Translations under genes and position numbers: made by a program
In this document: piece after piece, positions 1 to 64,000 of the stretch
Layout of the letters: every line of letters starts with the position of its first letter
Numbering within the stretch: position 1 is the stretch's first letter
Assembly: GCA_021234155.1 (NCBI GenBank)
Contig: JAJEKV010000008.1
Span: 7,654,445-7,718,444, forward strand
Source: Isoetes taiwanensis
Taxonomy: Eukaryota > Streptophyta > Lycopodiopsida > Isoetales > Isoetaceae
DNA: 64,000 nt
Direction: 5' to 3'
The notes under the pieces: generated by a model
Database searches by the model: none
What the model saw: only the letters and a program-made list of their open reading frames with translations
What the model was told of the DNA's origin: nothing

Positions 1-2
1 TG

Positions 3-572
3 TTGCTTCACGCACAGATTGGCAGGAAAAGTTGCCTACTGTTTGTTCTTTGGGCTTACAACACTAGTTTCAAAATAGCTACTGGTCACACTCCTTTCAA
101 ACTGGTTTATGGTCAAGAAGCTCTCATGCCTTTTGAATACATTCTTCCAACTCTCCGTTTTCAACTTGCTACAGCCCATAATCCATCTGCTGCACTCAAG
201 GAACGGGTTTATCAATTGGAACAGTTGGATGAACTTCGGCGTGATGCTTACATTCGTGTTCTTAATGGCCAACAGTTGCAGAAATCATTGCATGACAAAC
301 GACTTAAGACCAAAACATTCAAAGAAGGAGATTTGGTTCTTCTTTATGATTCCCGTTACAAAAATTTTCCGAGCAAGTTAAAGTTTCGATGGCTTGGTCC
401 TTATCAAATTGTTCAATTAGTGCAACCCAGCATTTTCAAGCTGGCCGAATTAGATGACACCCCATTACCTACACTAGTTAATGGCTTTCGCCTCAAACAA
501 TTTCATACAACAGACAGTGACAATCATCCACCAGATGCTGTTCCAGACACAGACACAACAGATAGTGACTAA
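3..572 (+). CDS. Ty3/gypsy pol, integrase C-terminus (partial, 5' end outside window)
   Basis: This is the last 189 or so residues of an LTR-retrotransposon polyprotein. It begins in the integrase core: the GHTPFKLVYGQEA stretch is the usual end of the rve domain of plant Ty3/gypsy elements. It continues through a basic helical linker and ends in a GPY/F module (W-L-G-P-Y-Q-I-V near residue 130) followed by the typical V-N-G-x-R-L-K-x-F close. Integrase inserts the cDNA, and the GPY/F module helps multimerisation and DNA contact. The frame is intact to its TAG, and protease, RT and RNase H must lie upstream of base 1. The polypurine tract and LTR at 3.75-4.33 kb, in the same orientation, close the element. 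Lineage within Ty3/gypsy cannot be settled from this fragment. Confidence 0.9.
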   Translation: MLHAQIGRKSCLLFVLWAYNTSFKIATGHTPFKLVYGQEALMPFEYILPTLRFQLATAHNPSAALKERVYQLEQLDELRRDAYIRVLNGQQLQKSLHDKRLKTKTFKEGDLVLLYDSRYKNFPSKLKFRWLGPYQIVQLVQPSIFKLAELDDTPLPTLVNGFRLKQFHTTDSDNHPPDAVPDTDTTDSD

Positions 573-1136
573 CAAGCGGCATATTTATATTATAGAGGTG
601 AAATTTTTACAAAATGTGAGCAGAGCCCATCTATTTCCGCTATGGGCAGGGCCCTATTTACAAAAACGGGTTGAGCGCCCTATCTACTAAGTCCTAAGGA
701 GAAAACCCTCTACTCCGGGTTTGGAGCAGAGGTGATACGCAGGATGTGGTAGTAATTCTGCTCCGGATCCCAGCGCAGGTGAATCACCACCTCCATCCCG
801 TTAGTCAGGGGATCGGGATGCTCAGCCATCCCGGCACACCACCCGTCCATTGCGATACCACGATTGTGGCACCGCCAGAGATCCAAGCAGTCCATCTTGC
901 AGGTAATCCACTCAAGGCAGTTTGAAGATATAGTGCACTTGTCAGACATACTGAGCGCCATCGGGTGTCTCAGCTTCGACCCCTGCTCATCTTTTATAGT
1001 CCAACCGACGGACTACTGTCGACGTGGACCAATCAGAAACTTCACCAACGTGTTTGCAATGCAAGGCTGTTACTAAATGGGGAATCTTCTCTCCCGCCGC
1101 ATATCTAGCCATGGTACCTTCTGACACCTTTGTTTA
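573..1136. other. Spacer between pol and the 3' accessory ORF
   Basis: There is no sense ORF of note here. It probably acts as leader or splice region for the downstream accessory ORF. It contains the antisense ORF described separately. Confidence 0.5.
710..961 (-). CDS. Possible small antisense ORF inside the gypsy element
   Basis: This is an 83-codon minus-strand frame with protein-like composition: Cys- and Trp-rich, including the segments CHNRGIAMDGWCAG and IHLRWDPEQNYYHIL. A TATAAAAG-type box lies on the same strand about 30 bp upstream of the ATG, near 994-1001. Some Tat-lineage plant Ty3/gypsy elements carry antisense extra ORFs between pol and the 3' LTR, so the location is suggestive. 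I do not recognise the product, and a chance ORF remains possible. Confidence 0.25.
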   Translation of the reverse strand: MALSMSDKCTISSNCLEWITCKMDCLDLWRCHNRGIAMDGWCAGMAEHPDPLTNGMEVVIHLRWDPEQNYYHILRITSAPNPE

Positions 1137-1499
1137 ATGACATCCCACTTCGAGTTGCCGGCATTAAATGACATTCCTTCTTTTCACGCCCGTCGACCAT
1201 TAATGTGCGTCCTTTCGCCACCTGTCACATCAGATCATTCCCTTACGTCTCATCGCCACCGTTCACTGCTTCTCCCTTTACCGTTTGGGGACTTAGCCAA
1301 AATTTTGCCTCTCAATTGCCTCTTTCGCATCTATCGCCACCTAGCATCATCAACGGTTGCTGGTTCACCCTCATCATGCCCCTACGCCAACACTTTGTGC
1401 ACCCTAAAACCTTTTCGCCTCTCTGCGCTTTCATCTTCCGCTCTCCGCTCTCTGCCTTCGCATCTCTGTTCTTCCTGTTCCTTTCCGACGATCTTCGTC

Positions 1500-3934
1500 A
1501 TGGCTGCACCCAGATTACCTACACTTCAAGCTACTGCTCCAAGGGATCCGGCTCTTTTCGAGTCTGTGTATTTCTTGACGCCCACCTTTCGTGATGCCCT
1601 CGTTGGCCCGAGTCGTGAAGTTGCGGAACGCCAAAAGCTTTATGAATTCTCACAGATGGACCTCCCTGCCCCAAATCCAGAGCAAGTGAAGCAGTTCATC
1701 GCTCACATCATCAACAGCCCGAACGGCTATGCTACTGTGGTCGATGGCACCACCATTTTGCTTACCCAGCCCCTGATTTCTGAGGTATTCCGTATTCCTT
1801 TGCAAACACCTTGTTTATCTTGGGCTGCCTTACAGGATATAGATGTCACTGAGTTCGGCGCTCCCTCTTATCAAGCCAACATGCATCGCCTCACCAATAT
1901 TGCCAAAAGCCATGACACTTTTGTCAAATTTCTATGGCGCAAATTGCTTGGGTATTCTATCAAGAACACCCATATCAATAAGCCGTTCTATAATATGGTC
2001 ATCACAGCCATCCGCTCAAACCACCACATTGATTGGCCCCAGCTGTTGTTCTATCGCCTTCTTCAAGAAGTAGACCGCATTCGGGCTACCCCCTCCTCTG
2101 TCCTTGAAGTTTCAGTGGGTGGCCATCTTCAAGCCCTCATCTGTCATTATCTTCCTGTTCCTGTCTCCGTTTCAAATTCTCATGCATCCACTCAGCACTC
2201 CCTACATTCACTTCCTCAAAATCAACAGGCTAGAACTTCACGCCCTTCTTCTTCTGGTCATGTCCAACATAACACCACGCATGTCACTGTCTCCTCCTCC
2301 TCCACCGAAACGCGGCCCTCAAGTTCTCATCATGCCTCTCAAACGTCACAAACACGGCAACAGCAGACCCCTCCACCTCCACCTCCTCGCCAGCTTCTAT
2401 ATCAATACCAGTAGGATGTTCAAGCTGCTGCTCTCAAGTTGCAAGAATCCCAGGACGCTCTCATGAATGGGGTTCAAGCGTCCCTGGAGGCCTCGGAAGC
2501 GGTTCAGCGAGACCTTCACGCTGCTACCACGCAAGTTCACACTCTGGAAACCCAGCTTCAAGCAAAGCACGAGGCTCTTTTACAGGCCCGTGAGGATCTA
2601 AAGGCTGCCCACGATCAGCATAGTCTGCTTGCTGATCAACAGGCTCAATTGCAAACCACCATTCAGGAATTGTTGGAGCAGGTCAAGGTAAGGGAGACTC
2701 TTTTGGTTGACAAGGATAAAGACATTGCAAAGCTGGACACGCTGTATACAGAGCTTTCTCGGAATTACACCACTCAAGCCCAAGACCTTACAGCGCGTGA
2801 CGCTCAAATAGCCTCTTTAGCAGCTCAGCTTTCCACGCTGACCTCTAGGCTCACGCCTCTCCAAGATCAGCTCACGGAGGCTCAGAAACAGAAAATCATT
2901 GATGACGCCGAGATTGCCACGCTTCGACTCAATATTCCTGGGCAATCCTCTTCACATGCCACGCCTTCTCAGAAACGGGTCCGTGATCAGCACGCCTTCT
3001 GTTAGATCCCGATCTTGTCCGTGCATTCCGGGAGTAGGCTCAGCAGCCCACGCCCACGAGCCTGGCTCCCTCTCCATATGCTTCACTGGGTGTCCCTCCA
3101 CGCCCCCGGTTCCTCACCTCTGATTGGCGTCTCCCCTTTTGGACGAAGGTCATGGATGGCCACGCTGGGTCGACTCCCCCTCAGATCTCGACGGATCTCC
3201 GGTGGGATCCCCGATTTGTCAGACGCTCCAATTGGGAGGATAATACCACCTTGGAAGCTACTGAGACTTGGATATATATTGCTAATGAGTGTGGTTGGCA
3301 ACGACCTGCTGATGCTATTCATGGTCTTGATACCTTCTTGCAGAATGCCGCCACCTCACCGGACCCTTCAGTTCACCGTCAAGCTGGTTTCTGTGCTGCT
3401 CTCAGATGCATCCTGGTAAGCTCTTTAAATCGGCAGCGTCCAATCTTTTACTGCAACCCGAATGCCAGTGTCAGTGCCTTCGGTCTCCAGACCTGCCTTC
3501 TCATGGAGTGCCAGTTCGTTCCTTCTGATGCACATGCTGCCCTGGAAGACATGGTGCGCTCTCACTTCCTCATTGATGCAGATCCTGCCCTTGGGCTCAA
3601 CACTCCTGATGCTCTTCAAACACGTCAGGACCTCATTGCCCATTGCCATAATGGCGCCCGTCCTCATTCCCGTGAGGATCACTTTCAGACTGCTGGTTTC
3701 CCGCCCTCGGAAGCACTTCCTCCTTTTCTTCAGACTGAGTGTCGTTTGATGGGGGGGAGTGTTAGTCCTGTGCCTCCTGGTACAGGACTATTCATGCATA
3801 CGACGGACCAGGTCAAGGCCAAGGATCCACAACCAGGCGCGGGTCAGTCGTCAAAGGCCCAGCAGAAGACCAAGCAGACCATGCAGACAAAGACCACGCC
3901 TGGCGTCAACAAGAGGCGGCGCTCAGACAAGTGA
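1500..3934 (+). pseudogene. Decayed sense accessory ORF in env position of the gypsy element
   Basis: This is a long ORF between integrase and the 3' LTR, broken by an in-frame TAG (2412-2414), a frame change near 3000 and a second TAG (3035-3037). The best start is the ATG at 1500; the frame is open back to 1137, but that part is low-complexity Ser/Pro/Leu. Residues 1-230 form a globular region (residues such as YATVVDGTTILLTQPLISEV) that resembles the putative plant transposon protein domain found in extra ORFs of Tat-type elements. A Ser/Thr/Pro-rich linker follows, then a heptad-rich coiled coil (2439-2990), then a second globular block (3150-3740). The basic tail runs into the 3' LTR and stops at 3934. 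No signal peptide or membrane span is visible, so an envelope protein is unlikely. Function is unknown. Confidence 0.6.
3751..3759 (+). other. Polypurine tract of the gypsy element
   Basis: A G7-A-G run lies immediately before TGTTAG. This is the standard plus-strand priming site directly upstream of a 3' LTR. Confidence 0.8.
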
Positions 3935-4329
3935 CGGCCCGTCACCGCCCGCGTCAGCGTCAGCGTGATTTCAGGCTTTTCAAGAGGCACCGCCAGCATT
4001 CCTGCAAATCAGGCCTCCTTCCAGGAGTCGGCACCGAAATCAGTCAGAGTGTCTATATTGGGCCAAAGGAGAGCTAGCACATGAGTTTTTAGATGAGTTT
4101 TGAGTCTTGTCTCATTTCAGTTTTCTCTCAATTGCGAGAGCTCATGTATCTTCGTTGACATCAAGGAAGCTTATTATTGGCTTATTATTGTGATCTCATT
4201 GTTTTCTTTTCCCTTTCCTTTGTTTTTCTTGCAAATCCCGCGTGACATAGTCCCCGGATTCTCCTGTTAGATCCAAGGGTCCTCACATAGGGCTGTCTTG
4301 CAGGAGTTCCCGAACCCAGACCCCAAACA
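3760..4329 (+). repeat. 3' LTR of the Ty3/gypsy element
   Basis: The LTR is about 570 bp. It starts with TGTTAG right after the polypurine tract and ends with CCCCAAACA, giving TGTT...AACA termini. The accessory ORF reads about 170 bp into it. The right end is inferred from the terminal inverted dinucleotides, because the 5' LTR is outside the window. A diverged antisense relative begins near 18526. Confidence 0.7.
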
Positions 4330-4865
4330 TTTTCAGTCACAAGTTTATGATGTATAATGTTAAATTCAACAAACTATGCAGGACACTACACTTGCAGTAT
4401 CAAGTTCATCAATATTAAGTCTGTTGTGGGGGCTAACAAAATGGTCCTAGAGAGGATGCTACTTAGGTTTTAGATGCATGCGCAGTAGCCCGCATACCAT
4501 GATGCTGCAGGGCTGTTGGAGGATTATAATCTCATCCCTACATGGAGCAAATTTTCCAAGGTATACCTTTGAATCTTCTATGTCTGCTCATTTGAATCTG
4601 TTGTATAGGAGATGTCTTTGTTCAAATTGTATCTAGCAGATATGCCTTCTACAATAATACTCCATCCACAAAATACTTCATGCTGCAATTGTTGTGTTCT
4701 TTGAATTAAATGTCTTGCCTTTTATTCAATCTCTTTTTGTTTCTCTTGCTTTCTGGACATAGATGGATGCCCTGGAATGTACTTCATGTTTTTGCTTGCT
4801 GTAGTAACAAACACAACAATATTGACTCCTAGATGAAGGTGTGGCACATATGTATCCCTCTCGGG
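4330..4865. other. Non-coding, no gene seen
   Basis: AT-rich sequence flanking the gypsy LTR. I see no coding signal or repeat structure here. Confidence 0.5.
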
Positions 4866-5470
4866 GCATGTGCGCAATCAGGACAATAACCACATCGAAT
4901 TACGTTACTAACATGTTGTGCTTCAGGTTGCGTTCCTTATCATACCAAATGAACGTACAGTTGCCTTCAATGTATTATTATTTATTGAATGTTGCCTGAT
5001 CATTTGACATTCCAATAATTAGACTTAGATATCTAGCCTGTCTTTTTGAAATATATCCTCCGTAAACTGCTTTTCATACGGACTTGAGATATATTTTTGG
5101 CTAGATTGCCATATGAACAAGCTTAGAGGCATGGGCGCAACCAGGACAATAACCACATCGAATTACGTTACTAGCATGTCGTGCTTCAGGTTGCGTTCCT
5201 TATCATACCAGATGAACGTGCAGTTGCCTTCAATTTATTATTATTTGTTGAATGTTGTCTGCTCATTTGACATTCCAATAGTTAGATTTAGACATATAAC
5301 CTGCCTTTTCGGAAAATATCCTCCGTGAATTGCTTTTCATACAAACTTGAGATATAATTTTTTGCTAGATTTCCATATGAACAAGCTCAGGGGCATGGGT
5401 GCAACCGGGACAATAACTACATCGAATTACGTTACTAGCACGTCATGCTTAAGGTTGCATTCCTTATCTT
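4866..5470 (+). repeat. Tandem repeat, about 263-bp unit, 2.3 copies
   Basis: Units start at about 4866, 5129 and 5393 (periods 263 and 264). Each begins GCATGKGYGCAA and carries a block about attaching GAATTACGTTACTA and a Leu/Phe-rich AT stretch. Copies differ by scattered substitutions. Short ORFs inside are by-products of the repeat. Confidence 0.85.
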
Positions 5471-5481
5471 TGTATGCCTAT

Positions 5482-5617
5482 CAAGAATACTTATGTACAC
5501 ATATCGTTCCATGTTTTGCTTTGTGAGCATGCTTACATGCGTAAAAATCCAAGAATACTTCCATTCACATATCGCTCCATTTTTTGCTTTGTGAGGGTGC
5601 TTACATGCGCAAAAATT
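5482..5617 (+). repeat. Tandem repeat, 68-bp unit, 2 copies
   Basis: Two copies beginning CAAGAATACTT, at 5482 and 5550, each contain CATATCGYTCCAT and TTTTGCTTTGTGAG. The array directly follows the 263-bp repeat. Confidence 0.8.
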
Positions 5618-7769
5618 CTGTGATGATGTAATGCATTGTTTTAGCGGCACACAATATCTATATTCTATATTTTTTTGGCATGACACATAATATATACACA
5701 TTTTATTATTTATCATGGTTCTTTCTTGGCTTTAGTAAAAGAAGAAGAGGAAAGCTTAGAGGAAGTGCATCCATCCTTAAAGCAAATTGCTTATGTAGCT
5801 ATAGATTCTTAGGCAGACTTTGTTTTAGATATGTATGTCGAATGTTGAACATCGAAGGAACTTCAGTTTGGTGCATGGATTTAAGTATGGATTGGAAAAA
5901 TACGTAGATGCCTAGGGGCTAAATGATGTTCAGTATGGTATTTGACGGAACTACAACATTTTGCCGCTGAAAAAGACGATAGGAAAATGCTATCATCTTA
6001 ACTATAGCCAATGTTGCTCATGACTATTCGTTTTCTGAAGATAGTGGAACAACTTTTGAGGTCTGAATAGGCTGCAAAATTTCAAGTTTCATATGTTTAC
6101 AACTATGAAATAATGGTTTCAGTGGATGAAATTCAAGCAATGTTTTGCTCCCGTTTTTTTTCCAAGAACAAATACTGTTTACCAAATTTGTGCACATACC
6201 GGCATGAATACTTGCCCTTTTCTAATACTCCAACACTTTTTTTTTTTAATATTGCACATCTCTAACAGAGTTAATCTATTTGTTTAGGGTTTTGGCTTTG
6301 GCTCATCCCTCGTAGCTTATTTAGGATTATCAACTAGAGTTTATATTTTATGGGATTTAAGATTGAGGGTTCAATAGTAAACCAAAGGAAACACAAAACC
6401 AAAGTAATAACTCATCTGTTAAATTGTAATCATGAATAGTGGATCGTCCTTCACACGACGATGATGCGAAGCTTTCCAATATGCTCTCAACATGGCAACT
6501 CTTAGATTTTAAGAGATTGATGAATCTTCGTCAAATTCACTAATTGAGGGACTTAGATATAGTAAAACACCTATCAAAGTTTACTTAAGTTCCAGCCATG
6601 CAATTTCATATACACAAATTGATTGAAGTATAATATGATTGTTTGCCATTATTACTTCCCTATCCTATCTATCCTATTGTTGCTTATTTATCATCATACT
6701 CTTCTTAGAATCTCATTGATTATAAATCTAATGAAGGTTTATACCATAGAAATTTTTGGGATGATGTTTGGATTAGTTTAGCTAAATGCTAGAAAGTATG
6801 AGAGGAAAAGTGTGTAGAGTTTAGCTAAACCACATAAAGTTTTGGGATTAATATTGAGTAAGTTTAGCTAAAGTCATTCTGGCTAATAAGAAATATGCGA
6901 TTAGTAATTTATTCCCTGAGTGGTTCCCATATGAAATGAAGCATCATTAGTTAGACGTACTTGTGTTTTTTAAGCGTTCAAAAATGTATTCCAATTGAAA
7001 TAATAACAAATATAATAGTGGGAGTTTTAATGGAGACACACTCCATGTATCTCTTTCGCAACAAATTCACAGGATGAGTTTCGTGGTTCCCAAATGGGAC
7101 AAACCATAATTAGTTTCACAGACGATGCTTTCCTTAGAACCTGTATGCATCAAATACACTAATAAATTCACATGGCATACTGGGGGTTTTAATCACCAAT
7201 AGCCAAAGGAATACATGGTCAAGTAGGTCATCTGGCACCATCCTCACCTCAATCAGATATCTCGATATCTAAAAGGAAACCATGGCAAAATGCGGTGCTC
7301 CAACCATTATGATACGAACTACAATATGATTAGTCCCCATTGCTATATTATTTCCTTATTGTTGCTCCTTTACCATCATACTCTTTAAAGAATGTCAATG
7401 AGTGGACCCTAACAAAAGTTTACTGATGCAATACATAATCAGTCTCATACAGTCCTTAAATAATAAGGGACTTGTATAGAAATAAAAAAATATTTTCTAC
7501 CACTTTGCAAACTGCTCTTGATTGCCAGTCCTTTCCTTCTCAATTGCAGTTGATTCATACAGGTATTGCACTTTTGTTTTTGTTTTGTTTTTTTTTTTAA
7601 TTGAAGGCAGTGGAGGTGTTGCCCTTTGAGGATGGCATTTATTGCAAAACACGTCCATCAAAGAAGTGAGTTCTTATAACCTTTTGAAAGATAATTGAGA
7701 AAGAGGCTGACCTCATGTGCCTTCTAGAATTGCATTTACTTCTTTCAAGCACTCCTTCTGGATATAATA
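5618..7769. other. AT-rich non-coding stretch
   Basis: I see no coding region. It contains simple runs such as T10 near 6240 and a TTTTG/T-rich run near 7580. Confidence 0.5.
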
Positions 7770-8460
7770 TTGTGGCAACACTCTTTGGATTACTCTGATC
7801 ATCTGACCATGCTCGTTCACTTTGGACTTATGAGGCATAGATTGAGACATGTATCTTACAATGGCCCTGCGATGGCCCTCAAAGTGTTTGCTCTAGGTTT
7901 CAAAGTGAATGCATTGCCACGAGTAAACACCTTAGCTCCTCCTCTAACTTGTTCCCTGTGTCTGCAAAATGATGTCTTCCTTACATCAAGAATCCATCTT
8001 AATACTCTCATACATTCTCTCTGGCGCTTCAACTCATAAAGCAACATCCTTGTCATATCACTATAGTAGGAATTCCCACACAATGAGTAGATGAAGTTAA
8101 TCCTATCCCTTTGAAGTTGTCTAATGTATTAAGAACTTACTTCAACTAGGTCATCCACACTTTATTGAATCGTGCATCGAGATTGCAATAGTCCCATCCC
8201 CTAACCGCTTCCAGGTTATCTTTGGTTGCTGCCCTACTTTCTTCCTTTTGCAAGCACCTCTCACTTCTAGTCCTTCTGGATGGTTACCGTTTATGAAACA
8301 CATAGCGCCTCTTCCTTGTCATCAATGGATACTCATCAACCACCAAGTTTCCCACCTTATCTTGGTGGGGTTTCCAGGTGTCTTCTTGGGTTGGGGCTTC
8401 CAGGCTTTTCCCAATCTTTGAGAATAATATGACTAATTGGCCATCTTACTTGGGCTTCAG
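7770..8460 (-). pseudogene. Decayed minus-strand coding sequence, unidentified
   Basis: Read on the minus strand, several short frames look like degraded protein: RKRRYVFHKR (about 8300), KITWKRLGDGTIAISMHDS (about 8200) and ELKRQRECMRVLRWILDVRK (about 8000). Stops and frame changes separate them. I do not recognise the family. It lies just upstream of the non-autonomous LTR element, and a decayed transposon ORF is the likeliest source. Confidence 0.3.
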
Positions 8461-8711
8461 AATTGAGTGTCCATAGCATACAATGCAATCACTAGATGTC
8501 TCTTGAAACATAATCGTATCTATGTGGATAAGCAGCCTTCCAATACCTATACCATACACTATCTAATGGATCTACTGCAGTTATGCTACCCTCTGCAAAG
8601 ACTGTCTCGATGCATAGGTGCATTAGCAAGCATTCCAACCTCCTCCATTCCAGTCTAGGGCACTGTTTAACTCTTGCCTTGCAATTTTTTATTTCAATTA
8701 GAGTTGTTTTC

Positions 8712-9502
8712 TGTTATGAATATGGTAGCTCGGGGGAGTGGTCTTGGACGTTAGTCATGGGTGTGTAAGAATGACAAATTATGGGCAAAGCAAGGCAAAT
8801 AAATGGCAAGGAAACCTTATAGTGGTTATGGTTAAATAAGATCTTGGAGCCAAGATATTATTTACTGATTAAAGTTCTAGAGTTTAAATATAGTTGAGCC
8901 AAGATAGTACCTTATGTTTAAAGGTCAAATATAAATATAAAAAGAACTAAAGCCAAAATTGGTTTGAAAGGAAAAGGTAGACGTAACTATAAAAGAGTAA
9001 CTATAAAAGAAACTATGGGGGATGAATAGTTATTATTAGACGACCACTTTTTGTACAAACTACTTTAGCTTTAACTCTAATTAGAATATCTCCTTACCAT
9101 GTGACCACAATCATGTTTTGATAAACCGCCCTTGCTTATTGCTTGGCCATTGCCAACAAGCCTTGCCATAATTCTGCCACTTCTTAGCACCGAGTGACCC
9201 GTTTGGGCGGTGAACTACCAAAGACTAGTTAACGCATCTAGATCTAGCTCTAGTTTTGGTGAACTAAGAGCTTGATCAATCTGAGTTATTGGTGTAACTC
9301 GTATACTATGTTGAATAGACCTGTGCTTATTTGTCGTCTTATTTCATATGTAGATCATTTTGTCATTGCTAACAGTTTATCTTGTGGATTGTGCAGCAAA
9401 CCTGGATGGTTTACAGGTTATGAGATTATGATTTGTTTGAAGAAGTTTGGTATTTTGTGTAGAAGATATAAAAGGTATGGCTCAATGTTGTGAACTATAA
9501 CA
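8712..9502 (+). repeat. 5' LTR of the non-autonomous element
   Basis: This 791-bp LTR runs from TGTTATGAATATGG to GAACTATAACA and is immediately followed by the primer-binding site. A TATAAAAG box sits near 9468. Confidence 0.85.
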
Positions 9503-9504
9503 AT

Positions 9505-9517
9505 TGGTATCAGAGCC
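9505..9517 (+). promoter_or_regulatory. Primer-binding site, initiator tRNA-Met
   Basis: TGGTATCAGAGCC is the canonical plant retrotransposon site complementary to the 3' end of initiator tRNA-Met. It starts two bases after the LTR end. Confidence 0.9.
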
Positions 9518-10685
9518 AAGCTATTCCTGAAGTTTGCAAAGACTTTCGGTTGGTGCTGGAGATTGCAAACAGGAATAGAGGACCTTATTCTGGCTATTCT
9601 TGATGTTTGTAAGTCATCTAGTTGGTGCTAGTGATTGCAAACTGGAATAGAATTCCTCCTCCTGAGAATCTAAATGATCTTCTTTCTATGAATTTAAAAT
9701 TTTAACCTCTTGGATCATTCTTTCCAATCCATTTCTACCCAGATTAACCAATCTTTGAATATCAGTACGACAAAATTGTTTGTTGCAGGAAACATATAGG
9801 TGCAGGTGATTGGTGACATGGAATAAGCAGAGGGAACTGAGCCTAATCTTCCTTATCAATCCATTTCATTTGCCAAAATGGATCTCCTTCAAATCAAGCC
9901 TAACCAGAACTGACAATCCATCTCCTTGGCCAGGATGGATCTCCGTTGAAACTTTTTCTGCATCTACGGAGGGCGTATCTATAGTGGACGGATCAATCTT
10001 TATCTGAACTCTCTATCCTTGACAAATCTTGAACTATTCCAAACTAAACGAATTCTAAACAATGTAAAGTGCGGCCCATTTTTTTAGTAAGACGTCTTAA
10101 TAATGAATATCTGTCTGTAAGAAATTGTAGTTTAAAAGTAGAGGTGACTTCAAAATATGTTAAAAGATTTTAAAGGATTCATGCCTTTAGAGAAATTATA
10201 AATCTATTTTATGATTGTGTTGCTTCCTTCTAATGAATGATCATGCCATTAATAGTTGCACAATGGTTGGTGCCATAAGTGTTGATGTTAAAGCATGACA
10301 TTGAAATTCTAGATTAGTGTCTAGAGTTTTGAGCAGTAGTTGGCGCTACTGGTTGGAGTCGATGCTTCAACAGAACCCTTGATCTTTTCTTAATCTTGCC
10401 TTTATCTTAAAACTTAAATTTTATCTAGTAGATCTTAAGCTTTGTTAATATATCTTAAAAGAATAATCAAATCCTCCCTGGATCTTTATCTAATCTTTAG
10501 CCACAAATGTTGTGATTGTCATAAATAGTTGGTGCTATTTATGAGATCATAATCCTAGCCTTTAGTCCTTAAAATGGATTGAGTTGGTGCTCATGTACAA
10601 ATTGAATGGTGCTCATGTACAAATTGAATTGGTGCTTAATTTGAGATTTACAACTGAGGTCAGTTGCTTCCAAAAAAGGAAGAAT
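9518..10685 (+). other. Internal non-coding region with recurrent GTTGGTGCT word
   Basis: No coding potential is seen. The word (G/T)TGGTGCT or a close variant recurs about eight times (around 9550, 9620, 10265, 10335, 10528, 10573, 10605 and 10630). A 70-bp block with GATTGCAAAC and GGAATAGA is duplicated at 9545-9660. The region ends in the purine tract AAAAAAGGAAGAA. Confidence 0.6.
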
Positions 10686-11253
10686 TGTTATGAATATGGT
10701 AGCTCGGGGGAGTGGTCTTGGACGTTAGTCTTGGTGGACTAGCATGGGTGTGTAAGAATAGCAAATTATGGGCAAAGCAAGGCAAATAAATGGCAAGGAA
10801 ACCTTATAGTGGTTATGGTTAAATAATATCTTGGAGCCAAGATATTATTTACTGGTTAGAGTTCTAGAGTTTAAATATAGTTGAGCCAAGATAGTACCTT
10901 ACGTTTAAAGGTCAAATATAAATATAAAAAGAACTAAAGCCAAAATTGGTTTCAAAGGAAAAGGTAGACGTAACTATAAAAGAGTAACTATAAAAGAAAC
11001 TATGGGGGATGAATAGTTATTATTAGACGACCACTTTTTGTACAAACTACTTTAGCTTTAACTCTAATTAGAATATCTCCTTACCATGTGACCACAATCA
11101 TGTTTTGATAGACCGCCCTTGCTTATTGTTTGCCATTGCCAACAAGCCTTGCCATAATTCTGCCACTTCTTAGCACCGAGTGACCCGGTTGGGCGGTGAA
11201 CTACCAAAGACTGGTTAATGCATCTAGATCTAGAGTTTTGGTGAAATAAGAGC
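10686..11253 (+). repeat. Truncated 3' LTR of the non-autonomous element
   Basis: It matches the first 550 or so bases of the 5' LTR. Homology stops abruptly at about 11253, just before the CysRS promoter region. Confidence 0.85.
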
Positions 11254-11284
11254 CGGCCAACCGGGCAACAGATGCTCCCCCTAC

Positions 11285-11364
11285 ATTCCAGGGTTTCGAA
11301 TCTCCACTGCCACCGTCACCAAAAATTCCAGGGTTTCGAATCTCCACTGCCACCATCACCAAAA
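11285..11364 (+). repeat. 40-bp tandem duplication upstream of CysRS
   Basis: Two copies, starting ATTCCAGGGTTTCG at 11285 and 11325, differ by one base. They lie about 300 bp upstream of the CysRS start codon, in the probable promoter or 5' UTR. Confidence 0.85.
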
Positions 11365-11660
11365 TACCCTACTGACATACGAATACTTATACACACTAAT
11401 ATATGCTTTCAAATTTCGGCCACATTATCATAAAAAATTTTCATTTTCAAAATGCACGATAAATTTTTGTGAATCGAAGGGCCATAAATTTCGAGGAAAA
11501 GCATCGCAGGCTGCGCATTATTGACGGGGCCATAATAGCCTAATGAACACGCCTTTTTTCCAAGAATACACCTGAGAATTAGGGCTTAGGGCTCTGACAG
11601 CATCGCATTGGCCACGTCAATCTCCAATTCAGGCAGCAACACAACACTCAAGATATCGTA

Positions 11661-14600
11661 ATGGAGGATCAGCAGTGGCTAATGCCGCAATTCCCTGTCA
11701 ATGGACTGCAAGTCCAAAATAGCCTCTGCACTGGCGCCAAAGTTCCATTTTGCACCAATGATAATTCACGTTATGGTATGATTTTTGAATATCTGTTATC
11801 CCGATTCAAGAATGGTGTTTGAATATGGAAGTTTAGAATGATCCAATACAGGACTGCAAAACTTTATTTTTTCAGTCACCTGGTACATATGTGGACCAAC
11901 TGTTTACGATTCATCTCATGTGGGACATGCTCGAAATTATTTGACATTTGATATTATTAGGCGCATTTTAGAGGTAACTAATCTTGTTATACCTACAAGA
12001 TTCATCCGCAGTGTTGAAACAAATGCTATTTTTCTACAGGGTTATTTTGAGTGTAGGGTGCTTTATGTTATGAACATTACTGATGTTGACGATAAGATCA
12101 TAAATCGGGCAAGGAGGAATTATCTTATAAAGGAATATATGAGAACTGCCACGGATCCTCGCAAGGTTAGATCTTTCTCAGTTAGAGTTTGCCATGAGAA
12201 CATGTGTCCCTAAACAATTGAAAACAAAGCAGGTGAAGCATGATTTAGAACTGGCGTTTCATAAGAGTATACAGAAGGCCAAGGAAAAGGTACATTTGCA
12301 CTGATTTTTGTAGCAGATCAGAACCTTGTGTTTCATTGCAATAATTGACAGGTTGTCGACATTGAAAACGAATACAAAAATGCTGGGTCTTCTCTACAAA
12401 AGGATGATCTTGAAGAGGTGATCATGTCTTGATGTCTGTTACACATTTATACTAAGTAAGTCGTAAGTGTTCCTGAAGTGCCTTTTTCGTTAATCAGAAA
12501 TTGAGACAGGAAAATCTGAGCTTGCAAATGCTTGAAAAGGAATTTTCAGCACTGAAAGGTAGAACAGATGAAGCTCTTCTTCTTGGGGGAATAAAGGGGG
12601 TGGAACAACTGGTAGTTGGTGGCGCTTTCGATGTGCTTGCATCGCACTTAGATGCCGAGAAACGTGAAACAGTAACTGATCATGCCATATACAGAGCACA
12701 TGCAAAAAAGTACTTAATAATGCTTTTCTATTTATTGCTTCTTATTTTGCGGTATGTAGACTGTTACTTGTGTCTAGAAATAAATAATTTTTTGAATTTC
12801 AGATTCGAGGAAGAGTTTTTTGAGGACATGAGAAGTCTTGGTATTCAGGACCCTGATAAGATAACAAGGGTTACCGAGTAAGGGAAACTAATCTGTTTGT
12901 ATGCTATTCGTTTTGTCATTCTCAGCGTTTCTAATGTTTATATTTGGAGAATTTCAGATATATTGAAAAGATTATAGACTATATTCAAACGATTATCGAA
13001 CATGGATTTGCATATGTTGCAAATGGAAGTGTCTATTTCAATACAGAAGCATTTGTGTAAGTGAGACTATGACAAGTTACCAATAAGGAAAATGTCTTAG
13101 CACCTTCTGGGATTTGTTCCCTTTATATTGCAGGAAGGCAGGCCACAAGTATGGGAAGTTGAAGCCTTCAGCAGTTGGCAGCTTGGGCCTATCTTCTGAG
13201 AGCGAGAGTAATTTCACCACATCAGAGAAGATAAATAGTTGTGATTTTGCATTATGGAAGGTGAGTTTTTGATATTATTTATTGTTTGCAAGGTAGTATA
13301 GAGATCATGGCAAAGGCCTCGACCTTATAGCCATAATCATTACAAACATCGTTAAGAAGGCATCACTGTAGTCTTTCTCCAGACATTGTCAATAATGTTA
13401 TGAAAGAAATCGTCAAGACTGGAAAACCATGAATCTGAATAGCTATATGATACGGCATGCGATGGCCATATTATGCGTAATAAATCTATTAACGTCTACT
13501 GAAGACTTGTAGGGTCTATGAGACCAAATACATACAACACTTGAACCTGCCAGGTTGTTGCAACCAAAAAATGAAAAGCAAATAGAAATAGGAATTGTTG
13601 GTGTGCAAATTAACAATGCAAAACTCAAAAGCATAAGCCCATCAACTTACTCCCTTGAATCGAGAGACTTCCTTTACTTTTCTCTATCTAGTCCCCATTT
13701 ACATCATTCCATTATCATGCTCTTCCTTAACAGAGAAAAATAAAGATATTTTGCTTGTAATCTCGCTTGCCTTAGACCTTCTGGGCTTATGATCTCTTAT
13801 TTGAGGATGCATCTTTGTGTTTGAGAGTTCATGATTAAATAGAGGTACACTTTATATTCTCATAATATTGCACCATGAGATGTATCAAAGTTGAAGATTC
13901 AATGATGTCTTCCTCATATGATGATTTTCTATCCCTGAATGACATTTATAAAAGTAATCCAGCGCTTATATACATACAAAAAAAGCACTGGGCAGATTTC
14001 CTTAATTCCGTATTACACACTGAATCATTCTAATTCTGTATTTTTCTGGCATTTTATAGTTTTATGTTGCTAGTTAAAGGAAATATAAATTGTGAAATGG
14101 CAGGCCAGCAAGTCAGGAGAGCCATTTTGGGAGTCACCCTGGGGGCGAGGTCGACCTGGTTGGCACATAGAATGCTCTGCAATGGCGAGCGATGTGATTG
14201 GCAAAACAGTTGACATCCACACCGGAGGATCGTAAGTAGCATCATTAAATCTGAATATTATGTGAGGTTTCTGATTCTATAGTGCAATATTTGCCGAGAT
14301 CTGAAATATTTGTCATTGTAAACATTTTCTACTATAATTGCATCAACTAGGGTCTTGTTATTGATAGTCAAACGTGGTTCGTTTTCAGAGATCTCAAATT
14401 TCCTCATCATGATAATGAGCTAGCTCAAGCTGAGGCCTATCATGGGTGCTCTCAAGTGCGGAATTTTTTCTCTGCAATATGTGATTGTTTGTGACCTTTT
14501 CGTAGCTTATGATTCAAACTGTGTTTTATAAACTTCGAGGCTGAGACCATGATTACTTATTAAGATTGATGTTTTGTATTGGCTAGTGGGTAAACTATTT

Positions 14601-17013
14601 CTTGCACTCTGGACATCTTTCAATTGATGGAATGAAGATGTCAAAGTCACTGAAGAACTTCATTCGGATCAAAGAGGTTTATCCTTGAGCTTTCTTTGGT
14701 TTAAATGTCTTTATTTGTAACATTAATATTCTGGGATATTAGTTGTTATCTGAGGTATTATTTGCCATGCTTCAGGCTTTGACAAGGTATAGTGCTAGGC
14801 AACTGCGATTCTTGTTTGTAATTCATGCATGGGACAAGGTTTGTGTATTTGCCTCTCGTGCTTTTCTTCCAGAATGGCTGGAATTGTATATGGTTTTAAA
14901 CTATTAAACAGACAATGGAGTACAGTGAAGCTGCTATGAGCGAAGCAGTTGGGAAAGAAAGACAGATCCAAAATTTCTTTAAAATAGTGAAGAGTATCAA
15001 CCAGAGGGTAAATCTCAGTTCTCACTGTTTTGTTTTATAAATTAACCTTCTGCAATTGTTGCAAGCAATATTGTTCATGGAATGTCTGAAGTGGCAGTTG
15101 CACAGTTTGCAGAAAATAATACAAGTAACAATGCCGACGTAGATGTTCTGGAAAAGAAACTGGAAATGTCTCTTTACAAGGCTAAACTAAAGGTAACTAT
15201 GCTCCCAGGCTGATCCTTTAGTTAATTTCTCTTCCATTGACATTTGATTACGTAGGTTAAAGAAAGATTGGAGGACAATTTTGATACAAGTGGGGCAGTG
15301 GTTGCAATTCTTGAGCTTATCAGCAGTGTCCACAAATACTTGGATGTACTGGTACTTGTGATATCAGTCTTGAATTTCTATTGCTTAATTCTTGGGATAA
15401 GAAATTTACTCAAAACAAAGGATTGGTTGATGATTGCAGGCAGGTGGGCAGCCAAAAGTTGCTTTATTAAATGATGTTGCAGAATATGTGACACACATAT
15501 TACGCATTTTTGGTCAGTGTTTCATTAGGCTTGGCTTTGATGGTTGTGGTGGTTTATGACACTAATAGTATACCTTTGTTCGTTCACATTTCTAGGGTTG
15601 TCAAGTGCGGGAAAAGGAGAATTAGGTTTTGGTTCAGACATCTCAAATGGACTGGTGTGATTTAATCATTCCACTTGACTTTCTTGTTTCTGCTTAATTA
15701 AACAGAGTTTCGATTAATGTTAAGTTATCATCATGGTTGTGGTTTTCAGATACCTTTTGTTGATGCTTTTGTTTCTCTTAGAGACCAAATCAGAGAAGCA
15801 ACACGAGCTGATAAATCTAAGGTGGTACAATTGTTGCATTAGTTCTGGTATCTAAAAATCTGCAATTATGACGTATATCTTGGTCTCTTAAATCTTAAGG
15901 ATCTTTTGGAATTAAACCAGTATATGTATATATTGTTCACTGAAGTGTTTTTGAGCATATACCAGTAATACGATGCTCGGGGTGGGTTTCTTTCCACAAT
16001 GGCAATAAGAGCTCATAGACATGTTTGTGTACAGGAAAAGATTTCAGATATTCTAAGAGATTTTAGGAACAAGACTTTAGTGTCCTTAGGAGTGCAGTTG
16101 GAACAGGATCAGAATGTTTGGAAGCTGATAGATTGCGAGATCTCACAAGATGAACTGGTATAGACTTCTTTTTATTGACTTAGAGAGGCAGATCAATTGC
16201 ACTTGAAACTAAAAGTGTCATGATATATCTTGCAGCGCCCTTTCCTAGATGCAGTGCTTTCCTTTGAAGTCAAGATTAGAGTTGCAATTGCAAAAGAAGC
16301 ACCCAAGGTTCAATTCTCAATATTCATCAACAGGTTCAACGGTCCTGCATGTCAGCTGTTAATAATATGAATACTTGTTTGTAGAAAACAATCCTTGATC
16401 TTCTTGACGAGTTTCGGGACACTACAATGGTGGACGTAGGGATTCGGTTGGAGGACACACCCAGTGGATCGATGTGGGAGTTTGTTGATGTAAAAATCTT
16501 GCAAAATGAACGGGATGAGAAGTTGAGAAAGGCTGCAGAAGCTGAGTTAAGGAAGCTTGAGGCACGAAAAGACCGAAAGGTATATCTTTCAAATAACTTG
16601 TGTCTATTTCCTACTTGATATATGTCATGTGGAGCAGCTTAAAGACCTGGAGAAAGTAGAACTAGCGGCAGTTCCACCAGCAGAGTACTTTCGTCGGCAG
16701 GTAGAAAAGTATGGTGACTTTGATGAGCGAGGAGTACCAACACATTCAGCAGATGGCAAACAACTTTCAACCAAAGCTAAGAAGGTTACTTTAAAAGCCT
16801 CTTCCACAAGTATCCATGTGTATTGATTGTGCAAAAACCTGAGAATGAACTTGTACATTTTCACAGGACGTGGAGAAGGTTTATAAGAAAGTTATGGCAG
16901 ACCACAGTAAATACATTGAAAAGGTTCAGTGTGAACCTGATATCATTGGAGAGTTGAAGAAAGAAATAGAGGATTTAGAGAGGAATATTTTGTACATGAA
17001 ATCAACGATGTAG
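11661..17013 (+). CDS. Cysteinyl-tRNA synthetase, eukaryotic cytosolic type, 24 exons
   Basis: This enzyme charges tRNA-Cys with cysteine. Exons by eye, all GT-AG and in frame: 11661-11775, 11876-11973, 12040-12165, 12233-12289, 12352-12417, 12498-12709, 12803-12877, 12958-13056, 13134-13260, 14104-14231, 14389-14455, 14587-14676, 14776-14838, 14912-15007, 15106-15192, 15256-15351, 15440-15512, 15596-15654, 15750-15821, 16035-16157, 16236-16307, 16385-16579, 16638-16784, 16867-17013. They total 2490 bp (829 aa). The HIGH-type motif (CGPTVY..HVGHA) is at 44-57 and KMSKS at 407-411. Zinc ligands C44, C349, H374 and E378 are present. The insertion after the NITDVDDKI motif and the C-terminal [20 protein letters not shown] match the animal/fungal cytosolic type (748 aa in human), not the shorter bacterial-like plant enzymes. 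The extra length is a duplicated C-terminal module (exons 19-20 and 21-22). The exon 14/15 junction is the least certain. Confidence 0.93.
15750..16579 (+). repeat. Duplicated exon pair within CysRS (exons 19-20 and 21-22)
   Basis: Exons 19 and 21 are both exactly 72 bp and phase 0, encoding (I/R)PF(V/L)DA...S...IR...A...K. Exons 20 and 22 both begin right after that lysine and encode (I)xD(I/L)L..FR..T.V..G(V/I).LE...W...D. Residues 579-643 and 644-711 are therefore two copies of the same C-terminal helical module. The usual protein has one copy, to my knowledge. Confidence 0.75.
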
Positions 17014-17096
17014 TAAATACATCAGGAAGGTCAAAATTAGTTTCATGATCAAGCTATTTAGGAAAAAATTATACCACATTTTGGAAACACTTGATA

Positions 17097-17190
17097 AATG
17101 CGAACCTGATATGATTGGGAGTTGAAGAAACAAATAGAGGATTTAGAGGCAAAGAACATACTAAATACTCAGGATGAGTTTCATGATCAA
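17097..17190 (+). repeat. Partial duplicate of the CysRS last exon, downstream of the stop
   Basis: The segment from GCGAACCTGATATGATTGGG to GTTTCATGATCAAAC repeats bases about 16932-17054 (end of exon 24 plus 3' UTR), with small deletions. It reads as a tandem duplication of the gene's 3' end that is not part of the reading frame. Confidence 0.75.
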
Positions 17191-18525
17191 ACTTTAGTGA
17201 AAAACATATGGCATGGACACAGAAACTGGACAGGATGATGATGTACCTTAATTGTCGACTACATGGTGAAGTTTACCAGAGCTAGCATCATGCAACCGCC
17301 CATCTGTAGAGGTTGCTATATGGATTTGTTCGATGATATTGTTGAGTTTTTCAACGAGGTAAAGCGCAAGGTCCAATGCAAGAAAAAGGTTGACAAACTT
17401 GGGAAGTGTTTCATTGCAGGGCCAACACAAATGCCACGAGAAATCAGCTGAAACAGCACCACACGGTGTGTTTCCATTGTCTTTGGGATTGGGTCAGATG
17501 CCCAATTATTTAAATTAGCTTGCGGTATAGGCCTGAATCTGCCAAACTACACATGCTCCTCATTTACATAGAGGTGGGATATCTAATTGGTTAAGGAATG
17601 TAAGACCGCCCATTAGTGATGGTTCTTTCATGGAAGACTGTATGGAAAAAACAATGGCAGTCATGAAAAGAAGGAAAGATCTATCCACATGGGTTTACCA
17701 AATACATAGAGTTTTTGAGCCTTAACATGAGGGTTAAAACATTGTACTTTATTTACAATATACTATAAATGGGATGTACGTTTGATTCTATGGAAGTTAA
17801 AAATTTGGCAAGTCTCTAAGGTGGCAGAAAAAGATGCTAAGAAATCTAGCTGGAATGTGATTTGTTGGGCAGAAATGTAAGTTCTTCCTTCCTGGGAAGA
17901 GACATTGACTGAGTGATTGAGAAGTTGGATAGTAGTAGAATGTAAATATTTCATCATAGGTCGAATAGCTGGTGGAAGGCCTCACGACACAAGAATTTCG
18001 CTTTTAGTGGAGTAAACCTTAAGTTTGCTAACAGTTTTTGCTTTTAGTGGAGTAAACCTTCAGGATTTCCAAGCCAGAGGGTCACCATCCTCATTGATAG
18101 GGAGTTCACCATGTGATACACAGGAATCTGATCTGGTCCTTGAGATAGTGAGGAGAACAAAGTTGAGAAGGATAAACATGAGGTTAAATATGTGGAATAT
18201 AAATGTAAGTACTTTTAGAAGTAGCGAAATATTGAGGTGATGAGGGGATACATAAGGCAGAGGAGTGTGGTTGAGAACCCTCCGGCCAAAATTGTGGTGG
18301 AGAGCGTGGGCATGAGAGGAGGCCTGAGGTCGAAGATGCCACTGTGCCCTAGAGCGGGGGCAACCTCTTTCCGCATCAAACTCATTTAAGGACAACTTGT
18401 GCTAGAAGTCCCTGCATTGTTTGGGAGCTAATCGATCGGCAGCTTGTTAGAGGATTTCCTCCTATGGAAAGTCTCAGTAAGGCATGACAAGCCAAAGGAG
18501 AAAAACCAAGGCCCTGCAACGGCGA
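17191..18525. other. Intergenic, no gene recognised
   Basis: Short open frames on both strands (for example 17263-17451) show no recognisable motif. A 26-bp word, CTTTTAGTGGAGTAAACCTT, occurs twice, near 18000 and 18040. Confidence 0.4.
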
Positions 18526-18800
18526 TGGTGTTTGGGGTTTGGGTCGGGTTCACAATTTTCTATAAGGCAGTGCACAATGTGGACTCTTGAATCGTACAGA
18601 CAAATTCTAGGTATAAAGTGTCACGCGAGATTTTGCAGAATGAAATGAAAAGACAATTTAAAATCTCAATGAATGAAATGAGTACAGCAAGGAAGAAGAA
18701 GAATGTAATAATAATTGAGGGCTCACAACAAAGTTATCTTGTTGAACACAAATATCAATATGAAACAAGAAAAAGAAGTATAAGTCTTGTCTAGCATCTA
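18526..18800 (-). repeat. Diverged antisense LTR fragment related to the 3.76-4.33 kb LTR
   Basis: Read on the minus strand, it ends in a GAACCCGACCCAAACCCCAAACA-like terminus (TGTTTGGGGTTTGGGTC on +). It also contains TGCAAAATCTCGCGTGACA, matching TTGCAAATCCCGCGTGACA in the gypsy LTR at about 4230-4250. The far end was not found. It is probably an old solo LTR. Confidence 0.45.
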
Positions 18801-19206
18801 AGTTTATGCTTATAGTATATATAATACAATGGCTTTAAGCCCAAAATAGGAAAACTGCTAGAAATGAAGCGGCAACCATCTCCTGGAATATCTGCTACAG
18901 AATTTGAACGCTCATCCTAGCTGGAGCAGTTGGGCTTCTTCTGAACAAGGTCATTGTGATGTGCTCCCTTGGAAGGTAATGATTGTTGCTTATGCCAACT
19001 CAAAGGTGCGACCATTTATGATATTTTAGTTTAAGTCGAGGGTTTCCAATGTTTCTAGTAACTACATGAAGGTATGAGTCTCCTTTAGACTTAATTTTTT
19101 AGGATCCCTTATTTTTTATATTATACTTTTTTTTTACTCTGTGATCATGTGAGTGAGCAAGGCCAAGTATTGAGATTTTGAGGCAAAAAGTCGAAGGTTC
19201 AAGCCT

Positions 19207-19578
19207 TCATGTTCTCATGATGAAGATAAGAGCTTCCCCATGTGAAACGTAAATTGAAACATAAAACATTGGACCTAAAACAAGAAATTGAAGCACCCTG
19301 TTTTTGCTGCTAAGAATCCCTTGAACATGCTGTATCTTTGCTTTGAATCGTTGGAGTAACTCCCTTGGACATGCACGAGAAATAAAGGCAATCTTGCCAA
19401 GCTTTCCAAAGCAAGACTGCGGCCTTGTATGAGGAGAAACAAGTTCATGCTGGTCTGTCTTCCATTGTTGTTTCTTACCAATCAGAGGCAACAAATTGCC
19501 CGTCTGGAATGAAGAAACAGAAAGCTTTATGTCTATTTTGCTGGCCCTCCCCCTGACGCCATAATTGAGATCCTCCAA
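19207..19578 (-). CDS. Hypothetical minus-strand ORF, 123 codons
   Basis: The open frame has plausible composition (N-terminus MEDLNYGVRGRASKIDIKL, basic middle), but I recognise no domain and see no splice or promoter context. It may be a transposon fragment or a chance ORF. It is reported because it is the longest frame in a 3-kb gene-poor stretch. Confidence 0.2.
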   Translation of the reverse strand: MEDLNYGVRGRASKIDIKLSVSSFQTGNLLPLIGKKQQWKTDQHELVSPHTRPQSCFGKLGKIAFISRACPRELLQRFKAKIQHVQGILSSKNRVLQFLVLGPMFYVSIYVSHGEALIFIMRT

Positions 19579-20880
19579 AAATGTACTTGTTTGTCGACAA
19601 AAAGGGGAATAAAAAATAGATCCTCAACTTCCATGATGTTGTTGGGGAATGCTACAGGTCCCCATTCTCTAGTTTATAGGGATCCGTTTCTAGCTAACGT
19701 CGGCCGCAGGGCTCCCTTTCCAAACCACAAAGGGGGTCCCCTTTGGCATTCTCTATTTAGTCCAACTAGTATATGGGGGGTATTCATACCTCTACCATGC
19801 ACTTTATACAATCATAGATTTGAGTCCTTGATCAAGAAACCTCGAGGCATACCCCTCGACTTAGATACATCACCATGAAGGTTTGGTGCCATAGATAATG
19901 AATAAGTAAAATAATGTGCTAACGCACTATGGATTGCCTTTGCAACTGTGTTGTAAATGGAAGCTTCTTCATTCTGTTTGTTATTATTGAGTGGTCTAAT
20001 TCTCACCATGGCTACATAAAATTTCTTAATGACTAGTAACCTACTGCAAAATGGATCTTAGTGGCTTGTTAGTGGTATGGTTCCAAACTCCTGTATGCGT
20101 CCCAACTCCATTCTGCACTTCAACCTCAAAAAAAAATTTCTCAACAATGGCCACTCACTTCTTCTCCTTTTTCCTTGGTGCTAGCGCCTAGCACAATGGT
20201 TTACCCCTTTTCTTTTTCTGACGTCGGCCTCTTCACTTGTACTTTTGCTTCCTTTCTCACCTGAAGTCCATTCGTGTAGGCCTTGAATTTAGATTTTGCA
20301 GTAACCAGTAAAACTGCCGCCTTTTATTTATGCTTACCAAGTTTTTGGAGAAAATACCTCTAACTTGCCATATTTAACACTCCAAAGCTGCCTTACAATT
20401 AGTGCCCCAAAGCTGGGGGGCGCTAAGGAGCCCCCTGCATGGCAGCCAACACCCTACATACATGACAAAACGTCCCACGTACCGCGGCAGGTATAGCATG
20501 TCGCGGTGGTTTACGGCCCGTCAGTGGACGCGACTAGACCCCGCTACCGCGGACTGGTTCACATGCATCAAGGTCACGAGATCCCCCTGTCGCGGCCCCT
20601 CCGAGGTTTTACACGCGCATTTTTTCCCGTCTCCATACTTGTCATCATGATACCGATATATTGATTAACTCTAACCCGCAGATACTTACCCTCATCGCCC
20701 CTAAAACTCGAAGCATGACTCACATAACAGGTTGATTAAGGCTACAGATTAGAGAATTATATCGCAGGCCTAAGCATTCAGAACATTGGGGGACTGGAAA
20801 TTGAGGTACCAGGCAATTAAATGCCCAGATTTGAAATGAATTGATGAATTGGGAAATCACATCGCCTTCAAAACTCTCTC
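19579..20880. other. Intergenic with a short CpG-rich patch
   Basis: I see no gene. The 20400-20640 patch is GC/CpG-rich and differs from its surroundings; it might be promoter-associated with the following candidate transcript. Confidence 0.4.
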
Positions 20881-21070
20881 TACATAAGGAGGCAACTGAT
20901 CCGTTGCGTTAGATAGGCGGGCATCCAACCTTAGCGCCATTGCAAATTGCTTCAGCGCCATTGGAAATTGCTTCAGGTAAGGTTCAATTGTTCCTTTGTT
21001 TCCTTGATTTTGTGGGTTTGTGTTGGATTAGAGCTAACCGGCTGCGTGTTTCGCATGCAGCAAGGAGACA

Positions 21071-21336
21071 ATGGATCGAATAGATCAAACTCCTCGCGAT
21101 CGTGCAAGATTGAGCCTGCAAGGCCGGTTGGGGCACAACCCAACTTCTACTACTCCAAAGCGTTCATGGGCCACGAGCTCATCCTCTGAGTCGTCCGACA
21201 TTGTTCCAACCTCTTTCTGCTGGCACTCGGGGTAGGTTTTTCGTTTTTAATTTTTCCCACCCCTTCTGTAATTATGTTTTTGCTGAAGTCTTGAAGCTCC
21301 GTGAGTTGTTTTGGCAGGGCTTGGCCAAGCATGTAC
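21071..21336 (+). CDS. Candidate short spliced gene, truncated by a LINE tail
   Basis: A promoter-like region and a leader (from about 20880) end in CTTCAG|GTAAGG at 20976, with an acceptor GCATGCAG at 21060. The following exon has its ATG at 21071 and stays open to a GTAGGT donor at 21232. Joining to the acceptor near 21316 (TTTTGGCAG) gives a short in-frame end and a stop just before the LINE tail at about 21353. The encoded 60 or so residues are Ser/Thr/Arg-rich and unrecognised. It could be a gene broken by the LINE insertion or a chance alignment of splice signals. Confidence 0.3.
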
Positions 21337-21362
21337 TCTGTTATGAATATTATTATGAATAT

Positions 21363-21425
21363 AAAGATAAAGATAAAGATAAAGATTTTATCGTCCGCGG
21401 AAACCCAATCGGGTTATGGGACCCA
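21363..21425 (-). mobile_element. LINE-A 3' end only, (ATCTTT)n tail
   Basis: The minus strand carries the conserved LINE-A terminal block (GGGTCCCATAACCCGATTGG...CCGCGGACGATAAAA) followed by four ATCTTT repeats. The copy is 5'-truncated to about 60 bp. The same block ends the copies at 28.8, 31.3 and 53.4 kb. Confidence 0.75.
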
Positions 21426-21486
21426 ATACAGAAGGAGGGGCAGATTTAATGTACATACTTGATTAATAAATTCATATGGCACCAAA

Positions 21487-22452
21487 TTAGAGTGCCCGCT
21501 CACACTCTTGTGAATGTTGAGAGCTGCTGATATACATGTGGCTTTCGTCGATTGTCTCATCACTGTCGTATGCATCTTCAGCATCTGTCCTTGTTTCAGC
21601 TTCAACATCAAATGCTGGTGTGCAGCTAGATACCTGCACGAGCTAGGGTTGTTTAGTTCACAACAGAATGAATAAGGATGAGCATGTGAATACCAATCCT
21701 TACCTCAGCAACTTCTTTCCTCCATGCAACCATGAATTCAACATCCATGCCTTTGGCCATGGATATTATATCTCTTTCCACACCATCAACCACCACCCCC
21801 CCAATAATTCTCGCCTTATCAATTGTAGGGAGTGCATCACCTGCTGGGCTAGTGTTCACATCAGCATATCTTACCCAAGCCTGAGTGTTCATGTCCTGGT
21901 CAACCTCGTCATGTGCACGGACACCAGGCTCAACATGTGAAAGCAAGTCCTATCTTGTGCAAGGAGATGCAATGTTGTCAACCCTGTTGGGGGATGGACC
22001 TGACTATATGTATGTGACCACCAATACTGATTAGGGGTTGGCTGGAAGGCACATAGTCCAGTTCAGTTGCACCATCAGGTGCTTCAGTAGCACCTTCACA
22101 GACAACCCTTCTGCCCAATCTAACCCTCCTTCTATTCAGAAGGTCCAACCTTCTCTTCTTGGCTTCCATATCCGTGGGCCTTTGAGTGCTGAAGAAGGAT
22201 GCAACTCTTGACTGGCCATGTGGATACATGAATTCTCTGAACCTTTTGGTCCCAAGCTCAAATTCAGCCCCAACCCTTTTCCTGCTCTCTCTTTCTTCCT
22301 TTCTAGCTTGGGCTCTTTTCTTCTCTTCTTCTCTCAATACCCTCTTCTTAGCTGCCTCGATTCTCCTAGCCTTCAACCTCTCATTCTTCTCGAGTTCAGC
22401 CTGCACCCTCATGACTTTCTCAACCCTGAGCTTCTCACAAAAAGCAGCTGAG
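21487..22452 (-). CDS. Unrecognised spliced gene: basic coiled-coil N-part, acidic C-terminus
   Basis: Three exons are visible on the minus strand. Exon A runs from about 22452 (acceptor TATTAG) to about 22004. It encodes a highly charged helix (EEKKRAQARKEERESRKR) and a basic stretch (KKRRLDLLNRRRVRLGRR) that could be a nuclear localisation signal. Exon B is 21949-21704, with an acceptor ATAG and a strong donor GAG|GTAAGG. Exon C is 21633-21487 (acceptor GTGCAG, phase 0), acidic and Ser/Asp-rich, ending in a stop. The B/C junction is convincing. The A/B junction (54-bp intron, donor GTCAGG) is weak. Upstream exons would lie beyond the minisatellite. I do not recognise the protein. Confidence 0.55.
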
Positions 22453-22454
22453 CT

Positions 22455-23025
22455 AATAAAGATTCCTCTAGATTCTCCAAGATCCGATCAAGATTCCCCT
22501 AAATTGTCAAAGATTTTATGAAGGTTCCCAGAGATTTTCTCGAGATTCCCATAGATTTCCAAGATTCTTTTAGATTCCATTGGATTCTACAAAGATTCCT
22601 TTAGATTATTCAAGATTCTATCAAGATTCCCTTAGATTCTCTAAGATTCCATCGAGATTCCCATAGATTCTTCAAGATTCTATAAAGATTCCTCAGATTC
22701 ATACTTAGATTTCGAAGGTTATCTCAAGATTCCTCTAGATTCCTCGATATTCTATGTAGATTCTCCTAGATTCTCTAGTTCCTACAAAGATTCCCTAGAT
22801 TCTTCAAGATTCCATCAACATTCCCCTAGATTCTCAAATATTTTATAAGCTTCCCTTGAATTCCTTAGATTCTCAAAGATTCTCTTGTGATTCCCATAGA
22901 TTCTCTAATATTCCAATGAGATTCCTCTAGATTCTCTAAGATCTCATGAAGATTCTTGGAAATTCTCCTAAATTACGATATATTCTGTAATATTCCATGA
23001 TTCCAAGAAGATTCTCAACATTTGA
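22455..23025. repeat. Degenerate minisatellite of phased AGATTC words
   Basis: For about 570 bp the word AGATT(C) recurs at 10, 10 and 11-bp steps, giving a compound unit of about 31 bp (for example AAGATTCCCTTAGATTCTC). Copies are diverged. It sits in a probable intron or 5' flank of the minus-strand gene. Confidence 0.85.
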
Positions 23026-23844
23026 TCACATTGGCTCTAACTGCGACGGAACGATGCCAAAACACCACTATTTAGAAAGCCCTTAACGAGAGGAATCCAA
23101 TGGCATGGGCCTCACCTTCATCTGACCCCTCTTACGGGCCTTTGAAGATGATTATAGAAAGGAAGCTTCCTAGATAGTCCATTCATAAATGTTGTGCCAC
23201 CTCACCTCCTTTAATAGGCAAAATTGCAATTAAATAAAAAATTTAATGGCCAAGATTTCTCCTCCCCTTTTTTTATCCAATGGCTGATATTGGCTACATC
23301 AAAAAGCACCTTTTCAGGGACTTTTCATGCAAAGAGCTAAGATTTATCCTTCCCTTTTGATCCAACGGTCAAGACATGTAGTGCATGCCACATCCAAATC
23401 ATGACACACTGCCACCTTAAAAAATGGACGGCCGAGATCAATATGAATACGTAACACCCCCATGTAACCACCCCAATATCTATAATATATAAAATAATAG
23501 GATAATGATATAATAATAGATGCCACCTTTACTAAAATAAAGGTCCCTTATAATAAGATAAAATAAGATAAGATAAGTTTTTATAATGTAACAATAGTTG
23601 TATAAATGTCTGTCTTTGAATATTATTATCCCTTGGCCCTTATATTATTGGACGACTTTCGGGATTAATAATTCACATAGTGTTGCCTTAACTGTATAGC
23701 TCTTTCACCATGGACCACTCTCCACTGCTTGTAGCATAACAAAAGCAAGCCTCAGATGATAATAATCCTTCTCAGTTTGTACCTGTATGCACTTGTGCTC
23801 CTGCACATTCCATCGGAGAACCACTGAGCTCGTCTCTCCTTACA
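23026..23844. other. Intergenic, no gene seen
   Basis: AT-rich sequence containing simple ATAAG-type runs near 23550-23580. I found nothing coding. Confidence 0.5.
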
Positions 23845-24150
23845 GCAAACTTGAGGTGTTGCGGCCCCATAGCCATGGTATAAGCAAGGTTCCTTTACTG
23901 ACTATCTTTTGAAAGTAGATAATATGTCGGTCAAGTGCAGCCCTCAGTAGAGGTAAGAAGCTTGTCTCTCGCCGGGGAATCTGATATGGGACTATGGATT
24001 TTAAGTGCTTGAGCCAGGAAGGCTTTCTGCATTTGCTCAGGTCATTCCAAGTGGCCATGAATATTGTTGGGCCCCAGACTTCGGCTCAGTATAAAGAATG
24101 GGCTCCACCAAAACCTTGAATAAATGTGGCTGATGGGCTCGCTCATAGTC
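23845..24150 (-). mobile_element. LINE-A internal fragment
   Basis: Minus-strand translation gives ATWNDLSKCRK..., ...VPYQIPRRETSFLPLLRAALDRHIIYFQK. It is collinear with the post-RT region of the copies at 27.8 kb and 30.4 kb. Both ends are missing. Confidence 0.7.
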
Positions 24151-25418
24151 TTGTAACTGTTGTTCTATATCGCATACTTGCCTTCCAGCCTGCTGTCACT
24201 TATAATAGGATAAAAGTGTCCCAATATATGGTAGAAGGGAAGTCTGATAAGTGAATGGGACAAATTAATGGGATAAAGAATGGTATTTAAATAATGGCAT
24301 TAACCACTCAGTTCGCCTCAGTTCTAGTTTGAGAGCTCCATAAGCATAGAGATTTGGAATTTTATATTTGTTAGGACACTAACTTTATTCTCAAGTCAAT
24401 AATGAGGAGCCTAACTGCATTGAAATGCAACTTAGTAATATCCAGCATTCTGATTTATCTGCTTGAAATTGCAGTATCCGGAGAGAAAAAAAAAAGAAAA
24501 AAAGATAAGAGGCATTTCCCAAGCCTGATCCATTTCATAAAATTCAGTTTTAAACAAAACTAACACGTTGCATCATCTTGTTCTTGTTCTGCTGTTATGG
24601 CCCGACCAGCTATTCCTCCAGCTCCAGATATGGCCCGACCTCCAGCTATGGCCCGACCCCGACCAATTCCGACACGCCCTCGACCTGCTCCACCATTTCA
24701 AGCTCGAGTTCTACTACTGTCCGCCATGTCCGCAATTTCGACAACAGAGCCGATAGCTACGTTCGTTAAAAATTGAAGGGACCTTGAAAGGTCACTTTAA
24801 TTTTCAGTGTAATTGTGATTTTCAGTTAACTTTGGGTTTAATTTATTAACTTAGGATAAACTAGTCTGAAGCCAATTTAGGTTAACACTTTTAGGTTAAA
24901 AAGTTTACGGAACGCTGAATGAAAAAATTAATGTAAACTTAACCTAACTAGTGGTGTGAAGGCAAATGAAGTTAAAATCCTAACGAAATCCTAATTTAAC
25001 GGCGGGTGCAAAGGGTACCCTAAGTTCCTTGTATTCCAGAATAAGATTGTGCTTTACCATTTTTACCTTTATTGCTCGGTTAATTTGCCTTGTGCATTTT
25101 GGAATAACATTTCTCATTTGATTTGTTTTTTTGTTATCTTTTTCAGCCAAAAGAATGTCATTACATGGCAAACATGTTTGGTGGAATAACGTGCAAACTT
25201 GGGAAACGTGCAGGGAAGTTTACCCCATAACATCTAAGGAGCGTATATCTAGTATCCTCAAAATTTTGAGGGTTGGATAAGTCTTCTTGTTTGGCTACTA
25301 ATTTTCTTACCCATTTACTTATGTTCAGGGATAGGTTCCAAACATTTTTCCTGAAACATCTATATATATTTTTCCAAAAAAGCATATTCTAGAAGTATAA
25401 AACATATTTTTCGCCGTT
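24151..25418. other. Intergenic; short Pro/Arg-rich ORF at 24597-24776
   Basis: An ATG frame at 24597 encodes 59 residues built from repeats of MARP and PxP, arising from a repeated ATGGCCCGACC word. It has no other support and is probably repeat-derived. The rest is AT-rich without signal. Confidence 0.35.
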
Positions 25419-25439
25419 TCATACCTTGACCAAAAACAA

Positions 25440-25730
25440 AATTTTGGCGTGTCCGTACAAAAATCGGTGCATCCGCGAGACCACCTGGACATGTCTGCTA
25501 AAATTTTTCTTCCTTACATTGACGCATTCAGTTGGTATCGCAGAAGCGCCGACCTCTGCGCGGATGCATATAGTAGGTTTTGCTGTCCGCACAGAAATCG
25601 GCATGTCCACGAGACCTACTAGATGGGTCCGCCAATTTTTTTTTTTTCCTTTATGCTGACGCATCCAGCTGATATCGCAGAAGCACCGACCTCTGCGCAG
25701 ACGCGTCCAATGGGTCTCGTTGCAGTAAAT
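25440..25730 (+). repeat. Imperfect tandem repeat, about 138-bp unit, 2 copies
   Basis: Each copy has TTTG(G)CTGTCCG.ACA.AAATCGG and GACGCAT.CAG.TG.TATCGCAG followed by CCGACCTCTGCG. The copies start at about 25442 and 25577. The antisense ORF over this block (25419-25985) is a by-product. Confidence 0.75.
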
Positions 25731-26449
25731 TACCCTCCCCCCCCCTCCCCCCTTTTTTTTGCTACAATAGGATGTTGGAGGCGTTCGCAAGGAAATGGTG
25801 CGGCCATGACCTCTACTAGATGTGTCCGCGTCAATTTCTGATGACTTCCTACTTGCCATCCATTTTTCACGTATAAAATACGTATTCTTGCAAAAAAGAG
25901 GAAGTTTCATATGTTTCATACCTTTTTTGTATTTTATGTGTGCAAGTTCGACCCTATCCCTGCTTATGCTACGTCCTCTTTTCATAGCAAAAAGAAAAAT
26001 TCCTTATGCTACCTTCCAGGCGTCCTTGGTTCTGCAACTCCTGGGCTTCGGATCCAAAACCAACTGGCTGTCTGCTCGAGATTCCATTCTTTTGGATCTC
26101 CCTGTGTCCTATTTCTAGAATTTCCTTTTTCTTTTTCTTACCAGAAGATCACCGGCTTTTCCCAACACGTCATCATGTGCCACATCATCAGATATCGTAT
26201 TATAACCATTATATGAATGTTGAATGTCCTTCTAACACTCTATTTAGCAGTGGAATTATTCCTTAACTACTTCAAACACAATAATTTCTCGAGCTTTGTA
26301 TCGCAGCTTAACACATCCGTAAGCCCTTGTCCTCTTTGTTTTCCCACTTTTTTTTCAGGCAATTTTGATCATCGATAAAAAACTAACTTTGGGGCTTTAA
26401 CAAAAAAAAAACAAATTTGGCTACCATGTAGAGCTTTAGAGAGAATGAT
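25731..26449. other. Non-coding stretch with pyrimidine run
   Basis: A C/T-rich run lies at about 25733-25760. No recognisable coding sequence was seen. Confidence 0.4.
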
Positions 26450-26790
26450 TTAAACATGTGGGAATTTGTAAAGAGTCGTTTGAACAAGGGAAGAGGCATT
26501 TTCTAGACAATATTCAAAGGAGAAAATGTTGAAGTCGACACCACCATGCTCGATCTTCGACTAGTGAATGGAACAAGTCGATCGACACATTCTATGGGGA
26601 AGAAGTTGGAGGATTAAAGCAGGATAAGCAGGCGCTCATGTTGGAGCGAGTCAGAATGAGACAACAACAACGCCGCACTGATAGGAAGCTACACATGAGG
26701 AGAAAACATATTAATGTTACTCAAAAGATGCAACAACACATGATGTGTTTCCTTGCTAAAGTTTTGTATAATTCTAATTTTCTTTTCAAG
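26450..26790 (+). pseudogene. Heat shock transcription factor relic (class A-like)
   Basis: The end of a plant HSF DNA-binding domain and the following oligomerisation domain can be read with one frame change and a TGA. The order is WEFV (about 26458), GKRHFLDNIQRRK (about 26485; family RGQKHLLKNIxRRK), then after a linker GLKQDKQALM, RMRQQQRRTD and a Q/M-rich helix ending MMCFLAKVL (family RLRQQQQ...MMSFLAKAL). The order and spacing match the HR-A/B region of plant HSFs. Stop, frameshift and lack of flanking exons mark it as a decayed copy. A retrocopy is likely, since no intron interrupts it. Confidence 0.7.
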
Positions 26791-27254
26791 TGTATCGCTG
26801 CTTTTGGGGTGTCCACTAAATTCATATAATGAATTATACCATTGGAAACTCAATAATATGCAACAATATTATACCATTTAGACTTTCGTTAATCATCTTC
26901 TGAGATGGTACTCAAACCTTTAAATTATGTCTTAGACGTGTTTAATATTGACAGTGGAAATTCCATGGTCGTTAGGAATACCCCTAGGCAAAAATGCAGG
27001 TATAAACCCCACATGTTTCATAATAGAGTGGGTCCATCTTCGCAGATTTGGCAGCAAAACACTTTCTTTTTATTGTGTGCATTATGAATGTCTAGTATCA
27101 ACCCCGATTGATGATCCATGGAAATCTACATGACCGATCACCCAAAACAAACATACATATATGTCTGCAAGCATGCACACTATTAAAAAAAAAAAACACA
27201 AAACAAACAAAAAACTAGAACTAAATATGAAAGTTAACGCAAATAGATAAGAGA
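26791..27254. other. Non-coding, no gene seen
   Basis: AT-rich, with an A-rich run at 27185-27210. Confidence 0.5.
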
Positions 27255-28870
27255 TATTGGCGCCATCTCTCTTAGGAGGTATGACGGTCCTTCAACATTG
27301 TCATCTAAGATTCTTTGAAGATAAGTTCCCCGAAACCAATGGCCCCCAGGTTGAAAGACGAAGACTAAGAGAGCATCCCCGAGGCGCCAGAGCTCAACTT
27401 TTGCACCAGATCACCAGGCAGCTCATACATGCTGATGACGTCAACCTTCTAGCTTATATTCCGCAAGACATGCAGAGCCATTTGGATGTCATAGGCACGT
27501 TCTACCAGGTTACGAACATGCGTGTCAATCTGGGCAAGACTAAGGTGGTGCTCATCTCATCCTCGCATCAGCCAAGGCCTCCTTTACTTACCGAGGGCAA
27601 AATTTCGAAGTGACGGCCATCTACAAGTATTTGGGAATAGACTTTCCTTCTACCACATACTAGGACACTTCTATCCGGGTGCGGGTGACATCGGATTGGA
27701 AAGCCCTATATGTAATGCAGAACAACAGTCACAAAGCAGAGTTGTATGAGTGGGCCTATCACTCGCACTTATTTAGAGTCTTAGTGGAGCCCGTTCTTCT
27801 GTATAGCATCGAAGTCTAGGGCCTAATGGCGTCCCTTGCTATCTGGAATGACTTAGAGCAGATGCAGAAAGCCTTTTTAGCAGAGGCACTGGGAGTGAAA
27901 TCCACGGTCCCATATCTAATTCTATCGCAAAAGACAAGTTTCTTGCCTCTATCGAGAAGGACCCTTGATTGCCACATTGTCTATTTTCAAAAGATGGTTG
28001 CTCTGGACGATGCTCATCTCCCCAAGCTTGTGTACTCCGTAGCATAGGGCCACATTGCCTCAAGGATTGCTCGAAGGAAAAGAGAGCTCAATGGCTAGCC
28101 AGATGGAATGTAAAGGTGCATACAGGTGCAAACAGAAAAGGATCGTCATAGTTTGAGGCAATATCTTGACACTTGCTTTCTCAGCAAGCTTTGGATGGTA
28201 GCACCCTTGAGCAGGTCAAGATATCACGTTATCAGCACCACATAAATCCCACACTGGGATGGGGTTTGCAATGCTACTTTCATACCATCTACCCGTGAAA
28301 AAATACAAACTCATCACCTCCATTTGCAGAGGTGCACATGGCCTCCGAATTGAGATAGGTAGATGGATTAGAGAGCCACGTCGAAATATGCATTGTAAGT
28401 GCTGCCAAGCGGGAGCCATTAAGGACGAATGTCACACACTTCAGAGTTGTCCCGCGTATGATCACATCAGGACATGCTATGCCGAGTTGGTAAGGCCCAA
28501 GTAGCCACTGCATGTGATTTTGAGCATGACTTCAGTGCAATTGCTGGGAGCATATCTTCAAGAGGTCATGGATAGGCAGGCCCAGCTATCTCCTCACACA
28601 CCATCTTAATAGGTGGAACAATATTCCACCATCCTCGCACACCGTCTTAACATGTGGAACAATATTACACCATGCATATTTGTACAGTTTGTCAGCATTC
28701 CTATTACTGCCATAGTTTTCTCCCTCGCTTAAAGATGGTTTTTTTTTTTCTTTTTCTTTTTCTTTCTCTCTCTCCTTTTAATCTGGACAGTAATACGTCT
28801 GTTACGCTTCCTTTTTTAGATCCCACAAGCCGCTTAGTCTCCGTGGACGATGAAAATCATTCATTCATTA
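27255..28870 (+). mobile_element. LINE-A copy 1, 5'-truncated, (CATT)n tail
   Basis: It starts within the reverse transcriptase: RQLIHADDVNLLAYIP (about 27420) is the Y/FADD catalytic motif. It runs through the thumb region (IWNDLEQMQKAFL, about 27840) to a C-terminal zinc-binding motif C-K-C-C...ECHTLQSCPAYDHIR (about 28390-28470). Several stops and frame shifts show decay. The 3' end is the conserved block at 28819-28856 followed by (CATT)n, not poly(A). Confidence 0.85.
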
Positions 28871-28974
28871 TCCCGATTCTGCAGCTTTTGGGTGCTTCGT
28901 GGCAAACCCAGACATGGAAATGAGTGTTCCCATTGCCCTAAATGAACTAGGCTTTGCCTAACGCAAACACACAC

Positions 28975-31345
28975 TCCGTCTCATTGTGGATCAGGACACG
29001 CGAGCTCAGGCCACCAGCCATTACCGCGCCTTCCTCAAGGAAACAAAGGCAAGGTACCTGGCAAGGCACCAAGGAGAAATGTTCGGCCTACTAGACACCC
29101 ACCCGAGAACTTTCTGGCGCAGGGTACTCCAAAGGCCAGCACAGCCTACGGGGCACATCACGGCGGAGCAATGGGAGCAGTACCTGCAACAGCTTTATGA
29201 TCCCCCGGGAACACGGACAGATGTGCCCCCGCAACATGGCCCACCGCTGGTGATCACAGAAGAAGATGTCGAAGAGGGGCTGCAGCGCCTGGCTAATGGG
29301 AAGGCAGCAGACTTAGACGGCCTGCAAGCGGAGTTGCTCAAGTGGGCAGGACAGCCCATGGTGCCCGTCCTTGCTGCACTGTTCAACAGGGCGCTGCAAG
29401 AGGGTTTTCCCGGTCATGGACCACAGGCAGGGTTGTTCCGATCTACAAGGCAGGGGACCCACACTGTCCAGCCAATTACCGAACCATCATGGTCAGCTCA
29501 GTGTTTGCCAAGCTGTTGGCGGGCATTCTCGAACAGCAGGTAACCAGCTGGGCAGAGGCAGCGGAAATCAGGGCACTTACCCAGGCAGGCTTCCGACCCC
29601 GACATTCGACCATTGATCACATCTTCACACTCAGGGCCCTGGTCGAGGACAGCAGGAACCGTCGGGAGGACCTGTACTGCTGTTTTGTGGACTTTGCAAA
29701 AGCTTTCGACACGGTACCCCGGGAAAAGTTGTGGGCGAGATTGCACCATCTGGGGCTCCCTGTGGATCTGCAGGAGAACGCATAAAGGCCTGATCGTATG
29801 AGAGCCGCACAGCCGCATGCAACCGAAGGACGAGCCATTTGCCGGCCACATTGGAGTTAGGCAAGGTTGTCCCTCTCACCCACACTCTTTGGACTTTACA
29901 TTGACCGGTTGGAAGCCCGGCTTTCGCCAATGGGGGGGACGGTATCTGACTCTTGCACTAGGTCATCCGGCAGCTCATCTATGCGGATGATGTGGACCTC
30001 TTGGCCCATACACCAGAGGGCATGCAGGCACACCTAGATGCCCGGACACATTTTGCCAGGCGACGGACATGCGTGTGTCGTCAACCCGCCAAGACTAAGG
30101 TGGTCCTCATATCCTCCTCCGTCATCCAAAGACCGGCGCCACTTATCGTGGGCGGATGGTAGAGGTCACACCCGGCTACAAGTACAGGGGTGGAATTTCC
30201 GTCCTCAATGTCTTTGGGATGCATCCATTCGCCGGGTGACCTTGAGTTGGAAGGCGCCAGATGCATAATGCAAAACAATAGTCCGTGGCGTATTTGTATG
30301 GTGGGGCCACCACTCACATTTGTTAGAACCTTTGGTGGAGCCAGTTCTTACGTATGGGGTCGAGGTGTGGGGCCCGGTGGTGTCTTTGGCGACTTGGAAC
30401 GACCGAGCAGGTCCGAAGGCATTTTTTGACGGGCACTTGGGGTCAAGCCCTCGGTTCCATATCAGATCTTGTTGCGGGAGACGGGGATTCATGCCCCCGC
30501 AAACATGCGCCCCTGGATAGACACATTGTTTATTTCCGAAAGGTGGCCAAAGACGGGCGACACTCGGCTCCGCGACTTGGTTTCTGGTTGTGGCGATGAG
30601 CCCGCGAACGACTCGTGGCTTGTTGGGAGCCCGGTATCGGGCGCTGGAGGAACGTAGAGGCACATAGGTGCGTCCAGGTGCAATACGGGCAGCCGGCGGG
30701 GCCGAGGAGGCGTTTGGACTCTTGTTTCTGGGGAAGCTCGGGACCACAATGCTCGGAAGCGGTAAAGATGGCACACTACAAACAGCACATAAACCCCACC
30801 CTGGTTCGAGGCCCACAGTTCTACCTGCATTCTCAGTTGCCCATGAAGAAGCGCAGGATCGGCGCGTCCATTCGAACAGGGGCCTACTATCTTCGGCTTG
30901 AGACGGATCGGTGGATTGGAGAGCCGCGCCAGGACAGGCTTTGTCAGTGTTGGCCACTGGGGTTGTTGAGGATGAAAGCCATGCCTTCCAGAGCTGTCCA
31001 GCCTATAGACAGATCCGGGCTCGCTACGCCCTGTTGGTGCGACCTGGTCTGCCACTGCACGAGCTACTCAGTATGCCGTCAGTTCGATCCCTTGGCTCCT
31101 ACCTCCAGGAGGTTTTGGATCTGCGGACTCACCTCTGTCCCCGCGCGCCTACTTGAGGTGCCGGGAATTCATGTGTATATGTATATTTGTACAGCTGCCA
31201 GCATGCTTGTTGCTGCGATGGTTTTTCCCTCGTAAGGGGGTTTTTTAATCCGGGTAGCAACGGGCTTGCTGCACCCGTGTAATTTGGGTCCCATAAGCCG
31301 ATTGGCCTCCGCGGACGATAAAACAATCTTCCTTCCTTCCTTCCT
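28975..31345 (+). mobile_element. LINE-A copy 2, 5'-truncated, (TTCC)n tail
   Basis: This is the most complete copy of the family. RT palm and fingers read ANGKAADLDGLQAELLKW (about 29300), VVPIYKAGDPHCPANYRT, and CCFVDFAKAFDTVPREKL (motif A, about 29690). LIYADDVDLLAHT (motif C) lies near 29975. The C-terminal C-x-C...ESHAFQSCPAYRQIR lies near 30945-31020. Frame changes near 29420, 29785 and 30050 show it is inactive. The 3' block 31288-31322 is followed by (TTCC)n. The endonuclease domain is absent because of 5' truncation. Confidence 0.88.
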
Positions 31346-32001
31346 ACATGGAACAACCAGAGCTCAGAGTTTTCAGACGTTTTGCTATAGCATCTGGCTT
31401 TGTCTAGCTTCATGCTTGTCTTTCCCTATGCTTTTTTGTCTTCTTGTGCTAACATTCTTCTTGATCTATGCTACCAGAATTGAGGCAATGGGAATGGGTG
31501 TGAAAATGCGTCTCAGCTTTGAGGACATGGCAAGGAAAGGAAGCTGTGTTTTTTCCTTAATGGGGATGTCCTCTAACTAGTAGACTGGCATATAGAGGGA
31601 GGGAGGGAGGGAGAGGGCGGAAAATACAAAATATAACACATATAAGGATATGAAAAAAAATGAAGGAATATAAAAACACAAAATAAATAGGATAATCTAG
31701 GAAAAAATGACAAACATGTGGCCGTATTAATACAAAGAAAAAAAACAACTAAAAAACACAACAAAAAGCGAAAAACAAGAAACCAAAGATATATGAATCG
31801 TAGTCATAAACATGAACAAGCCTAGCAATGCTGAGCATTTTTTCTAGTTATACTATGATATGCTACAAAAGCAACCCAGGATTTTTTACACGAGTTGTAA
31901 CTTACAATAGTAGGAAGAATTAAACCAACATAGGCAATAAAGAGATGACCCTTTGAACTGCAATTATTGCGCTTGTACCAATGGAATTTCCTAGTCCTCC
32001 A
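31346..32001. other. Intergenic; GAGG microsatellite at about 31596-31616
   Basis: Between LINE-A copy 2 and the 3' end of the SPEF1-like gene. It contains (GAGG)n and A-rich sequence and probably includes the SPEF1 3' UTR on the minus strand. Confidence 0.5.
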
Positions 32002-34924
32002 CTAAGAATTCATTGGCTTCACTGGCTTCCCTGTCAAAACCTGGAGCTTGTGGTCCTTCAATTTCACAAGTTGTTCAAGCTTCATCACTTTAGCCTCGAG
32101 CAACTGTTTAGATTAAGTAACTACAATAAGTTATGGAAGAAAAAATTCAATGTCATCTAGACCATCAAATGAGGTGACTTCTGCCACACAGTTGCATATA
32201 CTCAAAAGTTTGTGCAATGGGGATTAAACTAACTTTTGGAGTATATACCTCAATAGTTTCTTTCAATTCTCGAATTTGAATATCTTTTTGAGATGAATCC
32301 AAATGCGATCTTCCTGATAGTTTATCGTTGTCATACGAACTTCTTCTTGGGCTCTGCAGTATTCTCTCAATTTGTAAGCTAGTGGCATGCAATCGGTACA
32401 CCAATATGACATTAATGGGAGATTTGCCAAATCAACACTCGAAAATTTGAATTATAAATGGATGATTAGTTTACCATTGCGCCAGGTTCACGGGGACTCC
32501 TGCAAATTAAATACCATATAATATCAGCCCCGTAAATATAGCCTTATGACAATCTCTAGAACTTTTGAGTTATGATGGATGTATCTAGAAGGATGCTTTA
32601 GCTATTGGAAAATTTAATATGACCTTAAAGACCATACTCTTGGATTTGTTAAATTATCTACGTAATTAAAAGAATTGTACTTTACAAGTCTATGTACCTA
32701 TGAGGTGTATGGAATCTCTGAGGAGACCTTCCATGATGGAGCCCCCCTGCAATTTAACGCCTTTTCTATAATTTATTTTCAACCAATAAATGCCAATAAC
32801 AGTGTAAAAATGCAAATAAATTCTTGATCAATTGCTAATTCTCACCCACTAAACTAAGAGAAATGATGTACAATCAAGTTAGCAACCTAAAACCAAAGGT
32901 TGGAAATATGCTTGCTTAGGTCTCTTTAAGTGACGTACAAGAGACATGAGAGAGAAAGAACATGCTCCTAAAAGGCCAACCAAGCATCAACTATATTTCT
33001 ACCCTTGAACAAGGATAAAACTTAATGTGTTTGTTTGCATTTTTAAAAATTACATCACCATGCATAACAAGCTTGTTACCATTAGATGCATCATCCTTGA
33101 AAGAGTCATTCGACCTTGGCCTGTACTTCGCTATCTGAAAGCCATCATATCAACCCATTATAAGTACAAAGTACAATCTTTGACAATCAGATTATATGAT
33201 TGTATAACTATTCAACATTACGCAAAATAATGATGAGTTAAATGTGTTAGCGCACTTGTCAAGGTTAGCAGATATCTTGCATAAACTGACTATTGGCAAA
33301 GCAAGATACAGATATAATCAGTTATGAATTTTTATCAATACTCCCAGCTAGCACTTGAACTTTTGTATCTAATAACATATACCTTGTGTTTCAGGAGCTT
33401 AAGCACTCTTTCTACTTGCTGATTTTCAGCGTTGCAAACAGCTTCAATGTCATCTTTTGTCAGTGAGAAATTGAGGCGTTTAAAGACTTTGTCTGCATTA
33501 TTCCACATTTAAATATCATAATCAGAGACCATAACTTAGCAAGCACTCTATGTTGGCAACTTTAGAATGTAGCAGAGAGTGTCAAGCATGTGGTTATCTT
33601 TAAGTATGTGGTTAGAGAGATGGATAGAGGGTTGATGGAAGTATATGAATAATACACTATACATATATTATTCTCTGGAACTTGTAGGGTTGGCAGATAT
33701 TTCTCCAGGGTGCATATGGACATCATCCTGCAGCAAAGGAATGATCATCTAATATTAACCTTTCAGCAAAGATGTATGTTGGCGTACAGCTTTGCTGGAA
33801 ATTATAGATGACTGGCTGCTAATGTAGCATCATAGCAGCTTGTAGTTTTTACAAGCCCTAATTACATATTGAGAACATGATCATCCTTTTGGAGTGGCCG
33901 CTTCTTATTGAAGGTCTAACTTTTTGCTACCTCACTGTTTATATACTTTCTACTAGATTTACTAGAAACTGTTGCACTAGAATCATGGCTAGAAGCCCAA
34001 TACATACTAGCATTAAAATTTCATAGATCTCAAACATTGCAAAGAAAAAACAAGGGCCTCTGCGTATCAAAACACTCGATGCAAACATGAATGAGAAGCA
34101 TCTCAATATCCCTGACCAATAATGCTAATCAATGAGATGGAGTATATTACTGTTGAGAGTATTCCAGTTGTAAATCTTCTGCGCCAGGCTATTTGCAGGA
34201 CTATAGTTGTGGATCTCCACCAATCGAGGACAGTAGTGAGCCACGACCTCTGCTGCCAACACTGCAAATTGGTACTCCAGAGGCATTATTTGAAAGGTAG
34301 CATATCAATCACATACTTTTTCAACAATTCCTGAGAAGTCTTTTTACCTCCATCACTGAAATCACGGGCAATGTTTCTTTTTGGTCTTGATAATGGTATT
34401 CCATCAACCTGCAGTCAGTTTATTTCATTTGATTGGGGTCAAATGTATGGCTGAGGCACAAAATATGAAGATGTGGTACAACTTCCTATACTCAAAGAAG
34501 GGTTAATGCCAAAAAACATCGTTATAATGCATTACACAATAACCTTTTAAGTCATTCAACCGCATCCAAGTAGTTTCGTGTCTTTCTGACACATGGCAAC
34601 AACCATTTGATTGCCACAAAAACATCATAAAATAATGCTAATTACAACCTTATAAGTCATTCAACCATATTCAAGTGATTCTTGTGTCTTTCAGACATAT
34701 GGACAATATCCATTGCCTTCGCTATTAATTGTGGCATAGTTTCAAGGCTCGAAGCTGTTCAGTGATCTTTTCTGTTGGCTCGAAATTAAAGTTTACCATT
34801 GTACTGAGGCAACCATAACTGATCTATGTCTGTTTCAACGTTAAATTCCTTAAAAAACAATTGGAGAGAAAGGAGAACCAACCCAGGAGTATAGATTGGG
34901 AAGCTCCTCAGGTGCCACATCCAT
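32002..34924 (-). CDS. SPEF1: SPEF1/CLAMP-like calponin-homology microtubule protein, 8 exons
   Basis: Sperm flagellar protein 1 family members bind and bundle axonemal microtubules through an N-terminal CH domain. Exons on the minus strand: 34924-34883, 34408-34348, 34261-34151, 33492-33383, 33134-33080, 32499-32475, 32378-32249, 32103-32002. They sum to 636 bp (211 aa; human SPEF1 is about 236), with every junction phase-consistent. The CH domain (1-108) shows LYSWVDGIPLSRPKRNIARDFSDG, then VEIHNYSPANS.AQKIYNW and KVFKRLNFSL, all diagnostic of SPEF1. Residues 127-211 are a Ser/Arg linker and a terminal coiled coil (RELKETIELLEAKVMKLEQL). The start is the ATG opening exon 1, with no alternative seen. 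The frame is intact, so it is likely functional. The 25-bp exon 6 is the least certain but is needed for the frame. Confidence 0.92.
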
Positions 34925-37900
34925 TATATCTGCAGATTATAAGATGCGGCATTGCTCCAGCAGCGCCGGAAGTTCTTCAAGTAATAGCCAGAACATTTGT
35001 CAAACACCCTGAAATCATGTATTAATAGCAATTGCACATACCTATCAACGTAGTTGCCAGGGTCAACTTGCAAGCTTCTAACGATTAAGCTGCATGAGTC
35101 ACATCAAGAATAAATTATTAAGGCAAACATTTCCATGATGCACCATTTGCACATGCAAAGCAATCAGTAGTAATATGGATGAAACAAGAGGCAAGCCTAG
35201 GAAGCATTAATACTCAAGGCATCTATTAGCCGTAATTGCCAGAAACGTTTGATAGTCCTGCTCACTTCTAAAGCCAGAGCAACCGTAAGACATGAGACAT
35301 CAATGTCTGCTCCAATATCCACGAACAATACGCTACCATGGCAAATGAAGTGCCAAGCAAGCCCGAAAGACAAGTATGCAAGATACAAATAAGGTGAAAG
35401 TTTAGGCAATCTACAAGATACTTTGCATGGTGGCCTTTGCTGCCGTGAAGTTGGGAAATGTGTGGGAGTTGAACCCACAGTAGTCCCTGCAAATGTGCGA
35501 AGCTACTCATATTTGCAGATTTGTGGCAGTGTTATTCAACTTCACATGTTTTCAGTCGTCGTTAAGCTTGGTTTAGTGTATGCATGCAGTGCTAATAAAT
35601 AATGTTTGCATGCTAAACTTAAGGAAAATCAAACAGGGTTAGATTTCGAATGAATTTGTTATAAATTTGCCTGTTCCAAGTTTCCAAAAAGCTGGTTTTG
35701 TCTAAGGCCTGTATCAAAGCTAGTTACTGCTTGTGCATATAATATACTCTGCTCAAGATAAAGTTTAGAAGTTCCCGGCTTTTGGCCATTGCTTCTTTAA
35801 CAGCACGACTCACATAACAAAAAACTAGATTTCCAGTTACAATGTGATTTCTAAGAACGAATCGTAACACTCTGGGCAGTGGCCTACAAGTAAAACATCA
35901 CCCAAGTTTTACTCACATTTCATTATCAGGAGCTCCCTTTGCTGCCACGCCGTGTGCGTCCCTAGGAAGACTTCCTCCAGTCACCCGCCGTGGCTTTCTC
36001 TGGCAGCCAACATTCTAGAACATGGCATGTGACAACCTGCTACATATGCCACGTCAGCAGCCCATCCCCAATACAACTTTTACATAAGTTAAAAGGATAG
36101 CCACTTCTGCAATGAATTTCATGTCTTGAAGTCTTAACATTTGAGATATTGAGCTGGAAAATACTGCAAAAATGTGTTCATGAAAATAGCATACACCTCA
36201 GCTGAGCTTCATACTCCAAGGTAAGCTAGCTACAAAGTTCAAGCCCGGGGATTTTGCAGGTCATGTTGCAGGAATGATGAAAGTAATCACGACCACACCC
36301 CAAAAACTGAAAAGCACCAAAACTCCCATGCCATGATGACAGAACTACTTCATACCTTGGCAATCAGATTTTAGGCCCTGTACTACAACCATTTATGATA
36401 TATATAAAATTGAGTTGAACTGGAGATATAGCTGGAGGTATGACTAACTGGATGCAGCAGACAAGTGCCTTAAAGAGAAGTGTGATTCTCAGGCATGATT
36501 TGCGCTTCAGTTAGTGTTATATAAGAAAAAAGGAAGCAAACCTAAGGAGAAAGTAAACTGAAGATGTTATAGAACGTTTATAGCCTAATGTAGATAGATG
36601 TTGTACCATAACCATAGGCATTTAGCGCAATCATTGGAATCTATTGGCCCAGTTGTGTCACCAACTTGTTTAAAATTGTGCCCTTCGTAACTCATGGTTT
36701 ATAATCTTCAGACCATGGCCATCTGCTTGCTGCAGGTCAATCAGTTTTCTTTGCACAGTATAATTAGCAGCAAGAAGTAGGAGAAACTAAAAATAAATGT
36801 ACTGCCAACGAACATCAAAAGGGGTTGACAATTCGGAATTTGAAAGGTTTAATGGAAGGTGAAGAAACGTTTGACATGTTCAAAGAATGTACAATGCACA
36901 TCAATAAATTGTGAACTTCAATAAGTAGCATTCAGAATTTTGAGGACATATAAAATATATTTTGTAAATGGTATTCAGATCTTGAAGGACCTAATGAAAA
37001 GGACTTATTACAATGTTAAGCCACGATTGCTAACAAGAACAAACAGAAGACACTTTGATGCCATCAGCAAGACCTTGCTATGTCTGGTACAAGCTATGAG
37101 GCACAAACTGAAAACCAGATGTTGATATTGAGCACGAGAGTACACTTTGATGTTGCTAATGCATATACTTGCTTTCTTGTCCTGAGTTTTTGAGTTACAG
37201 AGACTTAAATGGAACGGTATTTATACAAAGTTAAGGCATAAGTTCACGATTTGTCAGATAGTTGTGATTGCTAACAAGAACGAAGAGAAAATGCTCTATT
37301 TCGGCAAGATTCCATTCGTAGAATTTAGATCATTCAGGAGAAACAGAAGATACTTGACAAAACTCATAAGAATCCGAAAGTTTTTGGCTAAGCACAAAAC
37401 CCTAACCTCCAGGTAAATTATCTTCAGCGATTCAACCTTTTCGATGATAAGGAGTGGAAGCAGATAGCGCAAAGAAGGCTTCCGATGCAATTTGGGGCAA
37501 CTGGAAATGGAAACCCCCGGAGTAACGAATTGTTAATTTTCTCAGCCGTCCCTTCGTCTACATTTAATCCAACGGTCTGCGATGGTCCAACTCATTATCT
37601 TATTTTTGCTTTTTTGCTGTTTTGACTACGTCGTCTACAGGTCCAACTCATTATTATCTTATTTTTAGCACACCACCCCCTACCCAGTCTACAACCTATC
37701 GCTTTCTTGCGATTCTAGCATACCTATTCGTAACTTTCATGTCATCAAAATCTGATGCGCTTTACTTTGCATCATTAGATCTCTACTTTTACAAATCTAA
37801 GGCCAGGAAAATTAGAAAAGCTATCAAAATAGGCCACGGAGATAGTAAAAGTCACGGTGGAGAGGAGATGGAAAATAACCATTCGAGCTGTTGTGCCAAC

Positions 37901-38835
37901 GTTTGTACAACGATGCTAAGTTTCCCATTCCCCTTTTATTAATACTTAAACATTTTAGGATCCTCCCATCGAGTTTGCTAGGGCATTGTCGTCACACAGA
38001 GTGTTGTCTGTTCTCCTATTACATAAACAAATCAAACTCGGATTCCTTGAAGAACATCTGGTCGGATTATTCCACAGAGAGGCAAGGCTGCTTTGATTTG
38101 TAAGTGCAGATTTTATGCAAGGATGATCGTAGACAAAACATTGCCTAATGTTTGCTAGGTATTTCCATTTTCCGCCATACTTGTTTTTATTCCTTTGCAA
38201 TTTTTGTATATATTCGTCATACTGTTTAACAAGAAAAAGTTATCCCTAATTGTCATTGTGTACTATTTACTCCGGGCAACGAGAGCTATCGGATGGGCAT
38301 ATTTGCCCTTTATTCCAAGATCTGAACCGTACATAGCGATCCTCGTTTGTGGGGTATGCATGTACAAATTTTTGTATACTGTATATTAAGGTTTGCAAAA
38401 TACTATAAGGTTTGAGAGAATATACTTAATGGTGTTAATTTTGTACATGTATTGTAAATATATTTTTGGGGCTCTCGCTGCCCTACGTAACCCCCTGTGT
38501 GAATATGCACCCAAACCAAAGGGGGTTTAAGGGGGATTTTAATTTAAATGTGTTAAATGCAATGGTTTATGTTACTAACGTTAATGGTAGTTGTGTGTTG
38601 ATTGTTATATTAAAAAAAATTTTGGGCCCTTCGGGCCCTAACTAAAAGAAACATAGATGGGTCTAAACATTAATTAATAAAAAGCACAACACAAACGAAT
38701 TATTTCCATTAAGAGCCGCCCAAATATACGCAAACACATTGTTATAAAATAGGCAAAAACAACAATAACTTCATAAGGTTTACTGAAAGGGGCCATGGCG
38801 CCCAATATAAATCCAGTACCACTAGTTCAACAGAA
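34925..38835. other. SPEF1 upstream region and intergenic DNA
   Basis: I see no gene I can support. It includes the presumed SPEF1 promoter and 5' UTR. A 24-bp word, GGTCCAACTCATTAT, is repeated at about 37585 and 37640. A GGGCCCTTCGGGCCC perfect hairpin lies at about 38624-38638. Confidence 0.45.
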
Positions 38836-38919
38836 TCAACTCTCAAAATAATTTAAAATACAACCTTCTATTGTAAACTGCACATTGTAGCATATGATAA
38901 CATATGCTGGTATCAATAC

Positions 38920-39110
38920 AAGCATATAATCTGTAACATCTGGTGCAAGATCTCCAACAAATATGGAATGATCTGGACCGGAATCACCACGGCTGTCCCA
39001 TATGCCAAAAGATGCCCAGTTCAACCGATAAAGTTGTTTACAATTTGGCATTGGCATTCCATTATAAGTTTGAAGCACTTTCATCAAAGTCATTTGCTCT
39101 GTAGGTCTTC
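38920..39110 (-). pseudogene. RBP45/RBP47-type RNA-binding protein exon relic
   Basis: Minus-strand translation reads VLQTYNGMPMPN, LYRLNWASFG, GPDHSIFVGDLAPDVTDYML. This is the characteristic junction between RRM1 and RRM2 of plant RBP45/47 proteins, which bind poly(A)/U-rich mRNA. IFVGDL is the RNP2 motif of RRM2. The frame ends at a possible GTATTG donor (38919), but upstream residues are scrambled and no partner exons were found nearby. It is a detached gene fragment rather than a working gene. Confidence 0.7.
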
Positions 39111-41327
39111 TTGAATGGGAGAACTCCCTTTTGCTAGAAAACTTCTGGAGTCGGGCATAAAGCAGCCATTGTATAGTAACAGGCCTGAGATAACAATGGA
39201 ACTTTGTTTCTTCATTATGGCCAAAGAAAAGGATTCTCTCTAAGTCTTCTAGTTTCAGACACATCGGGAATGACTTCAAATGGTCATATAGCAATATCTT
39301 TCGACATCTTTAAAAACACGCCTATCTTTTCGACATCTTTAAAAACACACGACTTTATGTTGTAAAGTTTCTTATGAGCATATCACAAAGCAAACATGCC
39401 CGGTTCATAAGAGACATTAGAGCATGGATTCCTCTTCCATTTTCGGTGTTGCAAAAATAGCATGTGCATCCAATGATCTTGATGAAGTTAACCTTAAACC
39501 TTCAACTTGCACTATAGGCCTAAGAGCTTCTTTGCAAAGTAAGTAGTAAACCTTTTCCATGACTTCTATGGCCCTCGACACACATTCCTCTCCATCATCT
39601 AGAGAAAGATCGATACCCACCTTTCAAACCATCGCATTAGACATAGAATTTGAGATGCGCATTGCTCGACCCTTCTTTACTACAAGCATGAATTATCTTC
39701 TCTTTTCGTAATCACAAGCATCAATATTAATGACATCATCCGGAGCCATACCTTCTCTAATATTTTTTTCGAACAATTGCACAAAGATCACGGCCGCAAA
39801 AATGCGAAACCAAATTATCAGATCCCGGCCGCAAAAATGCGTAAAACCAAAATGATGATGATGAAATGAAGTATTTCTTTGCAATGCACCCAAGCGCTTG
39901 ACCCGCTCTCTTCCTTTATGCCAGAACAGGGTAAAATTTCTCTTGAAGACTTCCCGGACCAAGTGTAAAAATAAATGCTTCTATTTGTGCCTGCCTGAAC
40001 ATTTCCAGTGAGATGAAACGGCATTGGAAAAGGGGTCGCCGTAAATTTAAAACAAATTCTAGATACTCCATACCTGTAGTTCCTCGTCAATCTGTTTTCC
40101 CCTCGCACCCATGTCTAATCCAATCTGGAAATATGTACATATCACACTTTTAAGAAGCCTCTAAGAAGGTATGGCACAGATATACTATGAGAGAATGCAA
40201 TGACGTGCTCTAAGAATGGCCTGCCCTTTATTTTATTCTTGATGGGATGACTTTTGTGAATCTATCCTGTAAACCAGACAAAGATTGCTAAGTGTTGTGG
40301 CAACTCACCTCCCCAACTGCGGCATGTGGCACAAGTTCAAACATGGCTCTCAAGCTATGTAACCAATCTTCAGATCGTCGCTCAACATACCTGAACAGCA
40401 AATACATGTCAGAAACAATTTGCGACGAGAACTGCGATGAAAACGACAGTTGATCCCTTCCTCATAGCCGTTCCACGTTCTGCAGTCCTAGACGAAACCT
40501 ATGCTCTCCCATATCCGCTGCTTGCCATAGTCCTTTCCTCCACGAAACTGTTTATGAAACCCTAGTGACCTTTTTTTTTAATAAAAAAAAGGGCTTTCAT
40601 TGTAAGCCCTTCGATCTCTTACAATAAAAAAAGAGGGCTTTGTAGGCCCTTTGATCTTGATCATTAGGTAAGGAGGATAAGAAAAATTGCACAAACTGCA
40701 TGCAAAAACTTGGTGCGCTCTAGATGTACCAATTAGTACACCTCATATAATACGACCACCAAATCATAGAAAAACCATGCCAAAAAGCGTATAAAATTAC
40801 AAAAAAAACCCCCTGTTATAATGCTACATATTCTTCTTCTTCTTCACTTCATGAAAAGTGTTATTTTTCATTTCTCTATTCTAGAATGGATTCATATGGG
40901 CAGAAGCTAATGAGCCGGTTCCTGAAGTTGCAGCTTCGAGTGGCATACCAAATCATCTGATAGGGATGAGCTTATACAACATTTATGTGTCTCCTTTAGC
41001 TTCTTTCCATACTGCAAACTGCATCTTTCATCAATTTATATAACTAGGAGTTTTAGACTTCATATTCTAGCATAAGAAAAGCAAATATTACCTTCAGTTC
41101 CCAAATTCTATTAGTTATACGTGTTTGTTGGTGTGCAACCTGCACAGAAAAATGTTCCATGAAGTTCCTCATGTTTCATATGGCTTTTGAGCATTCAGTT
41201 TCTGAAAGTGATGGTTTATTGTCTTCGTGCTTGGAGGATGATGAGTCCGTTGTAATTGGGTTTGGTCTCCTGTCTTCTCACCTTATAGAGACATATCTGG
41301 GATTGTTGCAGCGTTGTTGCAGTGAAG
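39111..41327. other. Intergenic with small duplications
   Basis: A 28-bp tandem duplication (TCGACATCTTTAAAAACAC) lies at about 39302-39350. CGGCCGCAAAAATGCG occurs twice at about 39791-39840. GGGCTTT/GGCCCTTTGATCT is repeated at about 40590-40660. Minus-strand frames at 39417-39620 and 39693-39962 are open but unrecognised. Confidence 0.4.
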
Positions 41328-41551
41328 TCTTTTGCAAAAGAATGGGGAAGAGTCAGAGCTGCTGAAGTTAGAAGACTATTGACTTCATTTTACCAAGAAC
41401 TAGAGCTGCTCCATGCTCGTGCATCTACCAATGGAGTTAGAGAAAACGAGTTACTATCTCAGATCAAGGCTATAGAAACTGTGAAAGTTACAGAAGCCAA
41501 GGTGAAGGAGGGCTCCAATGGTTCAAAGATGGAGATAGATATATCTGGTTC
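41328..41551 (+). pseudogene. Orphan exon of an unidentified protein
   Basis: An acceptor-like TTGTTGCAG is followed by an open frame encoding KSFAKEWGRVRAAEVRRLL, then a helical, charged segment ending SNGSKMEIDISG and a GT donor-like site near 41551. Codon use and amphipathic composition look like a real exon. No neighbouring exons could be linked. The L1 element at 41658 may have separated it from the rest of its gene. Confidence 0.35.
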
Positions 41552-41657
41552 TTTTTTGCTGTTGCAAGAAAAAGAAAATTGGCTGCCTCTATACATTCTT
41601 TGGTGTTGCCAGATGGCTCTCTTATATCTCATCTTGTGTGTCTTAAGCAGTATATAG

Positions 41658-44600
41658 TTTTTTTTTTGAAGGTAGGAGTATATTTTTATTGTAGATAGAA
41701 AATTTACGAAGAGCCCCCTCAATAGGACAGATAGAAAAGTTGTATGTTGCTTGCCCATCAGACCTGATGTGAATGTACTGCTGGAATACCTGCTCTTCTT
41801 CCCTGCATGTGAGAACTATAAGGAAATATCACCATATTCTCTGCAGAGGCAGGTACTATAGGGTGGGCAAATCTATTTTCCACACACCAAAGGGTTTCAG
41901 GGCGTATGAGATACATAGTTACCAAGAGTGTGGATCCCATTGTCATATGTAGGGGCTGGATCTTCTTCATCCAACCATTGACATCTGAACTAGTTGTAGA
42001 ATCCTTCCAATTTACCTACTCTATCCAACTGTTTATTGTACGCCACACCCATCTTTCTATGGTGGGACAAGGCCATTAGAGCCACTTCCATGTTAAAGAG
42101 GTTCTTTAGTTTTGACACTGAAGTAGCCTGCTCCCCTAATGCCACATTACATCTGTGCTTCCATACCACCCAAAGTGCCACATTGGTCAAGGAGGCAGTA
42201 ATTATACACTTATCAGTTCTAATGAACAGCTCGGGCCAAACAAGATGGGCTAGCTCTATCCCTAAGATCGGGAAAACCCAGCATCAGAACTCGTAAATCT
42301 TAGGACAGAAGAGGAGATGCATGATTGACTCACCATCTGCCATTCATCCATAAATGTCGTAGATATTGAATTTCCTGTTCTTTCCATTTTCCAAGTATAG
42401 GGGGATGGACCAAGGCCAAAGGGAGACCTTCCCTATTTCAAACTTGTGTATTCCAAAAGATACTGATATTTCTAGCCTCATTAGGAATGTCAGCTGGGGA
42501 GCATACCGATAGTACCTTCATCCAAGCCTGGAGTACCCTTCTCATCACCGGGAAGGTACCTGGAGCTAGTTTAGAATCGTAGAAGAAGGCCCCTAGTTCA
42601 TCCCTAGGAAGTGATGGCTTATATTTGAGCTTACATTCATCGAGCCAGTGTTTAACGAATATCATGGCTGGGGAAGAGTCATTATGTAGTGCATGCCAAA
42701 CAAATTTGGTTGCAAGTGCCTGTGCTTGTATAAAAGGGTCCTTACATCCTAGCCCCCCCATCTCTCTTATCCCGGCATAGCTCTGACCATGCCACTTTTG
42801 CATTACCTCCCCAAATAAACTTTCTAATGATGACATGTATCTGATTGTATATACTTTTTTGAGCTACTATCACTGATGAGAAGTAGATATGCGAGCCAGC
42901 AAAGACAACATTGGCCACCATAACCTGCCAGAGACTGATAGTCCCTTGGTAGACCACAATCCCATTTTCTTCCTAAGTCTGTCTAAGATTGGGGATCACA
43001 TGCCCTTCATGCTATCCGAGAGAGATAGTGGAAGACCCAAGAGCTTAACAGTCTCCCCTGTTGCCATCACCGGGAAACCAAGTTCTTGATCAATATCCCC
43101 TTAAGAGCCCATAGAGTAGAACATTTGTTGGCATTGAGTTCAATGCCGTGCAACTAGGATAACATGGAAGGATTGGAAACTATTGTCATCAAACCTAAGG
43201 AACATGAAGGTGCCAACTGCATATTGCATAATTGTAAGCTTCCCACCTTGACCTGGAAGAGACAGTCCAGATGTTGCACCTTATTCTACTTTGAAGTTGA
43301 CCATTTTTGTAAGAAGACTAGCCATAATCACAAACAGATAAGGAGCTAATGGACATCCTTGCTTTATTCCGTTTCGGAGATGAAAAAGACCTGAAGGCTC
43401 ACCATTCACAAGCACCGAGGCAGAGGCAAGCTTGTTCATACCCATAGAGAGAGAGAGAGAGCAATGAATTCACTTTGGAATCCCATGTATTTCATGACCT
43501 CTTGCAAACCTTCCCATCTAAGGGAGTCATAGGCCTTCCGAAAATCCATCTTTATAAGAACACAGTTCTGCTTCGAAGTTCTGCACCAATGTAAACCTTC
43601 CCTTGCTACAATATAGTTGTCAAGAATGTACCTACTTGGAAGGAAGGCTTGTTGTTCTCTACCAATGACCCTATTGAGAATAGGCTTTACACAGTTGGCA
43701 ATGCCTTTCATGATAACCTTGTACATTACATTGGTCAAGGCAATGGGCCTCCGCTCACAAAGTGACAAAGGTCTTGGTATTTTTGGAATGAGAGTTATGA
43801 ACCCAGTAGCCAGGGTGGAGTGTAGAGTAGAGAAAGACCAGGTCCCTCACACTGCCTTCACAAAGTCAAGCCTTAAGAGGTCCCCAAAATTCTATATAAA
43901 ATTCACGAGGCAAGCCATCAGGACCAAGAGACTTACTTGAGGCCAAAGAGGACAAGATTTTATAGATCTCAACGTCTCCAAAATACTGCATCGGCGTCTG
44001 ATTATCTTCTTGTGCAACTTTGACCGACTAATCCACCTTGTTCATCCATTGGGAGATCCGGGCTTGAAATGTCACCGGCCTAGGATACTCGTGAATTGTT
44101 TCTGAAAGCTATTTCTTATAAATGTCTTGATCTCATCTTGATCATCCAACATATTCTGACTATTATCTATAATTGTTGAGATACTATTTTCTACTAGTCT
44201 TGTCCCTGCCATTCTAAAAAGCCACTTGGAGTTCTCAGAGTCAAGCTCCATATACCACTTTGTTTTGGAGCGTATATCCGCTCCCCTAGCTTTCTCCTCC
44301 TTAGTTGCTTTGGCTTTCCCTTCTAGTTCCTCTTCTCTGCATTATTTTTCCAAGTCATGTGGATGATCTAATAGTCCCTGCTTGACCTCCTGTAGAAGGT
44401 TGTAAACAGCTTCCTTTTCACGTCTAAATTCCATGAATCTCTTCTTACCCCACTCCTTTATCCATCGCTTCATAAGGTTAATTTTTTCTATCCAAACTTT
44501 CATACTAGGAAGGCCCTCAAGATTGGGAAGTGAGGCCAAGAAAGCCCTAAATGGTTTGCAAAATGCCTTCTTTCCTAACCATGATGTATTGAATTTGAAT

Positions 44601-44700
44601 GGAACATTACCTTGTTTCCTCATAATAGGGGCATCTTCAAGAACAAGCTTCTGTGGTACATGATCCGAGTGAGAGAAAGCGAGCTCGCCTTCCATATAAC
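41658..44700 (-). mobile_element. L1-type LINE, decayed, 5'-truncated in endonuclease
   Basis: Minus-strand fragments occur in the correct L1 order: end of the endonuclease (HSDHVPQKL, about 44680), linker, then RT: RRPIALTNVMYKVI and FLPSRYILDN (about 43650-43750), VLIKMDFRKAYDSL (motif A, about 43550), GIKQGCPLAPYLFVI (about 43350). The thumb and C-terminal region (LLGLPLSLSDSM, WGGNAKVAWSELC) runs to about 42000. A T10 run at 41658-41667 is the poly(A) tail. Multiple stops and frame shifts show an old inactive copy. It is a different family from LINE-A. Confidence 0.88.
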
Positions 44701-44946
44701 ATTTATCTATACAAGAAATTTATCGTCGCAGCCTTGGCCGCCGCGAACATTTCTTTTGTCCAACCCACTGCAAAAGATGTTTTGTGCTAAGTTGGATAAA
44801 TCTTAGTCCTGGACATGCTTGAGATGCGAGAGAACATGCGAGAGTTGAACCTGCACTATTGCCGTCTATTTTGTGCCCATAAGATAGATAGGTGCTATAA
44901 CCAATCACCATAGGATTCTCATTATTGTCTCTGCCCTCTTTTTTTG

Positions 44947-45242
44947 GCATCCAATGACAGCCAGTGGGTTTTGGGCCTAGATGGGGATTGCCCATTACCG
45001 ACGGCTTGACCGCGGCTGTAACCGCGATGTATGTTTTTTTATTTTATTTTATGTTATTTTTGCATCGGATGACAGTCAGCGGGTTTTGGGCTTTGGATGG
45101 GGATCACCCATTACCAACAACTTGACCACTAGGTTGTTACCGCGATGGATGTTCTTTTCATTTATTTTCATTTTATGTTTTGCATCCAATGACAGTCAGT
45201 AGGTTTTGGGCTTTGAATGGGGATCGCCCATTACCAACATTT
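44947..45242 (+). repeat. Tandem repeat, about 115-120-bp unit, 2.5 copies
   Basis: Units start at GCATC(C/G)(A/G)ATGACAG, at 44947, 45062 and 45182, each with GTTTTGGGC and GATGGGGATYRCCCATTACC. The third copy is cut off where the Penelope-like element begins. Confidence 0.85.
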
Positions 45243-45647
45243 TAATGAGAGCAGCAAGAAGAAAGGGGAAGATGAAGGTGATCACAAGGGGGATGGCATT
45301 GCAAAAGACCCTGATTATAGCAGAAATTGTAACAGGGTTAATGAGCAGATTACTGGAGGACAAGAAGATCCTGGCAGAATGGTGGGATCTATGGATGCAA
45401 TTAGCAGAGAAGATGGATTGCTACAGCACACTGAACCAGATCTACAACTTGGCAACAAAACTATGGAGTACAAGCGAAATATCCAGGTTTTTAAGAGCAG
45501 TAGATTGAATTTTACTTAAGCATTTGCTTATTTTAAGTATTTTAAGTGATTTAAAGAAGTTGGGCTGATCCAAGAAGATAATACAGTTCAAAATCATAAT
45601 AAGCAGATCAGATTTATTATGGGTAAATTAGCATTAATTGCTATAAT
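45243..45647 (+). repeat. Left pseudo-LTR (405 bp)
   Basis: It is identical to the right repeat except for four substitutions and a 4-bp indel. It starts TAATGAGAGCAGC and ends TTAATTGCTATAAT. It carries the C-terminal part of ORF0, which is 5'-truncated on this side. Confidence 0.9.
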
Positions 45648-45724
45648 ATGATGAAGTTATCTTGACTATGTTTACTATAATTCCAGGTGATGAATGATCT
45701 AATGGTTTACTGAAATAATTGTAG

Positions 45725-47248
45725 GAAATTACAAAAGAAGAAGATGGTGTAGAGGACAGCAACATGCAGTGGATTAAAGAACTTATTGCATTGAACTATG
45801 ATAAGTGTGGCATTCTTTGCCCCAACTTTGCAGTTCAGACCATTCTGGGATGCGTGAAGAATAAGGAGATTCATTCATATATTACATTCATGGAGATAAA
45901 TACAAGCGACAAGAAGATGTCACCTGTTGCTTGGCTGGGTTTTGACGGATGGTTGAAGATGTACCAAGCTATAAAAAAGGTAAACTTTGAATATACTAAA
46001 TGTAGAGACCTTCTGGCCAGTTTGTATCAGAGTTTCAGCATTGTTCTATATGACAGAACATGCCTTGAAGATATTCAAGCTAAAAAATTTATGATAGGCC
46101 TTATAGCATTGGAAAAAGCAAATGGTATAAAACCTCTTACTTTTGATAATAAATACCAAGCCATTAACTGTGATAAGCAAGATGCACATGATTGCTTATT
46201 TTCTGAATTGGATTTGTTTGATGATGAAGTGCAACAAAAGGATGGTTCGAATATGCAAGGGGATAATAGCATTGAAGCAGAAGATGATGTCCCCAATCTT
46301 ACTTTGGCTAATTCTGCTTGCTTCCCATTAATCACAGAGCGGGCTGTAGAAGGTTATGCTGCTATGTATGAACATGCCATTTGGAAGAGTGGTAACTTTG
46401 GGGCTTTGGCTCCAATTGACACTGAAACATGGATAGCTTTGGCTGGTATCTCCAAAGAAGAAGTCAGTAATGCCAAACTGGCTGCTACTAAACTTGACAG
46501 AATGTTTAACATTTTGTATGTGGACTTGGATTTCAAAATGGACTTTTTTGATCAGACATGCATCAGAAGTGGAAAGATACAAGTTTGCCAAAAAGGCCAC
46601 ATGGCCTTTCCTAATATTGAGCGCAATGACTATTACCTCAAGCGAATCTGGAGGTCACACTGTCCATATTTCACTTGCACTTGTGAAAAGAACAAGAGTC
46701 TCAAAAACAAAGGTAACAAAAATGACGAGTGCAAGTGTGGAGTCATTTGGTTTGACCAAGGAGTGTGGTTTATATTAAACCAAATGGAAGCTATTTTACC
46801 ACAAGCTTCACCTATGATGAGAATGGTTACATTGACCGAATTGCTCAGTAACATGTTAAAACCAGCCGTTATTGCTTATATATCTTACTTAGAGGTAAGA
46901 AAGAATATGCTGGAAATGACTTTGAGCTTTGCAAACACCCCTGAGAAAAGTCTCAAACAGCAATATGGGGACAATAAAATGGCTGATATTGTGGAGAAAA
47001 TGATCAAACCAGTTTCATTCCTCAAGTTTCAGGGATCTGCCAAAAATCCAGTCTTTGTGGACAGAAGGTATAATGCCAACAAGACAACCAAAAATGAAAA
47101 GATGGTAACCCCTGTACTAGCACCAAGGATCACTAAAGATCCTAGGAAAACAGAGAATGCCACGGCTGAAAAGAAGAAAGAAGAGGTTACACCACTGACT
47201 GATGATTACCATGCTGAGATAAACATTGTGGAAGAATCACTGGAATAA
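45725..47248 (+). CDS. Penelope-like element ORF1, novel protein
   Basis: The frame is open from just after a TTGTAG acceptor (45724) to 47248, with an internal ATG at 45764; it encodes 494 aa from that ATG. It is mostly alpha/beta-like with no domain I recognise. Features include an acidic linker around residues 150-180, a Cys cluster at about 299-328 (CPYFTCTC followed by ECKC) that could bind zinc, and a Lys-rich C-terminus. The position between the LTR-like repeat and RT suggests a nucleic-acid-binding or N-terminal RT-extension role. Phase-0 GT sites near its end (AAGATG|GTAACC and GAAGAG|GTTACA) could splice it to the RT exon, making one long polyprotein. Function is not assigned. Confidence 0.6.
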   Translation, partial: EITKEEDGVEDSNMQWIKELIALNYDKCGILCPNFAVQTILGCVKNKEIHSYITFMEINTSDKKMSPVAWLGFDGWLKMYQAIKKVNFEYTKCRDLLASLYQSFSIVLYDRTCLEDIQAKKFMIGLIALEKANGIKPLTFDNKYQAINCDKQDAHDCLFSELDLFDDEVQQKDGSNMQGDNSIEAEDDVPNLTLANSACFPLITERAVEGYAAMYEHAIWKSGNFGALAPIDTETWIALAGISKEEVSNAKLAATKLDRMFNILYVDLDFKMDFFDQTCIRSGKIQVCQKGHMAFPNIERNDYYLKRIWRSHCPYFTCTCEKNKSLKNKGNKNDECKCGVIWFDQGVWFILNQMEAILPQASPMMRMVTLTELLSNMLKPAVIAYISYLEVRKNMLEMTLSFANTPEKSLKQQYGDNKMADIVEKMIKPVSFLKFQGSAKNPVFVDRRYNANKTTKNEKMVTPVLAPRITKDPRKTENATAEKKKEEVTPLTDDYHAEINIVEESLE

Positions 47249-47321
47249 ACTCACTCATATCAGAGTTATTCTTTTTTGATATACAAGAGAATTTTCCATT
47301 CTCTTGAAAATATAAAAGGGA

Positions 47322-47938
47322 TTTTTTTTTTTTTTTTGAAGAACGTGTTTTACTTCATATTATACACTCAAAAGATTACAAAGTACTTCAAGAAGTAAGA
47401 AATATCCCTGAAGCATCAATCACTTTTAGATGATCACTCCATATTGGAAATTTAATACGATCAGGCCAATTGGAGATCTGAAAGCAATTATACAACTTCT
47501 TACGAATTTCTTGAAGTACCACCTGAGAAGAAATATGCTTATCATAAAAGACCTTTCTTCGCCTTCGCTTCCATACACTCCATATTAGCCAAGACTTTGC
47601 CATGTGAAATGCAATCCTTTTAGAAGCAGACCACTGATTTGGATAAATACCCAAAAGAAAGTGCTGACTATCCAAAGATACTCCAAAAAGAGAATGCAAC
47701 CAGGACCTAAGACTACTCAGCTCTGCACACAAATATAAACAATGCTCCAATGTTTCAATGCACCGCTCACACATTGGGCAAAGTGGGCTTACTCCCGGCT
47801 TAAAGCGATGAACCATCTCATTAACTCTCAAAGAGCGATGAATCACCTGCCAAAGTAAAACATTTACCTTTGGAGGATTATATTTAGACCAAACAAGGTT
47901 CCAGATGGGATTTTTTTCCCATTGCCATTTGGCCTACA
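47322..47938 (-). mobile_element. Nested L1-type LINE 3' end
   Basis: The minus-strand frame encodes NPIWNLVWSKYNPPKVNVLLWQ, then HRSLRVNEMVHRF and CPMCERCIETLEHCLYLC. This is the zf-RVT zinc-binding domain at the C-terminus of plant L1-like ORF2. A T16 run at 47322-47337 is its poly(A) tail. The frame is still open for 150 codons or so, so the insertion is fairly young. It lies between ORF1 and RT of the Penelope-like element. Confidence 0.88.
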
Positions 47939-48022
47939 TATCGATATGAATAAAGATCTTGCTTCCTTTATCTTTAAAATAATGTTGCATTTACTGAAGT
48001 ACTAATTTAGTAAATATTGTAG

Positions 48023-50116
48023 GTACACAAGATCAAATCAAGAGAAATTATCAAAGACAAAAACCTAAGGAGACATCTGGTCTATACAGAAGAAAAAGAG
48101 GACACTAAAATTATCCATGCAATATTTTTTTCCAAAGCATTAGAAAAATTCAATATTAAGAGGATTTTTGAAGTTGTACTCAGTGAGATACTACATGAAA
48201 GGGGACTAGAACTTATTGAAAAAACAACATTCTCATGGAGATATATTGAGCAGATCAAGGACAAAGTCTATAAACCGTTTAAGGTATTTGCTGATGGAAC
48301 CAAGAATGGTTGTCCTTGCAGTAACCCAAACTTGGCCAAATTTATTGATCCGACCATAGGGCATGTTAGAACCATTGATCTGAATATCATAAACTCTGGA
48401 AAACTCAGGAAAGCTTTTTCTTATGGATTGAACCATATTCCTGACAGCAGCTTTAATGTACAAGAGTTCATGGAAGATTTCAATAAAGTATGCCAACAAT
48501 TCTTTACAGCTCATAAGTATGAGCTGCTAGACCTGACAGAAAGTGATATACAGAATATCTCGGACATACTAATTCGGTATGCTCATATGGAGATAGTTGA
48601 ATTCAAAAAGGATATATCGAGCAAGAGATATCTTTGGAATGATAAAGAGGTAAAAAGAAATATTGAGTGGCTCAATAATAATTTGTATGTGGCAGGACTA
48701 GATAAGACAGCCAACAATGTGGTGTTCATCTGCCAGAAACATATTTCACAGATGGCCAGAAATAGGCTGAATAGTAATGATTTCAGAAAATGTGACATCC
48801 CACCTGAAAAATGCATTGAGAAATGTTGTGGGGATATGGCACAATTTCCTAATCTGGGGATAACCAGTAAGCAAAAACTTCCATACCTAATGGCCACGTT
48901 TAAGGCCCACAAAGGAGAATATAGGTGGTTGACCAACGCATTTGACACAATCTATTCGGGCACTGCCAAAATCATCACAGGTATTCTCAACAACTTTATG
49001 GAAAAATGGCCTCTCATGTGTCATCGACATACAGCAAGATTTAGACTCTGGGCAAAAAAACCCATAAATGCCAGTTGGATGATTAACTCTATGTATGATG
49101 TAGTAGTAAATCTCCCATACAAAATACATAACGTATTTGCAGCAGATATTATGAAATGTTATGAGAATATTCCGATCTTTGGATCAGAAGGAATTATTGA
49201 AATCATGGACGAGATTACTGACCTGATTTGGGAATTTGTGATGGATGAGGAGCACCTATTGGACATGGTTATTAAAGAAAAACACAGTAAGATCATTGTG
49301 AAATGGACGAGGAACCATAAGGACAAAGAATGGGTTAGTTGGACACATGTTACAAGAGCTGAATTTAAACACATGAATCAATGGTTGCTGTCATTCTGTT
49401 ATGTACAAATGGGAAATGAAATATGGATACAGCAAAAAGGAATCCCCATGGGATTTGCTTGTAGCCCGGCATGGTGCAACCTGTATCTAGGTTGGTATGA
49501 ACTAAAGTTTATTCTAAACCTTGCATCAAAAGGAAGATACAATGACATTTATAGATTTCAGCATGTTGCGCGATACATTGATGACCTGAATATCATCAAT
49601 GGGGGAAATGTACTTGAATTTCTATCTCCTCAGGCCGAAATTTGTATCTATTTGGATTACCTAGGGATTAAAGATTAGACATCATACATTACTACTCAAG
49701 ATGAACCGAGCAAGAAAAAAGGGGTCAAATGTGACTTCCTGAACATATCCATTGAAGTGACAGACCAGGACAGAGGGTTATTCAAAATGGCTAGATTTGA
49801 CAAAAGGAAAAAACTACCTTTCAAAGTTAACCGATTCATTCGAGCAGATAGTTGTAGACCGTATAAGCAAGCATCTAAGGTAGTTATTTCACAGGTTATG
49901 CCTTATGTTTATGCTCATAGAGAAAGCAATAATGCTGCAGAAGATGTGGCTGAGCTCATAGAAGCTTTTTGTTTGAATGGGTTCAGGAAAAGAGATATTG
50001 TATGGAATGTGCTTAATGTACTACAAAATGAGAACTTCCCTGGGTTACTATATGATATTAAGGACATGGTCAGGACATTGAAAAGTCTGGTATATATGGC
50101 AGGGAATGAAGAATAA
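48023..50116 (+). pseudogene. Penelope-type reverse transcriptase with one in-frame TAG
   Basis: The frame is open from a TATTGTAG acceptor (48022) through 50116, except for TAG at 49676-49678 (codon 552); counted through, it spans 697 codons. RT motifs: N-terminal block LRKAFSYGLNHIP; LPYLMATFKAHK..YRWLTNAF (PLE fingers, like PKIHK..RPI); motif A NVFAADIMKCYENIP; motif B QQKGIPMGFACSPAWCNLYL; motif C ARYIDDLN with catalytic D520-D521. After the TAG, the thumb (CDFLNISIEVTDQDRG) and a C-terminal helical domain stay in frame, so the stop is a single recent lesion or a readthrough codon. No GIY-YIG domain follows. YIDD and the KGIPMG form set it apart from group II intron and LINE RTs. Confidence 0.82.
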
Positions 50117-50984
50117 CAACATAGGTGTAGGTGGGGCCTGTAGCAACAGGGCCCTACCAGCCTTGTTGTTACAAACTATAGTATGAAAATATGGTTGCAA
50201 AGTGCAGGAAAACCATGGTACACCCACCGAACCTACGGTAGGAGGTAGGCTTTTTTATTTATATGAAATGAATAAGAATATAGTACTAATTCAATGTAGC
50301 ATGTTGAACTTAGAAATTAGTTGTACCACTCTACATACCATATATGCAGTGCAGTGGTGGGCATTTACCAAAATATGAATAAAGGATGTATATGATGGTC
50401 CTATGAATTGGAAACAAAAATAGAAAGGTCCTGAGAACAATGTAAGTGGAACACTCAGAAAGAAGATACCTTGAGATGAACAAGTGTAGCTAGTTGCAAA
50501 AGAGTTATGGCTAACTTCAAGCCCTTGTTGTTGTGGCCCTTGGCATTAGGTTACATTGTTAGTATGTGTTTCCCATCTACCCAGTAGAAACTATGCTACA
50601 CTTGGAGCACCCTCCAAGAATGGTGCACAATAGTAGGGATAGATATGTGACTAGAAAACTAAAAGTATGGATATTGGGAGACCTTTGAAAATTATTTGAG
50701 GTCTAAAATATTAAGCAATGGTCGAGATGAACAGTAAAAGATTAGGGTTGCCGGATCCGGATGCACTGCTATGCCGGTTGGATTACGGTTACATCTGACA
50801 TCGGATTGACAGCTATACATACACATGGATTACTGGAAGAAGAGTGAAGCAAAGGTATGAACCTATCTAGGACTGTCGGTAGCAAGAACTAATTACATAA
50901 ATATAAACGAATGAGCTATTTTAGAATTACCCTGCGCATACTTGCATTTCTCCTGGTCGGATTGTCTGTGATCTTCAAGATCAC
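50117..50984 (+). other. Penelope-like element 3' region and ORF0 leader
   Basis: Non-coding sequence between the RT stop and ORF0. It probably holds the 3' UTR of one unit and the promoter and 5' UTR of the next, since ORF0 of the downstream partial unit begins at 50985. Confidence 0.5.
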
Positions 50985-51392
50985 ATGACGAGAAAGAAAG
51001 GAGACTTGAATTTGGCTACTAGGAAGAGAATTGCAGAGGAAAAAAGCCAGGCTACCAGCTGCAAAAAACTCTTTCAGTTTCACAAAACATCTGTGAAGGA
51101 TGCATTGAAAATTTGTAATGAGAGCAGCAAGAAGAAAGGGGAAGATGAAGGTGATCACAAGGGGGATGGCATTGCAAAAGACCCTGATTATAGCAGAAAT
51201 TGTAACAGGGTTAACGAGCAGATTACTGGAGGACAAGAAGATCCTGGCAGAATGGTGGGATCTATGGATGCAATTAGCAGAGAAGATGGATTGCTACAGC
51301 ATACTGAACCAGATCTACAACTTGGCAACAAAACTATGGAGTACAAGCGAAATATCCAGGTTTTTAAGAGTAGTAGATTGAATTTTACTTAA
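50985..51392 (+). CDS. Penelope-like element ORF0 (135 aa), complete copy
   Basis: An ATG at 50985 opens a hydrophilic, charged frame. Its N-terminus (MTRKKGDLNLATRKRIAEEK) is basic, the middle carries a Lys/Asp/Glu-rich stretch, and it ends FKSSRLNFT. The last 90 codons lie in the right pseudo-LTR and are repeated in the left one. All three substitutions between the copies inside this frame are synonymous here but change amino acids in the overlapping +1 frame, which favours this frame being real. A phase-0 donor after NIQ (CAG|GTTTTT) could fuse it to ORF1. The family is unrecognised. Confidence 0.55.
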   Translation: MTRKKGDLNLATRKRIAEEKSQATSCKKLFQFHKTSVKDALKICNESSKKKGEDEGDHKGDGIAKDPDYSRNCNRVNEQITGGQEDPGRMVGSMDAISREDGLLQHTEPDLQLGNKTMEYKRNIQVFKSSRLNFT

Positions 51393-51524
51393 GCATTTGC
51401 TTATTTTAAGTATTTTAAGTGATTTAAAGAAGTTGGGCTGATCCAAGAAGATAATACAGTTCAAAATCGTAATAAGTAAGCAGATCAGATTTATTATGGG
51501 TAAATTAGCATTAATTGCTATAAT
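51116..51524 (+). repeat. Right pseudo-LTR (409 bp)
   Basis: This is a copy of 45243-45647 with a 4-bp TAAG insertion near 51475. Unlike the left copy, its upstream sequence continues as ORF0, so it is the start of a second, 3'-truncated element unit. Confidence 0.9.
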
Positions 51525-52838
51525 GAACCATCATAGCTTGCCATTATGGTAGATAGGTGCTAGTCTAAAAGGAAAAAAGAATCCAGACTTAACTCCAGGC
51601 ATTATTATGATGAAGAATATCGATCTGTGGCTAGCTAAATTGATAAGGGCTATAACAGGTTGCAGGGCTTTGTTTGTTTTTTGCTAGGTTCAAATCTAAT
51701 CACATATTTGGTTATTCTATGTGTTGCAACCAATGAGTAACATGGGGTTGCAGGTTATAGCTGTGTTTTGCAATTATTTGGATCTTACACAGCCTTAGAT
51801 TGTAGATGTATGCAAAAGCATATGTAAATTCAATCTGATTTTCTGTTTTCTGACCATATATGGCAGTTTTGCTTCCATTTTCCATTTGTCTCAGGAAAAT
51901 CAGTTTGAGTAGACTAATTTACCTTAATCTTGTTTGTTAGATTACAAGCAGGGTGAGGGGTGATAAGCTTAAAAGATCTTATGACACCTGCCATCTAATG
52001 CTTGTTTTTGTTCTTGTGGTGCAGGTAACAGGATCTTTTACTCCCTGCTATGTTCTCGTTTAGAATTGGAAGCTTGATCTTGAACATGGAATGATAGTGA
52101 TTTATTGATGAAGACAGCAACAAGACACGTAGCCTTGATATGGCTCACTTCTATTGTTTTATTTTTGCTACTTAATAACAAAGGTTTAGAACATAGAGCA
52201 TGTAATGACACTTCATGAATAAATTATGCTGATTTTTAGAAAAACAGTATTGGCAAATGCATTGTGTTGATTGCATTAGCATTTAATGATTATTTAAAGA
52301 TAGAATGGTTTATATGGGTCTTGATTACTGCTTGTCTGCATTTGCTTGACCATAAAATAGCCATGAGGCTGATCTTATTAATATTGTGTGTATTTGATAG
52401 TATATGAGATTAATGAGGATAGGCATCGAAAATATGTTATAAATCAAAGTAGTATCATAATGGGGACATAGTCTTGACCTAAAAATTGGACACCTGACTT
52501 TTTTTAGGGCTGCATATTGTACCAAATTAGTTCCTTGAAAAGGTCTAAAGAGGTAAAAAGTCTGGATAACAGATTTAAAAGTTTTTTTTTTTTTTTTGGT
52601 GGCGTACCTTATCTGAATAACATCTGAATGCTGGCATAAGACATCTCATTGAGCAAAAGTGTAGCCCGTACGAAGGATATGAAAGATGGAGCGGATGTAC
52701 CTTATTAACTTCTTCTGTGTTGTATAAACAAAGTGCGGTCCGTACGAAGACAGAGAGAACGTACCTTATTGATTTCTTCTTTGTTGTATAAACAATTGAG
52801 TGACGTGAATGAAGGAGGGCTAAGAAAAATGTATCGTA
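51525..52838. other. Intergenic; 67-bp tandem duplication at about 52663-52800
   Basis: No gene seen. The duplication carries CCGTACGAAG...GTACCTTATT and TTGTATAAACAA. A T17 run lies near 52571-52588. Confidence 0.45.
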
Positions 52839-53395
52839 TCATAAAAGAAGTTCTTTGTAGACGATATTCTTAGTGATCCTCACTGTGTTCTCCAGTGAGA
52901 GGAGAATGAGCAAGTCCTGTCTCCTCTGTACGCGGGAGAGCACCATGTATAACTAACCATGTGTGAATACTTTGGTATGCAAGTCAACCACCATCGAATG
53001 TCAGTCCCTGGCAACTATTGAAGGTGATCGAGTAAGACAGTCGAAGGGGTAATTGCCGCCTATGAATGGTCCAGGGCCGATTCTCTGGTTGATAGAAGAA
53101 ATCAGTTCTAGAGATTGGGTACGTACATGCGTCATCCTGGAATGCTTCATCTAATACCTTCACCATTACAAATTTTTCGTGCATTGATACGACTATAACT
53201 CTCGCATTTTTCACAAGACCCTTTTCCATATCTAGTCGTTTCATAATGTGACATATAGCCCCTACCTTAAGCCTGACTTCATAGTTGGATATCCCCGAAT
53301 GTGTGAAGTTATTAAGAAAATCTGATGTTGCATAAGGATGGTCATGTATGATTTCATGTTGTTCGCTGATGTGGTCATGGCTATAATATGTCTTA
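52839..53395 (-). pseudogene. Pif1/Helitron-type helicase C-terminus, decayed
   Basis: Minus-strand translation reads SDFLNNFTHSGISNYEVRLKVG, ICHIMKRLDMEKGLVKNARV, RRQLPLRLSYSITFNSCQG. After a one-base frame change it continues VVDLHTKVFTHG, a TAG where Gln is expected, LYMVLSRV and NIVYKELL before a stop at 52839. The order matches the end of Pif1-family helicases (RQFPVRLAFAMTINKSQGQT, then PVFSHGQLYVALSR), as carried by Helitrons. The upstream part is cut off at the LINE-A tail beginning at 53404, which points to a nested insertion. Rep/HUH and Helitron ends were not found. Confidence 0.8.
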
Positions 53396-53403
53396 TCATG
53401 ATT

Positions 53404-54345
53404 AGGAAGGAAGGAAGGAAGTATATTTTAACGTCCACGGAGACCAACTGGCCTATGAGACAGTTTTACAATATAGCGGAAAGTTTCCAAACACAAAATA
53501 AAACCACAGAAACCCTGTACAATGTGTCTCTACCACTGGGACGAAAAAACCCCCCGTGTGGGAGGAAAAACCCTTGTAGTAGGCGTTGAGAGGGCTCCCT
53601 GTGCTGTGAGGGACTCCCTGACGGTGGAGACTTGCAGAATGTAGGACGCAAGACGTGCCACCATTGGCGAAGCTAGCAGTTGGTGAATTGCTATCTCAGA
53701 GCATCTGAGATCGGCATGAGCTGCTCGGATGTGTGCATATGCTGGGCATTCCTGTAGAGCATGGTGTTCATCTTCTACTATCTGCATGTGACAGCACTGG
53801 CATAATCTCTCATGCCAGGGGATTCCCTGCCCTCCATCCGTACCCTAGCGGCCTGTCTCAATTCTGAGATGGTGGGACCCTGTCCTTATTGCAGCTATAG
53901 CTCTTCGTTGCTTGGTGGAAATGTGTGCCTTCAGATACTGGTGGGGGCCGTATTCATGTTTTGGGCTTTGCAAGAGTGGGCGCATCCCACAGAGAGGCAA
54001 CAAAGCGCGCATTCAAATGCAGCTCCTGCTCTGCGATATCCGACATATCCACAATGTGTTGATAGTCTATGGACCATCGTGCGAACCATCCCCTACAATG
54101 CTCTTGCCATGGGGACGAAGACGTTGTGCATCCATTTCGTCAACCTTATGGAAATACTCAAGGTGCCTGTGCATAGCAGAATGCTTGCCAAAAGCCAGTC
54201 TCATACAGCAAAATTGGATAAGGCACCGTGTCCTTGACGCCTAGGCTATATGTCAGGAAAGCCTTCTGCACCCTCTCTAGCTTATCCCAAGTACCCTTGC
54301 TTAGGAACTCTATGAAGAATGGGATCATTGAAGTTGTCAACACTC
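53404..54345 (-). mobile_element. LINE-A copy 3, 5'-truncated, (CTTC)n tail
   Basis: On the minus strand the order is TWDKLERVQKAFLTYSLGVK (about 54290), then C-Q-C-C...EDEHHALQECPAYAHIR (about 53720-53800). The conserved terminal block (TCTCATAGGCCAGTTGG...TCCGTGGACGTTAAAA, 53427-53462) and four CTTC repeats follow. It abuts the helicase relic directly. Confidence 0.85.
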
Positions 54346-54437
54346 TTATTAATCAGCGATAAGAAGTTGTGTTTCTTGCTTGTTGTTGGATTCTAAAGCC
54401 GGTGCATTTATTGGCTCCCAATTTGGGCTTGGATTCC

Positions 54438-54683
54438 AGGGGGGTATTGAACTCGTGGAATAGGGGGTATTAGACTCGTGGTTTCGGCGTGCACACTTAA
54501 TCTACAAGTCGAATACCCCTAATTTCAGGTTGATATTAGGCAAGTCAAATAGCTTTAAAATGGGAAATCTCCTTTGCCGAAACTGCTATCCCAAAAAAAA
54601 GGGGTATTAGACTCGTCTATACTAAGGTATGTATTGTGCAAGTCGAATACCCCTTTGGTTATCCCACAAGTCGAATACCCCCC
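54438..54683. repeat. Cluster of short inverted repeats, GGGGTATTAGACTCGT / AAGTCGAATACCCC
   Basis: Three copies in one orientation (54438, 54463 and 54599) and three in the other (54503, 54637 and 54667) lie within about 250 bp, with one weaker half-copy. The words are well conserved in otherwise unique AT-rich DNA, so pairs could form hairpins or bind a protein. Confidence 0.75.
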
Positions 54684-54925
54684 TATATCCTTATACCTAC
54701 CTACCTCTTCAGGCACAAGCCACCCGTTGCTATAAATGGTGCTTTTCCTCTTATTTTTGTCAATTACTTACCTGCATCTTCCTCCTCAAATTGGTCTTGC
54801 AAAAAGTTTATATTCATTTCTTCAATTGCTCAGCCATGGTGCGCAAACCACTACAAGGGATAGTCGACGTCCAACGACGTCGCGACGTCGAAGAACGACG
54901 GGTCGTCGTCGAACATCGATGACAT
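54684..54925 (+). other. TATA-containing segment leading into CpG-rich array
   Basis: GCTATAAATGG near 54730 could act as a TATA box. A short ATG frame at 54838 (28 codons, Arg-rich) follows. No supported gene. Confidence 0.25.
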
Positions 54926-55385
54926 CGTCGTTCAACGACGACAACGTCGTTTCGACGTCGTTCAACGACGTTTCTCAGGGCTGACGTGTCGGATTGGCCT
55001 GCGTGGCGGCATGGTATCGCCGTTGCCGGGCGGCCCGCGTGTCAAAACATCGCCACCGAACGCCGTTGAACGACGCCTCACGAGCCGACGCGGGCACATC
55101 CGGCTGCGTGGTTTGCCGACATGCCAGTCGGGCACGCCACGGTGTCCCCGCCACGTCGACATGACGACGCCGTTGAACGACGACTAAAACTGACGCGGAC
55201 CGGTCGGCCGCGGGCTTGCCGACATGCCAGCCGGCACGCCAAAGTGTCCCGCCACGTCGACATGACGCCGTTAAACGACCGGAATATCCGGACGTGGCGT
55301 TAGCTTTTTTGCCCGGTGGCGGCATCGTCCGCGCCACGCTATTGTCGCCAGCGCCACGTAAGTTAACGTCGCTTAACGACGCCAC
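54926..55385. repeat. CpG-rich tandem array, about 100-bp units with palindrome GTCGTTNAACGAC
   Basis: The palindromic core recurs at about 54926, 54956, 55061, 55168, 55266 and 55367, mostly 98-107 bp apart. Between cores, GCCGACATGCCAG and CCACGTCGACATGACG repeat at about 55107 and 55213. Base composition is far richer in CpG than anything else in the window up to this point. A T24 run follows at 55387. Confidence 0.75.
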
Positions 55386-55459
55386 TTTTTTTTTTTTTTT
55401 TTTTTTTGGGAAAAAAAAACGTGTGAAAAAAAAAATTAATAATCGACGCCGCTTATCGC

Positions 55460-58400
55460 TTGGAATGCCAAAATTACCCTATGGACTAAGTTACACGGTC
55501 GGCCGTTTTGCAAAAAGCGACACACTTACGCCCTACATTGCAAAGATTCAGCCCACCTCCTAGGCCAATTGACTACGAAAGTGTGTTGGACATAAGATAG
55601 TTTGGCGCTTCCGAGAAGGGGTGGCCTTCCGCCACAAAATTTGGTCCCTAGGGCAATGTCGACGCTCGAGTCCATTGGCAGAGCCGAATCACGATGTTCG
55701 AGAGGGGAAGTTGCCCGGCCCGTCGCCGTGGCCTTCTGGGAGAGGACTTTTGGGGCAAGCCGCCTCGGGTGGTTTTTAGGGTCCCGGCTCAAGGCCAACA
55801 CCCCCTCTACGCCAAGACACGGCAAGGTCCTAGTCAAACCGACAAGGATAGAGCCTCAAACGTAAACCCTATGAGTTGCCGTGTTCTAAAGGTGGTTTGT
55901 GTTTTGGGTGCCGAAGTTTTGGTCTTTTGCACTTGGGACGGTCCGATCACATGCGATTGAGAACACGAAGCAAGGGAAACCGATTTAAATGGAGTTTGGA
56001 CCTGTACTCCTCCCGTTGTGGCGGTCGGAAGTCAAGGGCCACTTTTGCAAAGAGCAAGACATTCGTAAATTCAGTAATTAATGCATAGTACGGACATAAA
56101 TTCTGATTTTTTGTCACTAGCTTCCTAAGTCATAGCCAACATACGACCAACTTTCAAAAATTTTGGATATTTAGATCAAACAGTTTGCATTAGAACAACC
56201 GGCACTGTTGTTGGGCAGCCGAGCCGCACACTTGCCCAAGTCAAACAAGGCCAGGACCTTGCAAGGCCTCCTCATTAGAGGGGAGAGTCCAACCCCGTGA
56301 GGCGAGCCCCAAAAGCTTCCCCGAGGCAGCCTTTCTCGGCAGCAAGCTCACTGGGGGCGACGCTAAAGACCACACTCCCGGATCTCGGTTCCCGTGATCC
56401 CACCGTTGAATCCTTTGTTCCGTGAACCTGGTCCGAGAAGGTCCAAAAAATCCAACATCCGGCCAGGAGAACATATCAAACCGCAAGCGCCCTAGCGGGC
56501 GACAAAGATAGAAACCAAAGTGTTTTGTCATTCGGACATTGCAGAGGTTCAAATGCCGATCCGACTTCGCCACATCGTCAGGAATGCCAAAATTACCCTA
56601 GGGACCAAGTTATACGGTCGGTTTTGCAAAAGAAACAAACACTTACGCCTCTACATTGCAAAGATTCGCCAGCCCACCTCCTAGGCCAATTGACTACGAA
56701 AGTGTGTTGCACATGATATAGTTTGGCGCTTCTTCGAGAAGGGGTGGGCTTCGCCACAAAACTTGGTCCCTAGGGCAATGTCGACGTTCGAGTCCATTGG
56801 CAGAGACGGATCACGGTTCGGGAGAGGGGAAGTTGCCCGTCCGTCACGCTGTGGCCTTCGGGAGAGGAATTTTAGGGCAAGCCGCCCCGGGTGGTTTTAG
56901 GGTCCGTGTTCAAGGCCAACACCCCCGCCTACATCAAGACACGCAAGGTCCTAGTCAACCGACAAGGATAGAGCCCAAACGTAAACCCTATGAGTTGCCG
57001 TGTTCTAGCGGTGGTTTGCGTTTTGGGTGCCGAAGTTTTGGTCTTTTGCACTTGGGACGTGGGCGATCACATGCGCTTGAGAACGCGAAGCAAGAGGAAC
57101 CGACGGAATGGAGTTTGGACCTCACTCCTCCGTTGTGGCGGTTAGAAGTCAAGGGCCGCTTTTGCAAAGAAGCAAGACATTCGTAAATTCGTAATTAATG
57201 CATAGTACGGACTTAAATTCTGATTTTTGTCAGCTAGCTTCCTAAGTCATCGCCAACATACAGGCCAACTTTCAAAAAATTTTGGATAAGGTTTAGATCA
57301 AATAGTTTGCACTAGAACAGTCCGGCAGCCTCGTTGTTGGGCAGTACCGAAATGGGCACACTTGCCCAAGTCAAACAAGGCCGGGGACCTTGCAAGGCCT
57401 CCTCATTAGAGGGGAGAGTCCGAACCCCAGGAGGCGAGCCCCAAAAAGCTTCCCGAGGCAGCCTTTTCTGGCAGCGCTCCGCCGGGGCGACGCTTAAAGA
57501 CCACACTCCCGGATCTCGGTTCCCGTGATCCCAACCGTTGAATCCTTTGTTCCGTGAACCCGGGTCCGAGAAGGTCCAAAAATCCAACATCCGTCCAGGA
57601 GAACATATCAAACCGAAGCGCCCCGCGGGCGACAAGCCAGAGAAACCAAAGTGTTTTGTCGTTCGGACATCGGAGAGGTTCAAATGCCGATCCGACTTCG
57701 CCACATCGTCCGGAATGCCAAAATTACCCTAGGGACCAAGTTACACGGTCAGTTTTGCAAAAGAAAGAAACACTTACGCCCTACATTGCAGTATTCAGAA
57801 GCCACCTCCTAGGCCAATTGACTACGAGTGCGTTGCACATGAGATAGTTTGGCGCTTCTTCGAGAAGGGGTGGGCTTCTGGCCACAAAACTTGGTCCCTA
57901 GAGCAATGTCGATGTTCTGAGTCCATTGGCAGAGACAGATCACGGTTCCGGAGAGGGGAAGTTGCCCGTCCGTCGCTAGGGCCTTCGGGAGAGGAATTTT
58001 GGGGCAAGCTGCTTCTGGGTGGTTTTTAGGGTCCGTGCTCTGGCGTCAACACCCTCCCTCTACGTCAAGACACGGCGCAAGGTCCTAATCAAATCTGACA
58101 AGGATAGAGCCTCCGAAACGTAAACCCTATGAGTTGCCAGGTTCTAGCAGGGTTTGCGTTTTGGGTGCCGAGTTTAGTTGAGAACGCGAAGCAAGGGGAA
58201 CTGACGGAATGGAGTTTGGACCTGTACTCCTCCCGTTGTGGCAGTTAGAAGTCAAGGGCCGCTTTTGCAGTAGCAAGACATTCGTAAATTCATAATTAAT
58301 GCATAGTACGGACTTAAATTCTGATTTTTTGTCAGCTAGCTTCCTAAGTCATCGCCAACATACAGGCCAACTTTCAAAAATTTTGGATATGGTTTAGATC

Positions 58401-61400
58401 AAATAGTTTGCACTAGAACGGTCCGGGCAGCCTGTTGTTGGGCAGCCGAGCTGGCACACTTGCCCAAGTCAAACAAGGCCAGGACCTTGCAAGGCCTCCT
58501 CATTAGAGGGGAGAGTCCGAACCCCAGGAGGCGAGCCCCAAAAGCTTCCCCGAGGCAGCCTTTCTCGGCAAGCCCACGGGGCGACGCTAAAGACCACACT
58601 CCCGGATCTCGGTTCCCCGTGATCCCAACCGTTGAATCCTTTGTTCCGGGAACCTGGTCCGAGAAGGTCCAAAAATCCAACATCCGGTCCGGAGAACATA
58701 TCAAACCGCGAAGCGTCCTGTGGGCGACATTGTAGAAACCAAAGTGTTTTGTCGTTCGGACATTGCGGAGGCTCCGAAATGTCGAACCGACTTCGCCACA
58801 TCGTCCGAAATGCCAAAATTACCCTAGGGACCAAGTTATACGGTCAGTTTTGCAAAAGAAACAAACACTTACGCCCTACATTTAAAGGTATTCGCCAGCC
58901 CACCTCCTAGGCCAATTGACTACGAAAGTGTGTTGCACATGAGATAGTTTGGCGCTTCTCGAGAAGGGGTGGGCTTCGCCACAAAACTTGGTCCCTAGGG
59001 CAATGTCGACGTTCCGAGTCCATTGGCGAGACAGATCACTTGCCCGAGAGGGGAAGTTGCCCGTCCGGCCGCGTGGCCTTCTGGAGAGGAATTTTTGGGG
59101 CAAGCCGCCCGGTGGTTTTAGGGTCCGTGCTCAAGGCCAACACCCCCTCTACATCAAGACATCGCAAGCAAGGTCCTAGTCAAAATCGACAAGGATAGAG
59201 CCCCCAAACGTAAACCCTATGAGTTGCCGTGTTCTAGCGTGGTTTGCGTTTTGGGTGCCGAAGTTTTGTTCTTTTGCACTTGGGACGCGGGCCGATCACA
59301 TGCGATTGAGAACGCGAAGCAAGGGGAACCGACGGAATGGAGTTTGGACTGCAGACTCTCCCGTTGTGGCGCTTAGAAGTCAAGGGCCGCTTTTGCAAAA
59401 AGAGCAAGATATTCGTAAATTCGTAATTAATGCATAGTAACGGACTTAAATTCTGATTTTTTGTCAGCTAGCTTCCTAAGTCATCGCCAACATACAGGCC
59501 AACTTTCAAAAAAATTTGGATAAGGTTTAGATCAAACAGTTTGCACTAGAACAGTCCGGGCGTTCGTTGTTGGGCAGCCGAGTGGCGCACACTTGCCCAA
59601 GTCAAACAAGGCCAGGACCTTGCAAGGCCTCCCTCATTAGAGGGGAGAGTCCGAACCCCGTGAGGCGAGCCCCAAAAAGCTTCCCCGAGGCAGCCTTTCT
59701 CGGGCAAGCGGCCGGGGCGACGCTAAAGACCACACTCGGGATCTGGTTCCGTGATCCGACCCGTTGAATCCTTTGTTCCGGGAACCTGGTCCGAGAAGGT
59801 CCAAAAAAATCCAACATCCGTCCGGGAGAACATATCAAACCGTGGAAGCGCCCCGCGGGCGACAAAGATAGAAACCAAAGTGTTTTGTCGTTCGGACATT
59901 GCGGAGGTTCAAATGCCGATCCGACTTCGCCACATCGTCGAATGCCAAAATTACCCTAGGGACCAAGTTATACGGCCAGTTTTGCAAAAGAAACAAACAC
60001 TTACGCCCTACATTGTAAAAGATTCGCCAGCCCACCTCCTAGGCCAATTGACTACGAGTGTGTTGCACATGATATAGTTTGGCGCTTCTTCGAGAAGGGG
60101 TGGGCTTCGCCACAAAACTTGGTCCCTAGGGCAATGTCGACGCTCGAGTCCATTGGCGAGACAGATCACGGTTCCGGAGAGGGGAAGTTGCCCGTCCGCT
60201 GGGGCCTTCGGGAGAGGAATTTTGGGGCAAGCCGCCGGGTGGTTTTAGGGTCCGCGGCTCAAGGCCAACACCCCCCCCTACGCCAAGACACGGCCGCAAG
60301 GTCCTAGTCAAACTCGACAAGGATAGAGCCTCCTCAAACGTAAACCCTATGAGTTGCCGTGTTATAGTGGTTTTGCGCTTTGGGTGCCGAAGTTTTGGTC
60401 TTTGCACTTGGGACGTGGGCCGATCACATACTGATTGAGAACGCTGAAGCAAGGGGAACTGACGGAATGGAGTTTGGACCTGTACTCCTCCCGTTGTGGC
60501 GGTTAGAAGTCAAGGGCCGCTTTTGGCAAAGAGCAAACGGACTTAAATTCTCGATTTTTGTCGCCTAGCTTCCTAAGTCATCGCCAAACATACAGCCAAC
60601 TTTCAAAAATTTTGGATAAGGTTTAGATCAAATAGTTTGCACTAGAACGGTCCGGGCACTGTTGTTGGGCAGCCGAAATGGCACACTTGCCCAAATTAAA
60701 CAAGGCCGGGACCTTGCAAGGCCTCCTCATTAGAGGGGAGAGTCCGAACCCCGTGAGGCGAGCCCCAAAAGCTTCCCCGAGGCGCCTTTTCTGGCGGCAA
60801 ATAAGCCCACGGGGGCGACGCTTAAAGACCACACTCCCGGATCTCGGCCCAAAGATCCGACCGTTGAATCCTTTGTTCCGTGAACCTGGTCCGAGAAGGT
60901 AAAAAATCCAACATCCGGCCCAGGAGAACATATCAAACCGAGAAGCGCCCCCGGGGCGACAACAGAGAAACCAAAGTGTTTTGTCGTTCGGACATTGCGG
61001 AGGGTTCAAATGCCGATCCGACTTCGCCACATCGTCCGGAATGCCAAAATTACCCTAGGGACCAAGTTACACGGCCGGGTTTTGCAAAAGAAAGAAACAC
61101 TTACGCCCCTACATATTAAAGATTCGAAGCCACCTCCTAGGCCAATTGATCACGAAAGTGCGTTGCACATGAGATAGTTTGGCGCTTCTTCGAGAAGGGT
61201 GGGCTTCGCCACAAAAACTTGGTCCCTAGGGCAATGTCGACGCTCTCGAGTCCATTGGCGAGACAGATCACGGTTCCGAGAGAGGGAAGTTGCCCGTCCG
61301 TCGCGGGGGGCCTTCTGGGAGAGGAATTTTGGGGCAAGCCGCTTCCGGGTGGTTTTAGGGTCCGTGCTCAAGGCCAACACCCCTCTACATCAAGACACGG

Positions 61401-64000
61401 CTACAAGGTCCTAGTCAACCGACAAGGATAGAGCCTCAAACGTAAACCCTATGAGTTGCCGTGTTCTAGCAGGTGGTTTGGCGCTTTGGGTGCCGAAGTT
61501 TTGTTCTTTTGCACTTGGGACGTGGGCCGATCACATGCAGATTGAGAACGCGAAGCAAGGGGAACCGGACGGAATGGAGTTTGGACTGCACTCCTCCCGC
61601 CAGGCGCTTAGAAGTCAAGGGCCGCTTTTTTGCAAAGAGCAAGATATTCGTGAAATTCGTAATTAATGCATAGTACGGACTTAAATTTGATTTTTGTCAC
61701 TAGCTTCCTAAGTCATCGCCAAACATACAAGGCCAACTTTCAAAAAATTTGGATAAGGTTTAGATCAAACAGTTTGCACTAGAATGGGTCCGCAGCTGTT
61801 GTTGGGCAGCCGAGCGGGCACACTTGCCCAAGTCAAACAAGGCCAGGGACCTTGCAAGGCCTCCTCATTAGAGGGGAGAGTCCGAACCCCGTGAGGCGAG
61901 CCCCAAAAGCTTCCCCGAGGCAGCCTTTCCTCGGCAGCCAAGCCCACGGGGGCGACGCTAAAGACCACACTCCGGATCTCGGTTCCGTGATCCCACCGTT
62001 GAATCCTTTGTTCCGTGAACCTGGTCCGAGAAGGTCCAAAAATCCAACATCCGTCCGAGAACATATCAAACCGTGAAGCGCCCGGCGGCGACGACTTAGA
62101 AACCAAAGTGTTTTGTCGTTCGGACATTGCGAGGTTTCAAATGCCGATCCGACTTCGCCACATCGTCCGGGAATGCCAAAATTACCCTAGGGACCAAGTT
62201 ATACGGTCGTTTTTGCAAAAGAAACAAACACTTACGCCTCTACATTGCAAAGATTCGCCAGCCCACCTCCTAGGCCAATTGACTACGAAAGTGTGTTGCA
62301 CATGATATAGTTTGGCGCTTCCGAGAAGGGGTGGGCTTTCGCCACAAAACTTGGTCCCTAGGGCAATGTCGACGCTCGAGTCCATTGGCGAGATGCATCA
62401 CTGGTTCGAGAGGGAAGTTGCCCGGCCCGCCGCCGTGGCCTTCGAGAGGAATTTTGGGGCAAGCCGCTTCGGGTGGTTTTAGGGTCCGCGGCTCAAGGCC
62501 AACACCCCCCTACGCCAAGACACGGCCAAGCAAGGTCCTAGTCAAATCGACAAGGATAGAGCCTCCAAACGTAAACCCTATGAGTTGCCGTGTTCTAGCG
62601 GGGTTTGCGTTTTGGGTGCCGAAGTTTTGTCTTTTGCACTTGGGACGTGGCCGATCACATACAGCTTGAGAACGCGAAGCAAGGGGAACCGACGGAATGG
62701 AGTTTGGACCGTGCACTCCTCCCGTTGTGGCGCTTAGAAGTCAAGGGCCGCTTTTGCAAGAGTAAAACGGACTTAAATTCTGATTTTTGTCACCTAGCTT
62801 CCTAAGTCATCGCCAACATACAGCCAACTTTCAAAAAATTTTGGATAAGGTTTAGATCAAATAGTTTGCACTAGAACAACCGGGCAGCCTTGTTGTTGGG
62901 CAGCCGAAGCTGGCACACTTGCCCAAATTAAACAAGGCCAGGACCTTGCAAGGCCTCCTCATTAGAGGGGAGAGTCCAACCCCGTGAGGCGAGCCCCAAA
63001 AGCTTCCCGAGGCAGCCTTTCTCGGCGGCTTCCTCACGGGGCGACGCTAAAGACCACACTCCCGGATCTTGCTCCCGTGATCCGACCGTTGAATCCTTTG
63101 TTCCGTGAACCTGGTCCGAGAAGGTCCAAAAATCCAACATCCGGTCCGAGAACATATCAAACCGCTAAGCGCCCGGGTGGGCTTACATTGTAGAAACCAA
63201 AGTGTTTTGTCGTTCGGACATTAAGTGAGGCTCAAATGTCGAACCGACTTCGCCACATCGTCCGAAATGCCAAAATTACCCTAGGGACCAAGTTATACCT
63301 GGCCGTTTTGCAAAAGAAACAAACACTTACGCCCTACATTGCAAGATTCGCCAGCCCACCTCCTAGGCCAATTGACTACGAAAGTGTGTTGCACATGAGA
63401 TAGTTTGGCTTCTTCGAGAAGGGTGGGCTTCGCCACAAAACTTGGTCCCTAGGGCAATGTCGACGCTCGAGTCCATTGGCAGAGACAGATCACGGTTCCG
63501 GGAGAGGGAAGTTGCCCGTCCGTCGCGGGTGGCCTTCTGGGAGAGGAATTTTGGGGCAAGCCGCCCGGGTGGTTTTAGGGTCCGTGCTCAAGGCCAACAC
63601 CCCTCTACATCAAGACATCGGCGCCAAAGGTCCTAGTCAACCGACAAGGATAGAGCCTCCAAACGTAAACCCTATGAGTTGCCGTGTCTCCAGCGTGGTT
63701 TGGCGTTTTGGGTGCCGAAGTTTTGTTCTTTTGCACTTGGGACGTGGCCGATCACATGCAGCTTGAGAACGCCAAGCAAGGGGAACCGACGGGAATGGAG
63801 TTTGGACCTCATCTCCCCGCTGTGGCGCTTAGAAGTCAAGGGCCGCTTTTGCAGTAGCAAGATATTCAGAATTCGTAATTAATGCATAGTAATGGACTTA
63901 AATTCTGATTTTTGTCGCCTAGCTTCCTAAGTCATCGCCAACATACAGGCCAACTTTCAAAAAATTTGATAAGGTTTAGATCAAACAGTTTGCACTAGAA
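55460..64000. repeat. Satellite array, about 1.1-kb unit, seven complete copies plus a partial
   Basis: The landmark AATGCCAAAATTACCCT starts at 55464, 56583, 57714, 58809, 59941, 61040, 62172 and 63264 (unit lengths 1119, 1131, 1095, 1132, 1099, 1132 and 1092). The array continues past the window end. Each unit contains CTCCTCATTAGAGGGGAG (hairpin), a telo-box-like AAACCCTA and an AT-rich segment near GTAATTAATGCATAGTA. The 36 or so bp around that segment are deleted in the units at 59941 and 62172. Open frames on both strands are short and differ between copies, so I see no conserved gene. The left edge begins mid-unit. Confidence 0.95.

Follow-up and report, generated by a model that had tools for sequence, protein, structure and literature searches.

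A probable, decayed Penelope-like retroelement in Isoetes taiwanensis with pseudo-LTRs, predicted introns and an unrecognised N-terminal protein

We analysed a window of 64 kb (64,000 nt) of the Isoetes taiwanensis contig JAJEKV010000008.1, in which the two longest frames free of stops (551 and 507 open codons) encode a divergent candidate reverse transcriptase (RT) and a protein that we did not recognise, respectively. At the local stop frequency of 0.058, the chance of 390 open codons in a row is about 8e-11. Both frames lie between two direct repeats, here termed the left (45240-45647) and the right (51113-51524) pseudo-LTR (pLTR); these and all the following features are on the plus strand unless otherwise stated. 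By global alignment (408 versus 412 nt) the repeats differ by 5 substitutions and one 4-nt indel, and they contain local matches of 300 nt at 99% and of another 48 nt at 100%, which confirms that near-identical direct repeats bound the element, as an earlier note on this DNA had proposed. The right edge of 51524 given there also stands, while the left edge is moved by the alignment from 45243 to 45240. Precisely, we considered as the unit proper the 5877 bp (about 5.29 kb without a LINE insertion) that begin right behind the left repeat and run to the common right end, i.e. 45648-51524.

The two repeats share the same last base, and the left one begins in the middle of the predicted exon 1 described below, hence it lacks the promoter region and the start codon. 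We interpret it as the 5′-truncated tail of a tandem copy placed ahead of the full unit; it corresponds to the 412 nt that close the unit (the end of exon 1 and the start of intron 1), and the 3′ end of the insertion, which is the end of the right pLTR, falls within predicted intron 1. There are 3 differences between the repeats in the shared part of exon 1, two synonymous and one nonsynonymous (3 nt from the repeat edge), and the 4-nt indel is confined to intron 1.

Predicted exon 1 (50985-51359, 125 codons, with a basic N-terminus, in the ORF 50985-51392) is complete at the right end only. Predicted intron 1 (45487-45724, 238 nt, phase 0, donor CAG/GTTTTT, acceptor TTGTAG/GAA) contains the unit boundary 45647/45648. 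The frame of predicted exon 2 (45725-46894, 390 codons) opens right after the in-frame TAG serving as acceptor, and the 494-aa ORF 45764-47248 covers this exon together with its open extension (46895-47248, 117 codons and a TAA). The extension would provide the C-terminus if intron 2 were retained, and its codon-position bias (T 0.09 at the first position, G 0.08 at the second) points the same way as that of the other exons. Predicted intron 2 (46895-48022, 1128 nt, phase 0, donor GAG/GTAAGA, acceptor ATTGTAG/GTA) leads to the RT exon. Both introns were predicted from the sequence, and in both cases the downstream frame opens exactly at TTGTAG; the donor of intron 1 is weak (6/9 consensus positions), and four further GT sites score equal to the donor of intron 2. 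A TATAAA at 50902-50907, 83 nt ahead of the exon-1 ATG, is a possible promoter element, and the AATAAA at 50378-50383, the sole one from the RT stop to 51524, is a possible poly(A) signal.

The 3′-most ORF (50985-51392) is probably exon 1 of the gene of the element, located inside the pLTR. The three ORFs of the earlier note, with two proteins added to the RT, have to be revised accordingly, since 50985-51392 and 45764-47248 more plausibly represent exons 1 and 2 of a single gene, which the tandem arrangement has put in permuted order, and we rejected the reading of the 3′-terminal ORF as an independent third one. Elements with tandem pLTRs may carry their first exon at the 3′ end, where an ORF is easily mistaken for an extra gene.

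The RT exon (48023-50116) has 697 codons including one internal TAG (49676-49678), followed by a stop, and contains fingers and palm motifs. All the RT motifs named in the earlier note were located in this frame: FKAHK at 48899, DIMKCYENIP at 49145, GIPMG at 49439, CSPAWCNLYL at 49460 and RYIDDL at 49571. The C-terminal region is presumably thumb-like, judging from the thumbs of Penelope-like elements (PLEs). A CPC motif is present at residues 97-99 of the exon, followed by GHV...LNII...LR. Since the first in-frame ATG (48470) comes only downstream of these motifs, CPC and GHV, the RT probably requires a splice or another start further upstream.

Similarity searches with the RT gave weak results. 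Its match to RVT_1 (21.9 bits, E 1.6e-4; 21.7 bits with a shorter ORF) is under the Pfam cut-off of 29.6, and CRISPR-associated and group II RT profiles give weak scores as well. Single-sequence hhalign probabilities were 1.6 for the telomerase of Tribolium, 0.1 for one LINE fragment and 87.8 and 86.4 for two bacterial RTs, a comparison that is biased because the bacterial pair was chosen by the motif pattern of this same RT. A PDB sequence search returned one match for the 551-aa frame (E 0.47) and three for the RT core, the best of which, a defence RT, had E 0.35. A search of plasmids with the RT core at E up to 10 matched 31 records; among the 10 matches listed, all had E of at least 2 and 5 were annotated as group II RTs. 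No relatives of the RT were found in viral contigs (6 pattern stretches) or in genome contigs (14 pattern stretches), nor in phages by tblastn (0 matches). Degenerate motif patterns gave no match in viral contigs with each of three patterns and 5 matches in genome contigs; of the latter, 2 fall in an RT frame that contains RYADD, and the other 3 look like chance. Single-sequence AlphaFold models were unusable both for the RT (mean pLDDT 33.9) and for the upstream frame (mean pLDDT 35.8).

Among retroelements, PLEs are the closest to telomerase, and their record in plants is patchy. The order of the RT motifs, which appears to be that of PLEs, the tandem pLTRs formed by a 5′-truncated copy, as in PLEs, and the predicted exon 1 and intron within the pLTR all support the Penelope-like identity put forward in the earlier note. 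With good confidence, we thus consider the locus as a decayed insertion of a PLE which either lacks an endonuclease or has one that is not recognised. The phase-0 joins at both predicted introns, the two synonymous changes in exon 1 and the RVT_1 match, though under the cut-off, also speak for it. Points against it are the weak scores with CRISPR-associated and group II RT profiles, the failure to find a hammerhead, a target-site duplication or a TTTAGGG array, the weak donor of intron 1 and the rival GT sites for that of intron 2, the nonsynonymous difference in exon 1 and the lack of a second copy in the window.

Two long direct repeats flanking a coding sequence could also suggest an LTR retrotransposon, or an LTR-like element with an unusual RT, but we rejected this as highly improbable. 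In fact, the left repeat is truncated and starts mid exon 1, the repeats have neither a TG start nor a CA end, and a predicted intron spans the boundary between repeat and body. Moreover, no target-site duplication of the element was found (the longest common word of the flanks is 6 nt, away from the junctions), and the Pfam scans showed no integrase, RNase H or protease.

As to the endonuclease, GIY-YIG families were absent among the Pfam matches up to E 10 in 4/4 proteins (RT before and after the internal stop, 507-codon frame, exon-1 frame), as well as in an earlier Pfam scan of 6 pieces. A loose GIY..YIG pattern in the six frames of 45240-51524 had a single match, at 50470 on the minus strand, which none of the predicted exons covers. 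The C-terminal GIY-YIG endonuclease, a trait of EN(+) Penelope/Poseidon elements, was not found either, the RT frame ending at 50116. Within the limits of the Pfam scans and of the six-frame pattern, the proposal that the element lacks GIY-YIG is upheld. The protein of exon 2 carries CxC pairs (CTC, CKC); any Pfam matches it had were at E 9.7 or worse, NCBIfam and PHROG gave none, and the upstream protein gave 0 pattern stretches in viral contigs.

Many PLEs, but not all, have a hammerhead ribozyme in the pLTR. On 44500-52500 the sole Rfam match at E up to 5 was RMST_1 (E 3.9), and an Rfam scan of the window at the gathering threshold gave no match. The hammerhead core words CTGANGA..GAAA occur in one place, on the minus strand at 49633, within the RT exon and outside the pLTRs; when stem II was demanded, no core was found on either strand.

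The element resembles canonical Penelope/Poseidon elements, including the conifer Dryad, in its tandem pLTR, in the ORF start and the predicted intron in the pLTR and in a likely internal initiation. Unlike them, it has no C-terminal GIY-YIG past the thumb-like region and no hammerhead, and its predicted exons 1 and 2 would give it an additional protein of about 515 aa on the N-terminal side.

Within the Penelope-like reading, there is close to an even chance that the element is an EN-deficient PLE of the Athena/Coprina type, which exploits free 3′ ends, for example those of chromosomes. We found here the layout of EN(-) PLEs (an RT without endonuclease, a second ORF, 4-6 kb), and such elements (Athena, Coprina and the EN(-) elements of Selaginella, Pinus and Picea) likewise have an RT without GIY-YIG, about 5-6 kb, two products and tandem 5′-truncated copies (PMC6431247, PMC9033089). 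Against this, no hammerhead was found in the present element, and the 64-kb window contains no TTTAGGG telomere array (2 units with up to 2 mismatches, matched by 13/100 shuffles), for which we rejected a telomeric insertion. In addition, a fragment of a LINE RT is located some 1.5 kb upstream, so the insertion site looks internal in the 64 kb seen.

A second refinement of the Penelope-like reading, possible but rather doubtful, is a relative of the permuted Chlamys/Naiad clade, in which an N-terminal GIY-YIG is joined to the RT via a CxC domain, with the endonuclease lost, replaced or diverged past Pfam. CPC followed by GHV...LNII...LR is typical of this clade, and so are a CxC N-terminal to the RT and the lack of a canonical hammerhead; Chlamys PLEs were reportedly described in green algae and spike mosses by Craig et al. 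in 2021. Yet no N-terminal GIY-YIG is recognised in any exon by Pfam or pattern, and the motif likeness is tentative. Chlamys is also reported in Ectocarpus (PMC12477816).

Several parts of this layout are already published. PLEs either encode RT and EN in a single ORF or have two ORFs and no EN, and are typically of 4-6 kb (PMC6431247); EN(-) PLEs are listed from Selaginella, Pinus and Picea (PMC9033089). Full insertions lie in tandem with a usually 5′-truncated copy forming the pLTR (PMC8969392), spliceosomal introns occur in pLTRs (PMC11722881), and a PLE ORF may begin inside the pLTR (PMC3846280). The layout and the missing GIY-YIG are hence not new, and the claim that no known element has such a layout is not supported. 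The extra protein, however, is unrecognised, and a poorly sampled member is added to a rare group.

We propose the following cycle for the Penelope-like element. Where intact units stand in tandem, transcription would begin ahead of exon 1, from a promoter that one unit carries in its tail, and the transcript would cross the unit boundary, located within intron 1, whose splicing would link exons 1 and 2. If intron 2 were then retained, the product would be an RT-free protein of about 632 aa; if it were spliced, a fusion with the RT of about 1212 aa. The RT would copy unspliced, intron-keeping RNA, starting within the pLTR/intron-1 region, and would pass the unit end and halt early in the next copy, leaving a truncated tail and a full unit. 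In one studied PLE (PMC11167929), the RT starts at an internal RNA site and multi-copy transcripts are proposed. It would be a rather unlikely extension that the element represents an intron-rich plant lineage of PLEs, in which GIY-YIG was swapped for a new cysteine-containing N-terminal protein and one intron, spliced or retained, chooses between a structural protein and a protein-RT fusion, with a two-product logic like that of gag/gag-pol. This unit, legible down to its exon order and carrying an unrecognised N-terminal protein but no known nuclease, is useful for asking how PLEs devoid of an endonuclease gain entry to DNA.

Judging by its letters, this copy of the element is dead, with a truncated left repeat, the stop at 49676-49678 and a LINE insertion. 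The latter is a LINE 3′ fragment (47318-47917, minus strand, antisense) inside predicted intron 2, with a zf-RVT ORF at 47388-47846 (E 0.0013, under the cut-off), a poly-T end and an 11-bp target-site duplication, GGGATTTTTTT, whose copies start at 47318 and 47907. A dead insertion would account for both the internal TAG and the pLTR structure, and the left junction (45239/45240) interrupts a 115-120-bp tandem repeat that does not continue in the right flank. Both observations argue against a non-mobile locus, i.e. an RT gene that was domesticated or a tandem duplication that arose beside one by chance, which we consider as improbable even though a single copy of the element is visible in the 64-kb window and its RT differs from common mobile RTs. 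Lastly, the fold of the last 100 nt of the right pLTR had a z of -2.39 (2/200 shuffles equally stable), and that of the 165-nt stretch starting at the donor of intron 1 had a z of -0.97 (39/200).

On the basis of its architecture, we considered the plus-strand element at 45240-51524 as a Penelope-like retroelement (PLE), with high but not full confidence. The longest stop-to-stop frame of the 64 kb on both strands (551 codons, 48023-49675) encodes its reverse transcriptase (RT). The motif order listed in the earlier note was confirmed there, as FKAHK, DIMKCYENIP, GIPMG, CSPAWCNLYL and RYIDDL, with a match to RVT_1 (E 1.6e-4, 21.9 bits) that is under the Pfam cut-off of 29.6. After one TAG (49676-49678) the frame continues for 145 more codons up to a stop at 50114-50116, and an AATAAA is found 262 nt 3′ of this stop. 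The region ending the frame (NGF at 49976) is presumably thumb-like, given its likeness to PLE thumbs, and the CPC before the RT, followed by GHV..LNII..LR, is to our eye reminiscent of the permuted Chlamys/Naiad clade. No endonuclease (EN) was recognised by Pfam in the RT frame, the part after the TAG included, and, as in the earlier note, no GIY-YIG was recognised, here by the Pfam scans and a sequence pattern over the predicted exons.

The same note gave no known parallel for this layout, a claim that is not supported: two-ORF PLEs of 4-6 kb without EN are already published (PMC6431247). EN(-) PLEs are tabulated for Selaginella moellendorffii, Pinus taeda and Picea abies in PMC9033089, and Selaginella is also covered by PMC12477314. 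A description of this element was not met in the literature searched, whose limited coverage says little about what is in print.

The RT was compared pairwise with hhalign. The probability was 1.6 against the Tribolium telomerase and 0.1 against a LINE fragment of 110 aa from the window, both without a control. It was 87.8 and 86.4, again without a control, against two bacterial RTs, a biased comparison in that these were chosen by a pattern from the element's own motif B; their alignments cover motif B and the residues just after it only (27 and 45 columns). Profiles of group II RTs (E 0.0026) and of CRISPR-associated RTs (E 3.7e-5) matched weakly. Neither these matches nor the hhalign probabilities speak for or against a place of the RT in the PLE clade. 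Motif B of the element has GVPMGAVLSPLWCNIYL in common with the two bacterial RTs compared above, which come from MAGs (L001 and L003); the pattern used to search for them probably selected this resemblance, which is one of motif level.

For hammerheads, a search of 44500-52500 against Rfam (E up to 5) returned only RMST_1 (E 3.9), and a gathering-score scan of the whole window returned none. The hammerhead core words by themselves are present at one place (minus strand, 49633, inside the RT exon), and at zero places when stem II is required. A TTTAGGG array is absent within the 64-kb window.

The near-identical bounding direct repeats claimed earlier held up on alignment: 45240-45647 (408 nt) and 51113-51524 (412 nt) differ by 5 substitutions and one 4-nt insertion. 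The left repeat starts partway through an open frame, the complete form of which begins at 50985 in the right end, and the last base is common to both repeats, after which they diverge (ATGATG... left, GAACCA... right); hence the left repeat is a 5′-truncated copy of the unit's terminal part. The unit proper is 45648-51524 (5877 bp). Inserted in it is the 3′ fragment of a LINE, in antisense, which matches zf-RVT weakly in Pfam and has an 11-bp duplication at 47318 and 47907. Since this insertion adds ~589 bp, the earlier unit length was ~5.29 kb. The zf-RVT domain is common among plant LINEs, so that its presence fits, without proving it, the placement of the element in a plant by the earlier note.

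The earlier note counted three ORFs, with two added proteins; we considered these better read as three predicted exons that, judging from the sequence, likely form one gene. In fact, TTGTAG stands directly 5′ of both long frames (at 45725 and 48023), where it is acceptor-like and its TAG is an in-frame stop, and the earliest ATG of the RT frame (48470) is downstream of CPC (48311) and GHV (48359), so that the RT probably needs upstream exons. Together with two phase-0 joins, this makes a single gene likely. Predicted exon 1 (125 codons, in the pseudo-LTR, pLTR) would run from 50985 to candidate donor CAG/GTTTTT at 51359/51360, within the frame 50985-51392 (left-copy equivalent 45486/45487), and has a TATAAA 83 nt upstream of its ATG. 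Predicted exon 2 (390 codons) would run from 45725 to candidate donor GAG/GTAAGA at 46894/46895, and predicted exon 3, the RT, has 697 codons from 48023, the TAG included. Exons 1 and 2 each have a length divisible by three. Intron 1 has a poor donor (6/9 consensus positions); the donor of intron 2 scores 7/9, and is equalled by four further GT sites within 45725-50116.

The second donor falls within the second-longest stop-to-stop frame of the 64 kb on both strands (507 codons, 45725-47245), for which Pfam gave nothing better than E 9.7 and NCBIfam and PHROG no match; a Pfam match was also absent for the exon-1 frame. With intron 2 retained, the reading frame of exon 2 stays open for 117 more codons to a TAA. 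As the codon-position bias of this extension is exon-like, we think that both products, with intron 2 kept and with intron 2 spliced, may be used. The interest that remains is in the unrecognised N-terminal protein and this possible two-product splicing.

Within exon 1 fall 3/5 of the substitutions between the repeats, one nonsynonymous (51115, 3 nt from the edge) and two synonymous (51215 and 51302); intron 1 has the other two and the indel. With such tiny numbers, the pattern is weak evidence.

The unit boundary falls within predicted intron 1, and the intron sequence is present in both repeat copies; thus, if the intron is real, the template would have been unspliced (or antisense) RNA. Full-length PLE insertions are described as tandem with a second, usually 5′-truncated copy that makes up the pLTR (PMC8969392), and spliceosomal introns occur in pLTRs (PMC11722881). 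A PLE ORF beginning within the pLTR is reported, with a discussion of intron retention, in PMC3846280, and for one PLE initiation at a site internal to the RNA, with multi-copy transcripts proposed, in PMC11167929. By analogy, the cycle of the element may involve tandem copies, pLTR introns, internal initiation and multi-copy transcripts. The fold of the unit's 3′-terminal 100 nt beats 198/200 shuffles (z -2.39); a structure at this 3′ end is only suggested, because the whole 165-nt stretch from the donor onward is unremarkable (z -0.97, 39/200 shuffles as good).

The full protein cannot be produced from this copy. Neither the promoter region nor the exon-1 start is present in the left repeat, and further damage consists of the stop within the RT and the LINE within intron 2. 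A target-site duplication was not found, the longest word common to the surroundings of the two junctions being 6 nt and lying away from the junctions themselves. Three 62-nt direct repeats, spaced 115 and 120 nt, occupy 44943-45239 in the left flank. The left junction (45239/45240) cuts the third copy of this 115-120-bp array, which has no continuation in the right flank. Each flank of the element has one copy of the 13-mer TAGATAGGTGCTA (44885-44897 and 51550-51562), and a search of both strands of the window placed its inner 11-mer GATAGGTGCTA at these two sites only; the pair is possibly due to chance or a related target sequence.

Elsewhere in the window, an ORF at 3-569 matches SH3_Tf2-1 weakly (E 0.0029, below cut-off) and by our reading appears Ty3-like. 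It is followed at 1137-3934 by three long ORFs (425, 188 and 260 aa), two of which were scanned with no Pfam match up to E 0.1. The same limit gave no match for a minus-strand ORF (44342-44695), which lies beside a LINE RT fragment (43436-43768, minus strand, RVT_1 E 8e-12) just 5′ of the element.
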